Positions 1 through 64,000 of a stretch of 64,000 bases of DNA are shown here, one piece after another. The stretch spans positions 1 through 64,000 of the forward strand of contig WLHC01000002.1 of the NCBI GenBank assembly GCA_009702925.1. Direction: 5' to 3'. Source of the DNA: Actinomycetota bacterium (GTDB lineage Bacteria > Actinomycetota > Actinomycetes > Nanopelagicales > Nanopelagicaceae). The notes under the pieces were generated by a model that worked only from the letters and a program-made list of their open reading frames with translations, was not told the DNA's origin and ran no database searches. Position numbers and translations under genes: made by a program. Position 1 is the stretch's first letter; each line of letters begins with the position of its first letter.

Positions 1-89
1 CCGTCATTAAAATTTCTGATTGTGCCTTCGATTGCGGCAAGAAAATCTTCTGCTGATCCAATATCGTTTACTGCGATTTGCGTTGTCAA
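1..89 (-). CDS. rpsA: 30S ribosomal protein S1, N-terminal part (truncated by window edge), TTG start
   Basis: Minus-strand translation from TTG at 89: LTTQIAVNDIGSAEDFLAAIEGTIRNFNDG, matching the actinobacterial S1 N-terminus (VNDIGSxEDFLAAI...FNDG). SD-like ACGGAG lies upstream. polA-rpsA adjacency is conserved in actinobacteria. Confidence 0.88.
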   Translation of the reverse strand, partial: MTTQIAVNDIGSAEDFLAAIEGTIRNFND

Positions 90-215
90 GTGAGCTCCGT
101 AGGGATAGAAAGTAGTAGTTCCCGCTTTCGCGGCTGAAGGGCAAGAGTAGGGTTTGCACGCTCGTCAGGGCAAATTCGCTTAACTCTCTGAGCGTAAGTA
201 CAAGACAAAAACTAA

Positions 216-2867
216 CTAATGGGCCGCCTCGTGCCATGTCAGACCAAGTCCAGCATTAACATCTAACGGAGCCTTTAATGGATAGGCCGCTCCCATTTCT
301 TTTTTAACAAGTTCCGTAATTAACTCTTCTTCACCAGGTGAAACCTCAAGAATTAGCTCATCATGGATTTGAAGGAGTAATCGAGATTTCAAATTTTGTT
401 TTTTAATAGCGCTATAAACATTGAGCATGGCAATTTTAATGATGTCAGCTGCAGATCCTTGAATGGGTGCATTCAATGCCATTCTTTCGGCGACTTCACG
501 TCGAGCACGATTATCATTCATCAGATCAGGCAGATAACGCCTTCTTCCCATGATTGTTTCTGTGTATCCAACTTTACGGGCATCTTCAACCACTGTTTTC
601 AAATAATCTCGAATTCCACCAAAGCGCTCAAAGTATCTATCCATTAAATCCTGTGCAGCAGGCGGTGTGATGTCTAACTGCGCAGATAAGCCATAAGAGG
701 AAAGCCCATAGGCAAGACCGTACGACATCGCTTTTATTTGACGGCGCATTTCTGGATCAACCTCATTTGGCTTTACTCCGAAAATCTGCGAAGCAATAGT
801 TGCGTGTAAATCTTCACCAGAGGCGAACGCGGCCAATAGTTTTGAATCATTTGAAAGATGGGCCATGATTCGCATTTCGATTTGGCTGTAGTCGGCAGTT
901 AATAGTCCGACGTATCCTTTACCTGCAATAAAACAGTTTCTAATTCTTCGACCCTCTTCGGTACGAACAGGAATATTCTGTAAATTAGGTCCAGTAGATG
1001 AAAGTCTTCCTGTGGCTGCAACAGTTTGTGCAAAGTGCGTATGGATTCGCCCATCTGCAGCAATCTCGGCAATCAAACCTTCTACCGTTGTTCCTAGTTT
1101 CTTTGTCTCTCGTATACGAAGCAATGACGTTAAAACGGGATGTCCAGTTTTCTGATGGAGCCAGTCCAAACTTTCCGCATCCGTCGTAAAACCAGTCTTT
1201 ATTTTCTTTGTCTTTGGAAGTTGCAATTCATCAAAAAGGACTACCTGTAGCTGCTTAGGCGATCCCACATTAAATTCATGACCAACGATTTCATGTACGG
1301 CCTTTGTCTCGCGATCAACTTCGCCTTGGAAAAACTTTGCCAGAACCTCTAACTCTTTTTTGTTGACGGCAATTCCTACATTCTCCATTGTGGCAAGGAG
1401 TGCAGCAACAGGCATTTCCATTGTAAGAAACAGCTCCATAAGTCCACGATCGTGTAGTTCTTGAGTCAACGCCTCTTTGACATTAAATAGTGCAGTTGCG
1501 CATGTCAACAAATAACTCTGACTAGATGATTCATCAATTCTGGATGTATCGGCCCATCGCTGGGCAATATCTACAAACTCTTGGGTTCGTACTCCTGGAT
1601 TTACAAGATATGCAGCTAAGGAAACATCGAAGCTAACTCCTACTAATCCATTAATCCTTGCTAAAGATTTCGCGTCGTGTGCAATCTTTTTGACATCAGA
1701 ATCTTTAGCCCAATCCCCCATCTGATCTGATTCAACCAAAAACACCTGGGTTTGTGAGAAGGCAATGGCATACCGCACAATCTCTTCATCAGTAATTTCA
1801 AATGAGATTGCAATTTCTCCAGTGTGCTGTGCAATTTTTGTTGAGGCTTGCTCGGGTGTTAAGACTTCATGAGTAATCGCCTGTGAATTTTTCTTTAATC
1901 CCTCTGAATCAACTGAATTATCCAAAGCATTTACCTGGCCACCTCCACCTGACGTAATCAAAATAGGCTTCATTCGCTCCTTTAATGTTTTGAACTCTAA
2001 GGTTTTAAACAAGGGTTCCACCGATGCTTCTGCGACACCAGCCCATGCAAGAGATTGGATAGTAAATTCGATAGGAACGGTGCTAATCAACTGCGTCAGT
2101 TCTCTATTTCTTTCTACATCAGTGACACAGTCTTTTAGAGATTGACCGGCTTTGCCGCCTAAGTCATCAACGTGTGTAAGCAGTTGCTTTAGGGATCCGT
2201 ATTCAATAATCCACTTTGCTGCTGTCTTTTCTCCAACTCCCGGAACAGAGGGCAAGTTATCGCTTGGATCACCTCGAAGCGCTGCAAAATCTGGGTACTG
2301 CTCTGGAGTCATTCCATATTTTTCTAGAAGCGCCTGCGCGTTCATACGAACAAGATCGCTGACTCCGCGTTTTGGATAAAGAACAGTTGTCTTGTCGCTG
2401 ATTAATTGAAAGGAATCACGATCACCTGTGCAAATGAGAACCTGCGCGCCCTCTTTCTCAGCAGCCTTGGCGATAGTTGCAATGATGTCATCTGCTTCAT
2501 AACCTTGTATTTCAAAGGTAGAGATTCCAAAAGATTCAACAAGTTCATGCAAGTAACTCATCTGAGATCGGAACTCATCTGGAGTTTTTGCACGATTTGC
2601 TTTGTACTCTGGAAAAATCTCCGAACGAAATGTAGTGCGGGAAACATCAAATGCAACGGCAACATGTGTCGGTTTTTCTGTCGTAAGCAAAGAAAGAAGC
2701 ATTGTTGCAAAGCCATAGATCGCATTTGTGTGCTGGCCAGATGCCGTGGTGAAATTTTCGGCAGGTAAGGCAAAAAATGCTCGATAGGCCATGGAGTGTC
2801 CGTCTATGAGCAGGACTCTCTTATCGCCCTTGCTAGTACCAGCCATGGCCTCCATCCTAGATAACAA
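216..2867 (-). CDS. polA: DNA polymerase I; start more likely at an internal ATG near 2846
   Basis: 5'-nuclease N-terminus (LLIDGHSMAYRAFFAL) and family A polymerase motifs (DYSQIEMRIMAH, QIHDELILEV). Confidence 0.97.
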   Translation of the reverse strand: MLSRMEAMAGTSKGDKRVLLIDGHSMAYRAFFALPAENFTTASGQHTNAIYGFATMLLSLLTTEKPTHVAVAFDVSRTTFRSEIFPEYKANRAKTPDEFRSQMSYLHELVESFGISTFEIQGYEADDIIATIAKAAEKEGAQVLICTGDRDSFQLISDKTTVLYPKRGVSDLVRMNAQALLEKYGMTPEQYPDFAALRGDPSDNLPSVPGVGEKTAAKWIIEYGSLKQLLTHVDDLGGKAGQSLKDCVTDVERNRELTQLISTVPIEFTIQSLAWAGVAEASVEPLFKTLEFKTLKERMKPILITSGGGGQVNALDNSVDSEGLKKNSQAITHEVLTPEQASTKIAQHTGEIAISFEITDEEIVRYAIAFSQTQVFLVESDQMGDWAKDSDVKKIAHDAKSLARINGLVGVSFDVSLAAYLVNPGVRTQEFVDIAQRWADTSRIDESSSQSYLLTCATALFNVKEALTQELHDRGLMELFLTMEMPVAALLATMENVGIAVNKKELEVLAKFFQGEVDRETKAVHEIVGHEFNVGSPKQLQVVLFDELQLPKTKKIKTGFTTDAESLDWLHQKTGHPVLTSLLRIRETKKLGTTVEGLIAEIAADGRIHTHFAQTVAATGRLSSTGPNLQNIPVRTEEGRRIRNCFIAGKGYVGLLTADYSQIEMRIMAHLSNDSKLLAAFASGEDLHATIASQIFGVKPNEVDPEMRRQIKAMSYGLAYGLSSYGLSAQLDITPPAAQDLMDRYFERFGGIRDYLKTVVEDARKVGYTETIMGRRRYLPDLMNDNRARREVAERMALNAPIQGSAADIIKIAMLNVYSAIKKQNLKSRLLLQIHDELILEVSPGEEELITELVKKEMGAAYPLKAPLDVNAGLGLTWHEAAH

Positions 2868-2881
2868 GTTATGATTGTCTT

Positions 2882-3292
2882 ATGACGCAACAAGATTTGC
2901 TGGCAATAATTAAAGAACGAGGCAATGGTGATCTTGGTACCAAAATGGGTATCAAGATTATTGAAGCATCGGCCCAACGGTTAGTTGCAACTATGCCTGT
3001 TGAGGGAAACACTCAACCTGCCGGACTGCTCCACGGAGGGGCCAGTGTTGTTTTGGCAGAATCTTTGGGATCTATAGGTGCGCAGATTCATGCAGGTGCC
3101 AATCGCAAAGTAGTGGGTGTTGATATCAATGCCACTCATCATCGCTCGGCTCGCTCTGGTCTAGTCACAGCCGTAGCAACACCGATATCTCTTGGCAAAA
3201 CCCTGTGCTCCTACGAAATTGTTATCACCAATGAGGCTGGCGAAAGAATCTGTACGGCCCGCATAACCTGCCTGATCCTTGCCGAGGTCTAG
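2882..3292 (+). CDS. PaaI/hotdog-fold thioesterase
   Basis: 136 aa with hotdog motif LLHGGASVVLAESLGSIGA and VGVDINATHHRSARSG. Confidence 0.85.
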   Translation: MTQQDLLAIIKERGNGDLGTKMGIKIIEASAQRLVATMPVEGNTQPAGLLHGGASVVLAESLGSIGAQIHAGANRKVVGVDINATHHRSARSGLVTAVATPISLGKTLCSYEIVITNEAGERICTARITCLILAEV

Positions 3293-3368
3293 GTCCGTTA
3301 GTTAAGGTTAGCCGCCTAGCCCTAGAAGTATCCTGATGCATCCGATTGGCGATGCACTGTAAAAAGAT

Positions 3369-4676
3369 GTGGAGCGCGACTTGAATTTTGCGAGTAAAAA
3401 GATCAGCGCCCGTTTGATTCTTTTAACTATCACCATGTTGAGTGCAGTAGCGGGATTCTCCTCTATTGCAGCTCCAGCAAACGCTGCTGACCCTGTCACA
3501 AAGATCTACGGCGTTGTCACGGGTTCTACAGAACAACCGATTGCCGGAGTTGGTATTTCGATCGCAGGTCCAGATGGATTTAGCGCAGAGGTCGAGACTG
3601 ATTCTGCAGGTGCTTGGGAAGTTCTCGTTCCAACTAAGGGAACGTATAGCGCAACTATCAATGAAGGAGATCTTCCTTCAGGCCAAGCGTTAACGGATCC
3701 AACAAAGGGAACTGTAAAAGCAAATGTATTTATGCCTGGCGTAGAGCTGCGGCTTCTCTTCCCTATTGGACCAGGAGTTGCAAAGGCAACATTGCTTGAG
3801 CGTTCGGTTCAATTAACGGTAGATGGATTAATTTTGGGTCTCATCATCGCTTTGGCCGCACTCGGACTTAACCTTATTTTTGGAACAACAGGATTAACCA
3901 ATTTTGCCCACGGTGAGATTTTAACTTTTGCTGGACTTCTCACCTACTACTTCAGCGCAGTAGTAAAACTGCCGGTTCTTGTAGCCGCACCTATTGCCGT
4001 GCTGCTCAGTGCATTTATTTCAGGATTTTTGCAGGATAGATATCTCTGGAAACCTCTACGAAAGCGTGGCACCGGATTAATTGCGATGCTTGTTGTCTCG
4101 ATCGGTTTTGCAATATTCTTGCGCTACTTCTTCCTGTTCCTATTTGGTGGAGATACACGGCAACTTCCGCAGTATGCAGGACAAGCGGGACTTGAACTTG
4201 GATTGGTAAACATCACACCAAAATCAATTATCACAACAGTTATTGGAATTGGGTTTATCATTTTTGCGACGCTGTGGCTTCTTCGTACGCGTATGGGCAA
4301 GGCAAGTCGAGCAGTAGCCGATAACCCAGCTTTAGCTTCCGCGTCGGGAATCGACGTTCAAAAAGTGATTCAGGCGGTTTGGATATTGGGAGCGGCCCTG
4401 GCTGGTTATGCCGGAGTAATCGTGACGCTCAATCAAGGAGTGAGCTTCCTTATGGGGCAGGACATGCTGCTTCTAATTTTTGCAGCCGTTACCTTAGGTG
4501 GGTTAGGTACTGCTAATGGCGCTCTTGTTGGATCCTTAATCATTGGACTATTCGTGCAGCTGTCCACGTTGTTTATACCTACAGAGTTAAAGTATGTGGG
4601 GGCACTCATCGTTCTCATTTTAATTTTGGTTGTTCGCCCTCAAGGAATATTGGGCAAAAAAGAGAGGATCGGATAA
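3369..4676 (+). CDS. livH: Branched-chain amino acid ABC transporter permease (LivH-type) with N-terminal signal peptide and extracytoplasmic beta-sandwich-like domain; GTG start
   Basis: C-terminal ~290 aa is LivH-like (LNLIFGTTGLTNFAHGEILTFAGLL, GTANGALVGSLIIG). N-terminal ~140 aa has a signal peptide ending APANAA and a carboxypeptidase-regulatory-like region (ITKIYGVVTGSTEQPIAGVGISIAGPDG...). Confidence 0.88.
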   Translation: MERDLNFASKKISARLILLTITMLSAVAGFSSIAAPANAADPVTKIYGVVTGSTEQPIAGVGISIAGPDGFSAEVETDSAGAWEVLVPTKGTYSATINEGDLPSGQALTDPTKGTVKANVFMPGVELRLLFPIGPGVAKATLLERSVQLTVDGLILGLIIALAALGLNLIFGTTGLTNFAHGEILTFAGLLTYYFSAVVKLPVLVAAPIAVLLSAFISGFLQDRYLWKPLRKRGTGLIAMLVVSIGFAIFLRYFFLFLFGGDTRQLPQYAGQAGLELGLVNITPKSIITTVIGIGFIIFATLWLLRTRMGKASRAVADNPALASASGIDVQKVIQAVWILGAALAGYAGVIVTLNQGVSFLMGQDMLLLIFAAVTLGGLGTANGALVGSLIIGLFVQLSTLFIPTELKYVGALIVLILILVVRPQGILGKKERIG

Positions 4677-5672
4677 ATGGACATTCTCTTTATTATTCAG
4701 CAGACCTTAAGTGCAACCCTTGGAGTAAATGCGATTATCTTTGCATTGGCTGCAATTGGCTTGAACATGCATTTTGGCTACACAGGCCTTCTTAATTTTG
4801 GCCAAGCCGGCTTTCTTGCGATCGGTGCTTACAGTGTTGCTGTCCCAGTGATCTCATTTGGTATCTCACTGTGGGTCGCTTTCTTAATCGGAATTTTCAA
4901 CTCTATTCTCTTCGCGCTTCTCTTGGGTGTTCCTACCTTAAGATTGAGAGCCGACTATCTTGCGATCGTAACGATCGCAGCGGCCGAAATTGTTCGCCAA
5001 ATTGCCCGATCTGCGACTTTTCGTGACTTCCTGGGTGGCTCCGATGGAATTACGGGAAAGTTCGCAAGTGAGTTCTTCGACCTCAATCCATTCAAGCAAG
5101 GACTCACTACTCCCATCCTCCGATTTAGTGGAAATGACCTATGGGTAGTTATCACTGGTTGGATACTGGTTGCGCTAATTACTTTCATTATGTGGGTCAT
5201 GGTCAACTCCCCATGGGGCCGTGTTATGCGCGCCATCCGTGAAGATGAAGATGCAGTGCGTTCACTAGGTAAAAACGTCTACCTTTACAAGATGCAGTCA
5301 CTGATCATTGGTGGTGTGATCGGGTCTATCGCTGGCTTTGTCTATGCACTATCACGACAATCTGTACAGCCCGATAACTATGGAACAGCGCTGACATTCT
5401 TTGCATACACGGTCCTTATTCTTGGTGGAGCTGCACGTGTCTTTGCGCCAATAGTTGGTGCCATGATTTTCTGGTTCCTCATCGTATTCATCGAGCAGGT
5501 TCTTCGTGCGGGTGTAACTTCAAATATAATTCCTGATTGGCTTATTGGGGTAAACCAAGTAGGTCAGATTCGATTCATGCTCATGGGTCTTGGATTGATG
5601 TTGCTCATGATCTTTAGACCACAGGGAATATTTGGAGATAAGAAGGAGTTGGCACTTGATGCAAAAGCATAA
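4677..5672 (+). CDS. livM: Branched-chain amino acid ABC transporter permease (LivM-type)
   Basis: Polytopic; NMHFGYTGLLNFGQAGFLAIGAY and the C-terminal RPQGIFGDKKEL are typical of LivM. Confidence 0.92.
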   Translation: MDILFIIQQTLSATLGVNAIIFALAAIGLNMHFGYTGLLNFGQAGFLAIGAYSVAVPVISFGISLWVAFLIGIFNSILFALLLGVPTLRLRADYLAIVTIAAAEIVRQIARSATFRDFLGGSDGITGKFASEFFDLNPFKQGLTTPILRFSGNDLWVVITGWILVALITFIMWVMVNSPWGRVMRAIREDEDAVRSLGKNVYLYKMQSLIIGGVIGSIAGFVYALSRQSVQPDNYGTALTFFAYTVLILGGAARVFAPIVGAMIFWFLIVFIEQVLRAGVTSNIIPDWLIGVNQVGQIRFMLMGLGLMLLMIFRPQGIFGDKKELALDAKA

Positions 5673-6513
5673 CTCCGGTGCAGACTTTGCCTTAACTACA
5701 TCGCAAACGCCTGGATCATCTAAACCAGATCCAATTTTGATTGCAGATAAAATAGCGCGCCAGTTTGGTGGTTTAACTGCTGTCAACGTTGACCATGTAG
5801 AGATTCAACGTGGATCTATTACTGCTCTTATCGGTCCAAACGGTGCGGGAAAAACTACGTTCTTTAATCTGCTCACAGGGTATGACTCTCCAAACTCAGG
5901 TACATGGAGCTTTAACGGCAAAGCACTTAACGGTATTCCGCCGCATAAAGTTGCAAGACTTGGGATGGTAAGAACTTTTCAGTTGACCAAGGCCCTATAC
6001 CGTTTAACCGTAATGGAAAATATGTTGCTCGGTGCCAGGGGACAAAAGGGTGAATCCGTGCTTCGCTCAGCCTTCCCTTGGATCTGGCGCTCGCAAGAGG
6101 CGGCTATTCAAGAAAAAGCTACCGCTATCCTTAAAAACTTTAAATTGATTGAAAAGCAAGATGATTTTGCGGCTGCTTTATCTGGTGGGCAAAGAAAACT
6201 TTTAGAAATGGCTAGAGCGTTAATGGTAGAGCCAGAGATGGTGATGCTTGATGAACCTATGGCTGGTGTAAACCCTGCCCTTAAACAATCCCTCCTCGAA
6301 CATATCAAAGAGCTTCGCAACGAGGGGAAAACAGTTCTGTTCGTTGAACATGACATGGATATGGTCCACGAAATTAGTGATTGGGTAATTGTCATGGCAC
6401 AGGGCCAGATTATTGCCGAAGGAACCCCAGCAACTGTGATGGGGAATTCTCAAGTGATCGAAGCCTACTTGGGTGCTCATCACGATACCGATTTAACAAG
6501 TGAAGGAGCCTGA
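5659..6513 (+). CDS. livG: Branched-chain amino acid ABC transporter ATP-binding protein (LivG)
   Basis: Walker A GPNGAGKTT, signature LSGGQRKLLEMARALM, Walker B MVMLDEPMAGVNP. Start taken at the internal ATG (5659) overlapping the livM end. Confidence 0.92.
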   Translation: MQKHNSGADFALTTSQTPGSSKPDPILIADKIARQFGGLTAVNVDHVEIQRGSITALIGPNGAGKTTFFNLLTGYDSPNSGTWSFNGKALNGIPPHKVARLGMVRTFQLTKALYRLTVMENMLLGARGQKGESVLRSAFPWIWRSQEAAIQEKATAILKNFKLIEKQDDFAAALSGGQRKLLEMARALMVEPEMVMLDEPMAGVNPALKQSLLEHIKELRNEGKTVLFVEHDMDMVHEISDWVIVMAQGQIIAEGTPATVMGNSQVIEAYLGAHHDTDLTSEGA

Positions 6514-6516
6514 TCA

Positions 6517-7254
6517 ATGGCTGCATCTACGAATACGGCGTTGGTATCTGCAAAGGATTTAGTTGCTGGCTATTTACCGGGAATCAATATTCTTAATGGT
6601 TGCAATTTTTATGCCAATGAAGGAGAACTAGTTGGGATCATTGGTCCTAACGGAGCGGGTAAGTCGACGCTGCTCAAAGCGTTATTCGGTCTAGTAAAGA
6701 TTCGCGAAGGCCATGTGACCCTTTCTGGTGAAGAGATTACCAATATGAGAGCAGACCAATTAGTTGCCAAAGGAATTGGTTTTGTTCCACAAAGCAACAA
6801 TGTTTTTCCATCTTTAACAATTGAAGAAAATCTTCAGATGGGTGCATTCCAATCTCCTGATAAGTTTTCAGAGCGCTTTGATTTTGTCACCGATCTATTC
6901 CCAACTCTAGGAACTCGTCGTAAGCAACGTGCTGGATCGCTATCCGGTGGTGAGCGCCAGATGGTAGCGATGGGTCGCGCCTTAATGATGAATCCATCTG
7001 TGCTTCTTTTGGATGAGCCAAGTGCTGGTCTCTCCCCTGCATTGCAGGATGAAGTTTTTGTTCGCGTTCGTGAGATCAATAAGATTGGCGTAACGGTCAT
7101 TATGGTTGAGCAGAATGCCCGCAGATGCTTACAGATCGTTGATCGAGGGTATGTTTTGGATCAAGGTAAAAATGCATATGAAGGTACCGGAAAATCTCTA
7201 TCGACTGATCCTAAAGTTATCGAACTCTATTTGGGAACCCTGGCCAAGAAGTAG
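6517..7254 (+). CDS. livF: Branched-chain amino acid ABC transporter ATP-binding protein (LivF)
   Basis: Walker A GPNGAGKST, LSGGERQMVAMGRALM, LLLDEPSAGLSP. Confidence 0.92.
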   Translation: MAASTNTALVSAKDLVAGYLPGINILNGCNFYANEGELVGIIGPNGAGKSTLLKALFGLVKIREGHVTLSGEEITNMRADQLVAKGIGFVPQSNNVFPSLTIEENLQMGAFQSPDKFSERFDFVTDLFPTLGTRRKQRAGSLSGGERQMVAMGRALMMNPSVLLLDEPSAGLSPALQDEVFVRVREINKIGVTVIMVEQNARRCLQIVDRGYVLDQGKNAYEGTGKSLSTDPKVIELYLGTLAKK

Positions 7255-7310
7255 CGGTTGCTTTCACTTTAGACCCATTTAAGACCTAACACCTTTAAAC
7301 GCTTTAGACA

Positions 7311-7349
7311 AAAGAATGGCCCGCCATTAACCGGCGGGCCATTCTTTTT
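7311..7349. terminator. Bidirectional intrinsic terminator between convergent livF and livK
   Basis: 15-bp perfect stem AAAGAATGGCCCGCC (7311-7325) / GGCGGGCCATTCTTT (7333-7347), 7-nt loop, T-tract on both strands. Confidence 0.93.
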
Positions 7350-7363
7350 ACTTATTTAACTGA

Positions 7364-8590
7364 TTATTCTCCTGCTGGTACATCACCAGTGATGAACTCT
7401 TCAAGAACTGCATCAGCCTTGTCATTAGCTGTGTACAAGTACACACCCATGGTTGCGATTGAAGGATCGCCATTCTGATCGAACTCAATTGGACCAGATA
7501 CACCGTCATAGTCGATGTCTGTTCCCTCTGCGATCAAAGCCTTGCAATCAGCAAAAGTTGTGCACTTTGTGCCATCTCTTGAAACTGACTGTAGGTTGTC
7601 GCGGATGGTCTTACCATCTGTAGCTCCACCCTGCTCTGCTGCAAGTGCAATCAAAACTACTGCATCGTATGACTCTGCAGAGTATGTGAAATCAGTAAGC
7701 GTTGGATCAACTGAGAGGAAGCGATCACGTAGGGCTGCATCTGGCTTAACACCAGGTGTAGTTGCCTTAACGCCCTTCATGATTCCTGCAGGTAGATCCT
7801 TATAAGCAGTTTGTGAATAGTTTCCATCAACTAGGTATGTTGGAACCTTGTTAGGTCCGATTCCCTGCTTGATAAGTTCAGTTAAGACTTTTACCGTCTC
7901 ATCAAAGCCGATAATTGCAATCGCATCTGGCTTTGCAGCCTTAGCCTTTGCAACATCTGCTGCGAACTCCGCTGCTGTTGGGTTGTAAACGATGGCTGTT
8001 GATGTACCAGTAAATGCAGCCATTGCATACTTAGCAAGACCGTTACCGTATGCATCGTCAAGGTTAAGAATGACGACATTCTTGTGTCCATCTTTTGCCA
8101 TCAACTGACCGAGAACTGCTCCCTGGTATGTATCTGATGGAGCAGAGCGGAAGTAGTAACCGTCATCTGCATAGCTTGTCAAAACTGGTGAAGTGTTAGC
8201 TGGTGAGAAGTGGACGATTCCAGCTCCTGCAATCTTGTCGATTACAGTCAATGAAACTCCAGATGATGCTGCACCAACAATTGCACTTACTCCTGCTGAA
8301 ATATGTGAGTCAGTAGTCTGTTGTGCGATATCAGTACTTGTATCTCCTGAATCACCACGGATGTGCTCAATATTTTCTCCAAGCACTCCACCTGCAGCGT
8401 TGATATCAGCAACAGCTAAATCAACTCCTGCAAACTCTGGGGGCCCAAGGAACGCAAGGCTGCCTGTCTCAGGCAACAATGAACCAATCTTTAGAGGACC
8501 AGATGCTGTTCCTCCTCCACCGCAACCAGCAAGAACTAAGCCAGCTACAGCAGTAGCAACCACGATGGCTGCCTTATTGAATTTCTGCAT
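7364..8590 (-). CDS. livK: Branched-chain amino acid ABC transporter substrate-binding lipoprotein (LivK-type)
   Basis: Lipobox LVLAGCGGGG; periplasmic-binding fold KIGSLLPETGSLAFLGPPEFAGVDLAVADINAAGG. Confidence 0.9.
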   Translation of the reverse strand: MQKFNKAAIVVATAVAGLVLAGCGGGGTASGPLKIGSLLPETGSLAFLGPPEFAGVDLAVADINAAGGVLGENIEHIRGDSGDTSTDIAQQTTDSHISAGVSAIVGAASSGVSLTVIDKIAGAGIVHFSPANTSPVLTSYADDGYYFRSAPSDTYQGAVLGQLMAKDGHKNVVILNLDDAYGNGLAKYAMAAFTGTSTAIVYNPTAAEFAADVAKAKAAKPDAIAIIGFDETVKVLTELIKQGIGPNKVPTYLVDGNYSQTAYKDLPAGIMKGVKATTPGVKPDAALRDRFLSVDPTLTDFTYSAESYDAVVLIALAAEQGGATDGKTIRDNLQSVSRDGTKCTTFADCKALIAEGTDIDYDGVSGPIEFDQNGDPSIATMGVYLYTANDKADAVLEEFITGDVPAGE

Positions 8591-8655
8591 GTTTTCTCCT
8601 TTTTATAAGTTCCTTTATCAAAGGTATCTAGATGACCTTCAAAAAGGATCACCGA

Positions 8656-8684
8656 AGTATAACTAGCCCTCAAGGATTGGTAAA
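8656..8684 (-). promoter_or_regulatory. Candidate sigma70-type promoter for livK
   Basis: Minus strand TTTACC-17 nt-TATACT about 65 nt upstream of the livK start codon. Confidence 0.5.
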
Positions 8685-8794
8685 GACTTATTTGCGCTTG
8701 ATACATGGCGAACCTGGGGCCAAATCCATCAAAACTGGCCACAAAAATCTGGATGAAAATTAGGTTGGTTTTGCGGGATTGTGGTGATAGGCGG

Positions 8795-9377
8795 CTAAGA
8801 AAGAAACTGCTCCGCCTGCTTTGGGTCGATAACCGCCAAAGCAACTTCTTTCATTGTCAGCCGCCTATCCATGGCAGCTTTTTGTATCCATGAGAAGGCC
8901 TGCGGCTCGCTCAAACTAAGGGCAGACATCAAAATCCCTTTAGCTTTGTCAATAATTTTACGAGTCTCTAATCGATCATGAAGATCGGCAACCTCGGTTG
9001 CCAAAGTTTTCATCTGCTTATGTCTGCTAATTGCAATCTCAATTGCCGGCATTAAATCACCGATCGTAAATGGCTTAACCACATAGGCCATAACTCCAGC
9101 ATCTCGTGCCCGTTCTACTAACTCTTTTTGCGAGAAAGCGGTAAGCATAAGAACAGGGGCAATCTCAATAATTTTTGCAGCAGCTGAGATGCCATCTAGC
9201 ACCGGCATTTTCACATCTAGAATTGCAAGATCTGGTTTGTGCTCAACAGCTAAATCTATTGCATCTTGTCCGTTGGTTGCAGCTGCGACAACTTCATAAC
9301 CAGCACCTTGAAGCATCTCGATTAGATCCATCCGAATGATCGCTTCATCTTCTGCAACCAGAATACGAACACTCATC
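8795..9377 (-). CDS. pdtaR: ANTAR-domain response regulator / transcription antiterminator (PdtaR-like); start at MSVRILVAEDE
   Basis: Receiver domain (VLVAEDEAIIRMD, LAILDVKMPVLDG, TAFSQKELVERARDAGVMAYVVKPF) and C-terminal ANTAR (LETRKIIDKAKGILMSALSLSEPQAFSWIQKAAMDRRLTMKEVA). The polA/rpsA/pyk neighbourhood matches that of Rv1626. Confidence 0.9.
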
Positions 9378-9441
9378 TTGGTCTGGTCCTTTCTGGAACT
9401 AACATGGTGCTGAGATGTAAATTTAGTCCAAATCATTAACG

Positions 9442-9514
9442 TGCCCCGAGTCGGATTCGAACCGACACTATGCAGTGTTTGAGACTGCCCTCTCTACCGT
9501 TGGAGTACCGAGGC
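9442..9514 (-). tRNA. tRNA with CAA anticodon (Leu-UUG codon) but class-I short variable loop
   Basis: Cloverleaf read by eye: GCCTCGG TA CTCCAACGGTAGAGAGG GCAGT CTCAAAC ACTGC ATAGT GTCGG TTCGAAT CCGAC TCGGGGC A (73 nt). U33, anticodon CAA, A73; CCA not encoded. Variable loop only 5 nt. Confidence 0.88.
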
Positions 9515-9568
9515 CTTGCTTAAGTCATCTAGTCTAACCGTAAACAGGATTGCTTCGGAAAACGAGAA

Positions 9569-11008
9569 TTACTGATAGGCGGGAGCTACGCCACCAACTG
9601 CATCACCAACGCGGTGTACTCGCATCGCATTTGTTGAACCGGGAATTCCAGGCGGAGATCCAGCGACAATGATGACTGTCTCTCCTTGTTTTGCGCGGCC
9701 AGATTCAATAAGTAACGTATCGGTCTGTTTTACCATTTCATCGGTGTGCTTAACCATCGATGCAATAGCTGGCTCCACTCCCCATGTAAGTGCAAGTCGA
9801 TTATAAGTTCCCACCTCTGGGGTAAATGCAAGGATTGGAATCGGCGATCGTAGACGTGCCATTCGACGTGCAGAATCGCCAGACTGAGTAAAAGTAACAA
9901 GGTACTTAGCATCAACAATTCCACCAACTTCAGCTGCTGCGCGAGTAATAGCTCCACCTTTTGTCCGTGGAGTTGTACGAAGTGGTCGAATCATTTCAAA
10001 ACCACCCTCTTCTGTGCGCGCGATGATTCGGGCCATAGTTGCAACTGCCTCAATAGCAAATGCTCCAACAGATGTTTCACCTGACAACATCAAAGCATCA
10101 GCCCCATCTAGAACTGCGTTTGCGCAGTCGGTGGCTTCGGCTCGAGTCGGTGTTGAATTGCTAATCATTGAATCCAGCATCTGAGTAGCAACAATTACAG
10201 GTTTGGCAGCTTCACGAGCTAGTTCAATACATCGCTTTTGTACCAGTGGTACTTCTTCGATAGGCATCTCAACTCCAAGATCCCCACGTGCAACCATGAT
10301 GCCATCGAAAGCACTTACGATCTCCTGCAGATTTTGAACTGCCTGTGGTTTTTCGATCTTAGCGATCACAGGGATTCGGATCCCTACTTCATCCATAATC
10401 TTGTGAACGTCCTCAATGTCTTTAGCATTTCGAACAAAAGACAAAGCAATAAAATCTGCCCCTGCGCGAAGGCCCCAACGTAGATCATCCATATCTTTTT
10501 CAGAAAGCGCCGGCACGGAAACCGCTACACCCGGTAAGTTGATACCTTTGCTATTGCTAACTAATCCTGGTTCTATAACTTTTGTAACAACATCATTGCC
10601 CTTTACTTGAGAAACCTCAACGGTAACTTTTCCATCATCAATAAGAATGCGATCGCCAACTTTGCAATCCTTTGTTAACTTTTTGTAGGTTGTGCCGACT
10701 CGTTCTTTTGTTCCCTCTATTTCATCAGTTGTAATAGTGAAAACATCACCACGGGAAAGTTCATGTGGTCCATCTAAGAATGTGGAAAGACGAATCTTAG
10801 GGCCCTGTAAATCAATAAGTACTGCCACAGGAACGCCAGCTTCTTTCGCGCCAGCTCTAACAAGATCTAAACGAGATTGGTGATCAGAATGTGTGCCATG
10901 TGACAGATTTAATCTTGCCATGTTCATTCCTGCTTGAATAAGTTCTTTCACTTTTTCGGCAGAATCCACTGCAGGACCCATGGTGCAGACGATCTTTGCT
11001 CTACGCAT
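9569..11008 (-). CDS. pyk: Pyruvate kinase
   Basis: MRRAKIVCTMGPA, GDLGVEMPIEEVPLVQKRCI, ATQMLDSMI. Confidence 0.97.
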   Translation of the reverse strand: MRRAKIVCTMGPAVDSAEKVKELIQAGMNMARLNLSHGTHSDHQSRLDLVRAGAKEAGVPVAVLIDLQGPKIRLSTFLDGPHELSRGDVFTITTDEIEGTKERVGTTYKKLTKDCKVGDRILIDDGKVTVEVSQVKGNDVVTKVIEPGLVSNSKGINLPGVAVSVPALSEKDMDDLRWGLRAGADFIALSFVRNAKDIEDVHKIMDEVGIRIPVIAKIEKPQAVQNLQEIVSAFDGIMVARGDLGVEMPIEEVPLVQKRCIELAREAAKPVIVATQMLDSMISNSTPTRAEATDCANAVLDGADALMLSGETSVGAFAIEAVATMARIIARTEEGGFEMIRPLRTTPRTKGGAITRAAAEVGGIVDAKYLVTFTQSGDSARRMARLRSPIPILAFTPEVGTYNRLALTWGVEPAIASMVKHTDEMVKQTDTLLIESGRAKQGETVIIVAGSPPGIPGSTNAMRVHRVGDAVGGVAPAYQ

Positions 11009-11018
11009 GGACGTTACG

Positions 11019-12473
11019 CTAGACCATCAGAGGTTTAGAAGTTGGCACTATCGGCGATGGAAGTTGAGTTCCTCCGGTCAAATAGGTATCAACAGCGGCG
11101 GCGGCGCTTCGCCCTTCGGCGATTGCCCAAACGATTAAGGATTGACCTCGCCCAGCATCTCCTGCAACAAAGATTCCTTCTTCAGTGGTCTGAAAATTTG
11201 CATCTCTTTTGATATTTCCACGTTCATCGAGTCCGACTTCTAACTGATTAATCAATGAAGATTTCTCTGGTCCTGTAAATCCCATTGCCATGAAGACAAA
11301 ATCGGCTTTGATTTCTTTCTCACTGCTTGGCTTTGCCTCAAATTTTCCATTTACAAATTCAGTTTCCACAATTTTAATTGCACGCAAATTCCCATCTGAG
11401 TCACCAAGAAACTCTTCAGTGCTAACGGCAAACATACGATTATCCTGCTCTTCATGCGCACTGGAAACACGATAGATCATCGGATAAGTAGGCCAAGGTT
11501 GAGAAGCTGGACGCTCATCGGTAGGTCTTGGCATGATCTCAAGTTGTGTTACTGATGCCGCACCTTGTCGCACGGAAGTTCCAAGACAGTCAGCACCAGT
11601 ATCGCCTCCCCCAAGGATGACAACATGTTTTCCTGCCACATTTATAACTGGCTCTTCAACTTCACCTAACGCTTGTTTATTTCCCCAAGGTAAGAACTCC
11701 ATTGCTTGATAAACGCCCTTGAACTCTCGACCCTTGATGTTGAGATCTCGCCATTGTGTTGCACCAACTGCAAGTACCACAGCATCATATTTTCTACGTA
11801 GATCTGCTCCCGTTAATTCAACTCCAACATCTACGCCAGAACGAAAACGTGTGCCTTCCTTTTCCATCTGTTCTAATCTTCGATCAAGAATATGCTTCTC
11901 CATTTTAAACTCAGGAATTCCGTATCGTAGAAGTCCACCAATTTTGTCGGCGCGCTCATAGACCGCCACTGTGTGCCCTGCCCTCGTTAACTGTTGGGCC
12001 GCTGCAAGACCTGCCGGCCCTGATCCAATTACTGCAACCGTCTTTCCGGTTAATCGGTCAGGTGGCATTGGCTTCACATTATCCATATCAAATGCTTCTT
12101 CAATTGTTCGAAGTTCAATCTGTTTGATAGTTACTGCGTCTCGGTTAATTGCAACCACACAAGCAGTCTCACATGGCGCCGGACATAAGCGGCCTGTGAA
12201 CTCAGGGAAATTATTTGTTGCATGTAGGCGGTTGATTGCCTCTTCTTTATCTCCCCGATAAATCAAATCGTTCCACTCGGGTATTAAATTACCAAGAGGG
12301 CAACCGTTGTGGCAGAAAGGAATGCCACAGTCCATGCATCGGCCTGCTTGCTTTTGCAAGTGCTCAAAACTTTGTGGTTCGTAAACTTCGCGCCAATCTA
12401 GAATCCGAACATCGACCGGGCGGCGCTTTGGAACTTCGCGCGCAGTTGTCATAAACCCCTTTGGATCAGCCAT
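11019..12473 (-). CDS. gltD: Glutamate synthase small subunit
   Basis: [55 protein letters not shown]. Confidence 0.96.
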
Positions 12474-15400
12474 TAGCTGCTACCTCCATTACTAGTTCAT
12501 CAACCGGCAAACCTTCTCGCTCTGCTCTCTCCATTGCCGCAAGTACTCGAGCATAGTCACGAGGCATTACAAGTGAAATACGTGCAAGGCTCTTATCCCA
12601 ATTCTTTAACAATTCGGCAGCTATCTCCGAACCTGTCTCTGCGTAGAACATGGAGATATTCTCTTTAAGAATCAAAATCTGATCCACAGGGACGGCGAGA
12701 ATATCCACCATCTCTGAATTAACATTAGCTGTTTCAAGATCTAAAACAAATGCACGTCCGCCTGACATCCCCGCGGCAAAGTTTCGACCTGTCTGTCCTA
12801 AGACAATAACTGTGCCGCCAGTCATGTATTCACAACCATGATCGCCAATTCCTTCGACGATTGCTAGAGCTCCGGAGTTTCGAACGCAGAAGCGCTCACC
12901 AACAACACCTCGAATAAAAATCTCACCAGATGTTGCGCCGTAGCCGATCACGTTTCCAGCAATGACATTGTTTTGTGATTTAAAACTGGCTTTTTCATCT
13001 GGGCGCACAACAACTCGTCCACCTGAAATTCCTTTTCCAACATAGTCGTTTGAGTCACCATAAAGTCGGATCGATAGACCACTAGGAATGAATGCAGCAA
13101 GTGACTGACCAGCAGATCCATGTAACACAACATCAATGGTGCCTGAAGGCAATCCATTAACTCCGTATTTGCGCGTTATCTCTGCTCCAAGCATTGTTCC
13201 AACAGTTCGATTAACATTTCGAACTGGCAGATCTATTTTTACACTCTCACCTTTTTCAAGGGCAGCTGATGCTAAAGATATGAGTTCGTTATCTAAGGCT
13301 TTATCAAGGCCATGATCTTGTTTGATCGTATTATGCAGTGGGCTAACAACATCTGGACGAACAAGCAAAGGTGCAAGATCTAATCCCGAAGCTTTCCAGT
13401 GATCAATGGCTTTGCGAGTATCAAGGTACTCAACATGACCAATTGCTTCTTGCATAGTCTTAAAGCCAAGTTGGGCCAAGATCTCTCGAACTTCTTCTGC
13501 AATGTATTCGAAGAATGTTTCAACAAACTCAGGTTTTCCACTAAAGTTTTTACGCAGCTCAGGATTTTGAGTGGCAACTCCTACTGGGCAAGTATCTAAG
13601 TGACATACGCGCATCATGATGCATCCAGAAACAACTAGCGGCGCTGTTGCAAATCCATACTCTTCAGCTCCAAGCAGCGCAGCAATAATGACATCGCGTC
13701 CAGTCTTTAGCTGACCATCGGTCTGAACAACTATGCGATCACGCAAACCATTGAGTAAAAGTGTTTGCTGTGTTTCGGCTAATCCCAGTTCCCATGGTGC
13801 ACCGGCATGCTTTAGGGATGTTAAAGGAGAGGCTCCCGTCCCACCGTCATGTCCAGAAATTAAGACAACATCGGCATGTGCCTTTGAAACTCCAGCAGCA
13901 ACTGTACCTACTCCAACTTCTGCAACAAGTTTTACGTGAACTCGTGCATTTTTATTTGCATTTTTTAGGTCATGGATTAACTGTGCTAAATCTTCAATTG
14001 AATAGATATCGTGGTGAGGAGGAGGTGAGATAAGACCAACTCCAGGTGTTGAATAGCGAGCTTTCGCAATCCATGGATAAACCTTGTACCCCGGAAGTTG
14101 CCCACCCTCACCAGGCTTTGCACCTTGAGCGATTTTGATTTGAATATCATCACTGTTGACCAAATAATTGCTGTTCACACCAAAGCGACCTGAAGCAACT
14201 TGCTTGATTGCAGATCGCTTGGAATCGCCATTATCCATTGGCGTAAATCGCTCCATCTCTTCGCCACCTTCACCAGTATTGGATTTTCCTCCGATACGGT
14301 TCATTGCTATCGCCAAAGTTTCGTGAGCCTCGGCCGAAATCGAGCCATAGGACATCGCACCTGTTGAGAACCTTTTAATGATCTCACTTGCTGGTTCTAC
14401 ATCATCAATCGAAATAGCGTGCTTTAAACTCTCTTTGAACTCAAATAATCCGCGCAAAGTCATAAGACGAGAACTTTGCTCATTAACACGATCTGTATAG
14501 CGCTTGAAGATGTCATAGCGCTTATTTCTAGTTGAATGTTGCAGAGTGAAAACAGTTTCTGGATCAAACAAATGTGGTTCACCTTCACGGCGCCATTGAT
14601 ATTCGCCACCAATTGGAAGTCGCTTGGTTCCTGGAACCTCTCCCCCCGGTGGATAAGCAATGTTGTGCCGAGCTATGGTCTCCCCTGCTATTACATCTAG
14701 GGATACTCCTCCTAGGCGTGAAGTAGTTCCCACAAAATATTCATCTACAACTTCTTGAGATAAACCGATAGCTTCAAAAACTTGTGCTCCCGTGTATGAA
14801 GCGATGGTGCTAATTCCCATCTTTGACATAACTTTTAGTACGCCTTTGCCCAGACTTTTAATAAGATTTTTCACAGCCTTTTCAGGTGTGATGCCAGTGA
14901 TGACTCCTTGAAGTACTAAATCTTCGGCTGACTCCATGGCCAGGTACGGATTAACGCACGCTGCTCCATAACCAATTAGAAGTGCAACATGATGGACCTC
15001 TCGCACATCACCTGCTTCAACAACTAATCCCACCGATGTACGGGTTTTTTCTCTAATGAGATGATGGTGAACCGCTGCAGTTAGCAACAGTGATGGGATT
15101 GGTGCGTCCTCTGCATCTCCATCACGATCTGACAAGACAATAATATGGGCCCCATCTTTTATTGCCTGTGTAACTTCGCGCTTAATCTCATCAAGTCTCT
15201 CACGAAGACCTGCGCCCCCTTTGGAGACATTAAATAAACCACGAATAACATGAGCACTTAGTTCAGGAAAATCATCATCTGCATTGATATTAATAATCTT
15301 TGCCAACTCATCATTATCGATGACTGGGAATGCAAGTGAAACTTGACGACAACTTTCTGGGCCTGGATCTAGCAAGTTATGTTCTGGTCCCATCGAAGTT

Positions 15401-16983
15401 CCTAGACTTGTAACTAACTCTTCTCGAATCGCATCTAAAGGTGGATTAGTAACCTGGGCAAATAGCTGAGCGAAATAATCAAAGATTAAACGTGGTTTCT
15501 CCGATAGAGCTGCAATTGGGGTATCGGTACCCATTGAACCCAGTGGCTCCATGCCATTTTTTGCCATCGGAGTAATGAGAATGCGCAGGTCTTCTTCTGT
15601 GTAACCAAATGCGCGTTGTCTGCGCACTACTGAAGAGTGAGGATAAACAATGTGTTCTCGTGATGGGAGCTCACTTAGCTTAACCATTCCATCTTCAATC
15701 CATTTTCCGTATGGTGAGGCATTAGCTAACTCATCTTTGATTTCACCATCTTCAATGATGCGTCCTTGTTCGATATCAACTAAAAACATTTTTCCAGGCT
15801 GCAAGCGGCCTTTTCGTTCTATGTTCTCCGCCGGAATATCAAGGACTCCAACTTCTGAGGCAAGAACTACAAGTCCATCTTTTGTAACCCAATAGCGAGA
15901 TGGTCGTAGTCCATTGCGATCAAGAACTGCCCCTACTTGATGACCGTCTGTAAAAGTTACGCAAGCAGGTCCATCCCAAGGCTCCATCAATGATGAATGG
16001 AAAGCATAAAAGTCACGACGATTCTTTGGCATTGATGCATGGTTCTCCCAAGCCTCAGGAATCATCATCAAAACTGCGTGCGCAAGTGAGCGACCACCCA
16101 AATACAGAAGTTCTAAAACTTCATCAAAGGATGCAGAGTCAGAACCATCCATCTGAACAATTGGAAATAATCTCTTTAAATCTCCTGGGATTAGATCACT
16201 TTCGAGCAGTGATTCACGTGCGCGCATCCAATTTCTATTTCCTTTAACAGTGTTTATCTCACCATTATGGGCAATAAATCGATATGGGTGGGCAAGTGGC
16301 CATGAAGGAAAAGTATTGGTTGAAAAACGAGAGTGAACTAATGCAAGTGGAGAGACAACCCGCTCATCTGAAAGTTCTGGGAAGAACTCTTCCAACTGAC
16401 CAGTTGTAAGCATGCCCTTATAGACAATTGTCTGAGATGAAAGTGAAGGGAAGTAAACCTCTAACGAATGTTCTACTCTTTTTCGTAAACAAAATGCTAG
16501 ACGGTCAAGGATGATTCCGCTCTCATTATTTTTTCCAGACACGAATAATTGATGAAACTCTGGCATTACCGAAAGGGCAGTTTTTCCCAACGACTTCGGA
16601 TTGATAGGGACTTCTCGCCACCCTAAGACCACAAGTCCTTCTTCATCGGCAATCTTTTTTACTTCATCTTTGAAACTTGAACCCTTCGCAACAAATGCGA
16701 TGCCTGTGGCATATGCACCAGAAGATGGAAGTTTAAATTCACTTACTTCTTGGAAGTATCCGTCTGGGATTCGGATGAGAATTCCCGCACCATCTCCGCT
16801 ATCTGGTTCAGCTCCAGATGCACCGCGATGCTCCATGTTGCGAAGTGCGGTAAGTGCTTTAGAAACAATTTCGTGTGTTGCGATTTTATTGAGTGTGGCA
16901 ACCATTGCAACGCCGCAAGCATCATGTTCATTTGCAGGGTTGTAGAGTCCTTGAGCCTGCGGATAATTATTTGCGAGGGCCAT
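12466..16983 (-). CDS. gltB: Glutamate synthase large subunit (likely start at internal ATG 16983)
   Basis: Class II GATase [13 protein letters not shown]/3Fe-4S region [17 protein letters not shown]; overlaps gltD by 8 nt. Confidence 0.96.
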
Positions 16984-17093
16984 GAACACTCCTAAAGATT
17001 GTCCTAAAAAATGATGGGACATCCTTGGCCCGTACTACTTACTGGGAAAGCGTAGCAAGAAGGTCGGACTGTGTCGCCTTAAATTATGTGAAA

Positions 17094-17801
17094 TTAAAGA
17101 CCAGAAATATTGGCTATTTTTCCGATTCCGGCTGTGATGAGCATGCCTAGGCTTCCTCCAAGCATGACTCGAACTGTCGGAGTCAAAATCCTTGAACCAG
17201 CAAGTCGCGCACTGACCACTCCAGTGATGATTAGCCCACCTAAGGTGAAGAAAACGATCGACCAAAACTTGGCACCGACGGTAGGAGCAAATGCACCAGC
17301 AAACGGAATCAGGCCACCGGCAGTAAATGAAATTGCAGATGCAATGGCCGCTTGTACTGGTCTTGCCTTAGTGTGTGGATGCTGACCTAACTCATCGCGT
17401 AGGTGCGCCTCTAATGGATCTTTTTTGTGCATCTCTTGTGCAACTTGCATCGCTAACTCTGGTGTAAGTCCCCTTGCAATATATATATGTTGCAGCTCCA
17501 TGAGCTCTGCCTCTGGATCTGCTGCCAAGTGCTCCATCTCTAAAAGCCGATCAGATGCCTCAACATCATTTTGAGATTTAACCGAAACGTATTCACCTAC
17601 AGCCATCGACATTGCTCCAGCAGTAATTCCTGCTAATCCTGCAGTCAATAGAAATTCATTCTTACCGGCAGCTGCAACACCAATCATCAATGAGGCAGTT
17701 GAGACCAGACCGTCGTTTGCGCCAAGAACTGCAGCACGCAACCAACCCGCACGATGTGTGCGATGTTGCAGATTGCGCTTATAGACATCTTCAAGGCTCA
17801 T
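17094..17801 (-). CDS. VIT1/CCC1 family predicted Fe/Mn transporter
   Basis: RAAVLGANDGLVSTASLMIGVAAAG, AGAMSMAVGEYVSVKSQNDVE. Confidence 0.9.
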   Translation of the reverse strand: MSLEDVYKRNLQHRTHRAGWLRAAVLGANDGLVSTASLMIGVAAAGKNEFLLTAGLAGITAGAMSMAVGEYVSVKSQNDVEASDRLLEMEHLAADPEAELMELQHIYIARGLTPELAMQVAQEMHKKDPLEAHLRDELGQHPHTKARPVQAAIASAISFTAGGLIPFAGAFAPTVGAKFWSIVFFTLGGLIITGVVSARLAGSRILTPTVRVMLGGSLGMLITAGIGKIANISGL

Positions 17802-17816
17802 GTTTATCAGCCTACA

Positions 17817-18629
17817 TTAAGATTTTGGACTCTCTTTTGAGGCTCGCAGAAAAAAGATAAGCGAGAGTACGCCTATAAGCAGACTCACCCATACATTAAC
17901 TCTTAGCCCGGCGATCGTGTTTGCAGCATCAATTCGAATTAACTCAATAAAGAGACGACCGAAGCAGTAGGCAAAAACGTAGGCGGCAAAAGTTTGTCCT
18001 GGCTTTAACCCCTTACCAAAGTAAATGAGAGCAACTGCTACAAGTGAGCACCAAATCGCCTCGTATAAGAAAGTGGGATGAAAGCTTTCAAACTGGGTGT
18101 ATCCACTGGGCCGATACTTAAGTGGAACTTGTAGTGACCACCAACTATCCAATGGGCGTCCAAAAAGTTCACCATTAAACCAGTTTCCAAAACGACCGAT
18201 TGCTTGGGCAAATAGTATTCCCGGAGCAAGGCTGTCCGCGAACACCGCAAAAGATGGAAGATTGAACTTTTTTTGTAACATTCGGTATCGTAAAAAAGCT
18301 CCGAAAAGTCCAATGGAGATTGCACCCCAAATTCCGAGTCCACCCTCCCAAATTTTTAGTGCATCTATTGGCTGACCATTCTCGCCAAAGAACGCACTTG
18401 GTGAAGTGAGCACGTGATAGAGGCGACCGCCAATTATTCCGAGAGGAACTGCAGTGATCGCAACTTCGGCAACGATCGACTCGCCTTGTGAAGCCTTCGC
18501 TTTGAAACGTTTATCTCCCAACCAGATTGCAACTGCAATACCGGTAATGATGCAAAGTGCATAAAAATGTATGGTGAGTGGACCAATCTCTAACGCCGAA
18601 ACAGATGGCGTTGGAAAGGCAAAGTTCAA
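17817..18629 (-). CDS. lgt: Prolipoprotein diacylglyceryl transferase
   Basis: GRFGNWFNGELFGRP signature; polytopic; the trpA-lgt neighbourhood is conserved in actinobacteria. Confidence 0.96.
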   Translation of the reverse strand: MNFAFPTPSVSALEIGPLTIHFYALCIITGIAVAIWLGDKRFKAKASQGESIVAEVAITAVPLGIIGGRLYHVLTSPSAFFGENGQPIDALKIWEGGLGIWGAISIGLFGAFLRYRMLQKKFNLPSFAVFADSLAPGILFAQAIGRFGNWFNGELFGRPLDSWWSLQVPLKYRPSGYTQFESFHPTFLYEAIWCSLVAVALIYFGKGLKPGQTFAAYVFAYCFGRLFIELIRIDAANTIAGLRVNVWVSLLIGVLSLIFFLRASKESPKS

Positions 18630-18632
18630 GTT

Positions 18633-19340
18633 TTATCCAGCCTCAACAGCTGAACGGAACTCGTCCAAACTGAAGCCACTTGGGCTTGGTTTCCAAACTT
18701 TTCCATTAATAAAAACAGTCGGCGTTCCCTGAACCCCAAACTTGCCCATAGAGTCATAGTGGGCTTTAACTAGATCTGATTTAGATCCTTGAGAGACGCA
18801 ATCGTTAAACTTTGTAGATTCAATACCGATCTTCTCTCCGATTTTAAGAAGAACCTCCGTTGTTAAAAAGCCCGAACCCTCTCCTGGTGTTTCCACTTTG
18901 TAGAGAGCATCATGAAAATCTAAAAAGTGCCCCTCATCGGCTGCACAAAATGCAGCATTGGCGGAACGGACAGATTCTGGTCCCAAAAATGATAGAACAT
19001 GGAATCGCACTGTTGCCTTTTCATCTCTCACTAAAGAATTCAGATACTCACCAGTTATATCTTCAAATCTCTTACACGATGGACACTGAGGATCCTCCCA
19101 AACATCTACCTGTGTTGTCAGGCCAGGATTAAATGTGATTGCAGATCCATTTTCCACATCGATACTCGATGCTACCGCTGGTTTCAAGGTGATTCCATCA
19201 AGGCCATTTAAGGGTGCATTCTCTTTATTGTTTTGTCCCATGATGGAAAATGCAACGCCAGTTCCAAGAACAAGTAAGACCATCGCTAGGACAATCCAAC
19301 GATTTGTGTTGTCTGCGCTCTTCCCCAGTTGCTTTGCCAT
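18633..19340 (-). CDS. Membrane-anchored DsbA-family thioredoxin-fold protein
   Basis: N-terminal TM, DVWEDPQCPSCKRFED (CPSC), GVQGTPTVFINGK cis-Pro motif. Confidence 0.9.
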   Translation of the reverse strand: MAKQLGKSADNTNRWIVLAMVLLVLGTGVAFSIMGQNNKENAPLNGLDGITLKPAVASSIDVENGSAITFNPGLTTQVDVWEDPQCPSCKRFEDITGEYLNSLVRDEKATVRFHVLSFLGPESVRSANAAFCAADEGHFLDFHDALYKVETPGEGSGFLTTEVLLKIGEKIGIESTKFNDCVSQGSKSDLVKAHYDSMGKFGVQGTPTVFINGKVWKPSPSGFSLDEFRSAVEAG

Positions 19341-19561
19341 TAAAGATCCCCCATCAATTCATTTGAGTTATTTGAATCAAAACCGACCCAATGGTTCGAC
19401 CCAACGGTTTAAGTATAGATAAAGATGTTCTGCTGCCAAATCCAAACCACCCAGAATTATGCAGAAATTCTCGTCATGAGCGAGCCGATGACACAAATAT
19501 ATGAGAGATATTTCCCCACGATTCAGAGGTGATCTAACGATCCAATTCTAGAATCGAAAGG

Positions 19562-20194
19562 TTAGCTATAGAGAAATTCAGGTAAGAGATAAGTCCCGTA
19601 CTTCCAGATTATTGCCGCCGCTATTACCGCATAAATGAATGCCACAACTACATAGTCGCGACCTTGGAGTATGAAACTGAGAATCCTCTGATGACTCGGT
19701 TCTTTCCAGTTAAAAGAGTTCTGATAGATATTGATTCTCAAGATACTTGTAAACACGGAGATTGTTGAAACCGTCACCAGCATGCACCAAGGACAAAAAG
19801 CCTTGATTACAAAGAATGATTGAGAGAATAACCATAGTGCAAAAACTAGCGCCGCCGAATAGACAAAAAATGCAATTCGCAATAAGGAGTTTGGAAAGCG
19901 AACAAGCATTAACCCTGCAATAGCGATAGTAATGACTGCTGACTCAAACATTAATCCGATAAAGGAGTTAGGAAATCCAAAAACCGTTGACTGCCAAGAT
20001 AACGCTACTTTGCTACAAGAAACGACGGCATTGATACTGCAAGAAAGTTCAGTATTTTCATCTTTAGCGAGTTTAAAAGCGTCAATCGATAAGACCATGG
20101 CCGCAAATAGACTTAAAGATGCAGAGATAAGCATTGTCAGATATGCATTACGCACGCGACGCGCACTGATAATAAGAGGCTCTGACATAGTCAT
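19562..20194 (-). CDS. Vitamin K epoxide reductase (VKOR) family protein
   Basis: About four to five TM segments, CSINAVVSCSKVALS and the CPWC redox motif in KAFCPWCMLVT. Confidence 0.88.
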   Translation of the reverse strand: MTMSEPLIISARRVRNAYLTMLISASLSLFAAMVLSIDAFKLAKDENTELSCSINAVVSCSKVALSWQSTVFGFPNSFIGLMFESAVITIAIAGLMLVRFPNSLLRIAFFVYSAALVFALWLFSQSFFVIKAFCPWCMLVTVSTISVFTSILRINIYQNSFNWKEPSHQRILSFILQGRDYVVVAFIYAVIAAAIIWKYGTYLLPEFLYS

Positions 20195-20271
20195 AATCGT
20201 AACCGAATCCCCCAGTGATTGCCGTCTAAGCCGAATGAAAATTGAATCTTCCTGAAAAACTACAGTGTAGT

Positions 20272-21072
20272 CTATCGACCTTCTCGCACTCCAATTGCCA
20301 GTTCTTTGGCCAACTGTGAAACAGCCTCTAAGCCTGCTTTTTCATCCTTAGCATTAAGTAAGAGTTTGATGAATGCAGAGCCAACTATCACACCGTCGGC
20401 ATATGCAGCTAAAGACTTTGCCTGCTCGCGAGTTGAAACTCCCAAGCCAACGCAAACAGGAAGATCACTTACTTTTCGAATTCTAGAAACTAAATCCTTT
20501 GCATCAATTGAAACTGATTCTCTTGTACCAGTAACTCCCATTGAGCTAGCAGCGTAGATAAATCCTCCAGTCTTAGAAGTAACTCGAGCCAAACGTGGAT
20601 CCTTGGTGCTAGGTGCTACAACATATATTGGATTTATGGAATTAGCTTTTGTTGCCGCCAACCATGATTCGGACTCTTCAATTGTTAAATCTGGAGTAAT
20701 CACACCAGCGCCACCATTTTCTGCAATTGATGCAGCAAATTTTTCGACACCATATCGTTCAATTGGATTCCAGTACGTCATGACAACTGAGGCCGTTCCA
20801 GTATCGGATGCAACCTTTAGAGCTTCAAACACCTCTGCTGCACCTGTCCCAGCCTTAAGAGAGATATCAGCAGCTTCTTGAATAACTGGACCATCCATTA
20901 CGGGATCGCTATAAGGAAAACCTATTTCAATTGCATCGACACCGGCATCTACTAAGGTTTGAATGACCTTTAGGCAACCTTGTCTAGATGGAAAACCTGC
21001 CGGAATGTAGGCAATGAGTGCTGCGCGATTTTCTGTGCGGCACTTTACTAATACAGAATCTAAAGCCGTCAT
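20272..21072 (-). CDS. trpA: Tryptophan synthase alpha subunit
   Basis: ALIAYIPAGFPSRQ, VDAIEIGFPYSDPVMDGPVIQ. Confidence 0.96.
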   Translation of the reverse strand: MTALDSVLVKCRTENRAALIAYIPAGFPSRQGCLKVIQTLVDAGVDAIEIGFPYSDPVMDGPVIQEAADISLKAGTGAAEVFEALKVASDTGTASVVMTYWNPIERYGVEKFAASIAENGGAGVITPDLTIEESESWLAATKANSINPIYVVAPSTKDPRLARVTSKTGGFIYAASSMGVTGTRESVSIDAKDLVSRIRKVSDLPVCVGLGVSTREQAKSLAAYADGVIVGSAFIKLLLNAKDEKAGLEAVSQLAKELAIGVREGR

Positions 21073-22262
21073 TAAAGCGGAATTCCAAAGTACTGCGCCG
21101 CAGTCTGCACATCTTTATCTCCGCGACCTGAAAGATTGATGAGCAAGTTAGCTTTAGGTCCAAGTTCATTTCCAATAATCAAAGCACCAGCCAAAGCATG
21201 AGCTGTTTCGATTGCAGGAATTATTCCTTCGGTTTTGCTAAGAAGAGCAAATGCATTCATAGCCGCATCATCATTAATTGCTCGATACTCGGCTCGTCCG
21301 ACATCATGTAAGTAAGCATGCTCTGGACCTACACCTGGATAATCAAGACCGGCAGAGATTGAATGTGATTCAACTGTCTGCCCATTCTTATCTTGGAGAA
21401 CATATGAGCGAGTTCCATGGAGAACACCGGGAGTTCCTCCCGTAATTGTTGCGGCATGGCGACCTGTCTCTACTCCATCACCACCTGCTTCTAATCCAAT
21501 CAATCTGACATTTTCATCGGGTATAAATGCGTTAAATATTCCTATTGCATTAGATCCTCCGCCAACACAGGCTAGAACCGCATCAGGAAGTCGACCAGTT
21601 ATCTCTAGCATCTGCACGCGTGATTCTTCACCAATTACTTTATGAAAATCACGGACCATAGTTGGAAATGGATGAGGTCCTGCGACGGTGCCAAGCATGT
21701 AATGCGTGTCATGAACATTTGTAACCCAATCACGCATCGCTTCATTGATTGCATCCTTCAAAGTTTTTGATCCAGAAGTGACTGCAACTACTTCTGCCCC
21801 TAATAACTTCATTCTGGCAACATTGAGTGACTGTCTGCGAGTATCTTCTTCGCCCATGTAAACAACGCACTTCAAACCCATCAGTGCTGCCGCTGTTGCT
21901 GCGGCTACTCCATGTTGTCCAGCACCAGTTTCTGCAATTATTCGTTTCTTGCCCATTCGTTTAGTCAAAAGCGCCTGACCGAGTACGTTATTTATTTTGT
22001 GGCTTCCGGTGTGGTTGAGATCCTCGCGCTTTAGAAAAATACGTGCCCCACCGGCGTGCTCTGAAAATCTCTTGGCTTCAGTAATGATGCTGGGACGGCC
22101 TGTGTATGTGCGATGCAGTTCTGCTAACTCAGCAAGAAATTCTGGATCTTTTTGTGTTTGGTTATGTACAGCTTCTAATTCATCTAAAGCTTCGATAAGT
22201 GCCTCAGGCACAAATCGTCCACCGTACTGGCCAAAGTGTCCTAAGACATCAAAACTCTCCAC
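21072..22262 (-). CDS. trpB: Tryptophan synthase beta subunit
   Basis: [35 protein letters not shown]. Confidence 0.98.
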
Positions 22263-22264
22263 TA

Positions 22265-23038
22265 CTAAAGCCTACCGAGCAATTGATTGATCGCAACTGA
22301 TGGCGAATCTGCACGTACAAGCGCCTCGCCTACAAGGATCGCCGTTGCTCCGCATTCATGGGCAAATATTACGTCTTCTCTTTTTGAAATCCCAGATTCT
22401 GCGACGCGAGCTATCCCAGATGGTATTTGCGGAATCAATTCTGCAAAGGCTTGTGTAATTACTTCTAGAGTTTTTAGGTTACGAGAATTAACGCCGATGA
22501 TCTCCGGAGAAATCTCTAACGCCCTTTCAAGTTCATCGTGAGTGTGCACCTCAATTAGGGCGCTCATTCCAAGTTCTTTGCTTAATTGAAAGTAGTCATC
22601 CAATTGATTTTGTCCAAGGGCTGCAACAATTAGCAGCACAACATCGGCGCCGTGTGCACGTGCTTCATAGAATTGATACTCGCTAATCATGAAATCTTTA
22701 CGCAGGATTGGAATCTGTACTGCTTTTCTTACGACATCTAAATCGGCTAAAGATCCTCCAAAGCGTCTTTGTTCAGTCAGCACACTGATAACCGATGCAC
22801 CTGCTTGTTCGTAGGTTGCAGCTAATCCTGCAGGATCGCTGATAGGTGCCAATGAGCCTTTACTTGGAGATGATCGTTTGATTTCAGCAATAACGGAAAT
22901 TTCTTGAGTTAGCAGTGAGGGCAAACAAGTGCGGACCTTAGGTGCCAACTCCACGCCTTCAAGGAGCTGTCCCATTGGGATTCGTCTTTGTTCCAAATCT
23001 TCGCGCACGCCAGCAATGATTGAATCTAGAGCACTCAT
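22265..23038 (-). CDS. trpC: Indole-3-glycerol phosphate synthase
   Basis: [43 protein letters not shown]. Confidence 0.96.
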
Positions 23039-23205
23039 TTTTTCTCATCATCTGTTGGATCTATTCCGTGATCTTGAGCATTCCAAGTGTTTAGTTCACG
23101 GGGCTTTCTTTCGTATCTATTCGAAAGTTTGAATTTTGAACTCAGTAAAAGCACCAGCCCAATTACTACAACAATTGAAATAAATACTGGTATTAATTCA
23201 CGCAT
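23035..23205 (-). CDS. Small single-TM protein between trpE and trpC (56 aa, not in the ORF track)
   Basis: Read by hand: [56 protein letters not shown]. Start overlaps the trpE stop (TGATG) and stop overlaps the trpC start (ATGA), indicating translational coupling. Confidence 0.8.
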   Translation of the reverse strand: MRELIPVFISIVVVIGLVLLLSSKFKLSNRYERKPRELNTWNAQDHGIDPTDDEKK

Positions 23206-24689
23206 CAGTTTTTGACCAAACTATTTGCGGCATGGACAGCGCTTAGGACTGCAGCGGCCTTGTTATGACACTCTTGATTTTCACTCTCTGGATCAGAATC
23301 GGCAACAATTCCAGCACCTGCTTGTACATAGGCAGTTCCATTTAGAATCAATGCAGTTCGTATTGCAATAGCCGTATCTAAATTGCCTGCAAAATCGATA
23401 TATCCAACTATTCCGCCATAAATTCCGCGACGGATATTTTCTTGTTCTTCAATAATCTCCATCGCTCGTGGTTTAGGAGCCCCCGATAATGTGCCGGCTG
23501 GAAAAACTGCAAAAAGAGCATCGGTTGGCGATGCACCTTCCTTTAGCTTTCCCGTTACAGTAGAAACAATGTGCATAACATGTGAATAACGTTCGATGTG
23601 CATGAAATCGACGACTTCAACTGTGCCGGGCGCGCACACTCTTCCTAAATCATTTCGGCCTAGATCAACCAACATTAAATGTTCAGCGCGCTCCTTTGGA
23701 TCTGCCAAAAGCTCTTGCGCTAAAGCATCGTCTTCTTGAGGATTCTGCGAACGTCTACGTGTTCCAGCGATCGGATGAATCATTACATCCTTTTGGTTTA
23801 CTTTAACGAGCGCCTCTGGACTTGAACCGACAATTTCTATTCCGGCACTGAATCTAAAGAGATACATGTACGGTGAAGGATTATTCAACCTTAACATTCT
23901 ATATACATCCAATGCATCGGCATGAGATGGCATAGAAAAACGTTGCGAAAGAACTACTTGAAACGCCTCTCCTGAGAGAATTTCTTCCTTGATTTTTTTA
24001 ACACTAGTTTTGAAATTCTCCGAAGAAATATTTGCATCATATTTAGGCTTTGCAAATTCAGGTATTCGATTTACTTCAGGAGTAAGCGGTAAGGCCAAAT
24101 CTGACTCCATTTGATCAAGGCGGCTCTGACACGAAGCGTAAGCCTGGTCTACTCGATCATCACTTCCATCCCAATTAACTGCATTTGCGATAAGAGTGAT
24201 TGTTCCATCGCTGTGATCTAGAACAGCTAGATCACTTGTGAGCATAAAAGATAACTCTGGTAGTTCAATATCTTTTGTCGTTAGGTTAGGTAGTTTTTCT
24301 AGACGCCGAACTACGTCATAGCCCATGAAACCTACGAGTCCACTAGTCAATGGAGGCAAGCCAGGGATTTGAGGCGAACGCAAATGTGAAGCACAGATTT
24401 TTAATGCCATAAGCGGATCGATCCCACTTGGAGCTCCAGCTGGTGCAACGCCTTGCCAATAGGCAAGACCATTTTCTTCACTTAATGTTGCTTCGCTTCG
24501 AACGCCGATAAATGAATATCGCGACCAACTTCCGTCATGTTCGGCCGATTCAAGAAGAAATGTATTCTCTACATTCTTTGTAAGTTTTTGATAAACCCCA
24601 ACAGGTGTCTCCCCATCGGCAAGAAGTCTGCGTGAAACAGGGATTACATTAAACTCTTTCGCGTAGGAACGAAACTCTTCCAAATTCAT
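23205..24689 (-). CDS. trpE: Anthranilate synthase component I
   Basis: SSPEALVKV, HPIAGTRRRS, ERAEHLMLVDLGRNDLGRVC, GTLSGAPKPRAMEII. Start taken at the internal ATG MNLEEF. Confidence 0.95.
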   Translation of the reverse strand: MNLEEFRSYAKEFNVIPVSRRLLADGETPVGVYQKLTKNVENTFLLESAEHDGSWSRYSFIGVRSEATLSEENGLAYWQGVAPAGAPSGIDPLMALKICASHLRSPQIPGLPPLTSGLVGFMGYDVVRRLEKLPNLTTKDIELPELSFMLTSDLAVLDHSDGTITLIANAVNWDGSDDRVDQAYASCQSRLDQMESDLALPLTPEVNRIPEFAKPKYDANISSENFKTSVKKIKEEILSGEAFQVVLSQRFSMPSHADALDVYRMLRLNNPSPYMYLFRFSAGIEIVGSSPEALVKVNQKDVMIHPIAGTRRRSQNPQEDDALAQELLADPKERAEHLMLVDLGRNDLGRVCAPGTVEVVDFMHIERYSHVMHIVSTVTGKLKEGASPTDALFAVFPAGTLSGAPKPRAMEIIEEQENIRRGIYGGIVGYIDFAGNLDTAIAIRTALILNGTAYVQAGAGIVADSDPESENQECHNKAAAVLSAVHAANSLVKN

Positions 24690-25030
24690 TGAGATCCTAA
24701 ATTCAATGGAGTATGAAAGCAGGTTAATTCTCCAGTGTGACATGCAGGTCCAGTTTGATTTACACGAAACAAGATTGAATCGCCATCACAATCTAGTGAA
24801 ACCGCGACGACCGATTGAACGTGGCCTGAGGTTGCACCCTTTACCCATAATTCTTTTCGGCTTCGGCTCCAATATGTTGCTTTCCCGGTTTGAAGTGTTA
24901 ATGCAAGCGATTCTGAGTTTGAATATGCGAGCATCAGAATCTCTAGCGATGAATCGTCTTGAACGATCGTTGGAATCAGTGAAGTCGAATCTTTGAGCAA
25001 GGCAAGGATCGCTGGATCTAATGTGCTCAT
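24686..25030 (-). CDS. hisI: Phosphoribosyl-AMP cyclohydrolase
   Basis: MLAYSNSESLALTLQTGKATYWSRSRKELWVKGATSGHVQ, DCDGDSILFRVNQTGPACHTG. Confidence 0.96.
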   Translation of the reverse strand: MSTLDPAILALLKDSTSLIPTIVQDDSSLEILMLAYSNSESLALTLQTGKATYWSRSRKELWVKGATSGHVQSVVAVSLDCDGDSILFRVNQTGPACHTGELTCFHTPLNLGSQ

Positions 25031-25044
25031 AGGATAATTCTGCC

Positions 25045-25818
25045 CTATGTTGCTACAACGTTGCGCACAGAATAATTGTGCTTAGCTAAATAGGCCTTTA
25101 CATCGCCAATTCGATGAGTACCAAAATGAAAGACGCTTGCTGCAAGCAGTGCATCAGCCCCAGCATCTAGGGCAGCAGCAAAATCAGAAAGGGCGCCGGC
25201 TCCCCCGCTTGCAATTAGAGGAACCTTTGCCACTGATCGCACCGCGGCAATCATTCCAATGTCATATCCAGCTCTGGTTCCGTCTGCATCCATTGAATTT
25301 AATAAAATCTCACCAACTCCAAGTTCGCATGCTTTCTCAACCCAACGCAGAGCATCGATCCCAGAACTTTCCCTTCCACCATGGGTTGTGACTTCAAAAC
25401 CTGATTCCGTTCGCGCCCTTCTTGCATCTACTGAAAGCACAAGTACTTGAGAGCCAAAACGATCAGCAATCTCTGCAATCAAATCTGGCCGCGCAATTCC
25501 AGATGTATTAATTGAAACCTTATCTGCGCCAGCTCGAAGCAATTTATCTACGTCAGATACTGAGCGAATACCGCCACCAACAGTTAATGGTATGAATACC
25601 TGTTCAGCTGTTTTACGAACAATATCGAGTGTGGTTTCACGCCCAGATGATGATGCAGAAATATCTAGAAAAGTTAATTCATCGGCGCCCTCAACATCAT
25701 ATAGTGATGCCATTTCTACAGGATCACCTGCGTCAACAAGGTTGGTGAAATTAACTCCCTTTACTACTCGACCATCGGTTACATCTAGGCAGGGAATTAT
25801 TCGAACAGACAGAGTCAT
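25045..25818 (-). CDS. hisF: Imidazole glycerol phosphate synthase cyclase subunit
   Basis: [48 protein letters not shown]. Confidence 0.97.
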
Positions 25819-25825
25819 AAGTTTT

Positions 25826-26554
25826 TCACTTCCCCCTACTCGCCTTTAATGCTTGCTCCAAAGTAAATGCGCCTGCATATAAGGCTTTGCCAACAATTGC
25901 TCCCTCGATGCCAATACTTTGAAGATTGGCCAGGGTTGAAATGTCTTCAAGCGTTGCAATACCGCCGCTAGCTATTACAGGCTTTTTTGTCACAGAACAA
26001 ACAGATTTCAATAGCTCTATGTTGGGTCCCATGAGTGTTCCATCTTTTGCAACATCAGTTACGACATAACGAGCACATCCATCGCTGTCTAAACGTGCAA
26101 TTGTTTCGTAAAGATCTCCTCCTTCTTTTGTCCAACCACGTGCTGCAAGCGTTTGGCCGCGGATATCTAGACCGACTGCAATGCGATCTCCATGCTGGGC
26201 AATAACCCGGGCGGTCCATTCAGGATTTTCAAGTGCGGCCGTACCTAGATTTACTCGTCGACATCCTGTTGCAAGGGCTCGAGTAAGAGATTCATCATCT
26301 CGAATTCCACCCGACAGTTCGACATCAATATCTAACTTGCCGACAACTTCTGCTAACAAAAGAGAGTTTTCACCGCGACCAAATGCTGCATCTAAATCAA
26401 CTAGATGCAACCACGTTGCCCCGGCAGACTGAAAATCTAATGCAACATCTAATGGAGCACCGTAGATGCTTTCCTTAGATATCTCACCCTGAACTAGGCG
26501 AACGGCTCGGCCGTCCTTTACATCAACTGCCGGGAGTAGATCAAAATCTCTCAT
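25826..26554 (-). CDS. hisA: Phosphoribosyl isomerase A (HisA/PriA, possibly bifunctional HisA/TrpF)
   Basis: [46 protein letters not shown]; closely resembles actinobacterial PriA. Confidence 0.93.
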
Positions 26555-27153
26555 AATGAATCGACCCAATTTCTAATTAGTTTCAGCCCTGCGGTTCCAG
26601 ATTTTTCAGGATGAAATTGTGTGGAACATACATAACCATCTTCAACTACAGCAAGAAATCTCTCACCGTAAAAACTCCAGCTTTGCTTTTCCCCCACAGA
26701 GAATTTAGCTGCAAAGGAATGTACAAAATAAAAAGACTCTTCTTCAATGCCCTTAAGAAGTACCGAGTTGGGATCGGCTTCAACAGTATTCCAACCCATA
26801 TGCGGAAGTATCGGAGCGTTGAGACGATCAACGACACCATTCCAAATACCAATGCCCTTGAAGGGCTGCCCCTGACTATTTTCAGTTCCTTGAGAAAACA
26901 TAATCTGCATTCCGATACAAATACCTAAAACCGGACGCTCTTTTTGCAATCGCTCTTGCACAATAGATACGCCATTGATGGCATTGATTCCATTCATACA
27001 TGAGGAAAAAGCTCCTACCCCAGGAACGACCAAACCATCTGCTTCTATGGCAATTGCAGGATCAGATGTGAGAACAACCTCTTGACCCGTTGTTGCAAAT
27101 GCACGTTCTGCAGATCGTAAATTGCCAGATCCATAGTCAAGAATTGCGATCAA
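26551..27153 (-). CDS. hisH: Imidazole glycerol phosphate synthase glutamine amidotransferase subunit
   Basis: [37 protein letters not shown]. Confidence 0.96.
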
Positions 27154-27734
27154 AGAGAGCCCTTAGTTGAAGGAATTCCTGCCACTCTGCCATCTAGTGA
27201 AACTGCATCTCGTAGCGCACGTGCTACGGCCTTGAACTGTGCTTCAAACACATGGTGAGCATTTCGACCCTCAAGAACTCGAATATGTAATGCAATTCGT
27301 GCTTCAGCAACAATTGATTCCCAAATGTGCTTACCAAGAGTTGTATCGAACGTACCAATAAGTTCAACAATTTCTGGCTGGCGGTGAACAAGGTATGAAC
27401 GACCAGATAGATCTACTGCCGCCTGAACCAAAACTTCATCAAGTGGCACCATTGAATCTCCAAAGCGGCGAATTCCGATTTTTTCTCCCAGCGCCTCACG
27501 CAATGCCTGTCCAAATGCAAGAGATGTATCTTCGACACTGTGGTGTGAATCGACTTCAACATCTCCCTTGGTTTTTATCATTAAATCAAAACCAGAGTGC
27601 TTGCCCAACTGAGACATCATGTGATCAAAGAAGGGAACGCCCGTGGCAACATCAATAACACCTTGACCATCTAAATTAAGTTCAACGATTACGTGTGACT
27701 CTTTGGTTTTTCTTTCAACGCGCGCTGTTCTCAT
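27150..27734 (-). CDS. hisB: Imidazoleglycerol-phosphate dehydratase
   Basis: VPFFDHMMSQLGKHSGFDL, HHSVEDTSLAFGQALREALG, NAHHVFEAQFKA. Confidence 0.97.
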   Translation of the reverse strand: MRTARVERKTKESHVIVELNLDGQGVIDVATGVPFFDHMMSQLGKHSGFDLMIKTKGDVEVDSHHSVEDTSLAFGQALREALGEKIGIRRFGDSMVPLDEVLVQAAVDLSGRSYLVHRQPEIVELIGTFDTTLGKHIWESIVAEARIALHIRVLEGRNAHHVFEAQFKAVARALRDAVSLDGRVAGIPSTKGSL

Positions 27735-27745
27735 CGTTATCTCCT

Positions 27746-28831
27746 TCAGATTAGTTCTTTTAGGGCGGATATAAATAACTTATTTTCAGCTTCAGTTCCA
27801 ATAGTTACTCTTAGATGTCCTGATAATCCCACATCTCTAATCAGAACTCCCTTTTTGAGCAGATCTGACCATAACTCCCGGGCATTTTGCTTGAAACCTG
27901 TGAACAAAATGAAGTTGGCATCGGTTTTCACAGTCGTTAATCCCAAGGATGAAAGAGAAGTAATCAGCGATTCTCTGGACTGAATCAAAGTTTCGACTCC
28001 AGCCAACAACTCATCTTTAAAATCTAGCGCTACCTGTGCTACCGCCTGCGTGATTGAACTTAAATGATAAGGAAGACGGACAATCATCATTGCATCTTTA
28101 ACCATTGGATCAGCTACCAAGTATCCAACTCGAGCGCCCGCAAATGCGAAAGCTTTACTCATCGTTCTAACAACAACTACGTGAGGGTTTTTTGCAATCA
28201 AAGTGACAGCTGAAAGCTCCTTTGAGAACTCAGCGTATGCCTCATCGACAACTAGTAGGCCTCCTAGAGTTTTAACGGTATCGGCGATCTTGGCAATCTC
28301 TGCTAGTGCAACGGCGCCACCGGTGGGATTATTCGGCGTAGTAACAAAAGTCATTGCAGGCTTATGCAAAAGAATCTGATTGATGGCCTCTTTTGTATTG
28401 AGTGTAAAATCGGAATCACGGAAACCATCAATCCACACCGTATTACTTACTTTGCCGATCAGAGCGTGCATTGAATACGAGGGTGTAAAACCTAATGCTG
28501 AGCCCTCACCAAATGCGAGAAAGAGTGATTGAATTACTTCATTGCTACCGTTAGCTACCCAAATATTATTGAAAGTAAAATCTGTTCCACTGAGATTATT
28601 TATATACGATGCTAGTTTGGAACGTAATAGCTCGGCATCTCGATCAGGATAACGATTGAGCTGAGATGCTACATCTGAGACTGCTTTGGTTATTGCAGCT
28701 TGTAATTGCGCAGATGGTGGAAATGGATTCTCATTTGTATTTAGAAACGCTTGAGCTGGAACTTGAGGAGCACCGTATGGTGAGAGTGATCGCAGGTTTT
28801 CCCGAAGGGGTAACCAATTTGGCCAACTCAT
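27746..28831 (-). CDS. hisC: Histidinol-phosphate aminotransferase
   Basis: [46 protein letters not shown]. Confidence 0.96.
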
Positions 28832-30138
28832 GACAATTTCTCAAATCTAGCAAGCATTGCTTCTCCGTGTGCTGGCAAATCCTCAGCTGTAGCAAGAGTT
28901 ACTACTGTTTTAGCAATTTGATTAAAGGCTTCTTTGGAGTACTCAATAAAGTGCAATCCACGTAAAAATGTTTGCACCGATAATCCGCTTGAATGACACG
29001 CACATCCACCTGTCGGTAGAACATGGTTGGAGCCCGCCGAATAATCTCCCAGTGAAACCGGAGTGAAGCGACCAATGAAAACTGCACCCGCATTCCTAAT
29101 CTTTAAGGAAACTGAGGCTGCGTCATTACATTGAATCTCTAAGTGTTCAGCGGCATATGCATTTACTACATCAATGCCTTGTTCAATATTACTTACCAAA
29201 ACGATGGCAGATTGCACTCCCGCTAAGGCCTGTCGAATACGATCAGAGTGTTTAGTTGCCGCCACACGTATCTCTAACTCCTTTACAGTTTTCTCGGCAA
29301 GCTCTAGCGAATCAGTAACTAAAATCGCTGCAGCAATTACATCGTGTTCAGCTTGACTGATTAAATCAGCTGCAACATCACCAGGCAGCGCAGTCGAATC
29401 TGCCAGTATTGCAATCTCTGTTGGACCTGCCTCTGAATCAATTCCAATGATTCCCCTAAGAGCTCTTTTTGCAGCAGCAACATAAATGTTTCCAGGACCC
29501 GTAACGAGATCTACTTTTTCGCACACGCCTTCCATGCCATAGGCAAAGAGTGCAATTGCCTGTGCACCACCAACTGCGTAAACCTCTGTAACTCCCAAAA
29601 GCGCGCAGGTTGCAAGAATTGTTGGGTGAGGTAAACCACCAAACTCTTTTTGAGGCGGTGAAGCAACTGCAATCGATGAAACTTTTGCAATCTGAGCTGG
29701 GATGACATTCATCATCACACTGCTGGGATAAACCGCACGCCCCCCAGGAACATAAAGTCCTACTCGATCAACAGGAATCCATTTCTCAGTGACCGTTCCC
29801 CCATCAACAACCGTTGTTGTACTTTCGCTTCGTACTTGATCATTGTGCACTTTCTTGATGCGCACAATTGAGAGTTCAAGAGCAAGACGAACTTCTGGAT
29901 CAAGATTTTGCAAAGCCATATCTAAATCTGTTTGTGAGACTTTTATAGCCGATGGCTTTACTCCATCAAACTCTTGTGCAAGCGCAATTAGATCTAACTC
30001 TGTTCCATTTTTTACCCTATCCAAAATGGGTTGAATTAAAACTAGGGCTTGATCAATGTTGAAATTTGCCCGTGGAAGTTGGGCGGAGTAGCCCGCCTTT
30101 GATAGCGCCTTTCCGCGTAGGTCAACGGTGCGAATCAT
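28828..30138 (-). CDS. hisD: Histidinol dehydrogenase
   Basis: [47 protein letters not shown]. Confidence 0.97.
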
Positions 30139-30181
30139 GTGTTAATCGTATCGGCTCGATGATAAATCTCGCCGAAGGCTT

Positions 30182-33100
30182 CTAAACCAAGCAGTTGGGT
30201 CCCAAGATAGATTTCAAATCAGCGCTCAAACTGGGCGAGGCAGTAATCAGTGCATCGACTTTCATGACTGTACTACTTCCATTCTCACGTAACTGCAGAT
30301 GCACTTCTCGCTTTCCAGGATGAGACCTGAGGATCTCTTTAATTCTCTCAACTACTGGCGGTGTGCACTGTGCAATAGGAAGGCTAATTACAAGTGGACC
30401 AACAGGACCTGACTTAACATCTGGTATCGACATTTCAAGTGCAGTAAACCTCAATGCATCTTCTCGCCTATCGACTCGGCCTCTGATCGTCACAATTCGA
30501 TCCTCTATCAATGTAATTGAGTATTGATTGTAAGTATTTGCAAAGAACAAAACTTCAAGTGAGCCCTCTAAATCCTCCACAGTAACTACTGCCCAAGAAG
30601 CTCCCTGGCGTGAAACTTTTCTCACCACGCTTGTGATTAAACCGCCAATTGTTACAATCGATTCATGTTGAGCGCCATCATCTACTAATTCACTGATTGT
30701 TAAATCAGTATTTGCACGCAAAACATGTTCAACACCAAGCAGAGGGTGATCTGAGACGTAGAGCCCAAGCATCTCTCTTTCGTAAGAAAGCAAAATCGAC
30801 TTTTCCCACTCGCCTTCGGGAATTTCAATATCTAATCCTGAAACAGCCGTCACTTCTTCACCGCCAAAAAGATCAAACTGTCCAATAGCTTCAGCACGTT
30901 TGGATTCGATAACTGAATCAATTGCTTCAAGGTGGACTGCAATAAGGCCTTTTCTAGTCGAACCTAAGGAGCCAAAAGCGCCAGCCTTGATCAAGGACTC
31001 GATTGTTTTCTTGTTGCAGACCTGAGCATCAACTTTTGCTAAGAAGTCACCAAAGGAAGTAAATCTTCCTTTGGTTTCACGAGCCGACTTAATCGAAGCC
31101 ACAACACCTTCACCAACATTTCGAATAGCGGCCAATCCAAATCGAATATCTACTCCTCTAGGAGTGTATTCAGCATCAGATTCATTTACATCTGGAGACA
31201 AAACTTTGATTCCCATTCGACGACATTCTGAAAGATAGAGCGCAGATTTATCTTTGTCATCCTTAACGGAAGTCAAAAGAGCGGCCATGTATTCCGTTGG
31301 GTAGTTAGCCTTTAAGTAAGCAGTCCAATAAGAAACTACTCCGTAACCGGCCGAGTGAGCACGGTTAAAGGCGTAATCAGAGAATGGAATGAGTGTGTCC
31401 CAAAGTCGCTTGATGGCAGCGGTTGAATAACCATTGGTCTTCATGCCAGCTTCGAAAGGAACGTACTCTTTATCAAGAATATCTTTATTCTTTTTTCCCA
31501 TCGCCTTACGCAAAAGATCTGCGCGGCCAAGTGAGAATCCGGCAACTTTTTGGGCGATAGCCATTACCTGTTCCTGATACACGATCAATCCATATGTATC
31601 GCCAAGAATCTCTTGCAATGAATCGGAAAGTTCATTATGGATTGGTTCTACTGGTTTTCGATTATTCTTGCGATCTGCGTAAAGGTTGTGAGAGTTTTCA
31701 CCCATTGGCCCTGGTCGATACAGTGCAATCACCGCAGAGATATCTTGGAAAGAATCTGGCGATAAACTTTTTAGTAGTTGTCGCATAGGTCCGCCGTCGA
31801 GTTGAAATACACCTAGAGTTTCACCGCGGCTGAGCAGTTGATAGGTTTTAGGATCATCTAATGTTAAATCTTCTAAAACAACTTCAATTCCCTTATTTGC
31901 CTTTATATTAAGAAGGCAATCATCTAAAACAGAGAGATTTCGAAGGCCCAAGAAATCCATCTTGAGTAAACCCGTTGCTTCACATGCGCCCATATCAAAC
32001 TGAGTGATTATTGCTCCATCTGCTTCTCGTCGATGAATCGGAATCACATCAAGTAATGGTTCGCGCGAGAGAATTACTCCAGCTGCGTGGACTCCCCATT
32101 GACGCTTTAATCCTTCAAGGCCGCGGGCAGTATCAACGACTCGCTTTGAATCACTGTCTGATTCATAGAGTGAGCGAAATTCACCGGCCTCGGCATATCG
32201 ATCATCTTTTGGGTCAAACACTCCAGATAGAGAGATGTCCTTGCCCATAACTGATGGCGGCAATGCCTTTGTTAGCTTCTCTCCTACTACATAGGGATAG
32301 CCAAGCACCCGAGTTGAGTCTTTAATCGCCTGTTTAGATTTAATTGTTCCGTAAGTAATGATTTGAGCAACTCGATCTTCTCCATACTTATTGGTTGCAT
32401 AACGAATCATTTCACTTCTTCGACGTTCATCAAAGTCAAGATCAATATCTGGCATCGAAATACGTTCTGGATTTAAGAAGCGCTCAAAAAGTAAACCGTG
32501 TTCAATCGGATCCAATCCAGTGATCCCAAGTGAATAAGCCACCAATGATCCAGCTGCCGAACCTCTACCAGGTCCTACGCGAATTCCAACTTTCTTTGCA
32601 TGAGCAACTAAATCTGCAACAACTAAGAAGTAACCTGGAAATCCCATCTTCTCCATTACGCCGAGTTCATAAACAAGTCGAGCCTCATGTGCTGGAGTTA
32701 TTCGTGAACCCATGCGCTCTTTTAAACCTAACTGTGCCTGCTTTTTGAGCCACGTATCTTCGGTTTCACCAGATGGAACTTCAAACTGTGGCAGAAGGTT
32801 TTCACCCTCTCTTAATGTCACATTGCATCTTTCGGCGATGAGTAATGTGTTATCGCAACTTTCTGGAAGATCTTTGAATAACTCTCTCATCTGTGCAGGA
32901 GTTTTTACATAAAAAGAATCATTGTCGAATTTAAATCGCTTTGGGTCGGCTAGCGTTGATCCCGATTGAACGCACAATAAAGCTTCGTGGGCAGGTGCAT
33001 CAGTCTGTAATGTGTAATGAAGATCGTTAGTAGCAAGGAAAGGAATTCCTAGCTCCTTACCAAGCTTGAGTAGGTCATCTTTTACCCGTGCTTCAATCTC

Positions 33101-33679
33101 AATTCCATGATCCATAACCTCTAAAAAGTAGTTTTCTCTTCCAAAAATATCGCGATAATCACTTGCAGCTTTTATCGCTTCTTTATAGGCACCCATTCGA
33201 AGTCTGGTTTGAATTTCACCACCAGGACATCCCGTTGTTGCAATTAATCCTTTTGAATGTTTTGCCAATAGCTCTCGATCCATACGTGGCTTGTAGTAAT
33301 AACCTTCTAGAGATGCAAGTGATGAGAGCCGAAATAAGTTTGAAAGTCCTTCGTTATTTTCTGCCAAAATAGTCATATGCGTGTAAGCGCCACCACCGGA
33401 AACATCATCTTCGCCTCCGGAAGCCCATTGCACGCGTTTCTTATCAAGGCGTGACTCTGGTGCGACATAGGCTTCAATTCCTATGATTGGTTTTACGTCA
33501 GCTTTCTTTGCTGCTTTGTAGAATTCAAAGGCCCCAAACACATTGCCATGATCAGTCATCGCGATAGCTGGCATCGCCTGTGACTTCACTTCTGCCATAA
33601 GTTCATTTATACGAGCAGCACCATCGAGCATTGAATACTCGGTGTGTACGTGCAGATGTACGAAATTATCTTTAGACAT
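30182..33679 (-). CDS. dnaE1: DNA polymerase III subunit alpha (replicative DnaE1)
   Basis: PHP HLHVHTEYSMLDG, PDIDLDFDERRR, GPGRGSAAGSLVAY. Confidence 0.97.
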   Translation of the reverse strand: MSKDNFVHLHVHTEYSMLDGAARINELMAEVKSQAMPAIAMTDHGNVFGAFEFYKAAKKADVKPIIGIEAYVAPESRLDKKRVQWASGGEDDVSGGGAYTHMTILAENNEGLSNLFRLSSLASLEGYYYKPRMDRELLAKHSKGLIATTGCPGGEIQTRLRMGAYKEAIKAASDYRDIFGRENYFLEVMDHGIEIEARVKDDLLKLGKELGIPFLATNDLHYTLQTDAPAHEALLCVQSGSTLADPKRFKFDNDSFYVKTPAQMRELFKDLPESCDNTLLIAERCNVTLREGENLLPQFEVPSGETEDTWLKKQAQLGLKERMGSRITPAHEARLVYELGVMEKMGFPGYFLVVADLVAHAKKVGIRVGPGRGSAAGSLVAYSLGITGLDPIEHGLLFERFLNPERISMPDIDLDFDERRRSEMIRYATNKYGEDRVAQIITYGTIKSKQAIKDSTRVLGYPYVVGEKLTKALPPSVMGKDISLSGVFDPKDDRYAEAGEFRSLYESDSDSKRVVDTARGLEGLKRQWGVHAAGVILSREPLLDVIPIHRREADGAIITQFDMGACEATGLLKMDFLGLRNLSVLDDCLLNIKANKGIEVVLEDLTLDDPKTYQLLSRGETLGVFQLDGGPMRQLLKSLSPDSFQDISAVIALYRPGPMGENSHNLYADRKNNRKPVEPIHNELSDSLQEILGDTYGLIVYQEQVMAIAQKVAGFSLGRADLLRKAMGKKNKDILDKEYVPFEAGMKTNGYSTAAIKRLWDTLIPFSDYAFNRAHSAGYGVVSYWTAYLKANYPTEYMAALLTSVKDDKDKSALYLSECRRMGIKVLSPDVNESDAEYTPRGVDIRFGLAAIRNVGEGVVASIKSARETKGRFTSFGDFLAKVDAQVCNKKTIESLIKAGAFGSLGSTRKGLIAVHLEAIDSVIESKRAEAIGQFDLFGGEEVTAVSGLDIEIPEGEWEKSILLSYEREMLGLYVSDHPLLGVEHVLRANTDLTISELVDDGAQHESIVTIGGLITSVVRKVSRQGASWAVVTVEDLEGSLEVLFFANTYNQYSITLIEDRIVTIRGRVDRREDALRFTALEMSIPDVKSGPVGPLVISLPIAQCTPPVVERIKEILRSHPGKREVHLQLRENGSSTVMKVDALITASPSLSADLKSILGPNCLV

Positions 33680-33697
33680 GATTGGCGAGATTAGTGG

Positions 33698-34639
33698 CTA
33701 AGGCAGAACCGCGTCGGAAAGCAACGCCAGTGAGCGTGTGAGATCGGCAGGATATGGAGCCGTGAAGTTGAGTTTGGAATGAGTCACAGGGTGGGCAAAG
33801 GAAAGCTCGGCCGCATGTAGCCAAGGCCTGGCCATCCCAAGGCTCTTTCCCAAAACTGGATCTGCTCCATATGTTGTATCCCCTACTAAAGGATGGTGCA
33901 GCGCAGAAAAGTGAACTCTAATTTGGTGAGTGCGCCCAGTTTCTAATTCAATCTTGACCATTGATACAGCGCGATAAAACTCCATAACTTCATAGTTAGT
34001 GATTGACTCTTTACCTGTTGCAACCACTGCGAACCGATGATCTTCTTTTGGGTGTCGATCGATAGGTGCATCGATAGTTCCGGTGGAAGGATCCATATGT
34101 CCTTGAACAAGTGCGTGATAAATCTTTGAAACAGTCCTGTTTCTAAATGCATCTTTTAGCGCATGAAAGGCTTGATCACTTTTTGCAACAATCATCAGGC
34201 CGCTGGTTCCAACATCTAATCGATGAACAATTCCCTGTCTTTCTGCAGGACCAGAAGTTGAAACAGAGTATCCAGCTGCCATTAAAGCCCCTACTACTGT
34301 TGGACCAGTCCAGCCAGGACTTGGATGAGCAGCGCAACCTACAGGCTTATCGATGACAACAATGTCGTTGTCATCGTAGACAATACTTAAACCTTGAATT
34401 GGAGTTAAGGGAATTGGTTCACTGTTTAATGGAGCAGGCATCAATACTTCGATTACTTGGCCAGCAATCACACGTTCTGACTTTGGCATAACTTTGCCAT
34501 TTGTTGTGATGTCGCCATCTTCTAGAAGTTTCACCACAGAAGTTCGGGAAAGACCGAGTACCCGAGTTAGGGCGCTATCGATTCGCTCTCCTGCAACACC
34601 CTCAGGTACTGACAGTGTTCGCAGCTCTCTTTGACTCAT
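33698..34639 (-). CDS. rluD: RluA/RluD family pseudouridine synthase with S4 domain
   Basis: S4-like N-terminus; GIVHRLDVGTSGLMIVAKSD, ETGRTHQIRVHFSALHHPLVGD. Confidence 0.94.
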   Translation of the reverse strand: MSQRELRTLSVPEGVAGERIDSALTRVLGLSRTSVVKLLEDGDITTNGKVMPKSERVIAGQVIEVLMPAPLNSEPIPLTPIQGLSIVYDDNDIVVIDKPVGCAAHPSPGWTGPTVVGALMAAGYSVSTSGPAERQGIVHRLDVGTSGLMIVAKSDQAFHALKDAFRNRTVSKIYHALVQGHMDPSTGTIDAPIDRHPKEDHRFAVVATGKESITNYEVMEFYRAVSMVKIELETGRTHQIRVHFSALHHPLVGDTTYGADPVLGKSLGMARPWLHAAELSFAHPVTHSKLNFTAPYPADLTRSLALLSDAVLP

Positions 34640-35121
34640 AAATCTGACTTTACTCTTGTTATTGGTGGAATATTTCGCAATGACAGGAGCATTGAAATTC
34701 CAGCAGCCACGACTATTGCCGAATCAGCAATGTTAAACACTGGGAAGTTTGGCACTTGGAGCCAATCAATTACATGACCTCTTAGTACGCCTGGCTCACG
34801 AAAAATACGATCTACAAGGTTTCCCAATATTCCACCCATGGCCAAACCAAGTACTACCGACCAACCCTTAGAGGTAATTTTGACTGAGTAATAGAAAATT
34901 ATTGCCAAGACAAAGAATCCGAAGAGAGTTAAAAAGATTGTCGCACCCTCGGCAATTGAAAAAGCTGCTCCAGGGTTTCGCACTAGCGTTAGTTGAAAAA
35001 AATCGCCGAGGACTTTGATGTTGGAACGATCCGAAAGCGTGCTAACGGCCCATAACTTGGTTGCAAGATCTAGAACCCAAACAAACCAGGCAACACCATA
35101 AAGTGTGCGCCAATACTGCAC
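34636..35121 (-). CDS. lspA: Lipoprotein signal peptidase
   Basis: LVRNPGAAFSIAEGAT, GGILGNLVDRIFREPGVLRGHVIDWL, FNIADSAIVVAA. Confidence 0.96.
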   Translation of the reverse strand: MQYWRTLYGVAWFVWVLDLATKLWAVSTLSDRSNIKVLGDFFQLTLVRNPGAAFSIAEGATIFLTLFGFFVLAIIFYYSVKITSKGWSVVLGLAMGGILGNLVDRIFREPGVLRGHVIDWLQVPNFPVFNIADSAIVVAAGISMLLSLRNIPPITRVKSDL

Positions 35122-35123
35122 AG

Positions 35124-35930
35124 TTAGCGCCGCTCTTCCTTCTGTTTACAAAGCATGCACAACGTTGCACGTGGAAATACTTGAAGGCGTGCTTTACCAA
35201 TCGGAGATCCACACTCTTCGCAATTTCCATAGTTCTTGGAATCAATTCTCTCTAAAGCCCGTTCAGTTTGTAAAACCATGTCACGAGCGTTGATTACCAA
35301 TGACATTTCATGTTCGCGTTCGAAAGTTTTAGTTCCAGCATCAGCTTGGTCATCGCCTGCGCCCTCACCAGATTCTTGAATGAGTTCGTCCATTTCTAAT
35401 TCGACAATAGCCAGCTCTTTGCGCAAACGATCTAGCTCTTTGGAAATCTCTGCTCTGACAGCCTTGAGCTCTGCGGCCGACCACGGGGTCTCAGTTTCAG
35501 TGGCAACAACAGGAACTGGTGCACTCTTGATTGGTTTGAGTGGAGCAATCTTTTTTCCACTTTTCACAGGTCGTGGTGGCGGTGGCATAACCAACCGTCG
35601 CTCTTCGACAACTGGGGCTACAACTGTTGCAGTTACAGTTGAAACTGAAACAGTTTGAGATTTTTCATCAACAGTTAAAGTTGTTTTTGATGGAAAGCCT
35701 TTGCCCGAGGCCTTCTTTACAGGAATGCTCTTGACGCTAGATTTTTTTGCTGGAGCAGCTTTCTTTGCTATCGCTTTTTTAGCAGCCTTCTTAACTGGAG
35801 CAGCTTTTTTGATCGGCTTCTTGCTGGTAGTCGCCTTTTTAGCCGCCTTCTTAACAGCTTTTTTGGCCGGAGCGGCTTTCTTTGCTACCGCCTTCTTTAC
35901 GACCGCTTTCTTAACAGGCTTCTTAGGCAT
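35124..35930 (-). CDS. DksA/TraR C4 zinc-finger protein with Lys/Ala-rich histone H1-like N-terminal tail
   Basis: About 80 aa of KKAxxKKAAPAKK-type repeats, then acidic/coiled region and CEECGSPIGKARLQVFPRATLCMLCK zinc finger. Confidence 0.92.
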   Translation of the reverse strand: MPKKPVKKAVVKKAVAKKAAPAKKAVKKAAKKATTSKKPIKKAAPVKKAAKKAIAKKAAPAKKSSVKSIPVKKASGKGFPSKTTLTVDEKSQTVSVSTVTATVVAPVVEERRLVMPPPPRPVKSGKKIAPLKPIKSAPVPVVATETETPWSAAELKAVRAEISKELDRLRKELAIVELEMDELIQESGEGAGDDQADAGTKTFEREHEMSLVINARDMVLQTERALERIDSKNYGNCEECGSPIGKARLQVFPRATLCMLCKQKEERR

Positions 35931-36057
35931 GTCGCGAACCCTATGCCGATTACCCCTGTGTTGCCAATTTCGCCACGTTGCAATTTATTTTCTAGCCATC
36001 ATCTAGACTGAACTCCTCACATAACTGGCAATGACGGGGCTATCACCTCACGAGCCT

Positions 36058-36214
36058 GCTAGAAGAAGTGGTCCTTTATCAAGGATTCACCTAGAACTAG
36101 CAAGTGGGATCAAAAGCGGCGGATGCATCAAGGTGTAGACGCAAGGTGGGTGGTACCGCGAAAACTGCATATGCAGATTTCGTCCCTCCAGATGATTTTC
36201 TCTGGGGGTTTTTT
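36058..36214 (+). promoter_or_regulatory. T-box riboswitch leader (ultrashort-type, isoleucine) upstream of ileS
   Basis: T-box core AGGTGGGTGGTACCGCG (36144-36160) followed by TTTCGTCCCTCC. Upstream hairpin GCTAG...CTAGC (36058-36101) carries ATC in a terminal loop (TCCT-TTATCA-AGGA, ATC at 36078-36080). Confidence 0.92.
36184..36214 (+). terminator. Conditional intrinsic terminator of the ileS T-box
   Basis: CCTCCAGA TGATTTTC TCTGGGGG TTTTTT; 8-bp stem and U6, ending one nt before the ileS ATG at 36216. Confidence 0.85.
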
Positions 36215-36215
36215 A

Positions 36216-39200
36216 ATGTCGTTTCGACAGATATCTGCATCGGTTGATCTGCCTGCAGTTGAACACCAGATTTTAAAGTTCTGGCGCGAGAACTCTGTCT
36301 TTGAAAAAACCGTTAACGCCCGTGAAGATGGTCCGACGTGGACGTTCTATGAAGGTCCACCCACAGCAAATGGAATGCCCGGAACTCACCATATTGAAGC
36401 TCGAGTTTTCAAAGATGTGTTTCCTCGTTTTCATACGATGAAGGGAAAATACGTAGAAAGAAAAGCCGGTTGGGACTGTCACGGACTTCCTGTTGAGATT
36501 GCCGTGGAAAAAGAACTTGGATTCTCGGGCAAGGGCGATATTGAAAAATATGGAATTTCACAATTCAATGACAAATGCCGTGAATCAGTTCAGCGCCATG
36601 TGAGTGCATTTACAGAAATGACCGACCGCATGGGTTTCTGGGTCGATTTTGATCAGGCATATTGGACCATGTCGCCGGAGTATGTTGAATCAGTTTGGTG
36701 GTCGCTCAAAGAAATTTGGAAAAAAGGTTTACTTGTTCAAGACCATCGTGTTGCTCCCTATTGCCCACGTTGCGGAACAGGTCTTTCAGATCACGAATTA
36801 GCTCAAGGGTATGAAACCGTCACCGATCCATCTGTCTTCGTCCGCTTCCCTGTGACTTCTGGTGAATTTCAAAAATTAAAGGCAAGCCTTCTTGTCTGGA
36901 CAACAACTCCTTGGACTCTTGTTTCAAATACTGCAATCGCAGTGCATCCAGAAGTTGAATATGTAGTTGTACAGGTAAGCGTTGAAGAGCAAGAAGATGA
37001 AGTACTAGTTGTTGCTAAAGCCCTCATAGAGTCGGTAAAAGGTGATAAAAAGATTTTGAAAACGATGCTAGGTAAGGATCTAGAAAAAATCACTTACCAA
37101 CGCCCCTTTGATTACGTTGAGATTCCAGATGCCCATTATGTAGTTCTAGCAACGTATGTAACCACTGAAGACGGAACGGGACTAGTACATCAATCCCCTG
37201 CCTTTGGCGCAGACGATCTTGCGGTCTGTCGCAATTATGGACTCCCTGTGGTCAATCCAATTGCTCCAGATGGAAGATTTCTTAAAGAAGTTCCTGTAGT
37301 AGGCGGAATGTTTTTCAAAGATGCAGACAAAACTTTAGTAAAGGAGCTCAAAGCAAGTGGAGCCCTTTATAAGCACCAGCAATACGAACACTCATACCCG
37401 CACTGCTGGCGTTGTCACACCGCATTGATGTATTACGCACAACCTTCTTGGTATATCCGAACCACATCAATTAAGGAAGCGTTGCTTCGAGAAAATGCTT
37501 CAACTAATTGGCATCCTGAAACTATTAAGGAGGGCCGATATGGTGATTGGTTAAATAACAATATCGATTGGGCACTCTCCCGAAATCGATACTGGGGCAC
37601 TCCCCTTCCGATCTGGCGTTGCGAAAATGAACATGAGATCTGCGTTGACTCGCTTAAAGAATTAGGTCAACTGGCAGGCAAGGAACTGTCTAACCTAGAT
37701 CCGCACAGACCTTTTGTTGATGACATTACATTTGATTGCAGTGAGTGTGATTCAACAATGATTCGGGTCCCAGAGGTAATTGACTGCTGGTATGACTCAG
37801 GTGCAATGCCCTTTGCGCAGTGGGGTTATCCTCACAAAGAAGGTTCGATTGAAAAATTCAAAGCCTCATATCCTGCTGACTTCATCTGTGAAGCGATTGA
37901 TCAAACTCGCGGATGGTTTTACACCTTGATGACAATTGGAACTTTAGTATTTGATCAATCCTCTTATAAAACTGTTCTATGCCTCGGTCATATCTTGGAT
38001 AAAGATGGACGGAAAATGAGTAAACATTTGGGCAATGTTCTCGAACCGATGGCGCTCATGGATCAACACGGTGCTGATGCTGTTCGCTGGTACATGCTTG
38101 CAGCTGGATCGCCTTGGTCAGCAAGGCGAGTAGGACATGAAAATTTGAATGAAGTTGTTCGTAAAACGTTACTGACATATTGGAACACTGTTTCATTCCA
38201 TGCCTTATATGCGAAGGCCTCTAATTTTGAGCTCTCTCAAACTCCATTACTGGCAGATCGACCATTAATGGATAAGTGGATTATTTCCGAACTTAATCTC
38301 TTAATTGCCAACGTCGATAAAGCACTCGAAGGTTTTGATTCACAAGTTGCTGGACGCGATTTAGCAAAATTCATTGATGATCTATCAAATTGGTATGTCC
38401 GGCGTTCACGTCGACGTTTTTGGGATGGAGATGTTGCTGCCTTGGCAACCTTGCATGAGTGTCTAGTAACTTTGACACAACTGCTCGCACCGCTTGTCCC
38501 ATTTATTACAGAGCATGTATGGCAAGAACTAGTCAGACCAACCGATCCATTAGCACCCTTGTCTGTTCATCTTTCAGACTTTCCAATCTCCAAGAGCCAT
38601 GAAGTTAATCGTGACCTCGGCAAACAAGTAGAGCTAACTCGTCGAATAGTCGAACTTGGAAGAGCTACTCGAGCTGAATCAGGTATCAAGATCCGACAGC
38701 CCCTAGGTCGAGCCCTGATCGCTGCAAAGGGGTGGTCTGACCTACCAGAACAGATGCGTGAACAAATCGCCGATGAATTAAACGTTATGGAACTAGAAGA
38801 TATTGCTAATGCCGATGGAGATTTAGTCGATGTAAGCGTTAAGGCAAATTTCAAGAGCCTTGGAGCAAAATTTGGTGGAGCTGTTCAAGAGATTGCAAAG
38901 GCGATCGCAGGTGTAGATCCGACAGAACTTGTTAAGCAACTGCGCAATCAAGGATCGATATCACTTGCCGATTGGACAATTACGCTTGAAGATCTTGTAA
39001 TTACTGAAGTGCCAAAATCTGGTTGGAGCGTTTCTTCACATGATGGTGAGAGTGTTGCACTTGATCTGCAACTGACACCCAGATTGGTTCTGGCTGGAAA
39101 TGTACGTGAGGTGATCCGATTTATTCAAGAGCGACGCAAAAGTGAAGGCTTTGACATTTCAGATCGCATCAAGGTTGCTTGGAATGGTACTCCCGAAATT

Positions 39201-39332
39201 ATTGCTGCGATTGAAAGTGATCACTCGCGAATTGAAAATGAGGTTCTTGCAGTGTCAATGGTCCGTGACGGCGCGATATCTATAGGTGATAGTGAAATCG
39301 GCTTAGAGGTTGTTTTAACTAAATCGACCTGA
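36216..39332 (+). CDS. ileS: Isoleucyl-tRNA synthetase (start MSFRQISASVDLP)
   Basis: YEGPPTANGMPGTHHIEARVFKD, GWDCHGLPVE, DGRKMSKHLGNV. The ORF-track start at 36123 lies inside the T-box. Confidence 0.97.
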   Translation: MSFRQISASVDLPAVEHQILKFWRENSVFEKTVNAREDGPTWTFYEGPPTANGMPGTHHIEARVFKDVFPRFHTMKGKYVERKAGWDCHGLPVEIAVEKELGFSGKGDIEKYGISQFNDKCRESVQRHVSAFTEMTDRMGFWVDFDQAYWTMSPEYVESVWWSLKEIWKKGLLVQDHRVAPYCPRCGTGLSDHELAQGYETVTDPSVFVRFPVTSGEFQKLKASLLVWTTTPWTLVSNTAIAVHPEVEYVVVQVSVEEQEDEVLVVAKALIESVKGDKKILKTMLGKDLEKITYQRPFDYVEIPDAHYVVLATYVTTEDGTGLVHQSPAFGADDLAVCRNYGLPVVNPIAPDGRFLKEVPVVGGMFFKDADKTLVKELKASGALYKHQQYEHSYPHCWRCHTALMYYAQPSWYIRTTSIKEALLRENASTNWHPETIKEGRYGDWLNNNIDWALSRNRYWGTPLPIWRCENEHEICVDSLKELGQLAGKELSNLDPHRPFVDDITFDCSECDSTMIRVPEVIDCWYDSGAMPFAQWGYPHKEGSIEKFKASYPADFICEAIDQTRGWFYTLMTIGTLVFDQSSYKTVLCLGHILDKDGRKMSKHLGNVLEPMALMDQHGADAVRWYMLAAGSPWSARRVGHENLNEVVRKTLLTYWNTVSFHALYAKASNFELSQTPLLADRPLMDKWIISELNLLIANVDKALEGFDSQVAGRDLAKFIDDLSNWYVRRSRRRFWDGDVAALATLHECLVTLTQLLAPLVPFITEHVWQELVRPTDPLAPLSVHLSDFPISKSHEVNRDLGKQVELTRRIVELGRATRAESGIKIRQPLGRALIAAKGWSDLPEQMREQIADELNVMELEDIANADGDLVDVSVKANFKSLGAKFGGAVQEIAKAIAGVDPTELVKQLRNQGSISLADWTITLEDLVITEVPKSGWSVSSHDGESVALDLQLTPRLVLAGNVREVIRFIQERRKSEGFDISDRIKVAWNGTPEIIAAIESDHSRIENEVLAVSMVRDGAISIGDSEIGLEVVLTKST

Positions 39333-39333
39333 T

Positions 39334-39618
39334 CTAAAGGCGGCTAACGAAGCCGATCAATAACTGAGTTCCGAAAAAAAGAACTATAAAACTCATATCC
39401 AAACTAATTGCGCCTAGACGAAGTGGTGGAACAAATCGCGCAACGAATTTCATTGGCCTGTCCGTGATCGTATAAATGGCCTCGACCAAGTAGAGAATGG
39501 GACCACGCGGGCGCCAAGTTTTCGAAAACATTTGTACATAATCAAAGATTAGTCGCCCCAACAAAGCAAAAAGGAACAACTGCAATATATTGGCTAGCAG
39601 TGAGCCCACGCTCAACAT
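39334..39618 (-). CDS. YggT family membrane protein
   Basis: 94 aa, two TM segments, position next to sepF. Confidence 0.85.
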   Translation of the reverse strand: MLSVGSLLANILQLFLFALLGRLIFDYVQMFSKTWRPRGPILYLVEAIYTITDRPMKFVARFVPPLRLGAISLDMSFIVLFFGTQLLIGFVSRL

Positions 39619-39620
39619 GA

Positions 39621-40088
39621 TCAGCTCTGGTTAAAAAAACTTGCTTGTGCCGCAGCTGATTTGTCTTCACTGCTTACTGAAACATTTGCTGGCGAAAGAA
39701 GAAATACTTTTTTAGTTACTCGCTCAATTGTTCCATGCAATCCAAATGCAAGACCGCTTGCAAAATCCACAAGTCTCTTATGCTCTGATTCATCCATCTC
39801 TGTTAAATTGATAATGACAGGATTGCCTTCGCGGTAATGCTCACCAATTGTTCGCGCCTCGTTGTAATAGCGAGGATGCAAAGTAATGATGCGATCTAAA
39901 GTTGGAAGATCTAACTGCGGAGCAGTTTCTACAACTTCTCCCCTACGTACAGTTGGCACTGGACGAAGCTCTCGGCTCTTAATTCGCACATCACTTGATT
40001 TTGCTGGTGCTTGTGATTGTGGGGTATCAAATTCCGGCTCATCCATTAAACCTAAGTAGTTGGCAACACGGCGGATTGCATTAGACAT
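39621..40088 (-). CDS. sepF: Cell division protein SepF
   Basis: NPVIINLTEMDESEHKRLVDFASGLAFGLHGTIERVTKKVFLLSP. Confidence 0.95.
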   Translation of the reverse strand: MSNAIRRVANYLGLMDEPEFDTPQSQAPAKSSDVRIKSRELRPVPTVRRGEVVETAPQLDLPTLDRIITLHPRYYNEARTIGEHYREGNPVIINLTEMDESEHKRLVDFASGLAFGLHGTIERVTKKVFLLSPANVSVSSEDKSAAAQASFFNQS

Positions 40089-40097
40089 GAGAAAAGG

Positions 40098-40754
40098 TTA
40101 CCTCTGGGGTGAGCGAGAACCGAGTATTGATGAGCCAACTCGCACATGTGTCGCTCCATAGGAAATGGCCATTTCATAGTCCCCACTCATGCCAGCAGAT
40201 AACCCGGTCGCCCCGGGAAACTCCCTCATAAACTCCATGTGAATCTGTTGAAGTTGTTCGTAGGCTCGGGCCGGATCCATTGATAATGGTGGCACCGACA
40301 TAATTCCAGACAATCTATGTTTTGAAGAGTTTTCAATTGCCCTAGCTAATTCATATAGATCCTCACTTTTGGCTCCCCCTCGATGATGGGCGCCATCGAG
40401 TGAAACCTGAAGAAAAATTGAAAGTGGGTGCGGTGCAATCTTTTCTATCAACTCAAAATGTCGAAGTTCATCTAATGAGTGAATGACAGATGCCCAGCTA
40501 GTAATTGATTTGAGTTTATTGCTTTGTATCTGCCCCTGGAAATGCCATGTGGCTGGGACCACCTTTGATTTTTCGGCTCCTTCAGAATCGCGATTCTCGC
40601 CGAAATCGCAAACTCCGAGTTGGCTTAAAATCTCCACATCACTTGCCGGAAAACTCTTCGTAACTACAACTAAGACCACTTCGTGATCTGCTACAGAGGC
40701 AATCTTGTTCTTAACTTCTCTCAGGTTTTCTTCTAACTCGGCTTTTCTGTTCAT
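40098..40754 (-). CDS. PLP-binding protein, YggS family (start MNRKAELEEN)
   Basis: LVVVTKSFPASDVEIL, DFGENRDSEGAEK, WHFQGQIQSNK, SGDYEMAISYGATHVRVGSSILG. Confidence 0.92.
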   Translation of the reverse strand: MNRKAELEENLREVKNKIASVADHEVVLVVVTKSFPASDVEILSQLGVCDFGENRDSEGAEKSKVVPATWHFQGQIQSNKLKSITSWASVIHSLDELRHFELIEKIAPHPLSIFLQVSLDGAHHRGGAKSEDLYELARAIENSSKHRLSGIMSVPPLSMDPARAYEQLQQIHMEFMREFPGATGLSAGMSGDYEMAISYGATHVRVGSSILGSRSPQR

Positions 40755-41401
40755 ATTTTTACTACCCCCACAAACCGACCAGTCGGTGATTGCCTGCGAT
40801 GAGAAAAATAGGAAGCGTTTTCCATGGTGCATATAGTCGAAGCCTCAAAACTCACATCCTGTGCCATCAATTCTGCTACTAACCCTGCTTGGAGATCTAA
40901 GGCTGGTGTCGAATGCCTTGTAGTGGAGTGAGAATCTGGATGATTAGCAGTTACTTCCTCCTGCAACCCAAGCGGTACTTCATAACATTTTCCACAAATG
41001 GAAGGTCCTAATACGGCATGAATGTGCTTTGCTCCTAAATCCCTCATTGCCTCAATAGAATTTATTGCAACTCTGTTCACCAAGCCAGCGCGTCCAACAT
41101 GGACAGCGCCAACAACTGACTCTGAAATAAGTAAAAGTGGAATGCAGTCTGCCACCATGACCGCTAATGAAATATCAGGATTGGCCGTTACTAATGCATC
41201 ACACGTTGGTTCAATTTCACTGTATTGCGTGACAACGACAACAGCGTTGCCATGTACTTGATTCATAAATTGAGTGGTTGGTAACGTCGCTCGATTTGCT
41301 TTAACTTTCAATGGATCATCGCCCACATGGCCCGCAAAGTTAAGAGATTCGTAACTGCCCGAACTAAAGCCACCGGTTCGATCAGTGAAAAAATAGGACA
41401 A
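40751..41401 (-). CDS. YfiH/PgeF family laccase-domain protein
   Basis: MNQVHGNAVVVV, VMVADCIPLLL, AVHVGRAGLV, GPSICGKCYEV. Confidence 0.92.
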   Translation of the reverse strand: MSYFFTDRTGGFSSGSYESLNFAGHVGDDPLKVKANRATLPTTQFMNQVHGNAVVVVTQYSEIEPTCDALVTANPDISLAVMVADCIPLLLISESVVGAVHVGRAGLVNRVAINSIEAMRDLGAKHIHAVLGPSICGKCYEVPLGLQEEVTANHPDSHSTTRHSTPALDLQAGLVAELMAQDVSFEASTICTMENASYFSHRRQSPTGRFVGVVKI

Positions 41402-41412
41402 AGCAGAATTCC

Positions 41413-42543
41413 TTACTTCATGAAGTCAGGAATATCGATCTCATCCTCAGCTACCAATTCTTCAAAAGTGACTCGGCGCCTTGGTAGCTCATTATCTAAA
41501 TCAAGGGCTACAGCCAATGGATCATTAGCAGAAATAGGGTCAGCCACTCCACCCAATGTTGCGGCATCAAATGAAGGTGTTGCTACCTTCTTTGGTTGCC
41601 CACCTTCAAAGCCTGCTGCAACAACAGTTATACGAATTTCATCACCAAGAGCATCATCGATAGTTGTTCCAAAAATGAACTTAGCATTTGGGTGAACAAC
41701 TGATTGAACTAACTCACATGCCTCGTTGACTTCGAACAAACCTAAATCCGATCCACCAGAAACTGAAAGCAATACTCCCATGGCACCATCAATTGATGCT
41801 TCCAGTAATGGACTAGAGATTGCAAGCTCTGCTGCTCGGATTGCTCGGTTTTCGCCACGTGCAGATCCGATTCCCATTAATGCCGATCCTGCACCTGACA
41901 TGACAGCTTTTACATCTGCAAAATCTAGATTGATTAATCCAGGCTGTGTAATGATTTCGGAAATTCCTTGGACTCCAGAGAGTAGAACTTGATCTGCGCT
42001 CTTAAAAGCATCAGCCAAAGTTATTTGACGATCAGAGATGGCAAGCAAGCGATCATTCGGGATAACAATTAACGTATCAACTTCTTCACGCAATGCTTCA
42101 ATACCAACATCTGCCTGTTCTGATCGCAGCTTTGCTTCAAAAGAAAATGGACGAGTTACAACTCCAATTGTTAATGCACCGATCTCTCGAGCAATTTTTG
42201 CAACAACGGGAGCCGCGCCAGTTCCAGTTCCGCCACCTTCGCCAGCAGTTACAAAAACCATATCTGCCCCGCGAAGAATCTCTTCAATATCATCTGCATG
42301 ATCAAGTGCTGCTTCGCGTCCTTTATCGGGATCCATACCTGCGCCAAGACCACGAGTTGTCTTGCGACCGATATCAAGTTTTACATCTGCATCACTCATT
42401 AACAAATGTTGTGCATCAGTGTTAATTGCAATGAACTCAACACCTTTTAATCCAACATCAATCATTCGATTGACTGCATTAACTCCACCGCCACCAATGC
42501 CAACTACTTTGATGACAGCCAAATAATTTTGCGGTGAAGCCAC
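41413..42543 (-). CDS. ftsZ: Cell division protein FtsZ (GTG start)
   Basis: [34 protein letters not shown]-terminal peptide EIDIPDFMK. Confidence 0.98.
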
Positions 42544-42694
42544 GTGTCTTCCTCCTTTTGAACCTTAAACCTCACCTTGAGAGTTACGGCTCAATGATTT
42601 TCAATAAGGTGAACCTAAAGCGCGCAAGGGTGATTATCAAACACCGACATGAATTCTTTAACGTGTCGCGAAACAAATAAATGTGATGAATTTT

Positions 42695-43336
42695 TTAATT
42701 TACGATCGGTGCATGTGGTGCCGATAGATCAATTTTAGTTATCTTATTGTTTTCAGGTAGGGCAAGAATCCTTTGATAAACCCTGGTTTTCAACTCGTTT
42801 TCACTGTTTATTCCCCACTTAACTTCAAGGATTCGTTCTCCTTGTGCCAATTGCAGGTCCAGTGAACCTGAGTTCTGGACCTTGATTGACTTCAATGTTT
42901 GACTTAACTGTGAATCTAGAGAGTTAATCAGATCGACTGCTTTCAAAGCTGACGTAGCATCGATCGCCTGGATCTGAATAAGGTCGGACCTGTTAGCATT
43001 TTGAAGTTGAAAGCTCTTACCCTCTACATCAAATGCTTTCCCGTTATATAGAGCGACCGGGGTCCGTTCAAGAATTCGTACCGTGACTTTCCCGCTAATC
43101 CAATCGCGCGATACTTCGGCTTTTTTCACCCACGCTAAATTCTCAAACTTAGTTGCAATTACTTTAGGTTGGATTCGCGCTAATTTTTCACCTTTTATAA
43201 CCCCAGGATTTACATTTGATCGTGAACCAATGATTTCAACTGAACTTACTGTAAATAGAGTTGAGTAACCCAGAGCATATGTTGCACCGGCAATCATTAA
43301 AATTGGTAAGGCTACTAATGTGAAGCGTCTTCTCAT
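42695..43336 (-). CDS. ftsQ: FtsQ/DivIB family cell division protein with POTRA domain
   Basis: N-terminal TM, VSSVEIIGSRSNVNPGVIKG POTRA; position murC-ftsQ-ftsZ. Confidence 0.9.
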   Translation of the reverse strand: MRRRFTLVALPILMIAGATYALGYSTLFTVSSVEIIGSRSNVNPGVIKGEKLARIQPKVIATKFENLAWVKKAEVSRDWISGKVTVRILERTPVALYNGKAFDVEGKSFQLQNANRSDLIQIQAIDATSALKAVDLINSLDSQLSQTLKSIKVQNSGSLDLQLAQGERILEVKWGINSENELKTRVYQRILALPENNKITKIDLSAPHAPIVN

Positions 43337-44728
43337 TTAAGCAAATCGCCTTTGTAAGCCTTCTACAATGATTGGTGCTAGTGAACTTACATCACCTGCA
43401 CCAAGTGTCATGATCACATCACCTGGTTGGGCTGAAGCAACTACAGAATCTGTTACTTCCACAAAGTTAGGTATGTACTCTCCTCTAACCATCTTGGAGG
43501 TGATGAGTCTGGATGTAACCCCTTCAATTGGCTTCTCACTTGCGGCGTATATTTCTAAAACAATCGCGCGATCTGCTTTGTCTAACGCTTCTGAAAATCT
43601 TGGCGCAAATGCACGAGTGCGTGAAAAACGATGTGGCTGAAATACAACTATCAATCGGCCATCTGCTGCGAACCGGCGGGCAGCTTCTAGGGTTACTTGT
43701 ATTTCAGTTGGATGGTGTCCATAGTCATCGATAACTCGTATCCCGTTTACGGTGCCCTTTAACTCAAATCTACGTCCAGTCCCCCGAAACATCCCAAGGC
43801 CTGCCAAAAGTTGTGCCGCTGGCATCGCTAACTTCAAACCCGTTGCTAATACTGATGCTGCATTAAGTAAGTTATGTTGACCGGGCACTTGAAGTTCAAT
43901 AATGCCAATCATTTTTCCATGCCAAATCGCTCGTGCTCTAGAACTCATCGCCAAAAGCTCTATCTGATCTATATGCAGATCTGCGGTTTCACTTAAACCG
44001 TATGAAATCTGTTCAAGCCCGGATTTTGAAATATCCATTGCTAGCCTCTTCGCGCCCGAATCATCTGCGCAATAAACAAGGAAGCCATCTTTTTGAATGG
44101 TCTCTGCAAAATCCACAAATGCTTTATCTACTGCCTCTGGGGTCTCGAAGAAATCAACGTGATCATGCTCGATATTGGTCACTATTGCCCCAAATGGTCG
44201 ATACTCAATGAAGGATCCATCTGATTCATCTGCCTCGGCTACAAATATTTCACCCGTTCCACGGTGGGCGTTGGAACCAGAGGCCGTGATGTTTCCACCA
44301 ATTGCAAAAGAAGGATCAGCCGAACAAGCTTGCAAGGCAACGGCTAACATTGAAGAGGTCGTTGTTTTTCCGTGGGTCCCAGCGACTGCAATACTTTTTG
44401 ATTCTGACATCAAGATTGATAGCGCAGAGGCGCGAGTGAGCATCTGAAGTTGCAACTCTTCGGCACGCATTCGCTCTACATTGTTTGGTGAAATTGCATT
44501 GGAATAGACGACTAAGTCTGCACCATCCACATTTTCTGAAGCATGTGATGTTGATATTTTCGCCCCCAAAGCAACGAGTGCAGAAATTACCGATGAATCC
44601 TTTGTGTCCGAACCAGTAACTGTAATCTCATGCGTTAACGCGATGCGAGCCAATCCGCTCATGCCGGCACCGCCAATGCCGATAAAGTGAATTCGCTTAC
44701 CTACTAAAACCGAAAGCGTTGGCTTCAT
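43337..44728 (-). CDS. murC: UDP-N-acetylmuramate--L-alanine ligase
   Basis: IHFIGIGGAGMSGLARI, VAGTHGKTTTSSM. Confidence 0.97.
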   Translation of the reverse strand: MKPTLSVLVGKRIHFIGIGGAGMSGLARIALTHEITVTGSDTKDSSVISALVALGAKISTSHASENVDGADLVVYSNAISPNNVERMRAEELQLQMLTRASALSILMSESKSIAVAGTHGKTTTSSMLAVALQACSADPSFAIGGNITASGSNAHRGTGEIFVAEADESDGSFIEYRPFGAIVTNIEHDHVDFFETPEAVDKAFVDFAETIQKDGFLVYCADDSGAKRLAMDISKSGLEQISYGLSETADLHIDQIELLAMSSRARAIWHGKMIGIIELQVPGQHNLLNAASVLATGLKLAMPAAQLLAGLGMFRGTGRRFELKGTVNGIRVIDDYGHHPTEIQVTLEAARRFAADGRLIVVFQPHRFSRTRAFAPRFSEALDKADRAIVLEIYAASEKPIEGVTSRLITSKMVRGEYIPNFVEVTDSVVASAQPGDVIMTLGAGDVSSLAPIIVEGLQRRFA

Positions 44729-45801
44729 TTTTTAATTGCATACTCTGCTAGAGCAACGATTTTCTCTGCTGCCATGAGATCTTCGCCGCTACCAGATACC
44801 GGAGATTGAGACGACTCAATAATGAGGCTGGCAATGTTCTCTTTTACATACTTGGCGTTAAATAGTTTTTGATCAATAACTCTTGCTCTTCCTGCGCTAA
44901 CAAGGCTAGAGGCATTAACTAACTGTTCACCATTTCCGATTGGTAGAGGCACGAAAAGAGCGTAACGGCCAAGAGCGCGAAATTCACTACAAGTGACCGC
45001 GCCACTTCGCCCAATAATTAAATCAGCGGCCAAATATGCATCAGCCATCTGATCGACATATGAAACTGCTTTATAGCCATCCAATGATGTTGGAAGTTGA
45101 TTGAGGCGACCCACGGAGTGAAGAACGTTGAATCCACTTTTTAGAAGAAATTCCACGCACTCTTCGATCACATTATTTATCGCAATTGATCCTTGTGATC
45201 CTCCCATGATAAAAATAAATGGAACCTTGGCTGCAACGCCTAATCGTGCCTTAGCTTCTGCGCGTGCTAGCAGCCAATCTTTTTTTGCATTCTCATAAGC
45301 CGAAGTGACATCTGATCTCAATGGAAGTCCAGCCAAAAGTGCGCCAGAGAATTTTCCACTACTCACAGGATGAGCAACAGCCAAATGTGGAGTAAACACG
45401 GCTCCAACTTTGTTGGCCCAGCCTGGTTTGGCATTTGCCTCGTGAATAACTATTGGAATTTTTAAACTGCGCGCGGCTAGATATGCCGGTGCACTTACAT
45501 ATCCACCGAATCCAATCAATAGATCAGAATTAGAAAGAATCTTTCGGCAACTAGAAATAGATGAAAACAGATCAAAAGGTATTTTTAGCCATGAAAAAGA
45601 AGGCCGTCTAGCAATGGCAACTTTTGGAATTATTCTTAACTCAAAGCCAGCCTCTGGAATAAGAGTTGTTTCTAAGCCTTTAGCAGTTCCAATAAACAAA
45701 CATTTATCTGAGGGATGCAGTTTTTTCCATTCACGTGCCACTGCTAAGGCAGGTTGGATGTGACCTGCTGTACCCCCACCTGCAAAAACTACTGTAGCCA
45801 T
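44725..45801 (-). CDS. murG: UDP-GlcNAc:undecaprenyl-PP-MurNAc-pentapeptide transferase
   Basis: VVFAGGGTAGHIQPALAVA, GFGGYVSAPAYLAA, IIGRSGAVTCSE. Confidence 0.97.
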   Translation of the reverse strand: MATVVFAGGGTAGHIQPALAVAREWKKLHPSDKCLFIGTAKGLETTLIPEAGFELRIIPKVAIARRPSFSWLKIPFDLFSSISSCRKILSNSDLLIGFGGYVSAPAYLAARSLKIPIVIHEANAKPGWANKVGAVFTPHLAVAHPVSSGKFSGALLAGLPLRSDVTSAYENAKKDWLLARAEAKARLGVAAKVPFIFIMGGSQGSIAINNVIEECVEFLLKSGFNVLHSVGRLNQLPTSLDGYKAVSYVDQMADAYLAADLIIGRSGAVTCSEFRALGRYALFVPLPIGNGEQLVNASSLVSAGRARVIDQKLFNAKYVKENIASLIIESSQSPVSGSGEDLMAAEKIVALAEYAIKK

Positions 45802-46955
45802 TTGTTGCCCGTAGCTTGTAACTCTTTATAGATCACAGGATCTCGTCGAGCCGCGCCAAGTACAAAACCTATAGCCATATATGTTGCAATGAGTGAAGAG
45901 CCGCCATAAGAAAGCAGCGGCAAAGTCACTCCAACTACCGGAAGAACACTTATTGCCGATCCAATATTGAGAACTGTTTGAATCCCAATCCAGCAACCGA
46001 TTCCTGATCCAACATATCTGACCATTGGATCTTGGGCTCGCATGGCAATCTTAAAAACAGAGAACAGAAGGATGCTCATCAAAAATAATGTGGCTAGAGT
46101 TCCAAATAATCCTAACTCTTCGCCAATTACCGAAAATATGAAATCGGTATGAGCTTCGGCGAGGTTTCCCCATTTTTGGCGAGAAGCGCCCAAGCCCACC
46201 CCAAAGAATCCTCCACTTGCCAGCCCAAAAAGACTATGTGCGGGCTGCCAACCATAGAGTTTGTACTGATCCTCGGCAAATGGATTAAGAAAAGCGATGA
46301 ATCTTTGAACTCTATAGGGAGATGTCAAAACTAGAAGTGCCAAACTTAGAAAACCAGCACTAAGTACAACACCAAATACCCGCAGCTTTAAACCTGAAAC
46401 CCATAAAAGTCCAACCAGAATAAATCCGAAGACTGATGCACTTCCTAAATCATTTCCGGCCAAGATTAGAACCATACATAGGAAGAATGCTGGGGTAATT
46501 AACGCTAAGACATTGGAGTGAATTCGTCCAGATCGCTCGTGCTTAGCTAAAACATAGCCAGCCCACAAAATCATTAAGAACTTAGCAAATTCACTTGGTT
46601 GAATGATGATAAAACCTAAACTCAACCAGTTTTGATTTCCGCTTGTTGAATTACCAAAAATTTGAACAAACAAGAGCATTACGACTGAGATTAAAACTCC
46701 TCCGCGAGCAATAACTTTCCAGTGCAAGAGTGAGATTCTTGAAAGTACCCAGGCCATAGGAATTGAAAAGAGCAAAAAGACCAATTGACGAACTGCAATG
46801 GCGTAAGTGGAACCTTTGCTTCCTAACGAATCTATCGAAGAGGCTGAAAAAACCATGATCAGACCTAGAAGACTTAATAACAACGTGCTTCCCACCAGCA
46901 TGTAATAGAGATTGACTGGCTTGGTAAAAAGGTTTTCTTTCCTTTTAGTTTGCAT
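45789..46955 (-). CDS. ftsW: SEDS peptidoglycan polymerase FtsW (start MQTKRKEN)
   Basis: Polytopic; QPSEFAKFLMILWAGY, AHTDFIFSVIGEELGL, LPLLSYGGSSL. Confidence 0.94.
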   Translation of the reverse strand: MQTKRKENLFTKPVNLYYMLVGSTLLLSLLGLIMVFSASSIDSLGSKGSTYAIAVRQLVFLLFSIPMAWVLSRISLLHWKVIARGGVLISVVMLLFVQIFGNSTSGNQNWLSLGFIIIQPSEFAKFLMILWAGYVLAKHERSGRIHSNVLALITPAFFLCMVLILAGNDLGSASVFGFILVGLLWVSGLKLRVFGVVLSAGFLSLALLVLTSPYRVQRFIAFLNPFAEDQYKLYGWQPAHSLFGLASGGFFGVGLGASRQKWGNLAEAHTDFIFSVIGEELGLFGTLATLFLMSILLFSVFKIAMRAQDPMVRYVGSGIGCWIGIQTVLNIGSAISVLPVVGVTLPLLSYGGSSLIATYMAIGFVLGAARRDPVIYKELQATGNKWLQ

Positions 46956-48324
46956 GTGCCACCAATTTCTTAACAGCTGCAGCAAATCGATCCCCTCGAT
47001 CTGCATAAGAAATAAACTGATCCATCGATGCGCAAGCAGGAGCCAAAACAACGCTATCTCCTGAAGTAGCAAACATTAATGCATGAGTAACTACTTGCTC
47101 CATTAGAGAATTATCTGCTTGGCCCTTTAAATAACCACTGGGTGTTTCAACTTTGACTCTCGGAACTTCTGGGGCAAATTTTTGTAAAGCGTTCTCAAGC
47201 AAAACTGAATCTTGGCCAATCAATATCGCTGCCTTGATCCGGCCCTTACAGCGTTGAATCAAAGCTTCCATGTCAGCGCCTTTTGTTAAACCTCCAGCAA
47301 TCCAAACTACAGATAAGTGTGAATTTAAAGAGGCAATTGCTGCATGTGGATTCGTTGCCTTGGAATCATCAATCCAAGCGATTGAATCCTTTTCTAGAAT
47401 TAGTTCTATACGATGTCTTCCTGGCCTGAAATCTTGCAAAGCCTTTTGAATTATTTCATGTGGGACATCAATTGATAAAGCCAAAGCGGCCGCGGCCATG
47501 GCATTTGAGACATTATGTGGGATTGTAGGTTTTACATCGCTAATCTCGCAGATCATCTGGGCCTCAATTGGATCAGAGACAAAGCAGCGATCAACAATTA
47601 ACTCTTCAACAACTCCTATCTCACCAGGTGCCGGAGTATTAAGGGAGAAAAAAACTTTACGCCCCTTCCAGGAGGCAGAACGCGTAACGACTTCACCGTC
47701 ATCTGCATTGAGGACGGCAATCTCGCTTTTATCAAGTAGTGACAACTTAGATTGCGCATACATTTCAAAGCTGCCGTGCCAATCAATGTGATCATGGGCA
47801 ATGTTTAATATAGCCGAGCTGTGAAACTTTGCTGTCTTTACCCAATGCAGTTGAAAGCTTGAAAGTTCCAAAACCAAATATTCAAAAGGATCTACTTGAT
47901 CAACTGCATCTATCACAGTCTCCCCTACGTTTCCGCAGGCTTTTGCTTTTATTCCAGCCGTTTGTAAAATCTTTGCGACCATCTCCACAGCAGTTGTTTT
48001 TCCATTAGTTCCGGTGATTGCTAACCATTTCTGATGTGGAGCAATCTCAGACTTTATCTGCCATGCCAAATCCACTTCGTTTAATACTTCTAAGTCACTA
48101 TTTAATGCTTTGATCAATAAAGGGTGATCTAATTTCCAACCAGGTGAGACAACTACTGCATCAAATTTTTTAAGGTCAATTACCTCGGTTTTAATGCCTG
48201 CATCAGAGTAATCATCTGCAATTGTGACTTTGCCACCACGTGATCTAAGAGAACGTTCAACTGAAAGTCCAGTTACACCAGCTCCTAAAATAAGGAAATT
48301 CTTGTTGGCTATATTTGATGTCAT
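46945..48324 (-). CDS. murD: UDP-N-acetylmuramoylalanine--D-glutamate ligase
   Basis: LGAGVTGLSVERSL, ITGTNGKTTAVEM, WIDDSKATNPHAAIASL. Confidence 0.96.
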   Translation of the reverse strand: MTSNIANKNFLILGAGVTGLSVERSLRSRGGKVTIADDYSDAGIKTEVIDLKKFDAVVVSPGWKLDHPLLIKALNSDLEVLNEVDLAWQIKSEIAPHQKWLAITGTNGKTTAVEMVAKILQTAGIKAKACGNVGETVIDAVDQVDPFEYLVLELSSFQLHWVKTAKFHSSAILNIAHDHIDWHGSFEMYAQSKLSLLDKSEIAVLNADDGEVVTRSASWKGRKVFFSLNTPAPGEIGVVEELIVDRCFVSDPIEAQMICEISDVKPTIPHNVSNAMAAAALALSIDVPHEIIQKALQDFRPGRHRIELILEKDSIAWIDDSKATNPHAAIASLNSHLSVVWIAGGLTKGADMEALIQRCKGRIKAAILIGQDSVLLENALQKFAPEVPRVKVETPSGYLKGQADNSLMEQVVTHALMFATSGDSVVLAPACASMDQFISYADRGDRFAAAVKKLVAHAN

Positions 48325-48327
48325 GGA

Positions 48328-49386
48328 TTATTTCGCCACCCATTGTGCATAAAAAAGTCCTAGACCAAGGGCAACGGACAAGCCTGAAATGATCCAGAAT
48401 CGAATAACAATCGTTATCTCTTCCCAACCCTTTAATTCAAAGTGATGGTGTAACGGTGCCATTCTAAATACTCGTTTACCACCACTAATTTTGAAATAGA
48501 AAGTTTGAATCAACACCGACAAGGTAATGATTACAAATAATCCGCCGAGTGGTATCAGAAGCAACTGGACACGCAGCGTGGCGGCAAATGCTGCAATAGC
48601 TCCACCCAAAGCAAGTGATCCTGTATCACCCATCATGATTTTTGCAGGAGCCGTGTTCCACCAAAGAAAGCCTGTACATGCCCCTGCAAACGCTGCAGCA
48701 AGTACTGCTAGATCAAGTGGATCTCTGACTGCATAGCAGCCAGCTGTTACTTCGGATCCACAGCTTTGACCAAACTGCCAGACTCCAATCAAAACAAAGG
48801 CGAGAAAAACCATAATGGCCGCACCAATAGCTAAGCCATCCAAACCATCAGTTAGGTTTACTCCGTTGCTTGCAGACATCACCATCAAAATAATCCAAAG
48901 AATTACAACAGTTGTTCCGAGATAAATAGTTGTCTCCCGCACGCCCGATAAATATTGTGAAATCGGAGTAAGTGAGTATTCGTCCATAAATTGCAGACCA
49001 AGGTAAGCAAAACCACCCGCTGCAAGAGCCTGACCGGTTAATTTGTAGCGGCCTTTAAGTCCTCTTGAGTTTTGTCTAGAAACCTTTAGCCAATCATCAA
49101 GAAAGCCAATTACTCCCAAAGCAAGAACAAGACCTATAACAAGCAATGCTGATGCTGTAACAGGAGTTAAAGTAACTAAGTGAGAGAAAAGATATCCAAG
49201 TATGCTTGCGAGAATAAAAATAATTCCACCCATGGTTGGTGTTCCATGTTTTATGTGATGAGTGCTTGGCCCATCATCACGAATAATCTGCCCAAAACCT
49301 TTTTTCTCCAGGATGCGAATTAAAAACCGCGTTCCAAAAAGTGCAAAAACCAAAGCAAATGCGCCTGATATGAGGATCTGTCTCAA
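48328..49386 (-). CDS. mraY: Phospho-N-acetylmuramoyl-pentapeptide transferase
   Basis: GTPTMGGIIFI, FLDDWLKV, NGVNLTDGLDGLA, PLHHHFELKGW. Confidence 0.97.
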   Translation of the reverse strand: MRQILISGAFALVFALFGTRFLIRILEKKGFGQIIRDDGPSTHHIKHGTPTMGGIIFILASILGYLFSHLVTLTPVTASALLVIGLVLALGVIGFLDDWLKVSRQNSRGLKGRYKLTGQALAAGGFAYLGLQFMDEYSLTPISQYLSGVRETTIYLGTTVVILWIILMVMSASNGVNLTDGLDGLAIGAAIMVFLAFVLIGVWQFGQSCGSEVTAGCYAVRDPLDLAVLAAAFAGACTGFLWWNTAPAKIMMGDTGSLALGGAIAAFAATLRVQLLLIPLGGLFVIITLSVLIQTFYFKISGGKRVFRMAPLHHHFELKGWEEITIVIRFWIISGLSVALGLGLFYAQWVAK

Positions 49387-50753
49387 CTTTCAACTCCGCT
49401 CTTATCTAGCCAATCATTTTCGATTTTTTGAGCCAAAATTTCTAGACCCTCAGAACGCGAAGCTTTTACCAAAACAACATCTCCCGCCGAGAAATGCTCC
49501 ACCATTAATGCTGCTTCTGCAATGTTTTCAACATGGTGCACGCGCATGGCTCCCATACTTGAGCCATACTCCGGTTGATTAATTGCAACCAAGTGATCGA
49601 TTCCGATCTCCTGGGCAAGGGTGCCAATGTTTCTATGGGCAGAGGCTGTTGACTCGCCGAGTTCATGCATTTTCCCTAAGAATGCCCATGAGGAGCCGCC
49701 ACGTTCCTGGGCAAATAAAGTGAGGGACCGCAGCGCTGCCGACATAGATTCAGGATTTGCGTTGTATGCATCGTTGATTATGAGAAGCCCGAATATGTCA
49801 TGGAGCTCCATTCTCCACTTGCTTTTTATTTCAGCTGTAGAAAGTGAACTAGCAATTAATTCAATTGGAAGTTCTAAAGCTGTACCAACTGCCGCAACCG
49901 CTAATGCGTTTGCGATTTGATGTGCGCCTACAACTCTCATTCCAACTGCATCACGTCCTGCAGGTGTGACAAGTTCAAAATGAGGACAACCTTCTCGAAT
50001 TTCTACGTCAGCGGCACGGACATCCTTGTTATCTCCAAAGAAGATTACTCTGCCGTTATGAAGCTTTGCCATTTCCGGTGTGAATGAATCATAGGTTCCA
50101 AGAACTGCAGTCGATCCGTCATCAAGTGAGGAAATCAATTCAGATTTTGTCTCTGCAATAGCTTCAACTGAACCAAACTCCCCTAAGTGGGCAGAACCGA
50201 CGGTAAGTACAACACCAATATTTGGTTTTGCGATCAGTGATAAACGTGCAATGTCACCTTTATGGCGTGCACCCATCTCAAGAATACAAAATCTCGTTCT
50301 CTCATCGCATTCAAGTAATGTAATTGGAAGGCCTAGATCATTATTAAATGATCCGATAGGTGAAACTGTGGGCCCAACAGCAGCTAGCATGTGTGAGAGC
50401 AAATCTTTGGTGCTGGTTTTTCCTTGTGATCCGGTAATTCCAACAACGGTTAAATTCTCTAAACGCGTGCGAACAAATGTTGCTAATGTTGACAGAGCAA
50501 GCACAACATCTTTTACAACAATGCATGGGCCATCAATGCGTTTAGTCGTCAAAGACAAGACAGAGCCGGCGCGATAAGCATCAGCTGCAAAATCATGTCC
50601 GTCGAAGTGTTCTCCTTTTAGCGCCAGAAAAATTGATCCTGGTATTGCTTTTCTCGAATCAAAGACAGGTGCCTTTGAAACTAATAGATCTTTGTCACAG
50701 TGGATCTCTCCTCCAAGTAAGAGAGCAATCTCTCCTGCAGTTAAAGTAATCAT
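49383..50753 (-). CDS. murF: UDP-MurNAc-tripeptide--D-Ala-D-Ala ligase
   Basis: GITGSQGKTSTKDLL, IINDAYNANPESMSAAL, VLVKASRSEGLE. Confidence 0.96.
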   Translation of the reverse strand: MITLTAGEIALLLGGEIHCDKDLLVSKAPVFDSRKAIPGSIFLALKGEHFDGHDFAADAYRAGSVLSLTTKRIDGPCIVVKDVVLALSTLATFVRTRLENLTVVGITGSQGKTSTKDLLSHMLAAVGPTVSPIGSFNNDLGLPITLLECDERTRFCILEMGARHKGDIARLSLIAKPNIGVVLTVGSAHLGEFGSVEAIAETKSELISSLDDGSTAVLGTYDSFTPEMAKLHNGRVIFFGDNKDVRAADVEIREGCPHFELVTPAGRDAVGMRVVGAHQIANALAVAAVGTALELPIELIASSLSTAEIKSKWRMELHDIFGLLIINDAYNANPESMSAALRSLTLFAQERGGSSWAFLGKMHELGESTASAHRNIGTLAQEIGIDHLVAINQPEYGSSMGAMRVHHVENIAEAALMVEHFSAGDVVLVKASRSEGLEILAQKIENDWLDKSGVES

Positions 50754-52330
50754 TTCTTATCCTCAATTGCCCGAGCTAACTCAATGCGATCATCGAAGGG
50801 AAGCACAACGCCATTTATTTCCTGCCCTTTTTCATGACCTTTGCCCAACACAATGACAAGATCACCATCCTTGGCTTCCTCTACAGCGGCTTTAATTGCC
50901 TGAGTTCTATTCTCAATGACTGCACTAGGCTCCTTTATATCTAAACCTAAAACCATCTGAACCAAGATATCTTTTGGTTTCTCGCTTCGAGGATTATCAC
51001 TTGTAAATATTGATACATCGGCACCTTCATGAAGTGCCTTTCCCATTAGTTGGCGTTTTGAAGAATCTCTATCTCCCCCGCAGCCCAGAACAGCAATTAC
51101 TCGACCATCTGTTATTTCGTGAGCTGTTTCCAAAACTCTTGAAACCGCATCCGGTGAGTGTGCATAGTCGATCATTGCAATAAATTTTTGCCCAAGTGCA
51201 ACAGCTTCTAGACGACCATTGGCTCCAGATAACATTGGAAGAATTGCTGAGATATCCAGAGGATCTATTCCGCTCTCAGCAGCAAGTGCTACAGCCATGA
51301 GAAGGTTGTCATAGTTATATCCACCATAAAGTCGAACTTTTCCTTCAATCAGAATTCCACCGGTGCCTCGTATTGCAACATGTGAACCAATGTAATCTCG
51401 AGAAATCTTTGTAAAGTGCCAATTCGCATTTGTATCCAATCGTGAGAGGCTCACGATTGGCAACTCAGTTTGCTGTGCCAGCTTTACCCCATACTCACTG
51501 TCTATGTTTATCACTGCAAGATCTGCATATTCGAAAGTAAATAGCTTTGCTTTTTCTGCAAAGTAATTCTCCATATTTTTATGAAAATCTAAGTGATCTT
51601 GTGTCAGATTTGTAAATCCGACAACTGCAAAATGGCTTCCTCGAATTCGGTCAAGTGCGATGGCATGACTTGAAACTTCCATTACCAAATTGCGCATGTG
51701 TCGCTCACGCATTACAGCTGACAAAGTTTGTATTTCACTACTTTCAGGAGTGGTTCTCACGCTTTCTATTGCTTCAGAGCCTATAAGGGTTTCTACTGTT
51801 CCAATCAGTCCACTTTCACGGCCGGCCCCAGTCATGATTTGATGTAGCAAAGTTGTAACTGTGGTCTTTCCATTTGTTCCAGTTACACCCACGCTATACA
51901 AATCACGCATTGGCTCACGATAAAACCACGCACTTACTACTCCGGCCGCACGTCTTGGATTATTTGAAACGATCAATGGCAGGCCTTTAATTTTTGATGC
52001 TCCCAGAGAATCACTCAATATAGCTACGGCTCCTTTGGCAATAGCATCAGTTGCAAAATCTGCTCCATGAAAATTCTCTCCAGGTAGGGCAATAAAAAGA
52101 TCTCCTGGCTGAATATCTTTACTAGATTGAGAAATTCCATTTACTTGAATTGAAGCATCGCCAATGATTTCTCCATCGATCAGTGAGCAGATCGACTCGA
52201 GGCTAACCTCGAAAGTTTCAATTGGCCTTAACACGTATGACCTTATTCTGTGCAAGTAACTGCGCTTCATTGAGGGCGACTTTTTTAATCTTTGCCTGAG
52301 TTGGAGCAATACCTTGTGACTGTAAGACAA
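50750..52330 (-). CDS. murE: UDP-MurNAc-L-Ala-D-Glu ligase (MurE); real start probably internal, e.g. GTG near 52234
   Basis: GVTGTNGKTTVTTLLHQI, NLTQDHLDFHKNMENY, FTSDNPRSEKP. The ORF-track N-terminus overlaps ftsI by >100 nt. Confidence 0.94.
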   Translation of the reverse strand: MSYSHKVLLQLRQRLKKSPSMKRSYLHRIRSYVLRPIETFEVSLESICSLIDGEIIGDASIQVNGISQSSKDIQPGDLFIALPGENFHGADFATDAIAKGAVAILSDSLGASKIKGLPLIVSNNPRRAAGVVSAWFYREPMRDLYSVGVTGTNGKTTVTTLLHQIMTGAGRESGLIGTVETLIGSEAIESVRTTPESSEIQTLSAVMRERHMRNLVMEVSSHAIALDRIRGSHFAVVGFTNLTQDHLDFHKNMENYFAEKAKLFTFEYADLAVINIDSEYGVKLAQQTELPIVSLSRLDTNANWHFTKISRDYIGSHVAIRGTGGILIEGKVRLYGGYNYDNLLMAVALAAESGIDPLDISAILPMLSGANGRLEAVALGQKFIAMIDYAHSPDAVSRVLETAHEITDGRVIAVLGCGGDRDSSKRQLMGKALHEGADVSIFTSDNPRSEKPKDILVQMVLGLDIKEPSAVIENRTQAIKAAVEEAKDGDLVIVLGKGHEKGQEINGVVLPFDDRIELARAIEDKK

Positions 52331-54017
52331 ATGACATTACTTCTTTAAACACTGGGCCACCGAGTGCACCACCCCAGTGCATTCCTTTTGGATCTTGAAT
52401 AGTCACATTGATTACATAGGCTGGTTTATCTGCAGGGGCAAAACCAATAAATGATGCTGTATACCCACGATAACAACCACAAGTGTCATCAATTCGCTGA
52501 GCGGTACCAGTTTTACCAGCTACTCGATACCCTTTAATTGCAGCCGTCGGGGCTGTTCCATTTGCAGAGACAACTGTTTCCATCATCATTCTCATCTGCT
52601 TGGCAGTTGTTGCACTTACTACTCGAACAGCTTTTTGCTTCTGCGTTGGTGTGTAATTTCCACTTGAATCACTTGTGCCAGCAATAACAGTAGGAGGGAC
52701 TCTTACTCCATCATTTGCAATCGTGGCAAAGATACTTGTTGCTTGCATTGTGTTTAGCGAATATCCCTGCCCAAAAGCCACTGTAGGTGCTGTTGTTCCA
52801 GACCAGTCGCTAACTTCTAAAAGTTTTCCTCGTGATTCACCTGGTAATCCAGCTCCAGTTTTAACGCCGATTCCAAATTTAGTTAAGTAGTCATACAAGC
52901 TTTGGTTTGACAACTTTTCACCAATTAAAATCGATCCTGTATTGCTTGAAACTGCCAAAATCCCTGATGCGGTGAGCCGTTGCGTTGGATGGGGCTCGTG
53001 GTCACTAAAGGTTTTATCTGCGCGCTTTAATTTGTATGGAACTGTCAAAACACTCTCCGGAGTGATCTTTTTTTCCTCTAAAGCAGCTGCCAAAGTCATG
53101 ATCTTTCCAGTTGAGCCTGGTTCATAAATATCTTGAACCGATGGATTTCGCATCGCAATTAGTGAAACCTTTTTGGTGTCATTTGGATCAAATGTCGGAG
53201 CAGTGGCATGTGCCAAAATGTGTCCGGTCTTGGGATCCATAACGATCACTGTTCCACTTAATGCCCTAGATGACTTAACTGCTTTAGCAATTGCCTTTGA
53301 TGCCACCCATTGAATATCTCTATCAACTGTCAGTCGTACGGAAGTTCCAACTTGTGCGGGAATAATTTCAGACTGTGAGCCAGGAATCTCGGCTTTGAAT
53401 CCATTGGCATAGGAATACTTTCCATTGACTCCAGAAATTTTGGAGTTCATGCTCGATTCGATGCCAGTTGCTCCAATACCTTCGTGGTTTACAAACCCAA
53501 CGAGAGATGCGATTAACTGCCCAGAAGGATATTCACGAACATAACTTCGCTCAGGATAGAATCCAATTATTCGCTCAGAACTAATTGGTTCAAACTTGGC
53601 ATTATGTGCAGCGATTGCTTCTGTTAATTTCAGCCAAGTTGCAGGTTTTGCATTTCGGGCAACCATGTTCCATTTTCTTGTCCCTGTTAGCGATAGCTCT
53701 ACATCTGCTTCTGGCATACCAAGTATTGGTGCCGCTAGCTTTGCAACTTTAGCTGGATCTAGAATTTGAGTTTGATCAACAACGATGCTGATAGCAGCAA
53801 CGCTACGAGCAAAAGCGACACCATGAATATCAGTTATATCTCCGCGTGGTGCCTGCAAAGTGCTTACTTTCTCCATCTCGTTAAATGCCTTAGATCGATA
53901 ATCACTGGCCTGGATGGCTTGAATCTGAATTAAGCGAACTCCAAACAAGAAAATGATGAACGCCATAAACAAAACTAGAGCTCTTATTCTCGAATGTGCC
54001 AAATTAAAATTACCCAT
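52218..54017 (-). CDS. ftsI: Penicillin-binding protein 2/3 (FtsI/PbpB)
   Basis: Single N-terminal TM; EPGSTGKIMTLAA (SxxK), SSNTG, AGKTGTAQ. Confidence 0.96.
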   Translation of the reverse strand: MGNFNLAHSRIRALVLFMAFIIFLFGVRLIQIQAIQASDYRSKAFNEMEKVSTLQAPRGDITDIHGVAFARSVAAISIVVDQTQILDPAKVAKLAAPILGMPEADVELSLTGTRKWNMVARNAKPATWLKLTEAIAAHNAKFEPISSERIIGFYPERSYVREYPSGQLIASLVGFVNHEGIGATGIESSMNSKISGVNGKYSYANGFKAEIPGSQSEIIPAQVGTSVRLTVDRDIQWVASKAIAKAVKSSRALSGTVIVMDPKTGHILAHATAPTFDPNDTKKVSLIAMRNPSVQDIYEPGSTGKIMTLAAALEEKKITPESVLTVPYKLKRADKTFSDHEPHPTQRLTASGILAVSSNTGSILIGEKLSNQSLYDYLTKFGIGVKTGAGLPGESRGKLLEVSDWSGTTAPTVAFGQGYSLNTMQATSIFATIANDGVRVPPTVIAGTSDSSGNYTPTQKQKAVRVVSATTAKQMRMMMETVVSANGTAPTAAIKGYRVAGKTGTAQRIDDTCGCYRGYTASFIGFAPADKPAYVINVTIQDPKGMHWGGALGGPVFKEVMSFVLQSQGIAPTQAKIKKVALNEAQLLAQNKVIRVKAN

Positions 54018-54414
54018 TTTTCACCACAACTTTTTCAACGCTGGAATTTAAATCCAAAAAGTTTGGAACTTTTGAAGGCTTCATCCCAAGGTCGGTAGCT
54101 TTTCTGGCAAGAGCTTCAGGAGAGGAGATTTCATCAATAGTTCTAGCAATCGCCTCTCGCTGATCGCTGACTAATTTTGCTTCGGCCTTTAACTCGGAAA
54201 GCTTAAATGCATCTTGTGCCAATAATGTATTGATAAAGAGTAGGAACATCAGGCCAACGACACCCACCATTGTGACAAAAACTGCAAAGTATCTGCGATC
54301 GGCTTGTTTGCCTGCAGTGGGTTCTGGTACAAGTTTGAGTGCAACTTCTGCGGTCTTTTCCGCCAAGATTTTTCTTGATCGAGTGACAGCAGGTGCAAGT
54401 GAGGTAAGTGCCAT
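54010..54414 (-). CDS. ftsL: FtsL-like septum formation protein
   Basis: 134 aa, one TM then coiled-coil (KLSELKAEAKLVSDQREAIARTIDEISSPEALARKATDLGM); position between rsmH and ftsI. Confidence 0.8.
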   Translation of the reverse strand: MALTSLAPAVTRSRKILAEKTAEVALKLVPEPTAGKQADRRYFAVFVTMVGVVGLMFLLFINTLLAQDAFKLSELKAEAKLVSDQREAIARTIDEISSPEALARKATDLGMKPSKVPNFLDLNSSVEKVVVKNG

Positions 54415-55367
54415 TATGCAGCCACTCTTTCGATGGCGCGCAAACGCACCGACTGTGACCGTGAATTTTCTTCTACTTCATCTTCTGTTGCTCCCTGGCT
54501 ACCGCGAAATACCAATGCAAACTTTGCAGCAAATTCTGGTAACTCAACTGGAAGTTCCCGAGGGGTTCTGGAGGTGCTGGCTGAAACAAAAATCTCTTTA
54601 ACGATCCGATCTTCAAGAGATTGAAAGGACATCACTACAAGCCGTGCTCCAACATTTAGAATCTCAAGTGCAACTGGAAGTGCACGAGTTATGCTGCCAA
54701 GTTCATCATTTGTTTCTATACGAAGGGCTTGAAAAGTTCGCTTGGCTGGATTGCCACCAGTGCGACGAGTTGCCGCTGGAATTGCATCCTTTACAAGAGC
54801 AGCTAGTTGGGCAGTTGAATCCATCGGTGCTATCTCTCGAGTTTTTATGATTGATTCAACAATTCGTGTAGCAAATTTTTCTTCACCATAGGTTCTTAAA
54901 ATGCGTACCAACTGACCGGGTTCATATGTATTGACTATCTCTGCCGCAGTTAAGGATTGTCTGCGATCCATTCTCATATCTAGTGGGGCATCGTGAGAGT
55001 ATGAAAAGCCTCGCTCTGATTGATCTAGCTGCATCGAGGAAGTTCCAAGATCAAAAAGAGCGCCATCGATTTTCTTAAATCCGAAATTCTGTACAACTTC
55101 ACCGATTGCATCAAAGCTTTGGTGGGCTGTAAGCAGTCGATCACCAAACTGGGCCAGCCTGGATGTGGCTTTTGTAATTGCATCCATATCTCGATCAATT
55201 GCAATTACCGTTAACTGCGGGAATTTCTGGAGTAATGCCTCGGAATGTCCACCCAATCCTAAAGTTGCATCAACCACGACTGGATTTTTGGAAGAGGCAA
55301 TTGCGGGAGAAAGAAGTTCAACACAGCGATCACGCATTACAGAAATGTGTTCATTATCAATACTCAC
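54414..55367 (-). CDS. rsmH: 16S rRNA m4C1402 methyltransferase; likely GTG start at 55367
   Basis: HISVMRDRCVELLSP, VDATLGLGGHSEALL, DLGTSSMQLDQSERGFSY. Strong SD AAAGGGGGAC precedes GTG 55367. Confidence 0.95.
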   Translation of the reverse strand: MSIDNEHISVMRDRCVELLSPAIASSKNPVVVDATLGLGGHSEALLQKFPQLTVIAIDRDMDAITKATSRLAQFGDRLLTAHQSFDAIGEVVQNFGFKKIDGALFDLGTSSMQLDQSERGFSYSHDAPLDMRMDRRQSLTAAEIVNTYEPGQLVRILRTYGEEKFATRIVESIIKTREIAPMDSTAQLAALVKDAIPAATRRTGGNPAKRTFQALRIETNDELGSITRALPVALEILNVGARLVVMSFQSLEDRIVKEIFVSASTSRTPRELPVELPEFAAKFALVFRGSQGATEDEVEENSRSQSVRLRAIERVAA

Positions 55368-55516
55368 TTGTCCCCCTTTCCTAAGTAACTCCCGCTTTAG
55401 ATCTTTACAACTGCTCTCATCTCTGGTCACTGCCGGCCGACGGATCTAAAGTTGTAACGGCACCGGGGAAGGGGCGTCGCTACTTTCGAAGGGTCGGCAG
55501 TGGCCACAAATGAGAG

Positions 55517-55948
55517 TTAGAACAAACCTGGAAAGACCTCCTCTGAGACTTCAGCGAAACTCTTTTCACGATCAGCTAAATATTCGTTCCAAGAATTTGA
55601 ATCCCAAATTTCAACTCTTGTATTTGCACCAATGACAACGCAATCTTTTTCTAAGCCCGCATATGTTCGAAGCGCCTGAGGAATCGTTACTCGACCTTGG
55701 CGATCAGGAATTTCATCGTGAGCTCCAGCAAACATCACACGGCTGTAATCACGTGCTGACTTTGCAGTTACTGGTGCTTGTTTAAGAGTTTGTGTGATTT
55801 CAGAAAATTCTTGTGAGGGAAATACATAGAGGCAGCGTTCTTGCCCTTTGGTTATAACTAAACCTGCAGAAAGCTCTTCACGAAACTTCGCTGGAAGAAT
55901 GAGGCGGCCTTTTTCATCTAAACGCGGTTCGTGGGTGCCTAGAAACAT
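55517..55948 (-). CDS. mraZ: Transcriptional regulator MraZ (start [14 protein letters not shown])
   Basis: AbrB-like repeats: [36 protein letters not shown]. Confidence 0.95.
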
Positions 55949-56013
55949 TGCTGCCCACCTACTTCCCCTAGATAAAGCTCGGCTGAAAACCAGGCTCAAT
56001 TGCCTGCGTAATT

Positions 56014-56059
56014 CCCCACTTTACTCCACTTTTCCCCTTTTTCAACCACCTTTCGCCAC
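56014..56059 (-). promoter_or_regulatory. MraZ operator array (10-bp-phased GTGGNG-type repeats)
   Basis: Minus strand GTGGCG-N4-GTGGTT-N4-AAGGGG-N4-GTGGAG-N4-GTGGGG; repeat starts at exact 10-nt steps (56014, 56024, 56034, 56044, 56054). Confidence 0.85.
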
Positions 56060-56104
56060 TATTTACCCATTTACCCCCACCTGCACCCCACAAGTGGCTG
56101 GGCA

Positions 56105-56129
56105 TAAAAAAACCCTCCAAAAGGAGGGT
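56105..56129 (-). terminator. Intrinsic terminator downstream of the DUF3040 gene
   Basis: Minus strand CCCTCC TTTT GGAGGG TTTTTTT. Confidence 0.88.
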
Positions 56130-56177
56130 CTGATAAGTCAATTGTGGGGCAGATCTTGCCCTTATTTGAGAGGCTTA

Positions 56178-56561
56178 CTAGTTATTGCGCTCGTCCCAGC
56201 GTTGGTCCCAGCGCTTGTCCAGGCGATCACGCAACTTTGAAGTGTTTTTGGGAGTCTTTGAGCTGTTGGAGTTCTTTGATAGTGACTTAGCCTTGCCTGA
56301 CGCTGAAAAACTAGAAATCACAGTAATGACCCCGGTCAAAGCGATAAGAAAGCCGACAATTCCAATTGGGGCGGCTTTACTGATCACTCCTACTAACACA
56401 GTTACTAATCCAAAAAGTAAAAGGGCTACACCCTTAATAATCCGATTTTTCGAGGGAGTTAGTGGTGATGCAGAAAGTGCCGATACTAGGCGTGGATCCT
56501 CGGTTAAGAGGGCAGCCTCCATTTCATCTAGGAGGCGCTTTTCACGATCAGAGAGTGGCAC
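56178..56561 (-). CDS. DUF3040-type small membrane protein
   Basis: MPLSDREKRLLDEMEAALLTEDPRLVSAL N-terminus plus two TM segments; typical next to actinobacterial dinB/mraZ. Confidence 0.85.
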   Translation of the reverse strand: MPLSDREKRLLDEMEAALLTEDPRLVSALSASPLTPSKNRIIKGVALLLFGLVTVLVGVISKAAPIGIVGFLIALTGVITVISSFSASGKAKSLSKNSNSSKTPKNTSKLRDRLDKRWDQRWDERNN

Positions 56562-56593
56562 ATGCTCAGAATAGAACAGATTTGCCTGACCCG

Positions 56594-57787
56594 CTACTCC
56601 TCTTGTTCATCGCCAGAATCAATTAACCGAGCAGGGCGTACCGAGCCTGGACCAAAGCGCTCCCGGGCTTTATCTACCGCGCCTTCCGCCTCTCGCCACC
56701 CCTTTTCTCTCTCACCAAGCATCAATTGCACAGGTGCACCATCGGTTAAGTTCTCCAAACTAACTCCCACTAGCCGAAGACGTGCGCGATCAATTCCAAG
56801 GGCTTCATAAAGTGACTTTACAACTTCGTATACCTCATGTGTTCCATCAATTGGCAGGGGTAAAGTTTTTGATCGATTAATTGTCGAGAAATCTCCGAAA
56901 CGAACTTTAATGCTTATTGTCTTTGCAAATAATCCTTTATCTCGAAGTCTAGAAGTTGCACGTTCGCATAGTTTTAAATAGTCGCGCAAAATCTCTTCGG
57001 GATTATCTAAATCTGTCGGGAAAGTTTCTGCCGCACTAATACTTTTTTCGCCGTCATGTGGTGCTACATCTCGATAATCCCTTCCCCAAGAAAGCTCATG
57101 TAACGTTGCTCCAGCGGCTTCACCGACAGCACGGATAAGAGTTGTTCGGGGCAACTTGGCAATATCTTCAATTATCCGAAGTCCTAAGCGCTCTAGTACT
57201 TCAGCAGTTTTTGGACCCACGCCCCACATCGCAGATATGGGAAGTGGGTGCAGAAAATCTAAAATCTCTTCTGGCGCAATTTCCAACATTCCATTTGGTT
57301 TGCAATATGTTGATGCCAACTTAGCGATGAACTTTGATGGAGCGATTCCGACAGAACACGTTATGCCTTCTTGGCTTTCTACCTTAGCCCGAATTGCAGT
57401 TGCAATTTCACGACCAGTTCCTAATAACCGCTTAGCCCCTGTAACATCTAAAAATGCTTCATCAACTGAAACTGGTTCAACATTTGGAGTAAAACTGTCA
57501 AAAATCTCCATTACATTCGCAGAGACTTCTTGATACCTGGCCATATCTACCGGTAAAAAAACTGCATGTGGGGCTAATCGCCGTGCTTGACTTACGGGCA
57601 TTGCAGAATGGATTCCAAATTTACGCGCCTCATAATTTGCCGCCGAGACCACTCCCCGCGTGCCCATTCCAATCACCACTGCTTTGCCTTTTAACTCAGG
57701 ATTATCGCGCTCTGCAACGGATGCAAAGAATGCATCCATATCTACATGAAGAATTGTGGCCTGTGTTGGCCCATCAACTGCGCTCAT
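56594..57787 (-). CDS. dinB: Y-family DNA polymerase (DinB/Pol IV), start MSAVDGPTQATILHVD
   Basis: ILHVDMDAFFASVAERDNP, PVSVDEAFLDVTG (catalytic acidic residues present). Confidence 0.94.
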   Translation of the reverse strand: MSAVDGPTQATILHVDMDAFFASVAERDNPELKGKAVVIGMGTRGVVSAANYEARKFGIHSAMPVSQARRLAPHAVFLPVDMARYQEVSANVMEIFDSFTPNVEPVSVDEAFLDVTGAKRLLGTGREIATAIRAKVESQEGITCSVGIAPSKFIAKLASTYCKPNGMLEIAPEEILDFLHPLPISAMWGVGPKTAEVLERLGLRIIEDIAKLPRTTLIRAVGEAAGATLHELSWGRDYRDVAPHDGEKSISAAETFPTDLDNPEEILRDYLKLCERATSRLRDKGLFAKTISIKVRFGDFSTINRSKTLPLPIDGTHEVYEVVKSLYEALGIDRARLRLVGVSLENLTDGAPVQLMLGEREKGWREAEGAVDKARERFGPGSVRPARLIDSGDEQEE

Positions 57788-60700
57788 ATTACGAGCGTAC
57801 TTTGTTTGGTGCTCCAACTTTCGTAGGCGGCGCGCAGATCCCACACCCCGGTAGCTCTTATAGATATGCCTCTGGCTCCAGTTCGACGAGTTACTCCCCT
57901 TACTAGCAATAAAGATGTTGAGTACAAAACATTGGCATACTCTCCCTGAACATCGGTAAAGAAAGTTGAATCACTGCATCCATAACCATCATCTAGGGTT
58001 AAAAAAATAACTCTCTTGCCGGATCGAACCGGTGGTGTCTGCATTGCCACTTTGATACCTGCCACTAAGACTGATGATTGAGAACGCTGCTTGAGTAGAT
58101 CGCTAGAACGAACGGCCCCAATTGAATTAAGAAATGCTCCATAGAACTCAATCAAATGCCGTGACATATCTATCCCAAGGCGATCAACTTCATACTTAAC
58201 GCTTTCGGCCGAAGACATATCCGGTAGACCGCTACTAGTAAGTTCAGGGGGCGCGAAGTTTAAATTCATCTGCGCACCTGAAACTGTTGCTGCTGGCGAT
58301 TTCTGTAGATCTGAAAAATGCAGCAATAGGTCCCGGCGATTAACATCAGGATGTAGGCGGTCAAAAGCTCCCGTAAGAATCATGCTTTCAATAACTGGCG
58401 TGCTGGCACCTGATCGGTGAACGAAATCAGCTAAATCAATATATGGCCTAGCGGTAATAATCGATGTAACTTCGCTATCGCTAATTCGAGCAATAGTTGA
58501 GAGCGCAATACGAATTGCATTTCCATGATCTTCCACCCGATAAACCGAATCTGATGCATTTGCATCAAGAGGTGCGATAGTAATTCCCATCTGCCGCGCT
58601 TCATCAACAATTAAACGTTTGGGATACATTCCTGGATCATGAGTTAACACTCCGGCAAGAAATGCTGCTGGGTAATGCCTTTTAAGCCAGGCTGATTGGT
58701 AGGTAGGCAAAGCAAAAGCTGCAGCATGTGCTTTACAGAAACCAAAGGATGCAAAAGCACGCAGCACATCCCAAATTTTATGAATGATCGCAAGCTCATA
58801 TCCCTTGGCTGTTGCTGCAGGGAAAAACCAATCACATACTTCTTGTTGACCATCTCTATCGCCTAGGGATCTACGTTTTTCATCGGCTGTTGCTAAGGAT
58901 GCTCCAGTCATTGTGGCAATGATCTGAATAACTTGTTCGTGAAAGACAACAACACCTTCGGTACTAGCCAAAATCTCATACAGATCAGGGTGAATGATCT
59001 GTGCAGGCGCCCATCCATGACGAGCCTTAAGAAATGGTGTGATCATGTCACTTTTAACTGGGCCGGGCCTAAATAAAGAGATATCAATTATTAAATCGGT
59101 GAAATTTGATGGTGCGAGTTTTCCAACTAGTTCGCGCTGGCCAGGACTTTCCACCTGGAAAATCCCTAACGTGCGAGTTGATTGAATAAGTTCATACGTT
59201 GCCAGATCATCAAGTGGCACTAAATCAATATCAATTTTTTCTTTATGAACCCGTTCTATCTCTTTAACTGAATAAGCAATCGTCGACTGCATTCTGACTC
59301 CTAATACATCGAGTTTGAGTAAGCCAACTGCTTCAACGCCATCTTTATCAAAGGCAACCATGGGATATCCACCAGCGCTAGCCATTAGCGGTGCGCGATC
59401 TAAAAAACCACCATCAGATAAAACGATCGCACAGGGATGCATCGCCAAATGTCGGGGTAGACCATCAAGGCGTTGTGCTATCTCAATAGTTGCGGCCATA
59501 AGAGGTGAAGAGGTGTTGAGTCTTCGAAGTTCGGGTAGTGAATCGATAGCTTTAGATATGTTGCGCGCCCTGATATGTGGCATAGATTTTGCAAGCATGT
59601 CGATCTCCATGCCAGGTAGGCCTAAAGCTGCACCTGCATCACGAATAGCATGTCGGGCGCGATAGGTATCAACCATTGCAACAACGGCGCATCGAGATTG
59701 ATTATTTGCCACATCCCAGTTGTTATCCCCATAGCGTTTAAAAATCATGTCATAAATCTCAAGACGTCTGTCGGACTCAACATCGATATCAATATCTGGC
59801 AAGGCTTTGCGCAGTGGTGAGCAAAAACGCTCCATGAGTAAGCCATGCTGCATGGGATCCACATTTGATATCCCAAGTAGATGACAGATCAATGAGCCTG
59901 CACCACTGCCTCGAGCAGCAACTCGAATACCTGCATCGTTGGCCATTGCTGCAATATCTGCAACAGTTAAAAAATATGATTCGTAGCCAAGGGTTGCAAC
60001 TACTGCTAACTCATCATCTAAACGGGCCCGTGCTTTTTTAATCGCATCGTTTTTGCTGTATCTACGATTGATTCCAGCTTCGCTACGAGTACGCAGTAGG
60101 GCGCGCATCTCTTGTGCATTTGCAGCGCCCACCACATGAGGCTCAGGTAAATGTGCTCCCCCTAAACCAATATCTCTGTGAGGTGATAAAAGGGAACGTT
60201 CGGCCCATTGACGAGTTGTTTTAAGTAACGCACGCGGAGTTGATTCACCCGCAGCACGTGCAATTTCGCTAGCTAGATAGATCATTTCATCACTAGATTT
60301 TAAAAATCCTTCAGCATTGCGACGTTCAAGATGGCGCTCATGTAACGGCACTAATTGGCGGGTGCAATCCAAAACATCAGCTACAGGACCATCTCTTCTA
60401 TCTAACATCCGTACTGCATTAGTGAAAACTGCATCAATATCATTATCGCGAGCAAAAACAAGGGATCTAGCAGCGTGCTCGGTAGAGCGTGGGCCTTTAC
60501 CAGCGATTAAATGTGAAACACATTCGACTGCATTATTGGCAAATAAATCTCGAGTTTGATTAAAAATAGAGAGAGCTTGATCAAAGCGATGTGCCTGTAT
60601 TGCATTGCTCATTGGGGATTCAGGTCCATGTAGTGCATAAATATCAGTACTGTAATTACTAAAGCGTTGTAAAAAATCTAAAGTCAGAACTGGCTTACGA

Positions 60701-61011
60701 GTATCACTTGTCATCGCTAGAGATGTCATCAATCTGCACAGCGAGCGCCATCCGCCATCGCCGTGGGCAAGTAATGTAACCCGCCCCTTAACCCCACCTA
60801 ACTCGATTGCGCAGTTGACTCCAATGATCGGTGCAACGCCATACTCAACACAACTTTGAGCAAATTCAATGGCACCTGCTAAACCATCGCGGTCAGTTAA
60901 CGCCAGCGCAGGCATTTCAAACTGTGCGGCTCTTTCTACTAAATCACTGGGTCGAGTTGTTCCGTACTTTAATGAGTAGGCACTAGCAACATTAAGGTGA
61001 ATAAAACTCAT
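57784..61011 (-). CDS. dnaE2: DnaE2-type error-prone DNA polymerase III alpha
   Basis: C-family polymerase PDIDIDVESDRR, ARGSGAGSLICHLLG, SLFRPGPVKSDM; shorter than DnaE1; adjacent to dinB and a DUF6504 gene. Confidence 0.92.
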   Translation of the reverse strand: MSFIHLNVASAYSLKYGTTRPSDLVERAAQFEMPALALTDRDGLAGAIEFAQSCVEYGVAPIIGVNCAIELGGVKGRVTLLAHGDGGWRSLCRLMTSLAMTSDTRKPVLTLDFLQRFSNYSTDIYALHGPESPMSNAIQAHRFDQALSIFNQTRDLFANNAVECVSHLIAGKGPRSTEHAARSLVFARDNDIDAVFTNAVRMLDRRDGPVADVLDCTRQLVPLHERHLERRNAEGFLKSSDEMIYLASEIARAAGESTPRALLKTTRQWAERSLLSPHRDIGLGGAHLPEPHVVGAANAQEMRALLRTRSEAGINRRYSKNDAIKKARARLDDELAVVATLGYESYFLTVADIAAMANDAGIRVAARGSGAGSLICHLLGISNVDPMQHGLLMERFCSPLRKALPDIDIDVESDRRLEIYDMIFKRYGDNNWDVANNQSRCAVVAMVDTYRARHAIRDAGAALGLPGMEIDMLAKSMPHIRARNISKAIDSLPELRRLNTSSPLMAATIEIAQRLDGLPRHLAMHPCAIVLSDGGFLDRAPLMASAGGYPMVAFDKDGVEAVGLLKLDVLGVRMQSTIAYSVKEIERVHKEKIDIDLVPLDDLATYELIQSTRTLGIFQVESPGQRELVGKLAPSNFTDLIIDISLFRPGPVKSDMITPFLKARHGWAPAQIIHPDLYEILASTEGVVVFHEQVIQIIATMTGASLATADEKRRSLGDRDGQQEVCDWFFPAATAKGYELAIIHKIWDVLRAFASFGFCKAHAAAFALPTYQSAWLKRHYPAAFLAGVLTHDPGMYPKRLIVDEARQMGITIAPLDANASDSVYRVEDHGNAIRIALSTIARISDSEVTSIITARPYIDLADFVHRSGASTPVIESMILTGAFDRLHPDVNRRDLLLHFSDLQKSPAATVSGAQMNLNFAPPELTSSGLPDMSSAESVKYEVDRLGIDMSRHLIEFYGAFLNSIGAVRSSDLLKQRSQSSVLVAGIKVAMQTPPVRSGKRVIFLTLDDGYGCSDSTFFTDVQGEYANVLYSTSLLLVRGVTRRTGARGISIRATGVWDLRAAYESWSTKQSTLVI

Positions 61012-61289
61012 ACGCTACGGATAATCCACTGACCCGTTAATTCATCACGTTCGAGTTCAAAGGTTGTTAGTGAACCAATAGGTGCAGCCTCTACTCGCCA
61101 CAGTGCACGGGCTTGATCATCAGGGCGGTATTTGCCATCACTAATACGATTCCACCATCCGCCGGCTTCACACCATCTAGAGAGCACTGCATGTATACGA
61201 AAGCGCCTACCCCTAAAGGTAAATTCAATGGGAGTTCTTGCCCCATCTATAGTTACATCGGCCGAGGGGTTGATCTGTGGAGCTGACAT
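61008..61289 (-). CDS. DUF6504-like small protein in the dnaE2/dinB operon
   Basis: 93 aa, FTFRGRRFRIHAVLSRWCEAGGWWNRISDG...WRVEA; start of operon; overlaps dnaE2 (ATGA-type). Confidence 0.75.
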   Translation of the reverse strand: MSAPQINPSADVTIDGARTPIEFTFRGRRFRIHAVLSRWCEAGGWWNRISDGKYRPDDQARALWRVEAAPIGSLTTFELERDELTGQWIIRSV

Positions 61290-61342
61290 TTTCTACGGGC
61301 ACCTTTCGCAGCTGTGGGTAATCGGATGAGTATTAGAGAAAA

Positions 61343-61360
61343 TTCGAACAGATGTTCGAA
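61343..61360. promoter_or_regulatory. LexA (SOS) box
   Basis: Perfect palindrome TTCGAAC-AGAT-GTTCGAA 54 nt upstream of the DUF6504-dnaE2-dinB operon; matches the Gram-positive/mycobacterial LexA consensus CGAAC-N4-GTTCG. Confidence 0.92.
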
Positions 61361-61466
61361 AAATAGTCCTTTCCACTGACAAATAGCAAGCCCTAGGGGT
61401 GTCAGATGCAATAAATAGTTGAAACTTCAATTACTATTACCGTAATTAATCTACTTAAGGAGTTTC

Positions 61467-61880
61467 ATGGACATCGTTCTCGTAATCGCCCGCGTGCTTT
61501 TCGCGCTGATCTTTATCAGCTCAGGGGTATCGCACCTGACCAAACTGGAAGCTATGACTGGATATGCCAAGTACAAAAAAGTTCCAGCAGCAAAATTCAG
61601 CGTGGTTCTATCGGGTCTGATGATCCTTGTCGGTGGTCTCTACATCGCATTTGGTGTTTATGCCGACCTCGGTGGACTTCTGATCGCTCTATTTCTTATT
61701 CCAACAGCTTTCTTGATGCACGCATTCTGGAAAGAAACTGACCCAACAGCAAAGCAAAATGAATCAATAGGTTTCTTTAAAGATCTTTCATTAGCAGGTG
61801 CTGCACTGATTATCTTTGCTCTTGTTTCTACAGGAACAGATTTCGGTCCATCAATTACAGGTGCATTCTTTAACCTTTAA
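61467..61880 (+). CDS. DoxX family membrane protein
   Basis: VLFALIFISSGVSHLTKLEAMTGYAKYKKVP; four TM segments. Confidence 0.88.
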   Translation: MDIVLVIARVLFALIFISSGVSHLTKLEAMTGYAKYKKVPAAKFSVVLSGLMILVGGLYIAFGVYADLGGLLIALFLIPTAFLMHAFWKETDPTAKQNESIGFFKDLSLAGAALIIFALVSTGTDFGPSITGAFFNL

Positions 61881-61898
61881 TTACTAGAAATTCACTTC

Positions 61899-61934
61899 AA
61901 AAGGCCCGTCGGTTAATTACTGACGGGCCTTTTG
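61899..61934. terminator. Intrinsic terminator downstream of doxX
   Basis: AAAAGGCCCGTC GGTTAATTACT GACGGGCCTTTT, symmetrical stem with A/T tracts. Confidence 0.9.
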
Positions 61935-61950
61935 CATCCATTATTGCTCT

Positions 61951-62700
61951 ATGGAGATTCTCGCGGGCCTAGTAGCTGGATGTTTTATAGGTGCCATTCT
62001 TGGATTTGTAGGCGCCGGTGGTGCGATGCTCACTGTTCCTATACTTATATATCTCTTCGATTTCACACCACAATCTGCAACTACTGCAGCATTAGCAGTG
62101 GTCTTGCTTGCCGCTAGCTCAGGGCTTATCCCAAAGCTCAAAAAAAATGATGTTCTCATAAAGGAGGCTCTGGTTATTTGGGGCCTAGGTCTTGTAACAA
62201 ATATTGCCAGCTCTGTTATTGCCTACAAACTCTCCGACAACTTCATTACAACTGGTTTTTCAATTGTTATGTTGTTGGCTGGAACATCGATGTTGATAAA
62301 ACCAGTATCTGGAGCAGAGAAGAAAGTTCCAATATTCTGGCTCATTTTGATCTCACTAATTATTGGCTGCATAACAGGCTTTTTTGGAATAGGTGGAGGC
62401 TTTCTGGCTATTCCTATATTAGTTCTGTTTTTCAAAAACACTCCTGCTAAAGCTGCAGGTACGTCCCTGGCAATTATCTCCCTTAACTCGTTGACCGCAT
62501 TTTTTGGTCATTACCAAGGATGGGGTTCTGTTAATTGGACTGTTCCCATCTCCATGGCCATTGCCGCAGTTGTAGTCGCCCGTTTAGCTTCAATTAAGAG
62601 TGGGAAAATTAAGCCTGAAGTACTGCGCTTTTCCTTTGCAGCCCTGCTCTTTTCAATTTCAATTTTTACTCTCATCGAAACCTGGATCATTGCTCCTTAA
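61951..62700 (+). CDS. TauE/SafE family sulfite exporter-like permease
   Basis: GFVGAGGAMLTVPILIYLF, GCITGFFGIGGGFLAIPILVLFF duplicated motif. Confidence 0.93.
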   Translation: MEILAGLVAGCFIGAILGFVGAGGAMLTVPILIYLFDFTPQSATTAALAVVLLAASSGLIPKLKKNDVLIKEALVIWGLGLVTNIASSVIAYKLSDNFITTGFSIVMLLAGTSMLIKPVSGAEKKVPIFWLILISLIIGCITGFFGIGGGFLAIPILVLFFKNTPAKAAGTSLAIISLNSLTAFFGHYQGWGSVNWTVPISMAIAAVVVARLASIKSGKIKPEVLRFSFAALLFSISIFTLIETWIIAP

Positions 62701-62740
62701 CTGTTGGGAATGTCCAAAGATAAGTTGTTAAAGTTAAGGC

Positions 62741-63226
62741 ATGGAAGGCGTGATCGAAAAAGCTGCAGTCAAACGCGTCATTGCTGCCTTAAGAGACAAT
62801 GGAGTTAATGGACAGGTTCACATTCTCTCTGAAAGCGCACGTACTGCCCAAGAGGCTGCCGATGCTTTAGGGATTGAAGTTGGTCAGATCGCTTCATCGC
62901 TTATTTTCCAGTTTGTAGATAGTTCACCGTTACTGATAATTACAAGTGGACGTCACCGAGTTGACACAGATTTAGTTGCAAAGAGCCTAGGTGTTGAAAA
63001 ACTAAACCGCGTTGATGCAGATTACGTAAAGGAAAAGTCAGGTTTTTCTATAGGTGGAGTTGCCCCACTTGGTTGGATTTCCCCAGCAACAATTCTAATC
63101 GATGAAGCCTTAAACGATTATGAAATTGTGTGGGCTGCAGCTGGACATCCTCATGCTGTTTATCCAACGTCTTTTACTGAGTTGGTTTCCTGCACGGGGG
63201 CAAAACCCATGATTGTCGGCCCTTGA
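62741..63226 (+). CDS. YbaK/EbsC family (Cys-tRNA(Pro) deacylase-like) protein
   Basis: ESARTAQEAADALGIEVGQIASSLIF, SGRHRVDTDLVAKSLG, GGVAPLGW. Confidence 0.92.
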   Translation: MEGVIEKAAVKRVIAALRDNGVNGQVHILSESARTAQEAADALGIEVGQIASSLIFQFVDSSPLLIITSGRHRVDTDLVAKSLGVEKLNRVDADYVKEKSGFSIGGVAPLGWISPATILIDEALNDYEIVWAAAGHPHAVYPTSFTELVSCTGAKPMIVGP

Positions 63227-63906
63227 TGGTCATCGCTTATTTTTGGAGGATTAAACCCTCAAGAATTCCTTTCGCACTTGCCTCCATGGCTTTAAATCGC
63301 CTATTTCTTTTTTGGGATAGAAATGTTGGATTCCATAAATCTCTTGGAGTAGGCAAGGGTGAAACCTTTACCCCGCGCGATGCTGATCCATTGAGTTGGG
63401 GATTAATTGCAGTTGTTGAAGATATTGAAGCGTTCGATCGCTCTCCTGTGATTTCACTGTGGCGCAAAAACAGTGTCAATGAGTTTCGCGCAGTGCTTTC
63501 TCCAATTTCTTCACATGGCAAATGGGCCAGAAAAGATCCATTTAGCGGTGAGTTAAACGATGTGGATACAAGGGAGTCGATAAAGGCATGGAGCGGGCAA
63601 GTTGTTGCAATCACACGTGCTCGGATTAAATGGCATCAGAATTTTCGATTTTGGCGATCAGTGCCACCAGTAACAATTTCTTTGAAATCTGCAGAAGGGT
63701 TAGTCGGCGCGATCGGTATTGGAGAGGCCCCAATTGGATTGCAAGGGACTTTTTCACTGTGGGAATCAGCTGCAGCCGTTAGAGATTTTGCATACCGTGG
63801 ACAAGCCCATCAAAAGGCAATCGCAGATACTGCACGCTATAACTGGTATTCAGAAGAGCTTTTTGCCAGATTTGCAGTACTAGAACAGCGGGGTTTGATT
63901 AAGTAG
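63226..63906 (+). CDS. Spheroidene monooxygenase (CrtA)-like protein
   Basis: KSLGVGKGETFTPRDADPLSWGLIAVVEDIEAFDRSPVISLWRK, GEAPIGLQGTFSLWESAAAVRDFAYRGQAHQKAIADTARYNWYSEELFARF; start overlaps the ybaK stop (TGATG). Confidence 0.75.
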   Translation: MVIAYFWRIKPSRIPFALASMALNRLFLFWDRNVGFHKSLGVGKGETFTPRDADPLSWGLIAVVEDIEAFDRSPVISLWRKNSVNEFRAVLSPISSHGKWARKDPFSGELNDVDTRESIKAWSGQVVAITRARIKWHQNFRFWRSVPPVTISLKSAEGLVGAIGIGEAPIGLQGTFSLWESAAAVRDFAYRGQAHQKAIADTARYNWYSEELFARFAVLEQRGLIK

Positions 63907-63935
63907 GTCGAGATTTATAGGGCAGAATTATCCCT

Positions 63936-64000
63936 ATGTCTATGCGCCAATTCACTCCAAGAAAATTTGTGCGTCGCAGTACCTCTCCTTTCTTAACGCT
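63936..64000 (+). CDS. 5' end of an unidentified CDS (truncated by window edge)
   Basis: Open frame MSMRQFTPRKFVRRSTSPFLT... to window end; preceded by the same 17-mer found before hisI. Confidence 0.4.
   Translation, partial: MSMRQFTPRKFVRRSTSPFLT

Follow-up and report, generated by a model that had tools for sequence, protein, structure and literature searches.

An arm-less tRNA-Leu(CAA), common across Actinobacteria, as the probable ordinary leucine tRNA for UUG codons

By the textbook account, bacterial leucine tRNAs carry a long extra (variable) arm. Reviews regard this arm as a regular feature of tRNA-Leu outside mitochondria (PMC7609411, PMC9976931), and in E. coli, leucine identity resides in A73, A15-U48, G18G19, and A20a, while the anticodon is not an identity element and the arm is dispensable, tRNA-Leu without it staying active (PMC9976931). 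Leucine tRNAs with no long variable arm are known in four settings. Human mitochondrial tRNA-Leu(UUR) is recognised via A73 and A14 (PMC9976931), but its anticodon branch is floppy and it is served by a dedicated mt-LeuRS. A minimal arm-less E. coli tRNA-Leu (Larkin et al. 2002, as cited in PMC9976931) keeps A73 and the D/T-loop contacts and is still leucylated, although in that citing account it is a laboratory construct. Relatives of Mycobacterium mucogenicum have a short-loop tRNA-Leu(TAG), present as an extra copy beside the normal one in a tRNA gene cluster (PMC6582537). Finally, tRNA-Leu genes with a 5-nt variable loop and mostly a Leu core are borne by phages with hosts in several phyla (Erwinia phiEa21-4, Pseudomonas ZC03, Bacillus P59, and Mycobacterium Bonray). 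The actinobacterial gene described here differs from the first in its full bacterial cloverleaf and standard LeuRS, from the second in being a natural gene conserved across a phylum, from the third in being the sole chromosomal isoacceptor, and from the last in being chromosomal. It shares with the standard class II tRNA-Leu(CAA) of bacteria the anticodon, A73, A15-U48, A14, G18G19, A20a, a 3-bp D-stem, the reading of UUG as leucine and, in sister lineages, the locus beside pdtaR; the difference lies in the long arm, with armed Leu tRNAs of 2 comparison genomes (G014 and G054) having 13-17 nt, compared to a 5-nt loop here.

The window, that is, the whole stretch of 64,000 nucleotides that was analysed, holds a single tRNA according to ARAGORN, a tRNA-Leu(CAA) at 9441-9514 on the minus strand, and Rfam RF00005 matched the same site at 9442-9514 (52.1 bits, E 2.6e-8). 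The full sequence is GCCUCGGUACUCCAACGGUAGAGAGGGCAGUCUCAAACACUGCAUAGUGUCGGUUCGAAUCCGACUCGGGGCA. The gene lies between pyk and pdtaR, all 3 pointing in the same direction, and its features and neighbours are as follows.

9442 to 9514, minus strand: arm-less (class-I-shaped) tRNA-Leu(CAA), nucleotides 1-73, CCA not encoded (ARAGORN; Rfam RF00005, 52.1 bits; fold)
9479 to 9481, minus strand: anticodon CAA, reads UUG (ARAGORN and sequence)
9467 to 9471, minus strand: variable loop AUAGU, 5 nt, with U48 pairing with A15 (diagnostic positions)
9493 to 9502, minus strand: Leu-type D-loop CAACGGUAGA, with unpaired C13/A22, A14, A15, G18G19, and A20a (element list of PMC9976931)
9442, minus strand: discriminator A73 (sequence and diagnostic positions)
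8795 to 9376, minus strand: pdtaR-like response regulator with an ANTAR domain, 193 aa (Pfam PF00072 and PF03861)
9569 to 11008, minus strand: pyruvate kinase (pyk), the upstream neighbour (Pfam PF00224 and PF02887)

The 73 nt fold into a cloverleaf with an acceptor stem of 7 bp, a D-stem of 3 bp, and anticodon and T stems of 5 bp each. ARAGORN, Rfam, and the fold thus agree with the earlier note on this DNA, which had described a complete 73-nt tRNA with a CAA anticodon, a 5-nt variable loop, and A73. The class I shape that the same note had assigned holds for one part of the molecule. The variable loop lies within the class I range of 4-5 nt and falls short of the class II arm of at least 10 nt, but the D-arm is Leu-like: its stem has 3 bp and C13/A22 are unpaired, compared to the 4-bp stem with a paired 13:22 of strict class I, which 56 of 61 tRNAs have in G014 and G054 once Leu, Ser, and Tyr are set aside. 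An allo-tRNA (8/4 or 9/3 acceptor/T stem) was ruled out by the 7/5 arrangement. Sequence identity within the genus is 98.7% over the tRNA, compared to approximately 34% over its flanks. In a set of 34 distinct class I Leu(CAA) genes, pairing reached 100% of cells for the acceptor, D, and T stems and 95% for the anticodon stem, and compensatory changes were numerous. Such conservation places the tRNA far beyond chance.

The window genome, which is 77% complete, contains 4 Leu tRNAs, with CAA and UAA being arm-less and UAG and GAG armed; given this level of completeness, the sole-copy status rests on congeners. In a complete congener (G014; 1.33 Mb, one contig), the same 4 are the only Leu tRNAs among 41 tRNAs, with a single Leu(CAA) gene, an arm-less Leu(UAA), and the arm confined to Leu(UAG) and Leu(GAG). 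A pattern search of 61 congeners for armed (class II) Leu(CAA/UAA) returned nothing credible, the one match being dismissed because by eye it formed no cloverleaf, while the arm-less Leu(CAA) was found at 96-100% identity in most congeners checked. The earlier note had left room for a separate, normal class II tRNA-Leu(CAA) elsewhere in the genome; since none is present in G014 and none credible in the 61 congeners, this idea was rejected. Because a Leu(UAA) tRNA bearing U34 could decode UUG as well, the CAA tRNA is not necessarily essential in the strict sense.

To keep the assumed reading of UUR codons from aiding the alignment, UUG and UUA were masked as X in 16 proteins of the window genome aligned to their E. 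coli counterparts. UUG faced E. coli leucine in 64 of 155 positions (41%) and UUA in 80 of 212, compared to 9.7% as background; the values for CUG, CUU, CUC, and CUA were 42-48%, and no other residue was comparably common at UUG positions. With UUG and UUA meaning leucine, and with both UUR-reading tRNAs of the genus being arm-less, these arm-less tRNAs must deliver leucine. Scoring of the diagnostic positions showed that the window tRNA has the complete set of A73, A14, A15-U48, G18G19, and A20a, together with the U8/A14 core. A15-U48, unpaired 13/22, and A73 were present in all 93 distinct arm-less Leu(CAA/UAA) genes, and A14 in 91 of the 93, the 2 exceptions being ARAGORN calls shifted by one base. 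The whole combination was found in every Leu tRNA of G014 and G054 and in 0 of their 71 non-Leu tRNAs. These data bear on whether the tRNA, though decoding UUG, receives an amino acid other than leucine, an option raised in the earlier note that would entail reassigned or ambiguous decoding of UUG. The class I shape, unusual for a bacterial tRNA-Leu, would fit such a tRNA, as would the exclusion of the anticodon from leucine identity in E. coli (PMC9976931), but this option is contradicted by the sole-copy status, by the match of UUG to leucine at the level of the CUN codons, by a Leu core absent from the non-Leu tRNAs of 2 genomes, and by the armed Leu(CAA) that takes the same locus in sister lineages, and we consider it extremely improbable. 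The alternative offered alongside it, an atypical Leu tRNA, agrees with the single gene in the complete congener, the Leu identity core, and the meaning of UUG.

LeuRS was single-copy and standard, with its C-terminal domain present, in the 4 genomes checked. In the window's genus, LeuRS (G000 and G014; L286, L287) lacks most of the insert found immediately ahead of the KMSKS motif in E. coli. A special LeuRS as the cause of arm loss was considered and rejected: genomes putatively labelled as Streptomyces- and Mycobacterium-type keep part of this insert, so its loss is not tied to the loss of the arm. As LeuRS reportedly has no need of the variable arm (PMC9976931), the window tRNA would be a leucine tRNA without just that unneeded part.

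The position of the gene was compared across the class, where the arm-less Leu(CAA) adjoins pdtaR; near-identical loci from Candidatus Planktophila (L173) place the window in the freshwater Nanopelagicales. The guess in the earlier note that a tRNA-Leu might be found at this locus in other actinobacteria was borne out by gene calls, and in Streptomyces coelicolor Leu(CAA) is encoded by one gene, SCOt09 (PMC4932002). When pdtaR was examined in 10 genomes, an armed Leu(CAA) lay beside it in 8. One genome (G312) has the arm-less form beside pdtaR and another of the same genus (G306) the armed form, and the same contrast recurs inside another genus (G054 versus G180 and G219). In a further genome (G317), the armed Leu(CAA) lies approximately 1.5 kb from pdtaR, beyond the locus compared. 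Armed and arm-less genes at the same pdtaR-side locus are positional orthologues, the arm having been lost or gained in place.

The same comparison weighs on the proposal that the gene, instead of yielding a translating tRNA, serves pdtaR as a tRNA-like leader or processing element. Its co-oriented position between pyk and pdtaR in the window, the class-wide linkage to pdtaR, and a pdtaR start one base past A73 in 21 of 28 congener loci are what such an element would predict. However, the tRNA adjoins but points away from pdtaR in Streptomyces, Mycobacterium, Micromonospora, Nocardioides, and others, being divergent at most loci of other genera and co-oriented in the window's genus, so conserved co-orientation upstream of pdtaR was not found and the linkage is not a leader arrangement; it is positional. 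In addition, this is the sole UUG-cognate tRNA, and the equally arm-less Leu(UAA) has no pdtaR neighbour in any locus examined. A leader in place of a tRNA is therefore very unlikely as the origin of the element, while an added role in the window's genus is conceivable. Taken as a whole, the comparisons argue strongly that the window tRNA is a working elongator tRNA-Leu for UUG whose arm was lost or regained in place and which an ordinary LeuRS charges. In the mechanism that we propose, the tRNA would read UUG with its long variable arm gone, keeping everything that bacterial LeuRS is known to read (A73, U8/A14, A15-U48, G18G19, A20a, and the 3-bp Leu-type D-arm), and the single LeuRS of the cell would charge it with leucine. 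The loss, or possibly regain, of the arm would have occurred in place, at the ancestral pdtaR-side locus of Leu(CAA), with Leu(UAA) and some Leu(UAG) genes undergoing the same change across Actinomycetota.

The added role concerns the junction with pdtaR in the window's genus. In 21 of 28 distinct congener loci, whose flanks are otherwise poorly alignable, the pdtaR ATG begins exactly one base past A73, giving A73-C-ATG at the 3′ end of tRNA-Leu(CAA) (L029, L032, L034-L036, L039, L041-L051, L054-L056, and L173). The remaining 7 loci have a spacer before pdtaR, mostly with a Shine-Dalgarno-like AGGA; the window is one of them, with pdtaR starting at 9376, 65 nt past A73, preceded by the Shine-Dalgarno-like AGAAAGGA. 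Among 101 tRNAs of 3 genomes, an ATG was found at offset 1 in 8 cases compared to 14 summed over 8 other offsets (p = 4e-4 in a simple binomial test, in which the genes are not independent), and all 8 open long ORFs. The same tRNA-C-ATG junction was seen at Ala TGC, Ala GGC, Asn GTT, Gln TTG, and Leu GAG (G000, G014, and G015). Start codons one to a few bases past the tRNA discriminator thus occur at pdtaR, leuS, and others, leuS starting 3 nt past tRNA-Ala(GGC) in G000 with the same junction in G015. Most tRNAs of G014 have no encoded CCA. A cut after nucleotide 73 or 74 of a co-transcript would result in a leaderless mRNA. Besides translating as tRNA-Leu, the gene might therefore free a leaderless pdtaR mRNA in the window's genus upon 3′ maturation, a dual role that would add to the main explanation and not compete with it. 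The excess of A73-C-ATG junctions and of offset-1 starts is in its favour, whereas the 65-nt spacer with a Shine-Dalgarno-like site in the window, the tight gene spacing that plain genome compaction could produce, and the search for the processing enzyme are against it: no RNase Z above the TIGR02651 cut-off was found in 3 congeners, G014 included, and no small free-standing Lactamase_B_2 protein of RNase Z size in the complete G014, where the only matches have 571 aa (the size of RNase J) and 773 aa. We regard this dual role as tentative, somewhat less probable than not. A promoter inside the tRNA was also considered as a source of leaderless pdtaR, but by eye no TANNNT was present at -12 to -7. 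In a wider form, which we likewise hold to be possible but doubtful, some tRNA genes of streamlined freshwater actinobacteria would double as 5′ processing modules for the next gene (pdtaR, leuS, and others), coupling its expression to tRNA maturation, at pdtaR via the sole exact UUG-match tRNA.

Pattern scans of named genomes placed the arm-less type in Streptomyces, Mycobacterium, Nocardia, Gordonia, Corynebacterium, Bifidobacterium, and Micromonosporaceae, and also in Nocardioides, Microbacterium, Cellulomonas, Pseudonocardia, Planktophila, and more. Two further patterns were used to separate armed from arm-less forms in 297 genomes of the phylum, with 2 extra CAA cases coming from another scan. 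In 34 genomes of the same class, of which the searches settled 30 for CAA and 32 for UAA and which are mutually related, so that Fisher values on the armed/arm-less table are indicative only, Leu(CAA) was arm-less in 15, armed in 15, and both in 0, and Leu(UAA) was arm-less in 20, armed in 12, and both in 0. Arm-less Leu(UAG) was seen as well in genomes of one family (f50; G088, G167, G206, G145, and G196), which suggests that arm loss may have reached other isoacceptors. Arm-less Leu(UAA) also occurs on contigs labelled as Rokuibacteriota (L177), Chthonomonadales (L219), and Neomegalonema (L226) MAGs, being either real or a binning error. In the open-licence literature we found no description of arm-less tRNA-Leu as a general actinobacterial trait, which is not proof of novelty.

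Phages carry the variant too. Arm-less tRNA-Leu (CAA, UAA, UAG, and GAG) was found in phages of Mycobacterium, Streptomyces, Rhodococcus, Bacillus, Lactobacillus, Pseudomonas, and Erwinia/Salmonella, and with host phyla this diverse the variant is not confined to actinobacterial hosts. Such genes are common (for example, L297-L305), sometimes beside armed ones (L298, L301). A Streptomyces Leu(CAA) query had no phage match, whereas a Mycobacterium query did. The attP of the cluster J phage Thibault contains GGATTCAAAACCCGTACAGTGTGAGTTCGAATCTCACCGAGGGCAC, the 3′ half of a Leu(CAA) of class I shape, which matches Mycobacterium-like genomes (G128 and G327); the attP of the related phage Omega has a 44-bp core in common with the host tRNA (PMC10865867). 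Mycobacteriophage Gaia integrates into the tRNA-Leu-CAA of M. smegmatis with no restoration and carries its own tRNA-Leu-CAA (PMC10865867), which is armed and 84 nt long. The armed Gaia tRNA appears to stand in for an arm-less host tRNA, the form of which we infer from the phage attP copy of its 3′ half.

Together, these results indicate that, as judged from sequence comparison, the cell almost certainly uses the window tRNA as its normal leucine tRNA for UUG, and that the arm-less Leu(CAA), far from being a peculiarity of the window, is common across Actinobacteria. Whole families, putative Streptomyces- and Mycobacterium-type genomes included, would decode UUG and/or UUA by an arm-less tRNA-Leu, and this form could account for actinobacterial tRNA-Leu calls that score low or conflict in isotype. 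Arm-less tRNA-Leu amounts to a natural, repeated deletion experiment, which supports a LeuRS that reads the core and A73, not the arm. Matched armed and arm-less pairs at one locus offer a test of what the arm is for, such as avoiding SerRS and TyrRS, modification, or enzymes that bind long arms, and with the arm-less form so common across Actinobacteria, the old question of how leucine tRNA is recognised becomes testable in nature.
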